NCBI GenBank assembly: GCA_027460525.1
Contig: JAPZAS010000037.1
Coordinates: 1 to 33,186 of the forward strand
DNA length: 33,186 nucleotides
Source: Candidatus Methanoperedens sp.
Lineage (GTDB): Archaea; Halobacteriota; Methanosarcinia; Methanosarcinales; Methanoperedenaceae
Direction of reading: 5' to 3'
Part shown: piece after piece, positions 1-33,186 of the stretch
How positions within the stretch are numbered: the first letter of the stretch is position 1
How the letters are laid out: every line of letters begins with the position of its first letter
Notes under the pieces: generated by a model
The model's database searches: none
What the model was told of the DNA's origin: nothing
Seen by the model: the letters and a program-made list of their open reading frames with translations, nothing else
Made by a program: the position numbers and the translations under genes

Positions 1-67
1 GGATTTATTACTTGCACCCAAAGAATTTTGAATTAATAATTCATTTGAGTAGAACTAAGGAAACTGT

Positions 68-730
68 ATGATAATCCCGGATAAAGAAAAAGAGCATTTG
101 AAAAAACACTTCGCAGAACTAACAGGTGATGTGGAACTCATCGTTTTCACGCAGGAACTTGAGTGCCAGTTCTGCAGGGAAGCAAGGGAGCTTGTGCTTG
201 AGCTGGGAACGCTCTCCCCGAAAATAAAAACGAAAGTGTACGACTTTGTCAAGGACGGTGATGAAGACATAAAATACGACATAAAAAAAATCCCAGCCAT
301 TGCAATTGTCGGGAAATCGGATTACGGTATCAGGTATTACGGTGTACCTGCTGGCTATGAGTTTCCGGTGATAGTGGAAGACATTTTGGATGTTTCAAGA
401 GGGACAACATCGTTAGCAGACAATATTAAGAAAAAGCTGGCAGAGATAAAAAAACCTGTAAATATACAGGTATTTGTTTCACCCGCATGCCCTTACTGTC
501 CGAGAGCTGCAAGGATTGCGCATCAATTCGCAATCGAGAGCGAGTTCATAAAGTCTGACGTAGTCGAGATGACCGAGTTCCCTCACCTCGTGCAGAGATA
601 CGGTATCATGAGCACTCCGCACATCGTGATCAACGAGGATACTTTTTTCGTAGGGGCGCAACCGCCGGAGATATTTCTCGAGCAGATAGCCTTGGCGCTC
701 AGCAAAGGATATAATCCCATGTATTCTTAG
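68..730 (+). CDS. pdo: Protein disulfide oxidoreductase with two thioredoxin folds
   Basis: Catalyses thiol-disulfide exchange; archaeal PDO proteins form or isomerise disulfides and accept electrons from thioredoxin reductase-like enzymes, usually in the cytoplasm. The 220-residue length is close to the usual 225 or so for PDO. Two glutaredoxin/thioredoxin units are visible: the first with CQFC at residues 33-36 and a cis-proline in KIPAI near 76, the second with CPYC at 141-144 and a cis-proline in STPH near 184. No signal peptide is seen. The ATG follows AAGGA with suitable spacing, and an AT-rich TATA-like stretch lies at about 29-40. The gene converges on the methyltransferase at 820. 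The family call is secure; the physiological substrate is not known. Confidence 0.93.
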   Translation: MIIPDKEKEHLKKHFAELTGDVELIVFTQELECQFCREARELVLELGTLSPKIKTKVYDFVKDGDEDIKYDIKKIPAIAIVGKSDYGIRYYGVPAGYEFPVIVEDILDVSRGTTSLADNIKKKLAEIKKPVNIQVFVSPACPYCPRAARIAHQFAIESEFIKSDVVEMTEFPHLVQRYGIMSTPHIVINEDTFFVGAQPPEIFLEQIALALSKGYNPMYS

Positions 731-743
731 CGATAACTATCAA

Positions 744-813
744 CACCGCAAAGACGCTGAGGGCGCAAAGCCACGCAAAACACATTCTTTGCGTTCTTAG
801 CGCCTCTGCGGTG
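744..813. repeat. Imperfect 27-bp inverted repeat between convergent genes
   Basis: Arms 744-770 and 787-813 are 27 nt each around a 16-nt loop. Read in the same sense the arms differ at five positions, all A/G transitions, three of which keep G-U pairing in RNA. The arm type (CACCGCA-AG-CGCT-AG---CGCAAAG) resembles a short palindromic sequence dispersed in many archaeal and bacterial genomes; that resemblance is from memory. Its place between two convergent stop codons would let it act as a bidirectional terminator. Confidence 0.8.
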
Positions 814-819
814 ATAATC

Positions 820-1446
820 CTACCCCTTTTTCGCCTGAATGACGAACTCGTCCGCAAAAAGATTTTTCCAGAGCTTTGCGAATCCATACCACAGGAAATT
901 CAGTTTTTCCTTGAAAAGATAAACGCTCGGCGTAACATCAAGCCAAACAATTCTGTATCCTGCATCCTCTGCGAGCTTTATTGCAGAGTTAAGATTGTAA
1001 AACCGAAGATGCGTCCTGTCAAAAACGCCGCTTTCTGCATATTCAAACTTCCCGAAAAAAATAGTCATCCTCGAATGCCAGTTGACAATGTTGGGCACGG
1101 AATATATTAAAAAACCGCTATCTGAGAGATATTTTTTCAGGTTGGCTAATATTTTTGAGGGCTCTTTCATATGCTCAAGGACATTTCCAAGGAGGATGCA
1201 GTCAAACGCTCCATCACCAAAAGGCAGTTCTTTCGTTTCGATATCCATATTCAGCATTTCCACGCATTTGCTCTTTGCAATGGATGCCATTTTGGGCTCC
1301 TTCTCCACGCAATACACGATGCATTTTTTCCTCATCGACAAAAGATTGGCAAGCCTCCCCGAGCCGCAGCCGATTTCCAGCACTTTTGAGCCGGGCGGTA
1401 TCAGCTTGAAGATTTTACAGCGTGAAGTATAGGAATCGATATACAT
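820..1446 (-). CDS. Class I SAM-dependent methyltransferase
   Basis: A 208-residue Rossmann-fold methyltransferase of the Methyltransf_11/UbiE-like group. Motif I EIGCGSG is at residues 24-30, an acidic residue follows strand 2 (VEKE, 48-51), motif II/post-II is FDCILLGNVLEH (81-92), and a strand-forming SVPN follows. The C-terminal HLRFYN segment is typical of methyltransferases acting on small molecules, lipids or glycans. The start is ATG 1446, 11 nt after the stop of the PNPOx gene, so it is the third gene of a leftward three-gene unit. The substrate cannot be told from sequence. The neighbouring flavin-binding proteins do not settle it. Confidence 0.85.
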   Translation of the reverse strand: MYIDSYTSRCKIFKLIPPGSKVLEIGCGSGRLANLLSMRKKCIVYCVEKEPKMASIAKSKCVEMLNMDIETKELPFGDGAFDCILLGNVLEHMKEPSKILANLKKYLSDSGFLIYSVPNIVNWHSRMTIFFGKFEYAESGVFDRTHLRFYNLNSAIKLAEDAGYRIVWLDVTPSVYLFKEKLNFLWYGFAKLWKNLFADEFVIQAKKG

Positions 1447-1457
1447 AGCTACGCCAT

Positions 1458-1922
1458 CTAAAGCCTTACAGACTTAAAATGTGGTCCTCTCCAGTACACC
1501 ATTTTTTCAATGCTGATCTGTATAATCACATCGTTCTCCCCGAGGGGCTTGTTTTCAATTACTTCCTGGTATTTGCTTTTGAATTCCATATATATGTCAT
1601 AGTATAACCGCAGCGTCTCCTCTGACAGGAAATAAATAGGTGCCTTTTCTGTTATTTTGGCTGTTCCCTGCGCCATAACGCCTTCGTTGTTGAAGGGATT
1701 CTTCGAGTCTCTTATATCGATGGTTATGCTTACATTCGGATTTTCGGATATGTTCTTGACCTTTTTTGATTTATCATTGGTGATAAAGAATATTTTCTGA
1801 GAATGCTCATCGTATACGAAGAATACGGGCGTGAGGTGCGGCTGGTCATACCTGTCGCTTGTGCAGACATAGCCGAAATAATTGCCGTACAGTATATTTC
1901 GCATCTCATCAGGGATTCTCAT
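1458..1922 (-). CDS. Pyridoxamine 5'-phosphate oxidase-like FMN-binding protein
   Basis: A single split-beta-barrel domain of the PNPOx/F420-dependent flavin family, about 154 residues. The PHLTPVFFVYD strand pair, the IFFITNDKSKKVKNI segment that contacts the flavin phosphate, the VSITIDIRD strand and a C-terminal YWRGPHF are the family features. Related proteins bind FMN, F420 or haem and reduce varied small molecules. A GTG at 1928 overlaps the stop of the upstream gene by 4 nt, but GGTG upstream is better spaced for ATG 1922, which I chose. The domain is clearly homologous to the C-terminal domain of the upstream membrane protein, with the same YWRG ending, so the pair looks like a duplication. 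Cofactor and substrate are unknown. Confidence 0.85.
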   Translation of the reverse strand: MRIPDEMRNILYGNYFGYVCTSDRYDQPHLTPVFFVYDEHSQKIFFITNDKSKKVKNISENPNVSITIDIRDSKNPFNNEGVMAQGTAKITEKAPIYFLSEETLRLYYDIYMEFKSKYQEVIENKPLGENDVIIQISIEKMVYWRGPHFKSVRL

Positions 1923-1924
1923 GG

Positions 1925-3175
1925 TCACACCGGCACGCTGATTTGTTTTGCCCCTCTCCAGTATATGATTTTAATGGGTTTTACCTCCACCAGTATCCTT
2001 GCTATAATGGGGGTTAGTTGCCAGGCTTTAGGCAATTCCGAAGCTGAATACTTTCTTGTATATTCGGGATATTTTTTCATGAAAAGCTTTAACGCAGCAA
2101 GCATCTGGATAAGCCGAAGCGGAATATCCAGAAGCCCATAGATTTTTACTTCGCCTGTAAATAATACAGCCTTGTTTTCATATATATTGCTCATGTCCCT
2201 TTTATCTATCAAGAAAGCCACTTTGTTGTTTTTGAGCATTATTTTTAATTTTTTTGCCTCCTTTGAGGTATTAAAAAAAATCTTCTGCCCGTCGAAAACA
2301 TAGACCACAGGCGTTACGTGCGGCACGCCTTTAAAAGAAGTTCCTATGTAGGCAAAACTGGAATCTTTTACGAGATTGTATATATCGGGCGGGAGCCAGG
2401 GAACTTTCGATACTATATAGGCTGAAATCATTGAAATTAAAGATATGAAAACCATGAAAATGAGGATTATTATAACGAGAAATTTATCAATCTGAAACAA
2501 TGGTATTAAAAGAAGCGAGATTATTCCGAAGAAAACATTGTTGATATCAAGCTTCCGCAGGGAGCGAAGTTCCGTATAGGGCGTATGTTCAAGTTCGGTT
2601 CTTTTTTCTGCAAGCCTTTGAAGCCTGATAGATCTCCACAGGGCGAGGATGGATGTCCAAAGCGCAAGCCCCATCCTGTAACAAATATCCCAGATCAGGA
2701 GACTGACGAACAGCAACAGTATAATGTGCGGGTTTTTTCCGATCCAGTACTCCAATAAATTCGTGCCAAAATAGAAAAGATACAGCATAAAAGGAATGAA
2801 AATCGCTAATCCCGGGATTGCCTCGTAATGCTTCCTGTGAAAAAGTATTCCCTTATACTGCTTGAGTAATTCATTTTCATCTTTACTCAGCGGCGCCCGG
2901 AATTTGCGAAGAGTGGGACCAAGCTGCAGAATCAAAAGGCTCCATAAAACCGCAACCATGATGGCAAGCGAACCGTAGAGCAGGGAAATCAGCCTCAGGT
3001 CAAAGACAAAGCCGAGTGTGAGACCGAGTATGAGGAGAAAAAACAACTGCAGGAGAATGCTGTACTGGTATGAAACAAGGGAAAAAGGCGGAATTCTTCC
3101 CACGATCTCTTCATATATCCACTTCATTTCTTTTATTTGACTGTTACCCATACACATAGGTTTGATGTGAGGCAT
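1925..3175 (-). CDS. Six-TM membrane protein with C-terminal PNPOx-like domain
   Basis: A 416-residue protein. Six hydrophobic segments are visible at about 39-58, 63-84, 121-138, 149-172, 213-228 and 232-253. A PNPOx-like split barrel follows (262-416) with FAYIGTSFKGVPHVTPVVYV, KIFFNTSKEAKKLKIM and a final YWRGA. I do not recognise the membrane domain. The fusion would hold a flavin- or F420-binding domain at the membrane. The start at 3175 has GAGAGGT upstream; ATG codons at 3151 and 3127 are alternatives. First gene of the leftward unit with the soluble PNPOx and methyltransferase, and divergent from the lipoprotein at 3265. Confidence 0.8.
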   Translation of the reverse strand: MPHIKPMCMGNSQIKEMKWIYEEIVGRIPPFSLVSYQYSILLQLFFLLILGLTLGFVFDLRLISLLYGSLAIMVAVLWSLLILQLGPTLRKFRAPLSKDENELLKQYKGILFHRKHYEAIPGLAIFIPFMLYLFYFGTNLLEYWIGKNPHIILLLFVSLLIWDICYRMGLALWTSILALWRSIRLQRLAEKRTELEHTPYTELRSLRKLDINNVFFGIISLLLIPLFQIDKFLVIIILIFMVFISLISMISAYIVSKVPWLPPDIYNLVKDSSFAYIGTSFKGVPHVTPVVYVFDGQKIFFNTSKEAKKLKIMLKNNKVAFLIDKRDMSNIYENKAVLFTGEVKIYGLLDIPLRLIQMLAALKLFMKKYPEYTRKYSASELPKAWQLTPIIARILVEVKPIKIIYWRGAKQISVPV

Positions 3176-3226
3176 TAATAATAAACCTCTCTAATAAATC
3201 GCTATCAGAGAACAAATCGATAATGT

Positions 3227-3250
3227 TATTTATGAACAATACTATTGTTA
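3227..3250 (+). promoter_or_regulatory. TATA box with adjacent 6-bp palindrome, lipoprotein promoter
   Basis: TTATTTATG at 3227-3235 is an archaeal TATA-like element about 35 nt before ATG 3265. It is followed directly by AACAAT-ACT-ATTGTT (3235-3249), a perfect 6-bp-arm palindrome lying between the TATA box and the expected transcription start, where a repressor would block initiation. The position supports ATG 3265 over an earlier in-frame ATG at 3223, which would lie upstream of this promoter. Confidence 0.5.
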
Positions 3251-3264
3251 AATCCGGTGAAGGC

Positions 3265-3768
3265 ATGAAGAAAATTAAATTAATCACAATAATGCTTATA
3301 ATTTTATCATCGGTTTTACTGGGATGTGTGGGGAAGCAAGTCGGTACTCCCACTGCAACCCCAACCGCTACCGAGACGGCAAAGCCTGCGGTTGTTCCCA
3401 CTACTCCCAGCCCGACACCCACGCCAACTCCAACGCCGGTACGAATACCTTCTGTGTACAAGTCTTTTGTTGATGAGTTTTATGGCTTCAAGAGGGTAAT
3501 TGAAACGAACTATACGCCAATCGTGTACCAGAATCTTACACTCAATGTATATGCGGGAGATACCATGATATGGATCAACGATGCTACATCGGGCGAGATG
3601 CTTACTATTGTGAGCGAACAGAGATTATGGGATATGAACGACACAGGAGCAGTATTAAGATGGAACACTAAACAGTTCAACTACACTTTTACCATGCCAG
3701 GAACGTATGGGTTCTATATCAAGGAGTATCCCCGTTTACAGCATCAGAAGATCATCGTGAATCCATAA
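3265..3768 (+). CDS. Secreted lipoprotein with cupredoxin-like domain lacking copper ligands
   Basis: About 167 residues. A lipoprotein signal peptide (MKKIKL..., lipobox LLGC, Cys21) is followed by a Thr/Pro-rich linker (roughly residues 28-60, PTPTPTPTP) typical of archaeal surface proteins. The C-terminal part has the plastocyanin/cupredoxin pattern: LNVYAGDTMIWIND, then FTMPGTYGFYIKEYP and a final strand IIVNP. In copper proteins the WxND is followed by His, and PGTY by aromatic-Cys-x2-His. Here those places hold non-ligand residues and there is no Cys in the domain, so copper binding looks lost. ATG 3265 is chosen because GGTGA precedes it and the lipobox sits correctly. A paralogue lies at 15909-16700. 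Confidence 0.75.
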   Translation: MKKIKLITIMLIILSSVLLGCVGKQVGTPTATPTATETAKPAVVPTTPSPTPTPTPTPVRIPSVYKSFVDEFYGFKRVIETNYTPIVYQNLTLNVYAGDTMIWINDATSGEMLTIVSEQRLWDMNDTGAVLRWNTKQFNYTFTMPGTYGFYIKEYPRLQHQKIIVNP

Positions 3769-3929
3769 ATAAATAGTCACGAAGAATCATTAGAATTAAA
3801 TCGCAATCTTTAAGTTTAGAAGATAGGAAATATTCTTCCGTACAAACCATTTTAGTATCGAATAAAGGTGAATGAATCTAGAATTACTGCATCAGCGGTA
3901 AACAGTATCAACAGTTAGGAGGCGGTTTT

Positions 3930-4205
3930 ATACACAAGGAAGAATTGATCCAGCTACACACACTGATGGTGCAAATGAAAAGATTTTTTGAGGAAAACGG
4001 GCAGGGAGAATTTTCCCAGTACCATTCCCTTAAGATAAGTCCAATACATGTGCATCGCAGCAAAGCCGAACACAAACACGCGATATTCGTCCTGGGTAAA
4101 GAGATTGCATCCATAATGACTCACGACGAATTCTCTGGACCAGGGAGAACCCAGGTGCGAATGCAGGAGCTTGCCACGCGTGCTGTGGATGAAATGCTGC
4201 ACTAA
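3930..4205 (+). CDS. UPF0058 family protein, apparent AUA start
   Basis: A 91-residue protein of the small euryarchaeal UPF0058 family, function unknown. The frame contains the family core (EELIQLHTLMVQMKRFFEENG, then SPIHVHRSKAEHKHAIFVLGKEIA and a C-terminal VDEMLH); the conserved His-rich middle could bind metal. Family members begin Met-His-Lys-(Asp/Glu)-Glu-Leu. Here HKEEL is encoded directly after an ATA codon at 3930. A strong AGGAGG lies at 3917-3922, exactly 7 nt before that ATA. No ATG, GTG or TTG occurs in frame between the upstream stop at 3879 and 3930. TTG 3945 is possible but 22 nt from the ribosome site and would remove conserved residues. ATA may be a true rare start, or a mutation or base error in ATG. 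Confidence 0.82.
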   Translation: MHKEELIQLHTLMVQMKRFFEENGQGEFSQYHSLKISPIHVHRSKAEHKHAIFVLGKEIASIMTHDEFSGPGRTQVRMQELATRAVDEMLH

Positions 4206-4208
4206 AAA

Positions 4209-4234
4209 CGATTTTTTCTTTTTTTAATTTTTTC
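4209..4234 (+). terminator. T-rich archaeal terminator after UPF0058
   Basis: Directly after the UPF0058 stop there are three runs of T (six, seven and six) within 26 nt, without a stem. Oligo-U tracts of this kind are the usual termination signal of euryarchaeal RNA polymerase. It separates this gene from the ftr promoter. Confidence 0.6.
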
Positions 4235-4250
4235 TCAAAACATTTCGAAG

Positions 4251-4260
4251 CGTATATTAG
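4251..4260 (+). promoter_or_regulatory. TATA box of ftr
   Basis: CGTATATTAG matches an archaeal TATA element, with a purine-rich GAAG just upstream as a possible BRE. The expected start near 4280 gives a short leader containing AGGGAA before ATG 4295. Confidence 0.5.
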
Positions 4261-4294
4261 GAACTACATTAAGAAAAGTGCATGAGGGAACAAT

Positions 4295-5188
4295 ATGGAA
4301 CTCAATGGAGTACAGATAGAAGATACATTTGCGGAAGCATTTCCAATAAAGATAGCCAGAGTATTGATCACAGGTGCAACCAAGAGATGGGCAAAAGTTG
4401 CAGCCCAGGAAGCCACAGGTTTCGGGACATCTGTAATAATGTGCCCTGCAGAGGCTGGTATTGAAAAAGTGGTGAATGGAAACGAGACGCCGGACGGAAG
4501 GCCGGGTGCATACATCCAGATATGCACGTTTGGATTTAAATCTCTCGAGGAGCAGCTTTTAAAACGCCTCGGACAGTGCGTCCTGACAGCGCCAACGGCT
4601 GCGATGTGGAACGGGCTTCCAAAAGCTGAGAAGCAATTCGATACAGGATTCAAGCTAAAGTTCTTCGGGGATGGTTTTGAATCCGAGACAAGTATCGGTG
4701 GAAGGAAAGCGTATAAGATACCCATGATGCAGGGGGATTTCATTGCCGAGCACAGCATCGGGGCGCAGGACGGTATAGCTGGAGGGAATTTCTTTATAAT
4801 GGCTGATAACCAGATGGCTGCCCTGGCTGCGGCTGAGAACGCGGTGGATGCGATAGCCCAGCTTGAAGGTACGATCACCCCTTTCCCGGGAGGTATAGTT
4901 GCAAGCGGCTCGAAGGTGGGCTTTACAAATTATAAATTCATGAAGGCGACCACGAACGAAAAATACTGCCCTTCTATCAAAGCAAAAATAAAAGACACGA
5001 AAGTGCCTGCTGATGTGAATGCCATATACGAAATCGTGATCAACGGCTTGAGCGTGGAAGCAATCAGTAGCTCCATGAAAGCCGGGATACAAGCTGCTGT
5101 GAAGCTCCCTGGCGTGAAAAAGATAAGCGCGGGCAATTACGGCGGCACACTCGGTCCGTACAAGTTCAACCTGAATGAGCTATTTTAA
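4295..5188 (+). CDS. ftr: Formylmethanofuran:tetrahydromethanopterin N-formyltransferase
   Basis: Transfers the formyl group between formylmethanofuran and tetrahydromethanopterin (or sarcinapterin), the second step of CO2 reduction in methanogens, reversed in methane or methyl oxidation. It is cytoplasmic and salt-stabilised in known members. The 297-residue length equals the family length. Nearly every segment matches: ELNGVQIEDTFAEAFPIKIA at the N-terminus, ATGFGTSVIMCPAEAGIE, ETPDGRPGAYIQICTF, GQCVLTAPTAAMWNGLP, GTITPFPGGIVASGSKVG, and the C-terminal VKKISAGNYGGTLGPYKFNL. No truncation is seen. It stands alone with its own promoter and only a nitroreductase downstream, so it is not next to fmd/fwd or mch here. 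This is the main marker for a C1-metabolising archaeon. Confidence 0.97.
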   Translation: MELNGVQIEDTFAEAFPIKIARVLITGATKRWAKVAAQEATGFGTSVIMCPAEAGIEKVVNGNETPDGRPGAYIQICTFGFKSLEEQLLKRLGQCVLTAPTAAMWNGLPKAEKQFDTGFKLKFFGDGFESETSIGGRKAYKIPMMQGDFIAEHSIGAQDGIAGGNFFIMADNQMAALAAAENAVDAIAQLEGTITPFPGGIVASGSKVGFTNYKFMKATTNEKYCPSIKAKIKDTKVPADVNAIYEIVINGLSVEAISSSMKAGIQAAVKLPGVKKISAGNYGGTLGPYKFNLNELF

Positions 5189-5202
5189 ATGGGTGAATTA
5201 TT

Positions 5203-5778
5203 TTGAAAGACGTAGTTGAAATAATCAAAACAAGGCGCAGCGTGCGTGAATATAGTGAAAAACAGGTATCTGATGAAGAGATCAAATTTCTTATCGATTG
5301 CGCAAGATACGCTCCTTCCGGTTTCAATACGCAGCCGTGGAGTTTTTTAGTGATAAAAAACAAAGACGTTATGGGGAAAATCTCGGAGCGGGGCAAGAGC
5401 TCAATGATCCCTTTACTGGAATCGATGAAAAATGCCTCCAAAAAAGCTTCCGATTTCCTTGTATTTCTAAAGACAAAAGGCACGAGTATGTTCTATAATG
5501 CCCCAGTCCTTGTGATTGTTCTCGGGAATAAAAGCGCTATGACAACCGACTGGGACTGTGCAATGGCAGCCCAGAACATGATGCTTGCAGCCCATTCTCA
5601 TGGCATCGGAAGCTGCTGGATTGGAGGCGTGCTGCCCGCGCTCATGGATGAAGCGTTCTTGAAAGAACTTGGGGCGCCTGAGGGCTACAAGGCTGTTGCG
5701 CCGCTGATATTCGGGTACCCGAAGGGTAAAACCGAGGCGCCGGGAAGGGCTGAGCCTGAATTGGTCTGGTTAAGATAG
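5203..5778 (+). CDS. Nitroreductase-family flavoprotein
   Basis: A 191-residue FMN-dependent oxidoreductase of the nitroreductase superfamily. The N-terminal IKTRRSVREYSEKQVSDEEI and RYAPSGFNTQPWSFLVI carry the FMN-phosphate-binding Arg pair and the Ser/Asn-Gln-Pro-W motif; AAQNMMLAAHSHGIGSCWIGG is the second FMN-contacting helix, and the C-terminal PLIFGYPKGK closes the site. The start is TTG 5203, set by GGTGA at 5192-5196 six nt upstream. It lies 14 nt after ftr, so the two are probably one transcript. Substrates in this superfamily range from quinones and nitro compounds to flavin and F420 intermediates; none can be chosen from sequence. Its 3' end overlaps the convergent endonuclease V gene by 9 nt. 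Confidence 0.88.
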   Translation: MKDVVEIIKTRRSVREYSEKQVSDEEIKFLIDCARYAPSGFNTQPWSFLVIKNKDVMGKISERGKSSMIPLLESMKNASKKASDFLVFLKTKGTSMFYNAPVLVIVLGNKSAMTTDWDCAMAAQNMMLAAHSHGIGSCWIGGVLPALMDEAFLKELGAPEGYKAVAPLIFGYPKGKTEAPGRAEPELVWLR

Positions 5779-6456
5779 TAAAGATGCCGAGGCTTCTTTC
5801 TTCAGCCCGGTCACATACTCATGCGCGAGCCTGATGGGCTCTGGAAGCTTGTGACCGCGAAGGCATTTTTTCACGATCGAAAGGGAGCTATCCAGCGAAA
5901 CCCTGTGCCCTGGCGCTACCACTATCGCCCTGCTTCGTTTGGTGGATTTAAGGAGCCATCCGACTTTTTTACCTGCATAGATGAGCGGATTCGCCTCGCC
6001 AACCTGTGACGGCTCATCCCCCGTGCCGCATAGAATCTTTTTCGTAATCCCGATTGTTGGTACATCCAGCGCCACACCTACATGCGTGGCAATACCGGCG
6101 CTGCGGGGATGATTGACGCCAGCGCCGTCCACCATCAGGATGTCAGGAGGTGTTTTCAATTTTTGAAAAGCGCTCACGATAGCGGGTCCCTCTCTGAAAC
6201 TCAGGAACGTGGGGATGTAGGGATAACTCAAAGGCTGGACGGAATGGACGCGCTCTACGACCTCAAGCGAATCATATTTCAGCACTATGATGCCTGAGAT
6301 GATTTTATCGTCAAGGAATGACTGGTCAACTCCCGCGATTAACCGAAGCTTGCCGAAATCGTCTTCTGTTATCGCTCTCTCAGCGACAAGCTTCTGTGCG
6401 GTGAGAAGGGAGTTTCTGGATGTGTCGGAGGGGAAGAAATCAGAAATGTCTGCCAT
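5770..6456 (-). CDS. nfi: Endonuclease V (deoxyinosine-specific)
   Basis: Cleaves DNA at the second phosphodiester 3' of deoxyinosine and starts repair of deaminated adenine. The RNase H-like core is complete, numbered from the TTG-initiated version: GVDQSF (Asp47), YIPTFLSFREGP (Glu92), MVDGAGVNHPRSAGIATHVGV (Asp113), then APGHRVSLDSSL and LPEPIRLAHEY, where His215 sits at the fourth metal-site position. Of family-conserved residues, the usual His in VDGHG is Ala here, a mild variation. A TTG at 6465 adds three residues; ATG 6456 is more likely. It is divergent from an HhH DNA glycosylase gene across an 80-90 nt region, making a two-gene repair locus. Confidence 0.92.
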   Translation of the reverse strand: MADISDFFPSDTSRNSLLTAQKLVAERAITEDDFGKLRLIAGVDQSFLDDKIISGIIVLKYDSLEVVERVHSVQPLSYPYIPTFLSFREGPAIVSAFQKLKTPPDILMVDGAGVNHPRSAGIATHVGVALDVPTIGITKKILCGTGDEPSQVGEANPLIYAGKKVGWLLKSTKRSRAIVVAPGHRVSLDSSLSIVKKCLRGHKLPEPIRLAHEYVTGLKKEASASLLS

Positions 6457-6497
6457 AGTTCGCAATTAATGTTTGTTATTCTTTCATAATATCATCG

Positions 6498-6513
6498 ACG
6501 AACTATTTAAGCA
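6498..6513. promoter_or_regulatory. Shared TATA region of the divergent repair genes
   Basis: ACGAACTATTTAAGCA reads as a TATA element on both strands (CTATTTAAG rightward, CTTAAATAG leftward). It lies about 36 nt before the glycosylase ATG and about 45 nt before the endonuclease V ATG, so one symmetrical element could start both transcripts. Confidence 0.45.
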
Positions 6514-6547
6514 AGGTTCATTATAGATTATTCACAAAACATGTATT

Positions 6548-7141
6548 ATGGACAGAGTGGAAACCCTGTGTTCCAATTTTCCATTGTACAGCGAAGACCT
6601 AGGGATAGAGCTTACAAAGCCTTCGGGCAGGTTCAGGTGGTTTCTGGCTTCCATCCTTTTTGGGGCAAGGATAAGCGAAAAAATAGCAATGAAAACCTAC
6701 AAAACTTTTGAGAATTACGGAATCCTGAGCCCTGATAAAATCATAAATGCGGGATGGGATGAACTTGTGAGGATTCTGGATGAAGGAGGGTATGTGAGAT
6801 ACGATTTCTCAACAGCTACGAAATTGCTGAATATAATGAAAGAACTCAAGGAAAAATACGGCTCGCTCGAGGAACTTTATGCTCATTCGAGGAACACTGA
6901 AGAGCTGAAAAGTAAGTTAATGGAATTTAAAGGGATCGGCGAGGTTACAGCCCAGATTTTCTTGAGGGAGTTAAGAGGAGTGTGGAAGATAGATGTGCCT
7001 GTATCCAGTAAAGCCGCTGAAATGGCAGAAAGGATGAACATCAATCTTGAGGGGTTTGAGGGCGAGAAACTGACGAGAGTGGAGGATGCGCTTGTGAAGC
7101 TCTATCTGAGGTACGGGAATGCAGATGAGCTTGTACGTTAA
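6548..7141 (+). CDS. HhH-GPD-like DNA glycosylase without iron-sulfur cluster
   Basis: A 197-residue all-helical protein. A helix-hairpin-helix, EFKGIGEVTAQIFLREL (about 126-142), is followed by WKIDVPVS with Asp149 in the place of the catalytic Asp of the endonuclease III/GPD family. There is no C-terminal four-cysteine cluster and no Lys in the bifunctional glycosylase/lyase position that I can identify, so a monofunctional base-excision role or a non-catalytic homologue are both possible. Divergent from nfi. Odd: the reading frame continues past the TAA stop into the C-terminal signature of a Cys/Met-metabolism PLP enzyme (next entry), so the last residues NADELVR may come from that other gene. 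Confidence 0.75.
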   Translation: MDRVETLCSNFPLYSEDLGIELTKPSGRFRWFLASILFGARISEKIAMKTYKTFENYGILSPDKIINAGWDELVRILDEGGYVRYDFSTATKLLNIMKELKEKYGSLEELYAHSRNTEELKSKLMEFKGIGEVTAQIFLRELRGVWKIDVPVSSKAAEMAERMNINLEGFEGEKLTRVEDALVKLYLRYGNADELVR

Positions 7142-7207
7142 TCGGTGGGCATTGAGGATGCCGACGATATTATTGAGGATTTGGGACAGGCCCTGGATAG
7201 TATTTGA
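7139..7207 (+). pseudogene. 3' remnant of a metB/metY-type PLP enzyme gene
   Basis: In frame with and directly after the glycosylase TAA stop, codons read SVGIEDADDIIEDLGQALDS-I then TGA at 7205-7207. This is the very conserved C-terminus of cystathionine synthase/lyase and O-acetylhomoserine sulfhydrylase proteins (usual form: LVRLSVGIED...DLxQAL). The glycosylase ends LVR-stop, so the whole junction reads LVR-stop-SVGIED; TTA to TAA would account for the lost Leu. No other part of the enzyme is present. It looks like the scar of an ancient deletion or recombination. Confidence 0.7.
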
Positions 7208-7287
7208 AAATCTCAAGAAGGCGAGCCGATGGTTTTATTGTGCCCGGGATCCCGCGTGAGGTTTCCACATCCCGCTCCCGCAGGAAA

Positions 7288-7299
7288 GGGTATATATTA
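7288..7299 (+). promoter_or_regulatory. TATA box of the DUF6159-like gene
   Basis: GGGTATATATTA is a strong archaeal TATA element about 38-48 nt ahead of the possible starts at 7337 or 7346. Confidence 0.55.
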
Positions 7300-7336
7300 C
7301 CTTTGCCGATAGATATGAAACCAAGAAAAGGTTGAA

Positions 7337-8239
7337 GTGGACATCTTGTTTGAAACATTTTCAAGAAGCTGGGAAATCACAAAATTAAGTTTCAATGTGA
7401 TAAAGAAAGACAGAGAGATGTTATTGTTTCCTTTATTGGCGGGCATATTCTCGATCATATTTATTCTGGTAATGCTCTTTCCATCCATTATCACTTCATT
7501 TACGGAAGGAAGGGGTCCGGGATCTTATGGGATTACAGAGTATCTCTTGTTTTTTATAACATATCTTGGACTGGCGTTTATAGCTACTTTCTTCAATGTA
7601 TGCGTTGTATACACAACCAAGATAAGATTCGAGGGAGGGAACGCTACTTTCTCGGAGAGTATAAAATTCGCCCGTTCCAAGATAGGCCTGATTTTCACCT
7701 GGAGCATTATTGTGGCGACCGTGGGACTGATCTTGAGAATAATTGATAGTCTAGCAGAGAGAGCAGGCGAATCCGGGAGAATAGTGGTGAATATTCTCAC
7801 GTCCATTTTGGGAATGATGTGGAGCATAATCACTATTTTCGTAGTTCCTGCAATGGTTTATAATGACCTCAGACCGATGGAAGCAATAAAGAAATCCGTA
7901 CAGACATTAAAGAAAACATGGGGAGAAAGCCTGATCAGGTATTTCGGGCTGGGTATGATTGAATTTTTATTCTTATTCCTAGGCGTAATTGTAGCGTTCA
8001 TGTTATTGTTTGCCCTGGCAGTTTTAGGACCCATCGGGATAATTATAACAATAGCAATTGCCGTATTGTACTTCCTCGGCGTAATCCTCGTGTTCAGTGT
8101 GGCAAATACTGTATTTAATACTGCGTTGTATGTTTATGCAGACACAGGGAAAATCCCGGAAGGATATAGTAAGGAAATTATGCAGAATGCGTTTAAACCA
8201 GGAGGGACAGGAAATTTACGGCCCCCCGCAGATATTTAA
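7337..8239 (+). CDS. Polytopic membrane protein, DUF6159-like
   Basis: A 300-residue integral membrane protein. Hydrophobic segments occur at about 30-51, 69-96, 115-135, 147-170, 203-232 and 234-262. Between TM4 and TM5 is a conserved-looking cytoplasmic loop, VPAMVYNDLRPMEAIKKSVQ, followed by TWGESLIRYFG. This pattern (F-x-P-A-x-V-x-E/D-x-x-x-x-x-A-I-K-x-S) is typical of DUF6159 and glycerophosphodiester-phosphodiesterase membrane-domain-like proteins of unknown role. A soluble C-terminal tail ends in PGGTGNLRPP. Start uncertain: GTG 7337 has GG only a few nt upstream, while TTG 7346 is better spaced. It seems monocistronic. Confidence 0.65.
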   Translation: MDILFETFSRSWEITKLSFNVIKKDREMLLFPLLAGIFSIIFILVMLFPSIITSFTEGRGPGSYGITEYLLFFITYLGLAFIATFFNVCVVYTTKIRFEGGNATFSESIKFARSKIGLIFTWSIIVATVGLILRIIDSLAERAGESGRIVVNILTSILGMMWSIITIFVVPAMVYNDLRPMEAIKKSVQTLKKTWGESLIRYFGLGMIEFLFLFLGVIVAFMLLFALAVLGPIGIIITIAIAVLYFLGVILVFSVANTVFNTALYVYADTGKIPEGYSKEIMQNAFKPGGTGNLRPPADI

Positions 8240-8310
8240 ATAACTGATTGTTGTCTTTATTTTTGGTTTTCAAGTCAAGGACTGCGCCCCAAAGTGGACG
8301 ACAAGTTAAG

Positions 8311-8484
8311 CTATGAGCTTATCTCGATTATTGCCTGCAATAATGCATCGGTAATATGTGTTATCTCCTGAACGTACCTTGAAAAAACATCTGTGGTATG
8401 GCTCTTATCAGTGGTGGCTCTCTATAATGCGTCAGAAGTATGCGATTTATCAACCACTGCCTGCAAAAAAGCATCTGTGGTATA
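8311..8484 (-). pseudogene. Decayed gene of four 14-residue HTTDALL-type repeats
   Basis: On the minus strand one frame codes four exact 14-codon (42-nt) units: YTTDAFLQAVVDKS, HTSDAL-stop-RATTDKS, HTTDVFSRYVQEIT and HITDALLQAIIEIS, then Ser and TAG. Unit 2 contains an in-frame TAG and no start codon precedes unit 1. Repeats of the form THTTDALLKATLTK are found in large repetitive surface or phage-related proteins of many microbes; that comparison is from memory. The rest of 8240-8579 shows no gene, only the promoter side of the beta-helix gene. Confidence 0.7.
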
Positions 8485-8579
8485 GTCAGTATGCTGTACT
8501 CAAATACAGATAATTTCATATATGATGACCATTAATGATTGAATGGGGTAATTACAGTAGATGTTTCAATGGAGTGATT

Positions 8580-9692
8580 ATGAACATAGTACCTTTTAAA
8601 TGGAAAATTGCAACCTTGAGAAAAATCGATCATAGAATTATAGCTGTTGTAGTTGGTTTCCTTCTATTCCTTTCGGTGTTTGAGGTCGCGGTTTCAGTTA
8701 CACCAGCGGGAGCATCTTCTCTCTGCAATCCGTTGCCTCATGAACCGATCTTTATCACCAGTGACAATGATTTTAACCGCACTAATGGTGTAGTTTCGGG
8801 AACCGGGACAGCTACGGATCCCTACTTGATTAGCAATTGGCAGATCAAGAATCTCACACCTGGGTATGCGATAAAAATCGATAATTCGGAAGGAAAGATA
8901 ACAAAGTTCTTCAAGATAGGCTGCATCCAATCAAACTTCGCACAGGTTCCAGCAACAGGCGCCAAGTTAATATGGCTTGTTAATATTCATACACCCACCA
9001 CAATCTCGGATGTGGCAGGTAACTCACTGGATGCATTTGGGGTAAATGGAGTACAGCTAGACTTATCTGGGAATATAAGTTTGGATAGTTTAAGCCTCAA
9101 CAGAATAGGAAATCATGGGGTTCTGTTGAATTCATCTGATCATATCAATATTACCCGTAGCAAGCTAAAGGCCGACGGAGATGGAGTTCTCATGCAAAAC
9201 AGCCATTACATAACGATTGGTTCCCCATGTAACCTGTCCAGAGGCACTGATTGCAACGAGTTCACCTACGATGATGCAAAGGGCATTTGGATCAATAACT
9301 CTCATGATGTGTTAGTTCAATACACGATAACAAGTGCTGATGATAGTGGTGGCATTGTTATAGATGGAATTGAAAGCTATAATGTGACACTAATCAACGG
9401 CATTGCCGCCGGGAACGGTCCCATATGCAGAATGAATCCTGCAACCGGAGTCAGAGAACCAACCGGTCTTATGATAGACTTTATTTCTGGTATAGCTATC
9501 ATAAATGAAGCCCACCACATCAACGTGGAGGGCTACAATATTCATGGTAATGCCCGCTACGACATTATGAATGGTGGTGATGGCAATTATATTAATCGGT
9601 GCACAGGTATTGTGACATCGATCAGTGAGACTCCGCCAGGGTGGGATATAAATCTTACCGGAAACAGTTTCAAAACTGAATTCGGTTTCTAA
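8580..9692 (+). CDS. Secreted right-handed beta-helix (NosD/CASH-like) protein
   Basis: About 370 residues. A hydrophobic segment near residues 20-42, ending TPAGASS, acts as a signal peptide or anchor. After PIFITSDNDFNRTNGVV and a GTATDPYLISNWQIK segment (typical entry into NosD-like domains) comes a series of short parallel-beta coils rich in Asn, Gly and Ile, e.g. HGVLLNSSDHINITRSKL, DGVLMQNSHYITIG, KGIWINNSHDVLVQ and HHINVEGYNIHGN. Such proteins bind or cleave polysaccharides or are surface structures; no catalytic set is evident. ATG 8580 is preferred because GGAGTGA precedes it; an upstream ATG at 8535 has no ribosome site. A hairpin terminator follows at 9737. Confidence 0.75.
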   Translation: MNIVPFKWKIATLRKIDHRIIAVVVGFLLFLSVFEVAVSVTPAGASSLCNPLPHEPIFITSDNDFNRTNGVVSGTGTATDPYLISNWQIKNLTPGYAIKIDNSEGKITKFFKIGCIQSNFAQVPATGAKLIWLVNIHTPTTISDVAGNSLDAFGVNGVQLDLSGNISLDSLSLNRIGNHGVLLNSSDHINITRSKLKADGDGVLMQNSHYITIGSPCNLSRGTDCNEFTYDDAKGIWINNSHDVLVQYTITSADDSGGIVIDGIESYNVTLINGIAAGNGPICRMNPATGVREPTGLMIDFISGIAIINEAHHINVEGYNIHGNARYDIMNGGDGNYINRCTGIVTSISETPPGWDINLTGNSFKTEFGF

Positions 9693-9736
9693 AATTGCCC
9701 GAAGCCCTGAAGATATATTGAGATCGCCCCATGTAG

Positions 9737-9761
9737 TGTCCTTTTTCCCCGAAAAAGGACA
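9737..9761. terminator. Perfect 11-bp hairpin
   Basis: TGTCCTTTTTC (737-747 of the ninth kilobase) pairs with GAAAAAGGACA at 9751-9761 around a 3-nt CCC loop, 45 nt after the beta-helix stop codon. It probably ends that transcript or protects its 3' end. Nothing else was found in 9693-9920. Confidence 0.6.
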
Positions 9762-9920
9762 TTTACAATCTTATTATGCCTAATCATACATACTGTCCAA
9801 TAACATACTGCCCGTTTTTCTATTAATTTTTGCATAAAAAGAGGCCCAGAGATGATCTCCGCACCATTTCTTTTGAAATAATTTTCAAACTTCATCCGGG
9901 AAATAAACTCGTCCAAATGA

Positions 9921-9933
9921 AACCTTAATAATC
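9921..9933 (+). promoter_or_regulatory. TATA box of glyS
   Basis: AACCTTAATAATC lies about 40 nt before ATG 9970. A start near 9955 would leave a short leader that carries the GAGGA ribosome site at 9959-9963. Confidence 0.45.
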
Positions 9934-9969
9934 CCAAACCCTGTATTAAGCCAAAAACGAGGACTACAC

Positions 9970-11727
9970 ATGGCTGACAAATACGAACAGGTGATCGAAC
10001 TTGCCAAGCGCCGCGGTTTTCTCTGGGGCTCATTTGAGCTTTACGGCGGCACAGCAGGTTTTTATGATTACGGACCTCTCGGCGCAATGCTGAAGCGCCG
10101 CGTTGAGAATATCTGGCGTGACATATTCGTGATAAACGAAGGGTATTACGAGATAGAATCGCCCACCATCGGCATAGAAGATGTCTTTATCGCCTCAGGT
10201 CATGTCGGCGGCTTTTCCGACCCACTCACCGAATGCCAGAAGTGCCACGAAGCCTTCCGTGCAGATCATCTTGTCAAGGACGTCATGGATAATCCAGACA
10301 CCCTGAGCACCGATGAGCTTTCCGAGGTCATCAATAAAAACAATACCAAATGCCCTGAATGCGGAGGCAAGCTTGGCAGGGTCTATGAGTTCAACCTCAT
10401 GTTCAAAACCAGCATCGGTCCAGGTGGAAAACGTGCTGGATACCTTCGTCCGGAGACTGCGCAGGGGATGTTCGTGGATTTTCCGCGCCTCCTGAAATTC
10501 TACCGCGACCGCCTCCCATTCGGCGCAACGCAGATAGGCAAAGCCTACCGCAACGAGATATCCCCGCGCCAGGGTGTGATACGCCTTCGCGAATTTACGC
10601 AGGCAGAGGCTGAGATATTCATTGACCCCAGGGACAAGACGCATCCTAAATTCAAGGAAGTCGCTGATATTGTCCTGAACCTTTACTCGCAGGAAGGACA
10701 GGCAGCCGGGGAGTCCCGGAAGATGACCCTAGATAAAGCAGTAAAGGAAGGAATAATTGCCCATGAATTCCTCGCATACTGTCTTGCCCTGACACATAAA
10801 TATCTCGTGCGAGTGGGAGTGTCGCCCGAGAAATTGAGGTTCAGGCAGCATATGAAGGATGAAATGGCGCACTATGCTGCAGACTGCTGGGATGCCGAGA
10901 TACTGAGCGAACGGTTCGGATGGGTTGAAGTTGTGGGCATCGCGGACAGGACTGATTACGATTTAAAAGCACACGCAAGACAGAGCGAGACAGAGTTAAC
11001 CGTGTATGTTCCTTACGACAAACCCAAAAAATTTGAGCGCTTTGCAGTCAAACCAGACATGGGGATTCTCGGTCCTAAGTTCAAAGGAAAAGCGGGAAAG
11101 ATCGCAAATGCTTTAAAAGCGTTAAAATCTGAAGAATTATCGAGGGATGCAATTGAATTGACAATTGATGGTGAACAAATAAAAATAGAAAAGAATGCCG
11201 TAACGTTTGAAACCGTATGCGAAGAAGTTCATGGTGAAAATATCATACCCCATGTGATAGAGCCCTCCTTCGGGATTGACAGGATAGTATATTCCCTTCT
11301 TGAACACTCATATTTTGAAGAGGAAACTGCTGAAATTGAAGAAACTGGCGATGAAGAGGAAAAGAAGAGAATCGTATTACGCCTGCCCCCCGAAATAGCG
11401 CCTGTCCAGGCCGCCGTGCTGCCCCTTCTTACGCGCGAGGAACTCATGAAACCCGCAAACGAGATAGTCAAAAAGCTTAGAACCAAAGGAATACTCGTAG
11501 CCTTTGACGATTCTGGAACCATAGGCAGGCGGTATAGAAGAAACGATGAGATCGGCACGCCGTACTCTATAACAGTGGATTACCAGACGCTTGAGGATGG
11601 TACTGTTACAATCAGGGACAGGGATACGATGAAACAGGTGCGTGCCGGTATCAGTGATATTGCGGACGATATATACAACCTGATATACAGCGGCAAATCC
11701 TTCGAGGACGCTGGCAAAATAATATAA
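9970..11727 (+). CDS. glyS: Glycyl-tRNA synthetase, archaeal/eukaryotic alpha2 type
   Basis: Charges tRNA-Gly with glycine in the cytosol. The 585-residue length is normal for the archaeal class II enzyme. The N-terminal LAKRRGFLWGSFELYGG and GFYDYGPLGAMLKRRVENIWRD start the catalytic domain. A zinc-ribbon-like pair, CQKC (89-92) and CPEC (128-131), lies in the insertion. AGYLRPETAQGMF and the motif 2 loop YRNEISPRQGVIRLREFTQAEAE bind ATP and glycine. Motif 3 is PHVIEPSFGIDRI, and the C-terminal anticodon-binding domain (about 480-585) has PPEIAPVQAAVLPL and RRYRRNDEIGTPYSITVDY. GAGGA six nt upstream sets the ATG. No neighbour is functionally tied to it. Confidence 0.97.
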   Translation: MADKYEQVIELAKRRGFLWGSFELYGGTAGFYDYGPLGAMLKRRVENIWRDIFVINEGYYEIESPTIGIEDVFIASGHVGGFSDPLTECQKCHEAFRADHLVKDVMDNPDTLSTDELSEVINKNNTKCPECGGKLGRVYEFNLMFKTSIGPGGKRAGYLRPETAQGMFVDFPRLLKFYRDRLPFGATQIGKAYRNEISPRQGVIRLREFTQAEAEIFIDPRDKTHPKFKEVADIVLNLYSQEGQAAGESRKMTLDKAVKEGIIAHEFLAYCLALTHKYLVRVGVSPEKLRFRQHMKDEMAHYAADCWDAEILSERFGWVEVVGIADRTDYDLKAHARQSETELTVYVPYDKPKKFERFAVKPDMGILGPKFKGKAGKIANALKALKSEELSRDAIELTIDGEQIKIEKNAVTFETVCEEVHGENIIPHVIEPSFGIDRIVYSLLEHSYFEEETAEIEETGDEEEKKRIVLRLPPEIAPVQAAVLPLLTREELMKPANEIVKKLRTKGILVAFDDSGTIGRRYRRNDEIGTPYSITVDYQTLEDGTVTIRDRDTMKQVRAGISDIADDIYNLIYSGKSFEDAGKII

Positions 11728-11875
11728 CAATGTCTGAACTTTTGATTCACGAACTTCGAAGAAAAAGCCTTTAATGTAACAGGTTCCCTGATTCCGATTG
11801 CTTATTATTTCTTGAGTGCCGTAGACTCGAATAAAACCGAAAAAGTTAATACTTGTTAAAATACCCTTGCTAATC

Positions 11876-12460
11876 ATGAGGAAGGTGGGGGAAAGCGATG
11901 ACGCTGTATCGCCGATAATCGGAGTAACCTTGATGGTTGGGCTAACGGTGATTATGGTTTCGGTTATAGCTGTTTCGGTATTTACTTTCACAATTCCTGA
12001 GAGCGCACCGCATGCCAAGATTGTGGTGGTGGAGGCGAAAGGGGATATAGGTAGTGAGGCTCTACATAAAAATGTCGTAGTGCTGAAACATAAAGGTGGC
12101 GATGCGTTAAATGAGGACGACACTAAAATTATCATCACAGGTAAAGGATATACGTATACCTCAGGAGAAGATCCACATCTTTCGTCAGCACAGGACGTGC
12201 GAGTTATTTACAGGGATTTAGCTGGAGAAAATTGTATAATTGAATGTGATAACGAAATTGTAGAGGGTACTTCCTGGGACGCTGGTGAAACCATAACACT
12301 TTATGGGTCTGATGGAAATGATTTATATTTATATGACTGGCACAATAATGCCGATAGTAGATGGAAATTAGATTACGACACCACAGTTTCAATCACAATA
12401 ATAGACACCACAACAAACGAAGTAATTGCAGTTACTCAAGCTACAGTAAAAGATGCTTAA
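11876..12460 (+). CDS. Archaeal type IV pilin-like protein
   Basis: About 194 residues with the Pilin_N (DUF1628-type) N-terminus. A short charged leader, MRKVGESDDA, precedes VSPIIGVTLMVGLTVIMVSV and the rest of a long hydrophobic helix used for polymer packing; prepilin peptidase would be expected to cut near the start of the helix. The remainder is a beta-rich globular domain with two Cys in ENCIIECDNE. Family members build adhesive pili or sit in the envelope. A TTG at 11867 is in frame, but ATG 11876 places the charged leader correctly. No pilus ATPase or membrane subunit lies nearby, so it is an orphan pilin. The gene ends tail to tail with a zinc-ribbon gene. Confidence 0.82.
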   Translation: MRKVGESDDAVSPIIGVTLMVGLTVIMVSVIAVSVFTFTIPESAPHAKIVVVEAKGDIGSEALHKNVVVLKHKGGDALNEDDTKIIITGKGYTYTSGEDPHLSSAQDVRVIYRDLAGENCIIECDNEIVEGTSWDAGETITLYGSDGNDLYLYDWHNNADSRWKLDYDTTVSITIIDTTTNEVIAVTQATVKDA

Positions 12461-12585
12461 ACCCTCTCCGTGTCCTCGCTCCCGCATTGCGGACACGGTA
12501 TCGGGATAAAGTTTGGGTCTGCCTCGAACTCGAAGCTGCAAACCCTGCATATAAAGAACACCGCAGACTGATTTATTTCTTCCAT
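12457..12585 (-). CDS. Small rubredoxin-like zinc-ribbon protein, 42 aa
   Basis: A tiny ORF, MEEINQSAVFFICRVCSFEF followed by EADPNFIPIPCPQCGSEDTERV. CRVC and CPQC, 15 residues apart, form a complete zinc-ribbon or rubredoxin-like knuckle pair, and the Asp-Pro-Asn segment resembles the loop of small archaeal zinc ribbons. Its stop TAA and the stop of the pilin share the TTAA at 12457-12460, so the two genes overlap by 4 nt tail to tail. Role unknown: single zinc ribbons in archaea bind nucleic acid or act as adaptors. The clean CxxC pairs at this short length argue against chance. Confidence 0.72.
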   Translation of the reverse strand: MEEINQSAVFFICRVCSFEFEADPNFIPIPCPQCGSEDTERV

Positions 12586-12881
12586 ATTATCATCTAATAT
12601 ACAATATAGTCTCAGGAATCAACCCAAAAGCATACTGAAATAAGACTTATACATTTTTATATTTTTCGGTTATGAAAATATTGAGATATTTAAAAAATGA
12701 TTTAATAATATTATCTCTTCAAACATATTTCTCATGTAGTTAAAAATGGATTTTTTACCACCAATCAGTCCTTCCAGGTTAGTTATAACATGCCCGCATT
12801 TGGCGCTTCTCGTTTCTTGTTTTATTTTTCTGGCTTTTCCAGTCTGACCTTCGAAAAGTTTGGCAGAATCTGAACCAAAAC
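12586..12881. other. AT-rich stretch with no supported gene
   Basis: This stretch is strongly AT-rich and has no convincing gene. The minus strand holds one open frame without a start codon (about 12675-12880) encoding KQETRSAKCGHVITNLEGL and a hydrophobic end. It could be a gene remnant but I do not recognise it. The right edge is the promoter of the small-gene cluster. Confidence 0.5.
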
Positions 12882-12927
12882 TTTTATATAGTTTAATTGC
12901 ATTATTGCATTATTGCAACATTGCAAT
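12882..12927 (+). promoter_or_regulatory. TATA box followed by four phased 8-nt repeats
   Basis: TTTTATATA at 12882-12890 is a strong TATA box. From 12896 to 12927 follow four abutting octamers, ATTGCATT, ATTGCATT, ATTGCAAC and ATTGCAAT, with TTGCA at 12897, 12905, 12913 and 12921. The transcription start is expected near 12911, inside the repeat, and the first ATG is at 12937. A tandem operator over the start site is the simplest reading. The adjacent winged-helix protein is the obvious candidate to bind it, giving autoregulation (inference). Confidence 0.65.
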
Positions 12928-12936
12928 CAGGAAATA

Positions 12937-13215
12937 ATGAAAACACAAGAAATTAAAACAATAACAGATCTGGTATGGGATTATTTTAATGAACATCCAG
13001 AAAAAGAACTATCGCCGGGTATGGTATTTAAAGCATTAACCAATAAACACAAAAAACTTAAAATTAATTATAGTAGCATAAATTCTGCGATAAACAGGTT
13101 TCATCTCCAAAAAATAATTTTTAGAACTTCCCGTGGGAAATATTCACTCAAACTTCCATTATCCAGGGGGCAGCTCAGGATCGATGACGTCATCAAACCC
13201 AAGGAGAATGAATGA
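12937..13215 (+). CDS. Small winged-helix DNA-binding-like protein
   Basis: A 92-residue protein that I cannot place in a named family. The predicted order is helix (TITDLVWDYFNEHP), helix (SPGMVFKALTN), a basic recognition-type helix (NYSSINSAINRFHLQKI) and a wing (IFRTSRGKYSLKLP), then a charged tail. This is the layout of a winged helix-turn-helix, similar to domains that sense or regulate phage and plasmid genes. ATG 12937 is chosen; a TTG at 12913 would lie inside the octamer repeats. It is the first gene of a three-gene small cluster, 52 nt before the next start. Confidence 0.62.
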   Translation: MKTQEIKTITDLVWDYFNEHPEKELSPGMVFKALTNKHKKLKINYSSINSAINRFHLQKIIFRTSRGKYSLKLPLSRGQLRIDDVIKPKENE

Positions 13216-13267
13216 AAAGTATAGATTTTTCGATATTTGAATTTAGTAAAAACATAGAGGTGAATTT

Positions 13268-13396
13268 ATGAAATGCCTGAGAAACACAAACAAAAGTTGC
13301 TTTTCCAAAGTGATAACTCAGGAATATGAGGAATTCCCGGCATGCATTAAAAACCAAGACTGTAATCATATTCCAGAGAGGGAGAAGTATGAATAA
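13268..13396 (+). CDS. Four-cysteine mini-protein, 42 aa
   Basis: A short ORF with a very good ribosome site (AGAGGTGA at 13256-13263) ahead of ATG 13268. The product begins MKCLRNTNKSCFSK and has Cys at 3, 12, 26 and 32 (FPACIKNQDCNH), with a nearby His, so it could hold one zinc or form two disulfides. It has no signal peptide. Its last eight bases overlap the ATG of the next gene (ATGAATAA), which implies translational coupling. No family recognised. The strong ribosome site and the coupling are the evidence that it is real. Confidence 0.6.
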   Translation: MKCLRNTNKSCFSKVITQEYEEFPACIKNQDCNHIPEREKYE

Positions 13397-13532
13397 AGTG
13401 ACAAAAATTGGAACAAAAATATTACATAATGCATGGGGCAACGGTACGATACTCGGATGGTACAATGATAAATATGCCTTCGTGAAATTCCCATGCGGAA
13501 CTCGATTAATAAATCCAAAAAAAAGGAATTAA
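13389..13532 (+). CDS. SH3/Tudor-like mini-protein, 47 aa
   Basis: MNKVTKIGTKILHNAWGNGT continues ILGWYNDKYAFVKFPCGTRLINPKKRN. The pattern G-x-x-x-x-H-x-x-x-G-x-G-T-[IV]-...-[YV]-x-x-V-x-F-x-x-G-x-x-x-[IL] is that of small beta-barrels such as CarD/TRCF-interacting, UvrD C-terminal and DUF3553-type domains, which bind RNA polymerase or nucleic acid. A longer in-frame reading from 13326 exists, but ATG 13389 is behind GGGAG and overlaps the preceding stop. Basic C-terminus. With the winged-helix gene and the Cys mini-protein it forms a compact unit of possible nucleic-acid regulators. Confidence 0.62.
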   Translation: MNKVTKIGTKILHNAWGNGTILGWYNDKYAFVKFPCGTRLINPKKRN

Positions 13533-13599
13533 GTACCTTCTGAACCAATCGCCGTGCAGAAAATCGCTTGCCCTAAATAATATATTCTTCCACTGTATA

Positions 13600-14535
13600 T
13601 CAGATATCAAAACTCAAAATAAATTCTTCGTCATCCACAAAAAGCTTGGGTTTGGTGATAATGCCGTCAAGATGAATCCCAGCAATCACATCCCCGCCAA
13701 AGGTACTGTTATCCCCGAGAGCGATATGCACCGTACCTCCAACTTTCTCATCCTCAAGCACATTCCCGATTAGCTTCGCCTCGGGATTGATGCCGATACC
13801 GAATTCAGCAATATTTCGAGCTTTATCCCCGACAGCCTCCAGCATTGCATTCAGTTTCTTTGCCTGTTTACCTTTAATTCCTGTAACATACCTTTTCCTT
13901 ACCGTAAATTCAAATGGAGAATCAAGAATCCCAAACCCGCTCATGGAACCATCCACCACAAAAACGCCGTTTGCATCCTTTGGCGCAATATACAGTTCGC
14001 CGGCAGGAAGATTGCTGCTGCATCCGGGTTCTTTGCAGAGCCCTGTGTCCATCATCCATTTACATCCATCGAGGTTAAATACGATATCCGTTCCCGACTG
14101 TGTAATAACCCTCACTTTACGGGAATTCTCAAGCTGTTCATTCAATCTGATGGCGATACCATTGACTTTATTATAATCAGCAATCATCCCGCCTGAATTC
14201 ATCATTTTCTCCGTGATTCCAGGCATGGAAGCGATCCTTGTCCCCGCTTTGCAGGCATCAATCCTCGCCTGGGTATGGGTAAGGGAAAACGTAGTCGGGG
14301 CAATAACAACATCGGCATTCTTCATGGCTTCTGCTATCGCAAGCGGCGGCTCTTCCCCGTGCCGCGTTCTTGGAAGCATGGTAACAATCATGACATCGCA
14401 GCCTGTGTTTCTGGCAGCTTCGAATAAACTCCTTCCGATGGATAAGGGGGTTTTGGTGTCCACTACAATAAGCACGCTCTCCCCTCTTTTAACCCCGAAG
14501 CATTCCAGTACTTTTTTAGCGCCTTGAGCTATCAT
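13600..14535 (-). CDS. M29-type (AmpS-like) metallo-aminopeptidase
   Basis: About 311 residues, related to thermophilic aminopeptidases of family M29 (AmpS, aminopeptidase T). The C-terminal metal site is intact: EFGIGINPEAKLIGNVLEDEK, VHIALGDNSTFGGD and GIHLDGIITKPKLFVDDEE supply the Glu, Glu, His, His and Asp ligands used by the family. The N-terminal half (ESVLIVVDTKTP..., DVVIAPTTFSLTHTQAR) is the Rossmann-like domain. The ORF extends 76 codons upstream, but those overlap leuC in another frame. ATG 14535, 2 nt after the leuC stop, is chosen; ATG 14568 is the alternative. Length is shorter than the about 410 residues of bacterial M29 enzymes, normal for archaeal forms as far as I recall. 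Confidence 0.8.
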   Translation of the reverse strand: MIAQGAKKVLECFGVKRGESVLIVVDTKTPLSIGRSLFEAARNTGCDVMIVTMLPRTRHGEEPPLAIAEAMKNADVVIAPTTFSLTHTQARIDACKAGTRIASMPGITEKMMNSGGMIADYNKVNGIAIRLNEQLENSRKVRVITQSGTDIVFNLDGCKWMMDTGLCKEPGCSSNLPAGELYIAPKDANGVFVVDGSMSGFGILDSPFEFTVRKRYVTGIKGKQAKKLNAMLEAVGDKARNIAEFGIGINPEAKLIGNVLEDEKVGGTVHIALGDNSTFGGDVIAGIHLDGIITKPKLFVDDEEFILSFDI

Positions 14536-14536
14536 G

Positions 14537-15805
14537 TTAAACTTTTCTCGGGTCTGTAATCTCTCCATACAGAGCGCTTGCAGCCGCAGTCGCAGGAGAG
14601 GATAAATATACAAGAGCATCGGGGCTTCCCTGCCTGCCCTTGAAATTCCTGTTCGATGTGGAGAGCCCGACCTCGCCTTTGCCCAATAATCCAAACGAGC
14701 CGCCCATGCACGGCCCGCAGCACGGTGCTTCCACGATTGCGCCCGCTTCCATGAATTGCTCAACGTACCCGGCGCGAAGCGTCTTCATGTATTCAGTATG
14801 CGAGGCCGGTATAATCAATAACCGAACGCCTTTAGCCACTTTTTCGCCGTTCATTATTTTAGCCACGACTTCCATGTCGGAAAATCGCCCGTTGGTGCAT
14901 GAGCCCACGAACACCTGGTTGAGTTTGATTCCCTCCACCTCTTCCACGGATTTTACATTATCAACGTTATGCGGGCAAGCCACCTGTGGCGGGAGTTTAG
15001 AGACGTCGTAGACTTTTGTTTCCACGAATGCTGCATCCTTGTCACTCTTCCAGAGAGTGTCTAATTTAAAACCTGGCACCCTTTCTTTGAGGTATTTTTC
15101 TGTAATCCCGTCCGCTTCCACAATGCCGGCTTTTCCTCCCATCTCAATAGCCATGTTGCACATGGTCATCCTTCCCGGGATGTCCATACCTTTGACCACG
15201 GAACCGCAGAATTCAGCGGTCTTATACCGTGCACCTTCTGCGCCCACGTCACCGATGAGATAGAGTATGACGTCTTTGGGATAAACGCATCTTGGAAGCT
15301 TTCCGGTAAGCTCGAATCTCATTGTCTCAGGCACTTTGAACCAGAGTTTTCCTGTAGCAAAAACAAAAGCCATGTCTGTGCTTCCTATGCCGGTGGAGAA
15401 GGCGCCGAGTGCTCCGTAGGAGCATGTATGGGAATCCGAGCCCACGATGAGGTCGCCCGGTCGGACATGCCCCTTTTCAGGCATCACCTGGTGGCACACG
15501 CCCTCAAAAACATCATAATTCAGGATTCCCTGCTCCTGTGCGAACTGGCGCAGGAAAATGTGATTGGCGGCGGCATTTAGAGAATCTGCCGGCACCTGGT
15601 GGTCGAAAAGAATAATAATCTTGCTCGGGTCCCACACCTTCTGCGTTTTTTTGCCTTTTATTATTTCCCTGAAGCCCTCAACCGCAAGTGGTCCTGTGAT
15701 GTCATGGGTCATGGCGCAGTCTATGTTTGCGAGGACAAAGTCGCCTGCCTTCACCTTTTTGCCGCATGCTTTTGAGAATATCTTTTCTGAAACGGTTTGT
15801 GCCAT
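14537..15805 (-). CDS. leuC: 3-isopropylmalate dehydratase / homoaconitase large subunit
   Basis: A 422-residue aconitase-superfamily subunit of the archaeal two-subunit type. It isomerises isopropylmalate (leucine synthesis) or homocitrate and its homologues (2-oxosuberate for coenzyme B). The [4Fe-4S] ligands are Cys303 (GSCTNGR), Cys363 and Cys366 (CCGPCMGG). Other signatures are [32 protein letters not shown] and the C-terminal NRNFKGRQG with [13 protein letters not shown]. Which substrate is used depends mainly on the small subunit, which is not in this window. A TATA element (ATTAAATAAT on the minus strand, about 15827-15838) lies about 28 nt before the ATG, suggesting a nearly leaderless mRNA. 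Co-transcribed with the aminopeptidase. Confidence 0.93.
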
Positions 15806-15908
15806 GAAGCCTTATTGAGAGCGTGGAATTATTTAATGCTGTCGAATCTGAAGATCAGTTTTTGAATTCAAAATCCTCAATAATTATTAGAAGCTTTATA
15901 GAAATACG

Positions 15909-16700
15909 TTAACCGAGGCTGCTCGCAATCGTGAAGTTGTACTCAGCCGGCTGATAGCCTTGAACCAGCAACCGCAGGATTACATTGGTACTGTTGATGA
16001 AATGGCTCATGTCATTTGAAAACTGATAACCGCTGCCCTGCTGTTCAAGAACGAACGATTTTTCCTCAAGAACCTGCCCATCGCTTACGATCTGCGCTGT
16101 TATGGAAAGGGGGTTGGTTATCTCGTTAGTGATTTGGGCTTTCACCCTTTGAAGCGAATAATTTCCAGGTCCCCAGTTTGCAGGGTTTATCATCCGTGCA
16201 TCCACGTAAAGAAAGCCTCGGGGCAGTTCTCCTATAGTCGGAAGTGGCGTAGGTGTCTGGGGTATTACTGGAGATACTATAATAGTGCCGGTTAGATTTT
16301 TGTTCTCTTTAAGGTAGAAGCTATAAGTTCCAGGCGTTTTGAATACGTATCGGTACCCTGCGTAATACGGCAATACCTGGGCGACAAAAAGTCCGTCGCC
16401 GCTTATGAGCGTAACGGTTTCTGTATCATAATCGCTCCAGAGGATTTCATCACCCGGCTGGATGGTCTGCGTAGCGGGACTAAAACCTCTCTGGCTGTCC
16501 AATTTTATCAGAATACTTTTTCCTGTAGGGGTGACCCCGGGAAGCATGGTTGCAGTTGCCGATGGCGCGGCGGTTGCGGTTACTGCCGGGGTTGTTGTGG
16601 GCGGCGGTGTTGGAGTCGGTGTAGCCTGCGGGCCTCCGACGCATCCCGAAAAGAGGGCTGCCAGAAGAATGACTATCAGTATGGTAGATATTGATTTCAT
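15909..16700 (-). CDS. Lipoprotein with cupredoxin-like domain lacking copper ligands
   Basis: 263 residues. Signal peptide MKSISTILIVILLAALFSGC with the lipid-modified Cys at 20, then a Thr/Pro/Ala linker (to about 60). The first domain (about 60-143) is cupredoxin-like: SPATQTIQPGDEILWSDYD, then FKTPGTYSFYLKENKNLTG and TIIVSP. In the usual Y-x-Y/F-C-x-x-H the Cys is Leu and the His is Asn, and the usual His after WxxxD is Glu or Thr, so no type 1 copper site is expected. A second beta domain (about 160-263) has ITNEITNPLSITAQIVSDGQVLEE, resembling an immunoglobulin-like fold. Same architecture as the lipoprotein at 3265. Function unknown; probably an envelope structural or binding protein. 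Confidence 0.75.
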   Translation of the reverse strand: MKSISTILIVILLAALFSGCVGGPQATPTPTPPPTTTPAVTATAAPSATATMLPGVTPTGKSILIKLDSQRGFSPATQTIQPGDEILWSDYDTETVTLISGDGLFVAQVLPYYAGYRYVFKTPGTYSFYLKENKNLTGTIIVSPVIPQTPTPLPTIGELPRGFLYVDARMINPANWGPGNYSLQRVKAQITNEITNPLSITAQIVSDGQVLEEKSFVLEQQGSGYQFSNDMSHFINSTNVILRLLVQGYQPAEYNFTIASSLG

Positions 16701-16814
16701 AACACCGCTAAGTGAAATACGTTAAGATAAAACTGTCGATTTGTTTTTGCTCAACCGTTGCAGACGGCGCAAAGAGAGAAAAGTATTATAAAAGATAAAA
16801 TTATCTTATTGCCT

Positions 16815-16973
16815 ATGAACGAGAAGAAAGGTACCTTATGTGGAAGGCTCTTTAAACTACCCTTATCAGAGAAAGAAAAAAAGAAAATAAGAAGTCTCTC
16901 GAGCAATTTTGGTGTTGAGACAAGCGAAGAAGAAATCGATCTAATAGTATACGGTGCCTCGAGAAATGAGTGA
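16815..16973 (+). CDS. Hypothetical 52-aa protein
   Basis: A small ORF beginning MNEKKGTLCGRLFKLPLSEK. The middle is highly basic (EKEKKKIRSL) and the end acidic (TSEEEIDLIVYG). No family is recognised and no Shine-Dalgarno is seen. A TATA-like TATTATAAAAG occurs at about 16782-16792, which would give a nearly leaderless message starting near 16812. A TTG at 16758 extends it, but that lies upstream of the putative promoter. It converges on the AbrB-type remnant. Codon content looks protein-like, but the evidence is thin. Confidence 0.4.
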   Translation: MNEKKGTLCGRLFKLPLSEKEKKKIRSLSSNFGVETSEEEIDLIVYGASRNE

Positions 16974-16984
16974 GGTTCTTCCTT

Positions 16985-17129
16985 TCACGCAGGCTCAATT
17001 ACTATTTTCTTTTCCCTGACTGCCGCTTTACCGCGGCGCCTTCTTTTTAAGTCCGACTGCGTTTGCAATCTCCTTGGGTATGCGGATTGTGAGGCTGTCA
17101 CCGATTTTAAAGGTCAAAAATCGTAACAT
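16985..17129 (-). pseudogene. Frameshifted AbrB/MazE-type antitoxin gene
   Basis: The minus strand begins ATG at 17129 and encodes TFKIGDSLTIRIPKEIANAVGLKK, the swapped-hairpin DNA-binding core of AbrB/MazE/SpoVT antitoxins. The frame then runs into TAA at about 17031. In the next frame the expected end of the same family appears: KAAVREKKIVIEPA and TGA at 16985. One base of 145 is out of phase, near the AAAAAGAAGG run, so this is a single-nucleotide frameshift in a 47-residue gene, or a base error. No toxin gene is adjacent. Confidence 0.75.
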
Positions 17130-17215
17130 TGTACGGCAAAATAGGATTATTACATCTGTAATATCCATTCAAAAAGCAATTATACCATAACCTCCTCTAT
17201 GCTACCACGATACTT

Positions 17216-17647
17216 ATGCCAAACCAAACAGCAGTGTTAGAAACCCAAAAAGGAACAATCAAATTCGAACTCTACGAAACTGAAGCCCCCATCACCACAA
17301 AGAACTTCATAGACCTCACAAACAAAGGCTTCTACAATGGTCTTACCTTCCACCGCATCGAACCAGGCTTCGTAATCCAGGGCGGCGACCCAAAAGGCGA
17401 TGGCACGGGCGGCTCGGGAAAAAACATACCTCTTGAGATAGCCCCCTCACTCACGCACAGGAAAGGAGCAGTGGGAATGGCGCGCTCGCAGGACCCCAAC
17501 AGCGCCTCCTCGCAGTTCTACATCTGCCTTGAGGATGCAAAATTCCTTGACAGGAACTACGCCGTTTTCGGGCTGGTGACAGAGGGCATGGCTGTGGCGG
17601 CGAAAATCAGGAAGGGGGATAAGATTTTAAAAGCCACAATCCAATAG
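17216..17647 (+). CDS. Peptidyl-prolyl cis-trans isomerase, cyclophilin type
   Basis: A 143-residue single-domain cytoplasmic cyclophilin that speeds proline isomerisation during folding. Active-site segments are complete: [22 protein letters not shown] (catalytic Arg in FHR), [20 protein letters not shown] (Met-Ala-x-x-x-x-Pro-x-S-x-S-Q-F), and the C-terminal [15 protein letters not shown]. Loops are short as in other archaeal and small bacterial forms; the Trp that confers strong cyclosporin binding is replaced by LDRNY. No signal peptide. No Shine-Dalgarno is obvious, so the message may be leaderless. It ends 12 nt from the convergent radical SAM gene. Confidence 0.95.
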
Positions 17648-17659
17648 CAACCTGAATTT

Positions 17660-18733
17660 TCAAGGGATAATCTCACACCCGTTATTAAACCGGGGATATT
17701 CAAAATCCGAACGTTTAACAACCCCGCTTTCAATCAGTTCCAGAATATGCGGCAGCGCATTCTGCAATTCCCTCACAAGATGCCTGACTGTCGTGCAGAT
17801 AAGAGAATATCCATTCTCCCTCAGCATATCCTGTGCATGGTTCACAAAAAGGCACCTACCGCCGCAGATATGGAAAATATCGCATGATAAGCACGGCTCA
17901 CCCACGCTGACCTTATCGCAAAGAGATAGCGGAGCATCGCTGAATATCGAGCCCACAACCGAGAAATCAAAATCAACTGATACGGGACAGGAAGAAATCC
18001 TGCCATCCGGCATTACCGTAAAAAAATCAATCCCAGAGCCGCATCGAAGTTGCGATTCCTTGCCAGAAAGCAGGGAATTCGTAATGCCAATAAAAGGAAC
18101 AATCCCCGCAAGTCTGCCTGTAAGTGCCATCTCGGAAATCCACCATCTTACGAGTGAAGAAATACCCTCATTATAGAAGCCAATCCACTTCTCAATTCCA
18201 TCTTCTGCGCCTTCCCAGAACATTTCAAAGCTGAGCTGCCAGTGAACATGATCGAAAGCCCCTGTGCCCAGAAGATAACGCACGTTTTCATAGATATCCG
18301 TACCCTGCGCCACTGTCATCCTGGCAACCAGGTCTTCTTGAAAACCTCTTTGCCTTATTACCTTCGCATTGTGCATTATCCTGTCATATACACCATTACC
18401 GCGCCACCCATCCGTAACTTCCTTTTTCCCGTCAATAGACACAAGTATTGAATTGAATTTGTCCAGATACTGAGATTCTATTTTATCTAACAATAAACCA
18501 TTTGTCTGGATAACGAAGCGCCCGGGTATTGCGTCCATGATTCTCTTCATGGTTTCGATACGAAGGAGGGGCTCGCCTCCATAAAACTCGATTACAGGGG
18601 CTTCATCTCTGGATAAGAACGACATGAGGTCGAAAATCGAGTACTGGATTTCCTTTGGAGGAGAATCACTCCCGCCCCCGCAGTAATTACAGTTGAGATT
18701 GCATTCTTTTGTCAGGATTATGTGATAATGCAT
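17660..18733 (-). CDS. Radical SAM/SPASM enzyme, probable peptide modifier (AF1577-like)
   Basis: 357 residues. The start, MHYHIILTKECNLNCNYCGG, has the radical SAM cluster Cys11-x3-Cys15-x2-Cys18, followed by EFYGGEPLLR and a FVIQTNG strand. The C-terminal region has additional Cys: CGSGIDFFTVMPDGRISSCPV, then GEPCLSCDIFHICGGRCLF, the SPASM-type pattern that binds auxiliary [4Fe-4S] clusters in peptide-maturing enzymes. It resembles the AF1577 family of archaeal putative peptide-modifying radical SAM proteins (from memory). No short substrate peptide gene was found beside it. It follows thermosome subunit 1 on the same strand after 49 nt and may be read through from it. Confidence 0.82.
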   Translation of the reverse strand: MHYHIILTKECNLNCNYCGGGSDSPPKEIQYSIFDLMSFLSRDEAPVIEFYGGEPLLRIETMKRIMDAIPGRFVIQTNGLLLDKIESQYLDKFNSILVSIDGKKEVTDGWRGNGVYDRIMHNAKVIRQRGFQEDLVARMTVAQGTDIYENVRYLLGTGAFDHVHWQLSFEMFWEGAEDGIEKWIGFYNEGISSLVRWWISEMALTGRLAGIVPFIGITNSLLSGKESQLRCGSGIDFFTVMPDGRISSCPVSVDFDFSVVGSIFSDAPLSLCDKVSVGEPCLSCDIFHICGGRCLFVNHAQDMLRENGYSLICTTVRHLVRELQNALPHILELIESGVVKRSDFEYPRFNNGCEIIP

Positions 18734-18782
18734 GCGATAAAAGATGAGCTGTTATTAAGCGTTACATGTCCAGCTTAAAATA

Positions 18783-20399
18783 TTATTCAAGGTCGCTCAA
18801 ATCAGGTTTTTTCTTGGGGCGTGCTTCCTTCGAAGAAGCTATTACATCGTCGATGCGCAGAATCATGGATGCTGCTTCGGTCGCAAGGGTTATTGCCTGC
18901 GTTTTTACACGAAGCGGTTCGATGACGCCGTTTTCCAGCATATCCACAGGTTTACCTTCAAACACATCAAGACCAACATTCTTATCTCCATTCTCATGCC
19001 TGCTGCGCAGCTCGACAAGCATATCAATCGAGTCAAGCCCGGCATTCTCAGCCAGGGTCTTGGGGATGATTTCAAGAGCCTGCGCGAATTTAGTTACTGC
19101 AAGCTGTTCCCTTCCCTCCAAGGTGGAGGCATACTCTCGCAGGCGAAGCGCCAGCTCTATTTCAGGCGAGCCTCCTCCAGCGAGGATCCTCCCATCTTCG
19201 ATCACTACGCCGATGACGCGCAGGGCATCATGCATAGCTCTGTCAAGACTTGTGACAACGTGTTCTGTTCCTCCCCGCAGTAATATGGAATAGGTGTTGG
19301 GGTTCTCGCACTGTGTAACGAATATCATCTCGCCATTCCCAACCATTTTTTCTTCAACCAGTCCTGCATGCCCCAGAGCCTCAGGCGTTATCTCATCGAG
19401 ACTTGTGATTATCTTTCCACCCGTGGCCCGTGATAACTTCTCAAGGTCGTTCTTCTTCACCCTGTGCGTCACGAAAATTCCAGCCTTGGCGAGGAAATAC
19501 CGTGCCATGTCGTCCACGCCCTTCTGGCAGAACACAACGTTTGCCCCGCCTTTTATCACTTTTTCAGCAGCCTCGCGTATCTGTCTTTCTTCCTGTTCAA
19601 GGAACATGCGCGTCTGCCCGAGAGCTTCGATGGATATCTCTGATTTTGTCTCGGTCTTTCGCACCTCGATAGGCGTGGCAAGGATTGCAATCTTCGCATT
19701 CTCTACGCGCGAGGGCATGCTCTGGTGGGTTTTTGTCCTATCCAGGATTATACCCGCAATAAGCTCGCTGTCCTCCACGCTTCCTTCCCCGCGCCGCTCT
19801 ATGGAGATGCTCTTGATATTTGCAGTCTTTTTCCCGTTTTCTTTTTTCACGATCGACTTCACGGCGCTGACCGCAAGGTTTGAAAGTTTTTCTTTTGAGA
19901 ATTCTATACCTTTTCCTGTAAGCGCGGTTTCTGCTATTTTCCTGAGATTATCGTCCTTTGCGGGTATTGAAATATCGGAGAGGATTTCTTTTGATTTCTC
20001 TGCAGCAAGGTTGTATCCGTGGATGATTGTTGTTGGATGAACTCCCAGTTCCATGAGTTCCTGTGCGCCTTTTAAAAGTTCCCCCGTCAGTACCGCTGCT
20101 GTGGTCGTCCCATCCCCGACTTCATCGTCCTGCGTCTTTGCAACGTCGGCAACCATTTGTGCAGCAGGATGTTTGATTTTCATCTCGTCGAGTATGGTGG
20201 CGCCGTCGTTGGTGATGATTACAAGCCCTGCCGGGTCAACGAGCATCTTGTCCAGTCCTTTTGGACCGAGCGTGGTTCTCACGGCTTCAGCTACAGCACG
20301 CGCTGCCATGATGTTGCTTCGCTTCGCTTCTTCTCCTCGTGTGCGTTCTGTTCCCTGTTTTAAAATAATAACCTGCTGTCCGCCCATTTGACCTGCCAT
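18783..20399 (-). CDS. ths: Thermosome subunit (group II chaperonin)
   Basis: A 538-residue ATP-dependent chaperonin subunit that builds the two-ring cytosolic folding chamber. Visible signatures: [23 protein letters not shown], the nucleotide site [15 protein letters not shown], the apical region with [19 protein letters not shown], and the return to the equatorial domain in [19 protein letters not shown] with the catalytic Asp. The C-terminus ends [10 protein letters not shown] without the Gly-Gly-Met repeats many thermosomes carry. AAAGGAG precedes the ATG. It is a clear paralogue of the subunit at 24016, so hetero-oligomers are possible. Regulation is probably by a heat-responsive archaeal promoter in 20400-20470, though no operator was identified. 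Confidence 0.97.
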
Positions 20400-20525
20400 A
20401 GATATTCTCCTTTGTGAATAATTAAATGTAGCTGCAATCGGCTTTTTCGATAATGGATTTAAGCCTTAAGTTTCTGTTGTTTTGTTTATAGTTCTATAAA
20501 AAGATATCGCTGGTAATTGCCCCGA

Positions 20526-20643
20526 TTATTTCCAATTTGCTCCGGTAAGGAACCCGAAAAGAAAGGCTGGACCTCCGATCAGGGTGTAAGTCCAAATTCC
20601 TAATACAGCAAAATGGAAACATTTGTCGATACTTCAGCTTCAT
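20526..20643 (-). pseudogene. Frameshifted mini membrane-protein gene
   Basis: An ATG at 20643 overlaps the stop of the upstream small gene (TGATG). After MKLKYRQMF the frame becomes non-hydrophobic, but shifting by one base gives HFAVLGIWTYTLIGG then PAFLFGFLTGANWK and TAA at 20526, a single convincing transmembrane helix. The span is 118 nt, one base too many for a clean 38-residue protein; the likely site is the TTTCCATTTT run. It is either an inactivated gene or a base error. The unshifted 49-residue reading cannot be excluded. Confidence 0.5.
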
Positions 20644-20810
20644 CAACCTATTTTTTGTCTTATCGCCGATATTAGCATGGCAATTATTGCGGTTAACATT
20701 ATCACTATTGTTAAAGACGTATACTGTCCTCGATCCACAGATGTCACTGTGGGCAGGGCAAATACACTGGCTGCAACCGTTACGATCAGAAACATGGTTA
20801 ATTTGCCCAT
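20643..20810 (-). CDS. Small two-helix membrane protein, 55 aa
   Basis: MGKLTMFLIVTVAASVFALP forms the first hydrophobic segment (3-20, also readable as a signal peptide). A short polar loop TVTSVDRGQYTS (21-32) follows, then LTIVIMLTAIIAMLISAI as the second (33-50) and a basic end RQKIG. A strong GGGTGG lies 5-8 nt before ATG 20810. No family is recognised. The good ribosome site, the hydrophobic pattern and the TGATG overlap with the next ORF support a real two-gene micro-operon. It lies between thermosome subunit 1 and the tRNA; the flanks (20400-20525 and 20811-21046) hold only promoters. Confidence 0.62.
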   Translation of the reverse strand: MGKLTMFLIVTVAASVFALPTVTSVDRGQYTSLTIVIMLTAIIAMLISAIRQKIG

Positions 20811-21046
20811 CTTTCCACCCTTTTACTCTTCATATCCTGAACATTTACCCAGATATCCTATCCTATCCATCTTGTCAGATTTGGGTATAATTTGGGTATT
20901 AGTCGTTTTGTTACTTAAATGTTTGCTTTGTATACTTTTTATCACGGTGTGAAAAAGGGTTTAAATGATAAAACTGACACTCTATCGCAAAAGGCTTTGG
21001 CATACCAATCTATCTATATCGATACCAATTTCAACAGAAAAACCAA

Positions 21047-21119
21047 TAGCCCGGCAAGGATTCGAACCTTGGTCGCAGGATCCAGAGTCCCGCATGATTG
21101 ACCGCTACACTACCGGGCT
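21047..21119 (-). tRNA. tRNA-Gln (CUG anticodon)
   Basis: A 73-nt cloverleaf on the minus strand. The acceptor stem is AGCCCGG (21119-21113) with CCGGGCT (21054-21048) and discriminator A at 21047. The D arm contains AGTGTAGCGGTCAATCAT, the anticodon stem CGGGA/TCCTG closes loop CTCTGGA with anticodon CTG, and the T arm carries GGTTCGAATCC. CCA is not encoded and there is no intron. Anticodon CUG reads CAG. Confidence 0.95.
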
Positions 21120-21182
21120 TCGCAAGGTTTGCATAATTAAGCTTTTTACGTATTAATCTATCGGAGTTTGATGAACCCGACA

Positions 21183-22205
21183 TCAAAAATGCCAGTATTC
21201 GCGCTGAACTTTTTTTATTTCTTCTAACCGCGCCCTCACCTGCGGATTGACGGCTGATTCTTTCCTGACAGGTTCCCGCCCCATAAAAACATTGAGCACT
21301 GCCGCAACAGAATGTGAAAGCAGCTCAAGGTCGTATCCGCCTTCAAGGACAGCGCCGAGCTTCCCACCACAGGTTTCCTTGGCTATTGATTTCACAATGG
21401 ATGCAAGTACCCCAAAACCCAAAACGCTCATTCTCATCTGGGCAAGACCGTCATCGGCGCATGCATCCTGCCCTGCGGAGACAAGAACAATGTCTGGCTT
21501 GAACTCAAGCGCCGCAGGAACGAGTATTTCCTCGAACGCTGCAATGAATCCCGCATCGTCTGTTCCTGCGGGCAGGGGAACATTGATATTATAACCTATC
21601 CCTTCCCCGCTTCCAACCTCATCCAGCCATCCCGTTCCAGGATAATGCGGGTATTGATGTGTCGAGAAATATAATACCGAAGGGTCATCATAGAACGCCT
21701 CCTGCGTCCCGTTTCCGTGATGCACATCCCAGTCCACTATAAGCACGCGCTTTTTCCCTCTCTTCTGCGCATGCCTTGCTGCAATCGCTACGTTATTGAA
21801 AATACAGAACCCCATACCTCTGTCCGGCGTTGCGTGGTGCCCGGGCGGTCTTATGAGAGCGAACGAGGAATCAACTTCATCGAGTGCAGCATCCACTGCG
21901 GCTATCGCGCCTCCTGCTGCAAGCAGTGCGACATGGTACGAATCCCTGCATAAAATCGTATCAGGGTCAAGCGGAATTTCAAGTTCGGAATACTTTTTGA
22001 CCTTTTCAATGTAATCAGGTGTATGAATATATTGAATCTCGTCAAGGCTTGCGTATTGCGGCTCAATCATTTCCAGCCGGTTCATCAGTCCGGTTTCTTC
22101 AAGATGAGCTAGTATCGAGAGCAGCCGCTCTTTTCTTTCTGGATGCGAACCGGTCTCATGCTTTAAATAATCGGGATGGTAGATGATGCCCGTTCTGTTA
22201 TTCAA
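21183..22205 (-). CDS. Histone deacetylase-family amidohydrolase
   Basis: A 340-residue zinc amidohydrolase of the arginase/HDAC fold. Catalytic pieces: RPPGHHA with tandem His (123-124), [10 protein letters not shown] with zinc ligands Asp160 and His162, the third ligand Asp247 in [10 protein letters not shown], and the catalytic-type Tyr292 in EGGYD. Archaeal members include acetoin-utilisation-like proteins, acetylpolyamine amidohydrolases and protein deacetylases; sequence alone does not decide. The usual Phe in SAGFDAH is Gln and the following His is Cys, so the pocket differs from classical HDACs. It is last in a leftward set with a PNPOx protein and a deoxyhypusine-synthase-family gene, which makes a polyamine substrate attractive (inference). 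Confidence 0.9.
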
Positions 22206-22235
22206 GGCGCTTACAAAAATAAAAAGATGGAGAAG

Positions 22236-22634
22236 CTAAGCCAACTTCTTCCCTGCATTCGGTCCGTACGTGGCGTCGTATATCTCTTTCACATGAAAGA
22301 CAAGGGCAGCCTTTCCGGGTAGTTTCTTGGCATCAGCCATCTCTTTTGCGCTTGAAAACCGCTCGCCCCTTGTTTCAATATCCACAGTCCCTTTTATCTG
22401 GTAGGATTTCTTGGCATCGCCGTCGTATGCAACTATTGCCATATTGGGATTGGCTTCTATGTTCTTTCTTGTCTTGTTAAAAAAGTTATCCACAAACAGA
22501 ATGTTTTCATCGTCAAGGATCTTCCACATGGTAACGAATACCACATTAGGCTTTCCGCTCTTATCTGCCGTCGCTATTGGCAGCGGTTTTTGCTTGGAGA
22601 CAACATCCTTTATTTCAGGAGGCATTTTCACCAT
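22236..22634 (-). CDS. PNPOx-like flavin-binding protein
   Basis: A 132-residue split-barrel protein, the third PNPOx-type domain in this window. MPPEIKDVVSKQKPLPIATA opens the domain; then come SGKPNVVFVTMWKILDDENILFVDNF, the phosphate-binding NKTRKNIEANPNMAIVAYD and an IKGTVDIET strand. The C-terminal VKEIYDATYGPNAGKKL resembles small methanogen flavoproteins of this family. FMN is the likely cofactor. It is 30 nt upstream of the HDAC-family gene and 67 nt after the deoxyhypusine-synthase-family gene, all on the minus strand. It is diverged from the pair at 1458-3175. Substrate unknown. Confidence 0.85.
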   Translation of the reverse strand: MVKMPPEIKDVVSKQKPLPIATADKSGKPNVVFVTMWKILDDENILFVDNFFNKTRKNIEANPNMAIVAYDGDAKKSYQIKGTVDIETRGERFSSAKEMADAKKLPGKAALVFHVKEIYDATYGPNAGKKLA

Positions 22635-22701
22635 AATTTTATCACCGTTTATCGTTTAGTATGCATTGGTCATAAATGTTTTGATTTGGAAAAAACAGAT
22701 G

Positions 22702-23838
22702 TTATCGAACATTCATCCTTGCCGCATCTATCAATTCCTGCGTTATCTCAGGAAGCTTTGCGCTCAACCTCTTAAGCTTCCTGGGTTTGCAGTTCTCAAG
22801 CGCATATGCGAAAATTATCGGAACACCAACTGTGGCATCAAGATAAGGTATCACATTCCCCTCCCCTGCCTTCGGTATCTTTCCCCACGACTTGCCTTCG
22901 TTGATCGTAGCACCCGAAAGCCCTCCCACGTCAGGGCGGTCAACCGTCACCTGGATAACATAATTCTCACCAGGGCATTCCATCCCGATAATCTGGGAAA
23001 TCATGGGCCCTGTTTGCTGCAGGAAATTCTTGGGCACGCCGCCCCCAACTTCAAGCACGCCTCGCGGTATATCGTTGAGCGTGCTGTTGTGCACGATGGC
23101 AGCGCTCTCCAGGACATCCATCGTGGGGCTCGGGTCTATGAAATCCTTCGGGGCAAGTTCCGCTGAACCGCCTGCAAGGATAGGAAGATAGCTTGTTCCC
23201 ATACCAACGGATGAATCCGCAAAGCTTGGCACAAATACAGGCACGTCGTTCTTTGAAGCCGATGCGATGAATGAGCATTCAGGCTTCTTTGCGGTTTCCA
23301 GTACCCCTTCGCCCAGGATTTTATTATAGTATGCAGAGGAGAATTTCTCAGGGAACCTTTTCTTTTCAACCGCCTTCTGAGTAATCGCCTGTATAATCTT
23401 ATCCTGGGCTATTAACGTACGCTGCATATCGATATACACGTCATAAATCCGCACCACGTCATGCTCTGCCAGTTCATTGTCATCTGCCGTATAATCCCCC
23501 TGGTGAACGGGCAAGCCGTATGCAAAATGCATATCGTGGTACGTATTTGCCCCTGTCGTTACAACCCAGTCGATAAAACCCCGCTCTATCATCCTGATTA
23601 TGCCCCCGCCCATGCCGACAGGAGCCATGGCGCCGGCAAGCGTCAAACAAACTGTAGAATGCTCATCTATCATGGTCTTGAAAAGATGGCAGGCTTCAGC
23701 AAGCCTTTTTGCATTGTAGCCCATGCAATCGAAGACTTCATCTACCAATTGCGTTATTGTCATGTTATTAGAGATAGGAACTGGGGAAATAGCTTTTCCT
23801 TCCCAGTAATTATGTTTCATGCGGTGCATATGGCTCAT
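22702..23838 (-). CDS. dys: Deoxyhypusine synthase-family protein
   Basis: 378 residues, NAD-dependent. Deoxyhypusine synthase moves an aminobutyl group from spermidine to a lysine of translation factor aIF5A. LAGAMAPVGMGGGIIRMIERG and VVTTGANTYHDMH form the NAD site, GTSYLPILAGG follows, and Lys270 in EVGGGVPKNFLQQ occupies the place of the enzyme-imine lysine (GGGVVKHH in eukaryotic enzymes). The GVPKNF variant is that of the DHS-like branch, some of whose members make homospermidine or use other amines, so the exact product is open. TTAAATATC at 23893-23901 (minus strand) is the probable TATA box. Divergent from thermosome subunit 2. Confidence 0.88.
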   Translation of the reverse strand: MSHMHRMKHNYWEGKAISPVPISNNMTITQLVDEVFDCMGYNAKRLAEACHLFKTMIDEHSTVCLTLAGAMAPVGMGGGIIRMIERGFIDWVVTTGANTYHDMHFAYGLPVHQGDYTADDNELAEHDVVRIYDVYIDMQRTLIAQDKIIQAITQKAVEKKRFPEKFSSAYYNKILGEGVLETAKKPECSFIASASKNDVPVFVPSFADSSVGMGTSYLPILAGGSAELAPKDFIDPSPTMDVLESAAIVHNSTLNDIPRGVLEVGGGVPKNFLQQTGPMISQIIGMECPGENYVIQVTVDRPDVGGLSGATINEGKSWGKIPKAGEGNVIPYLDATVGVPIIFAYALENCKPRKLKRLSAKLPEITQELIDAARMNVR

Positions 23839-23960
23839 ACCTGTATTTTATAATTCGATATCAATCATAACTTCCATTTCAAATATCCAGCGAGATATTT
23901 AAGAATTGCTAATTGCAGGTGGCTGAAATTGATTGTCAGCCTTTAGAAAAAGTGGTCACA

Positions 23961-24007
23961 AATTATTTATAGAACCACAAACACTAAGAAATATCTCACC
24001 TGGAGGT
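23961..24007 (+). promoter_or_regulatory. Promoter and ribosome site of thermosome subunit 2
   Basis: TTATTTATAG at about 23963-23972 is a TATA element; the expected start is near 23996. GGAGGT at 24002-24007 is a full-strength ribosome site 8 nt before ATG 24016, consistent with high expression. Confidence 0.6.
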
Positions 24008-24015
24008 AATTTATT

Positions 24016-25659
<1,644 letters not shown>

Positions 25660-25762
25660 CATTGCAAAGCATAAATTAATTATTAACCTGCGATATATCT
25701 GTTTGAGGAGTTGGTATTTCACGGATACTTGCATATTTTTAAATTAATCACGGAGCTGTCTG

Positions 25763-26374
25763 ATGGTAAATAAAGAAGGTACGAACAGGGAAGAAACGCA
25801 AATCGGGGAAAAAGAAGCCGAATCTCCCCAAGCCCGTGAAGAAGAACCGGAAACAAAAGAAATTGAAGCACAAGAGCCCCGTGAGAAAGAACTTGTAAAA
25901 GAATTAGAAACAACAAAAAAACAACTCCAAGAAGAAAAAGACCGCTGTCTGCGCCTGAGCGCAGAGTTTGATAATTTCAGGAAAAGAGAACTTAAAGAAA
26001 GGGAAGAGTTCATAAAATATGCCAATGAGAAACTCATACTGGAGCTGATAGATGTCTGTGAGAGCCTTGAGAGAGGGCTGGAAAATGCCAAAAAGACAGA
26101 TAATAACGATAAGTTAATTGAGGGAATGGAGCTAATATATAAGCAATTCAAAAACGTGCTTGAAAAAAATGGTCTTATTCCCATCAAAGCGCAGGGAGAA
26201 AAGTTCGACCCATATAAACACGAAGCAATGATGCAGACGCTTACCGATGAGTACGATGACGGTACAATCCTTGAAGAGCTTGCAAGGGGTTATATGTTAA
26301 ATAACAGGGTCATTCGTTATTCGAAAGTCAGAGTATCGAAAAAGAAAGAGGAAATAGAGAATGAGGTGAAATAA
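25763..26374 (+). CDS. grpE: Nucleotide exchange factor GrpE
   Basis: 203 residues. Releases ADP from DnaK. An acidic, probably disordered N-terminus (1-45, rich in Glu) precedes the long dimerising helix ([21 protein letters not shown], then [17 protein letters not shown]). The C-terminal beta domain has [20 protein letters not shown] and the family ending [28 protein letters not shown] seven nt upstream sets the ATG. The AT-rich CATATTTTTAAATTA at 25732-25746 may be part of the promoter. Its stop overlaps the dnaK ATG by one base (TAATG). Archaeal GrpE is of bacterial origin by old transfer. Confidence 0.96.
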
Positions 26375-28236
26375 TGGCAAAAATCATAGGTATAGATCTC
26401 GGAACGAGCAACTCTGCAGCAGCGGTAATGCTGGGCGGAAGACCTACAATAATTCCAAGTGCTGAGGGGATAACCCAGTACGGCAAGGCGTTTCCCAGCT
26501 ACGTGGCTTTTACAAAGACGGGTGAGCGGTTGGTGGGCGAACCTGCAAAAAGGCAGGCGATCACCAATCCTGAAGGCACGGTCACTGCCTTCAAGAGAAA
26601 GATGGGCACGGACTACAAGTACAGGATATTTGGAAAGGATTACTCGCCCCAGGAGCTTTCGGCAATATTGCTGCAAAAAATAAAGCGCGATGCTGAGGCA
26701 TTTCTGGGTGAGAAGGTGGAGAAGGCAGTCATAACCGTGCCTGCCTATTTCAATGATAACCAGAGGCAGGCTACCAAGGATGCCGGTAAGATTGCGGGTC
26801 TGGAAGTCGTAAGGATAATCAACGAACCCACCGCAGCATCTCTTTCTTATGGTCTGGACAAGATGGAAAAAGAGCAGAAAATCATGGTTTTCGATTTCGG
26901 AGGGGGAACACTTGATGTTACGATAATGGAATTTGGCGGCGGTGTTTTTGAGGTAAAAGCTACCAGCGGCGATACGCAACTGGGCGGCACGGACATGGAC
27001 AATAAGATAGTGGATTACATTGTCGAGGAGTTCAGAAAGCAGCAGGGTGTTGATGTACGCAATGATAAGGTTGCAATGCAGAGAATAAGGGATGCAGGAG
27101 AGAAGGCTAAAATCGAGCTTTCAACAACCCTTACCTCAGATATTAACCTGCCGTTCCTGACCGCAGATGCCTCGGGTCCAAAACACCTGACGATGACCCT
27201 GACACGAGCCAAACTTGAGGATATTGTCGGCGATGTGGTAGAAAGATGCAGGGGTTCGATGCGTCAGGCAATGGCTGATGCGAAATTGACTCCCAAGGAT
27301 ATTTACAAGGTAATAATGGTCGGTGGACCTACGCGAATGCCTATAGTGCAAAAATTCGTCGAGGACTATGTCGGGAGAAAAGTTGAGGGGGGCGTTGACC
27401 CGATGGAATGCGTGGCAACTGGGGCAGCAATCCAGGCAGGCGTGCTTGCGGGTGAAGTGAAGGATATCCTGCTGCTTGATGTTACCCCTCTCACCCTCGG
27501 TATCGAGACCTTGGGGCATGTCATGACCAAGCTCATAGACAGGAATACCACCATCCCGACGCGGAAAAGCCAGATATTCTCAACCGCTGCTGATAGCCAG
27601 ACAACCGTGGAGATACATGTGCTTCAGGGGGAGAGGGCGATGGCATACGATAATGTGACGCTGGGAAGGTTCAATCTCGTAGGAATACCGCCTGCGCCGC
27701 GCGGGATTCCTCAGATAGAGGTTATCTTTGATATCGATGCAAACGGGATACTCCATGTAACAGCTAAAGACTTGGGGACCGGAAAAGAGCAGAAGATGAC
27801 CATAACCGCGCCGCTCAAGATGCCTTCGGATGAACTCGACAGGAAGATAAAAGATGCAGAGAAATATGCCGAGGAAGACAGGAAGACAAGGGAAAAGGTC
27901 GAACTCCAGAACCAGGCAGATACGCTGGTCTATACAACCGAGAAGACGCTGAAGGAACTTGGCGACAAGGTTAGCGGCGAGCAGAAAGAAAAAGTTGAAA
28001 AGGCTATTGAGAGTACCAGGGAAGCCATAAAAAGCGAGGATGCGAGCAGGATTAAATCTGCCATCGATGAGCTCACGAAGGAGATGCATGCAATAAGCAC
28101 GATATTATATCAGCAGGCTCAATCACAGCAGCAGGCTCAGCAGGCTCAGCAGGAAGGGACAAAGCCGGAGGAAGAGAAGAAGGATGAGAAAGTGACGGAT
28201 GCGGAATATAAAGTGGTGGATGAGGATAAGAAGTAA
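26374..28236 (+). CDS. dnaK: Molecular chaperone DnaK (Hsp70)
   Basis: 620 residues. [15 protein letters not shown] (phosphate 1), [48 protein letters not shown] (phosphate 2) and [14 protein letters not shown] make up the ATPase domain. The linker [16 protein letters not shown] leads to the substrate domain and a helical lid with a Gln/Ala-rich tail ([14 protein letters not shown]) ending in [10 protein letters not shown]. The region [18 protein letters not shown] lacks the about 25-residue insertion of Gram-negative DnaK, as expected for archaeal genes acquired from a Gram-positive-type source. Translationally coupled to grpE; dnaJ follows after 93 nt. Confidence 0.98.
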
Positions 28237-28329
28237 TCCTCATTCTTCCGGGGGCATTCATTCCCATATTTTCACCTCTTGAACAGGACATATCTTTTTT
28301 TACATTCAGGGTCATTATAGCTGCAAATC

Positions 28330-29481
28330 ATGGCTACTAAACGCGACTATTACGAGATTCTCGGCGTCGATAAAAAAGCCCCGCAGGACGATATCAAATC
28401 AGCGTATCGTAAACTGGCGATGCAGTACCATCCGGACAGGAACAAATCCCCAGACGCAGAGGAGAAGTTCAAGGAAATATCAGAAGCTTACGGCGTACTG
28501 GAAGACCCGACCAAGCGCCAGCAGTACGACCAGTTCGGACATGCAGGCATAGACATGAGGTATTCCCAGGAAGATATCTTCAGGGAAGCGGCGCCGGATA
28601 TTGAAGATATTCTCAGGGATTTCGGCATGCGCGGGTCTGGCGGATTTGGCAGGGGAGGGAGTATATTCGATATATTCTTCGGCGGGGAAGGAAGGCGAGA
28701 AGGGCCGCGCCGTGGCTCGGATTTACTCTATGAATTATCTATCAATTTTGAGGATGCTGCATCAGGGAAAACAATCGACATAGAAGTCCCAAGAACAGAG
28801 AGATGCGGGACATGCAACGGGAGCGGGGCCAAACCCGGAACATCGCCAAAGACATGCCCGGCATGCCGGGGGACTGGCCAGGTGAGCAGGACGCAGAACA
28901 CACCATTTGGCAGGTTCATGACAACTTCCACATGCGGGACATGCCGCGGGTCCGGAACGATAATCGATGCGCCCTGCCCTGCCTGCCACGGGTCGGGTAC
29001 TGTGCAGAGAAGGCGAAAGCTGGAAGTGAAGATCCCGCCAGGTGTTGATACCGGTTCAAGGCTGAGGGTGCCAGGCGAGGGAGAAGCAGGTGGGAAGGGC
29101 GGCCCGCCTGGCGACCTGTATGTGGAAGTAAACGTCAGGCCTCACAATATTTTTACGCGGCATGAAAACGATATTCTGATGGAAACCACCATCAGCTTCG
29201 CACAGGCAGCCCTGGGAGATGAGATCATTGTACCAACGCTTGATGGAAAGGCAACGATGAAAATCCCATCGGGTACGCAGAACGGTCATATTTTCCGCCT
29301 CAAAGGCAAAGGTTTCCCGAGCCTTCACATGTCGGGAAAAGGTGATGAACTGGTGAAAATCAGGGTCGATGTCCCGACAAGATTGACTGATAGGCAAAAG
29401 CAACTGCTGCGCGAATTCGCCGAGATAAGCGGGGAGAAAAGGAGCAAGGGAATTTTCGAGAAGGTAAGGGAGCATATTTAA
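28330..29481 (+). CDS. dnaJ: Co-chaperone DnaJ (Hsp40, type I)
   Basis: 383 residues, full-length type I Hsp40 that delivers substrates to DnaK and stimulates its ATPase. The J domain (1-70) holds [18 protein letters not shown] with the essential HPD. A Gly/Phe/Arg-rich linker (about 95-130) has [21 protein letters not shown]. Four zinc-binding repeats follow: [24 protein letters not shown] and CPACHGSG. Two C-terminal beta domains ([20 protein letters not shown] and later) complete it. There is no strong ribosome site at ATG 28330; it may be read from the grpE-dnaK message or from its own leaderless transcript. Confidence 0.98.
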
Positions 29482-29560
29482 AGACGCATGACCCCGGAAT
29501 GAAAGCGCTCGGGCCCCGCTTCAAGTTAATAGTTGTTCTCGGCATTTGGGGCTCACATTT

Positions 29561-31465
29561 TCACCTCGCCCCTCCTCCTCCGCCACCAAAACCGCCCCCT
29601 CCGCCGAAGCCACCGCCGCCATGCCCTCCGCCCGCCCCGGAGGATGGCGGTGACGTCATACCATAAACATGCCCGAAATATATCGGCATATAGCTCAATG
29701 CGTGGACTTCAGGGATTTCCACTTTAAGCTCTTTCATGGCTTTTACAACCTTATCACCAACACCAAGCGCAGTTCCATAGACAAGCCACTCCTGCCATAT
29801 CTTCAGGTCCTCAGGTGCGTATTTCTTGATTAACACGAAATCCGAGAGGAATGTCTTGAAGGCATCCCACTCAAGTTTTTCTTTGTAATAATCCTCTTTC
29901 CATCTCCCAAAAAGTGATGATGAAACAAATAAAAGAGGGATTACCTCCAAAAATAAAACAATGGCTGGAAAAATGCCAGAGGAGAGTTGAGGATACATAT
30001 CTCTTAAACTTAAAAATAATACGAACATTGAAATCATTACGATGAGAGCCAATCCAAAAATTATCCAGACATACGTCTTTGCGCTCCTGACAAACTCATT
30101 TGCAGCACTTTTATCGGCAATTTTCAGCAACCTTTTCATATTTTCTCTAATACCGTCCAGGCGAGAAGTCCTTCCCTCCTCTGCTGCGTGCCTTGCTGCT
30201 CTTACTTCTTCTTCAAACCCGATTATGCCAAAAACATTATTTCTTGCATATTTCTCCAAAAAGAGCATCACCTCCCTCTCATATTCATCCTCCACCGCAT
30301 CGTGCCCTTTCAGTATTTTTATCCTCAATTCTTTATCCCCTGAAATTGACATAATTATATTTGATATAACAGGTATTTTCTCAAGTTTCATCCTCAATCC
30401 ATCCTGCTCTTCAGTTTCGATTTTCACAATGTCTCTTCTTTGCAGGTCAAGAAGTGTAGCATAAAATCCATTTTCATCGAAATCAAAAGGATCTTTTCTG
30501 AAAACAAGGTTTACAAGCCAGGGTTTTCTTTTATTTGGCACATAGCTCAGGAATTTTGGTACTGTGAAAGATTTTTCACTTCCGTATTTCTTATAAATCA
30601 ATGCAAGCATCAATGGAAACAGGAGTACTATTGCTTTCATTCCATAATCCAGTGCAGAAAAAATATTGGAGTTCCTGGAGTATTCTGAATTAGCTGAAAG
30701 CGTTTTACCCTCAATATCAGACACATTCTGGGGAAATGCCACCATAATATTTGCAATCTCCGGCTTAAGCAGCATCTCAATCTCCAATAGTGTATTTTCA
30801 GGACTATCTCCATCCAGGATCAGCACTTGCCCTTCTTTTCTTGCACTCATTAAAGGATGTGTAAATATCTGAGAAACAAGACCATCGGGGTCATGTATGG
30901 CTATAGTAACATGTTTGTAAGGAAGATGTTTATCTGCAATTTTAAGATTCAGATGACAGTATTCCTGATCGCATTCAAGAGGCGGATGCAGTTTGAAAAC
31001 ATAGCTGATCTCATATCTTCCTGCATCGAATCTTTCAGGCTTGTAGCCGCCTGCTTCATTGAGCTCTGCAAGATACGTTATCTCATTTGTGTATCCTGGG
31101 GAAGGGAGATGGAGGAAAGTGTTTACATCCCCTTTATAATCCTTTACATACGCGATTGTACCGGGCGGTGAAGAGATGCTGACTGGTTCTATATAAGGGC
31201 TATTAAGTGTTTCTTCAGATAGCTTTGCTTCCCAATTTCTATATAACATTCTGTATTTGTAAGGTTCAGTAATTTCATAAACGAAATTCTCTTCCAGCGT
31301 TCCGTTCATGTACAGATCAGCCCTGTAGCTCTCCACGTAAACATCCCCGCAGCCTCTTATGCCGCAGGCGCTCTCTATACCTGCGGTCAATAGCAATCCA
31401 GAAACGCCGATCAAAGCTACAACAATCAATAATATCGCTATCTGTCTGCTTTCAGTCAACCCCAA
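29561..31465 (-). CDS. DUF2207 membrane protein with polyglycine C-terminus
   Basis: 634 residues. An N-terminal membrane helix (8-29) is followed by a large external beta-rich DUF2207 domain (about 45-270), a second helix (276-293), a cytoplasmic domain (300-460), and two more helices (465-487 and 498-517). The protein ends in a glycine run broken by His and Phe (610-632, GGGHGGGGFGGGGG type). DUF2207 proteins with such tails are commonly paired with LemA and are membrane proteins of unknown function. Here lemA overlaps the start by 10 nt, so the two are co-translated. No catalytic motif is recognised. Confidence 0.85.
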   Translation of the reverse strand: MGLTESRQIAILLIVVALIGVSGLLLTAGIESACGIRGCGDVYVESYRADLYMNGTLEENFVYEITEPYKYRMLYRNWEAKLSEETLNSPYIEPVSISSPPGTIAYVKDYKGDVNTFLHLPSPGYTNEITYLAELNEAGGYKPERFDAGRYEISYVFKLHPPLECDQEYCHLNLKIADKHLPYKHVTIAIHDPDGLVSQIFTHPLMSARKEGQVLILDGDSPENTLLEIEMLLKPEIANIMVAFPQNVSDIEGKTLSANSEYSRNSNIFSALDYGMKAIVLLFPLMLALIYKKYGSEKSFTVPKFLSYVPNKRKPWLVNLVFRKDPFDFDENGFYATLLDLQRRDIVKIETEEQDGLRMKLEKIPVISNIIMSISGDKELRIKILKGHDAVEDEYEREVMLFLEKYARNNVFGIIGFEEEVRAARHAAEEGRTSRLDGIRENMKRLLKIADKSAANEFVRSAKTYVWIIFGLALIVMISMFVLFLSLRDMYPQLSSGIFPAIVLFLEVIPLLFVSSSLFGRWKEDYYKEKLEWDAFKTFLSDFVLIKKYAPEDLKIWQEWLVYGTALGVGDKVVKAMKELKVEIPEVHALSYMPIYFGHVYGMTSPPSSGAGGGHGGGGFGGGGGFGGGGGGAR

Positions 31466-32019
31466 CTCCCCGCCGGTCTTTTCAGTTCCTCATCAAAGAA
31501 ATCAAGATAGTCCTTCTTGCTCAATCCGATATAGCGCCCTATAAATTTTGAAGGGATAGTATCAAGCATGGTATTGTATTCCTGGATTATGTTATTGTAG
31601 GTATATCTGTGCCTTGCTATCTCATCTTCTACATCCTTTATGGCGTTCATGGTGACGGTCACGGTTTCAGAGGTCTTCAAGACCGGATAATTCTCAGCAA
31701 CTGCAACTATATTCCCAAACAGCCCTCGCATCTCCCTGTCCATTTTGGTGAGGTCATTGGGTTCCGCCTTCCCGAGGTTTGAGCGCATGCTCGTTATCTT
31801 CTCAAAAGTGTCCTGCTCGAACTTCGCATAGCTCTTGACCGACTCGATGAGCTGTTCTATCATATCAAGCCGCTTTTTCATCGCTACCCTTGCCTGGGAA
31901 AGGGTGGCATCTGCTGCATTCCTTAAGTTTTTGAACCTGTTATATGTGGAAAAGAAAAAATAGATTGCAATAATCAGGAACAGGATTATAAGGACAGATA
32001 CCACCAATAAAATATCCAT
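31456..32019 (-). CDS. lemA: LemA family membrane-anchored protein
   Basis: 187 residues. One N-terminal membrane helix, VVSVLIILFLIIAIYFFFST (5-24), is followed by a four-helix-type domain with the family signatures YNRFKNLRNAADATLSQARVA, KKRLDMIEQLIESVK, AVAENYPVL (the conserved YPxL segment) and DEIARHRYTYNNIIQEYNTM. The C-terminal SKFIGRYIGLSKKDYLDFFDE matches the FP-x-x-x-A-x-x-x-F end of LemA proteins. It is first in a two-gene unit with the DUF2207 protein. The biochemical role of LemA is unsettled; suggestions include envelope stress and membrane protein handling. Confidence 0.92.
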   Translation of the reverse strand: MDILLVVSVLIILFLIIAIYFFFSTYNRFKNLRNAADATLSQARVAMKKRLDMIEQLIESVKSYAKFEQDTFEKITSMRSNLGKAEPNDLTKMDREMRGLFGNIVAVAENYPVLKTSETVTVTMNAIKDVEDEIARHRYTYNNIIQEYNTMLDTIPSKFIGRYIGLSKKDYLDFFDEELKRPAGSWG

Positions 32020-32152
32020 ATTTGTGATACGTAGGTTATTTCATGCACTATATAAAATTTCTGATGCCAGGTACAATACTCGCTATGATTGTAAATAAGC
32101 TGAGGAAATAAGTAACAGACCACCGTTTTGGAAAAACGGTTCCCAAACTCCC

Positions 32153-32308
32153 TTACATTTTTTCAAACATGTCTTTACCCACGCCGCACTGAGGACAGAC
32201 CCAGTCATCAGGCAGGTCTTCAAAAGGGGTTCCAGGTTTGATTTTTGGATTATCTCCAACCTCAGGGTCGTAGATATAACTGCAGACCGTGCATCGATAT
32301 TTTTGCAT
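32153..32308 (-). CDS. Rubredoxin
   Basis: A 51-residue iron-only electron carrier. [20 protein letters not shown] starts the protein: [10 protein letters not shown] is the first iron knuckle (Cys6, Cys9) and [11 protein letters not shown] the second (Cys38, Cys41), with the classic [19 protein letters not shown] between. GAGGTG lies upstream of ATG 32308 and a TATA element (TTATAAATA on the minus strand, about 32344-32353) is correctly placed. Archaeal rubredoxins pass electrons to flavodiiron proteins, superoxide reductase or rubrerythrin in oxygen defence. It is divergent from a flavodoxin-like gene, which may be its redox partner (inference). Confidence 0.96.
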
Positions 32309-32489
32309 ACACTCACACCTCTTTATCCAGTCTATTCCTTTTACTATTTATAATCCAAGTACTACAGTCATCATGGCGCTAATATGAAACTTGGCATAGC
32401 GAAAGGTTTATCTAAAATTAGTTTTAATGCTCTTATGAGATGGGGACATAGAACATAACCCAATCTCAATACAGAAAGGTGGGAAAAAT

Positions 32490-33008
32490 ATGCCAAAAGT
32501 AGTAGTTGTGTATCTCAGTACGTCAGGTAACACTAAAGCGATGGCAGAGGCTATCGTAGAAGGTGTTCAATCAAGAAATGTTGAGGCAACAGCCATGAAT
32601 TTCCAGGAGGCAAGAATAGAAGAATTGAAAGATGCAGATGCAATTGCGATCGGTTCTTCAACTTTCTATTATAAGATGCTGCCCCCAATGGAAAAATTCA
32701 TAGAAAGTCTTGAAAAAGCAAAAATAAAAGCTAAATTCGGAGCGTCTTTCGGCTCTTATGGATGGAGCGGGGAGGCGCCTATAATGATTGCAGAAAAAAT
32801 GCGTCAACTCGGTATAAATGTGATAGATCCTGTACTGCGAATCCAGTATCTACCTACAGAAAAAGATCTAGAAGAATGCAAGAGGCTTGGAAAAGATATC
32901 GCTATTAAAGTGAAAAAGGTCGCTGAAAAACATGCCAAGCCAGGAAGCGAACCGAAGCGTGGAGATGCACTCATGCAGGAAGTCAAAATGGGTGAAGGAG
33001 GTCACTGA
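32490..33008 (+). CDS. Flavodoxin-like FMN protein (FprA C-terminal domain type)
   Basis: 172 residues. The phosphate-binding loop YLSTSGNTKAMAEAIVEG sits at residues 8-25, followed by DADAIAIGSSTFYYKMLPPM, which stacks on the isoalloxazine, and GASFGSYGWSGEAPIMI, the third FMN loop. This GSYGWSGEA form is that of the flavodoxin module of flavodiiron proteins (FprA) as a separate protein, not of short-chain flavodoxin. The C-terminus is a basic/polar extension (about 148-172) ending KMGEGGH. AAAGGTGGG upstream sets ATG 32490. Probably an electron-transfer protein working with rubredoxin or a diiron/haem partner. Nothing else is seen in 33009-33132. Confidence 0.88.
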   Translation: MPKVVVVYLSTSGNTKAMAEAIVEGVQSRNVEATAMNFQEARIEELKDADAIAIGSSTFYYKMLPPMEKFIESLEKAKIKAKFGASFGSYGWSGEAPIMIAEKMRQLGINVIDPVLRIQYLPTEKDLEECKRLGKDIAIKVKKVAEKHAKPGSEPKRGDALMQEVKMGEGGH

Positions 33009-33132
33009 GAGAGAAGCATGGGTTTCGATGCTTGAGGGTTTGAATCGTGGATTGTTGCTTGATTTCTAACCTTTAGAAACAGGCGCAGAAATTCAAAAGA
33101 GAAACTATTGTTTTGGAGTAAGCAGCTTGTCG

Positions 33133-33186
33133 TTAAGCCGTCTGCTCCATACTTGATTTTTCAGCAACAGCTACATATTCTGCAAA
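33133..33186 (-). CDS. Possible 3' end of a gene leaving the window
   Basis: The minus strand is open from the window edge for 17 codons, FAEYVAVAEKSSMEQTA, ending TAA at 33133-33135. The composition is protein-like, but it is too short to assign. It may be chance. Confidence 0.25.
   Translation of the reverse strand, partial: FAEYVAVAEKSSMEQTA

Follow-up and report, generated by a model that had tools for sequence, protein, structure and literature searches.

A phased octamer array as the putative autoregulatory operator of a small winged-helix gene in Methanoperedens and related archaea

The octamer array and the islet that carries it

The window, namely, the whole stretch of 33,186 nt that was analyzed, carries an AT-rich islet of about 1.0 kb (32% GC vs. 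42–47% on both flanks) containing a gene for a 92-aa winged-helix protein and small ORFs (Table 1). The islet was missing at eleven sister loci of the genus, where the flanks were joined, and TTCTTCCA was found close to both of its edges; together, this suggests a discrete insertion. A small zinc-ribbon-like ORF lies on one side of the islet, and an aminopeptidase-like gene lies on the other. The 42-aa ORF, which had no Pfam matches, is likely cotranscribed with the regulator gene. The 47-aa ORF resembled PcrA_UvrD_tudor at a level below the Pfam cut-off (E = 0.0018), and no relatives of it were found in other genomes of the genus.

Table 1. Coordinates and strands of the features described in the text (window positions unless a locus is named).
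Feature	Position	Strand	Role or basis
AT-rich islet, ~1.0 kb, with the regulator gene and small ORFs	12591-13598	.	Absent from sister species
TATA-like box TTTTATATA	12882-12890	+	Promoter of the winged-helix gene; sequence
Four-octamer array ATTGCATT ATTGCATT ATTGCAAC ATTGCAAT	12896-12927	+	Putative autoregulatory operator
16-mer, second and weaker match to ATTGCAATATTGCAAT (14/16: ATTGCATTATTGCATT)	12896-12911	+	Read from sequence
16-mer, best match to the conserved ATTGCAATATTGCAAT (15/16: ATTGCAACATTGCAAT)	12912-12927	+	Comparison with homologous loci
92-aa winged-helix protein	12937-13215 (including stop)	+	Putative array binder; AlphaFold2, family alignment
42-aa ORF	13268-13396	+	Start preceded by GAGGTGA; read from sequence
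47-aa ORF	13389-13532	+	Overlaps the 42-aa ORF at its end; weak tudor/SH3-like similarity
Four-gene cassette	L072 6001-9416; also L096, L097, L098, L099, L100

The array consists of two ATTGCATT octamers (12896–12903 and 12904–12911), one ATTGCAAC (12912–12919) and one ATTGCAAT (12920–12927), which follow each other with no gaps, so that TTGCA starts at 12897, 12905, 12913 and 12921, i.e., with an 8-nt period. Five bases (12891–12895) separate the array from the TATA-like box, and nine bases (12928–12936) separate it from the ATG at 12937. Tandem Repeats Finder detected the repeat independently (12896–12925, period 8, 3.8 copies, score 46). Among all period-8 four-copy blocks of the window, the array ranked first; its 29 of 32 column matches were not reached in any of 200 dinucleotide shuffles of the entire 33-kb window or 2,000 shuffles of the surrounding 337 nt (maximum of 27 in both sets), and the array is beyond chance. 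It was also the sole match to the exact three-unit phased TTGCA pattern in the 2.44-Mb genome. The first-pass annotation had described four phased, gap-free octamers between a TATA box and the start codon of a winged-helix gene, and this description was borne out by the sequence, Tandem Repeats Finder and the shuffles, as were, by the sequence, the array's start at +6 from the box and its end 9 nt before the ATG.

The ATTGCA core was intact in all four octamers, and drift was confined to positions 7 and 8; two of the four units, adjacent to each other, were identical, and only the last one was a perfect palindrome. Single ATTGCAAT octamers, not in tandem, also occurred at window positions 299, 19684 and 31964, which together with the one at 12920 gives 4 occurrences vs. 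~0.7 expected from base composition alone.

A conserved 16-mer at the promoters of homologous genes

In a profile search covering 186 genomes of the order, eight strong relatives of the 92-aa protein (E below 1e-26) were found besides the window, spread over four families and six genera, and at each of the eight homologous loci a perfect ATTGCAATATTGCAAT was present, ending 0–5 nt 5' of the ATG. This sequence is a perfect 16-bp palindrome and, at the same time, two abutting palindromic ATTGCAAT octamers; relative to it, the window array represents two abutting diverged copies, with 14 and 15 of 16 positions matching. Among the first 60 relatives searched, a homologue was found in only two, both with ATTGCAATATTGCAAT immediately 5' of the gene. 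The genus of the window genome includes the MAG clean1623, a Candidatus Methanoperedenaceae archaeon, and a scan of GTDB genomes yielded one further homologue, in a Methanosarcina MAG.

A search for the exact 16-mer in the 186 genomes gave nine matches in eight genomes, each abutting a homologue, while the reversed 16-mer, used as a control, gave none in the same genomes. Two of the nine matches belonged to one genome (G360), where one contig ends and another begins with the same sequence, so these most likely represent one locus split by assembly, which leaves eight loci. The two ends in question, that of contig C89 (L101) and that of contig C260 (L100), both carry the 16-mer and were counted once. 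Since G360 and G357 are near-identical, the number of independent loci is about seven. Across the genus (31 genomes), the degenerate form ATTGCAWYATTGCAWY matched only the window and two homologues, and weakly similar winged-helix genes of the same genomes (L080–L087) were without ATTGCAATATTGCAAT. The exact 16-mer also occurred in 24 stretches of viral contigs; these were dismissed as chance matches because no relative of the regulator was found in the adjoining frames and several lay inside coding sequence.

Seven loci other than the window were aligned, and their pairwise identity averaged 100% in the 16-mer, 47% in the 12 nt beside it, 59% in the protein and 46% at third codon positions. 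When the window was compared with these loci, the corresponding values were 94% (best 16-mer), 44%, 39% and 37%. The conservation of the 16-mer thus far exceeds that expected from shared ancestry, and a conserved site at the gene's own promoter is present across the orthologues. The first-pass annotation had made its operator reading depend on conservation of the repeat at orthologous loci, and this conservation was found at 8 of 8. The 16-mer is a clean DNA-level marker by which the gene family can be found from DNA alone.

The family consists of single-domain proteins of 77–92 aa. The AlphaFold2 model of the window protein, built with an eight-sequence alignment, had three helices followed by a two-stranded wing (H-H-H-E-E; pLDDT 85–90 over residues 11–70), and the protein is accordingly predicted to belong to the DNA-binding winged-helix class. 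Fold searches against the PDB returned mostly winged-helix proteins, including Fur and PadR, with no match at E ≤ 0.001, and no Pfam or NCBIfam family scored above its cut-off for the 92-aa protein. Residues Y45, N49, I52, N53 and R54, located in the predicted recognition helix, were invariant throughout the family, the window included, which fits a common target site. Divergence was highest in the window protein, in which seven additional residues are inserted ahead of this helix. Phylum-wide samples yielded no additional regulators outside the order, and the weak matches obtained there look like unrelated winged-helix genes. Viral contigs searched with the regulator protein gave no matches, and a phage collection gave two weak ones.

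At the other loci examined, the winged-helix gene is followed by genes encoding a radical SAM/SPASM protein, an HD-motif protein and a family-4-like uracil-DNA glycosylase, in this order; at L071 and L073, the cassette is cut short by the contig end. The window regulator has none of these three genes beside it, and a search of the window genome for the HD-motif gene gave no match. The window regulator is an orphan, the rest of the cassette having been lost or never present. Since the window keeps the site without the rest of the cassette, the site appears tied to the regulator and not to the other genes.

Promoter geometry and the proposed operator function

The octamer pair lay 12–14 nt 3' of a clear TATA box at six of the other seven loci in the alignment; the exception was L098, where the box was weaker and lay 8 nt from the pair. 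The octamers of the window start at +6, +14, +22 and +30 relative to the box, in the same register as at the other loci and extended by one unit each way. Across the loci, the spacing between the TATA box and the octamers was kept, while the gap between the site and the ATG drifted. The first-pass annotation had read the array as a multivalent operator for the encoded protein, as a phase-variable leader or as both, and the phase-variable half of this reading was not supported beyond the difference in copy number. A tract in which gain or loss of an octamer alters the distance from TATA box to ATG, and hence expression, would agree with the presence of four copies in the window vs. two elsewhere; however, the array is short and imperfect, its only identical copies being the adjacent pair, so that no long run of perfect repeats exists in the window, and exactly two perfect copies were found at all eight other loci, with no spread in copy number. 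Together with a constant spacing on the TATA side and a variable one on the ATG side, this makes phase variation highly improbable.

The distance usual in archaea between the TATA box and the transcription start places the predicted start of the window gene at about 12911–12915, inside the array. With starts predicted in this way, transcripts from most of the other loci would have little or no leader. Repression in archaea typically involves a site in the region from about 12 nt past the TATA box to the start codon, and activator sites usually lie 5' of the TATA box/BRE.

Considering the data on conservation and geometry together, the array is likely an autoregulatory operator: the 92-aa winged-helix protein would bind there to regulate the promoter of its own gene, most probably by repressing it. 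The operator half of the first-pass reading is strongly supported by sequence comparison, the perfect 16-mer occurring at every one of the eight homologues and nowhere else in the genomes searched. The array itself, its conservation, its restriction to this gene family and its position were observed; occupation by the encoded protein, a repressive effect and the number of bound subunits are inferred. The ancestral site of the family was probably the 16-bp palindrome ATTGCAATATTGCAAT, covering the transcription start region 3' of the TATA box, where the protein, once bound, would obstruct RNA polymerase or access to the start site and would thereby silence the regulator gene together with whatever follows it. 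In the window, the site would have doubled to four octamers, which have since partly diverged; four octamers could hold more protein molecules side by side, and tighter or more graded control is possible. Alternatively, the window array may be drifting, with its partner protein changed as well, given that this protein has diverged further than any other family member and carries its insertion ahead of the recognition helix. The deviations at octamer positions 7 and 8, with a single perfect palindrome left, suggest that the window site may be weakened or changed in specificity.

Three other explanations should be weighed against autorepression. It is unlikely, although the least so of the three, that the winged-helix protein binds the array and activates or switches its own promoter: some archaeal regulators do activate and position by itself is not decisive, but the site, from about 12 nt past the TATA box to the start codon, occupies the place typical of archaeal repression. 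A leader-RNA element, in which the palindrome would form a hairpin beside the start codon and control translation, is considerably less probable. The conserved 16-mer is able to form a short hairpin, and the L099 sequence folded better than its own shuffles (z = −3.2); in contrast, the window and the other homologues barely surpassed theirs (z from −1.8 to −0.6). Moreover, the predicted start lies inside the element at most loci, so the transcript would carry only part of the palindrome, and no compensatory changes were found, the sequence being frozen, which fits DNA recognition. Equally small is the probability that the octamers are bound by a different protein, be it a global regulator, a factor encoded by a mobile element or another factor specific to these loci. 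The confinement of the exact 16-mer to homologous loci among the 186 genomes argues against a shared global regulator, and in the window the site and the regulator occur without radical SAM, HD-motif or glycosylase genes alongside; the regulator is the sole constant partner gene of the site, which makes a different binder unlikely.

If autorepression is indeed the function, the repeat leads to a precise regulator–operator pair in methanotrophic and methanogenic archaea, groups in which cognate sites are known for few regulators. The window, with an orphan regulator and a doubled, diverged operator, would then represent a natural experiment on the joint evolution of a regulator and its site.

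Known systems and the accessory cassette

The met boxes recognized by MetJ are head-to-tail 8-bp palindromes present in at least two copies, some of them degenerate. This operator architecture is similar to that of the window array, whereas MetJ is a ribbon-helix-helix protein and the window protein is a predicted winged helix; its model, with three helices and a wing, does not have the MetJ/Arc fold. Small winged-helix regulators with Fur, PadR and BlaI/MecI folds belong to the same fold class according to the PDB searches, none of them matching at E ≤ 0.001. NrpR, the nitrogen repressor of methanogens, acts at two operators at nif, to judge from a title cited in PMC2723118. Like the window family, it is an archaeal repressor with short palindromic operators; however, its operator is GGAAN6TTCC and its regulon comprises multiple genes, whereas the window family has one gene and a different site.

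AbiEi antitoxins of type IV toxin–antitoxin systems (S. agalactiae AbiEi and M. tuberculosis Rv2827c were used for comparison) have a winged-helix N-terminal domain and exert negative autoregulation through promoter-overlapping repeats, with multiple sites bound together (PMC7319586). The PADLOC AbiEi profiles matched the regulator family weakly and over the N-terminal part only (best E = 5e-4). In AbiEi, the winged helix is followed by a C-terminal antitoxin domain and the site comprises two 23-bp inverted repeats 3 bp apart, whereas the proteins of the window family end after the winged helix and their sites are abutting 8-bp palindromes. A DUF1814 nucleotidyltransferase toxin gene was not present among the neighbors of the homologues or among the small ORFs of the window. 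The family does not belong to AbiEi: it has no C-terminal domain, no toxin partner and a different site.

A literature search found no matching operator or cassette, and the regulator family with its own operator is apparently undescribed. A published Geobacter site containing ATTGCAAT was set aside as part of a longer PerR-like site. Tentatively, and with somewhat less than even confidence, it can be proposed that these proteins form an undescribed archaeal family of single-domain winged-helix autorepressors with an octamer operator code of their own, which guards an accessory cassette, and that in the window the regulator has been orphaned and its operator expanded.

The chromosomal surroundings of the cassette varied from locus to locus, as would be the case for an accessory, mobile cassette. 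The radical SAM protein matched viperin profiles partially (E = 1e-12), and several other SPASM families matched better. The HD-motif protein (about 465–550 aa, with H...HD motifs read by eye) had no Pfam matches, and no matches to its gene were found in viral contigs. The cassette, for which no match to a named system was found, is possibly an anti-virus or nucleotide-modification system; if so, the 16-mer leads to four genes with a role in defence or nucleotide chemistry.

The Parabacteroides distasonis plasmid NZ_OY725812.1 (L105, 43418–56575) encodes a protein distantly related to the HD-motif protein, beside genes for a radical SAM protein, a nucleotide-kinase-domain protein and a TIR-domain protein, with a site-specific integrase nearby; as a lead only, these neighbors hint at a role in conflict or nucleotide modification. 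In LFW-24, a gene resembling a phage tail sheath (MPLALTYPGVYIEEIPSGVRT...) and its neighbors were located 5' of the cassette (L072, 2027–3592), and this neighborhood may represent a tail-like or contractile injection cluster.
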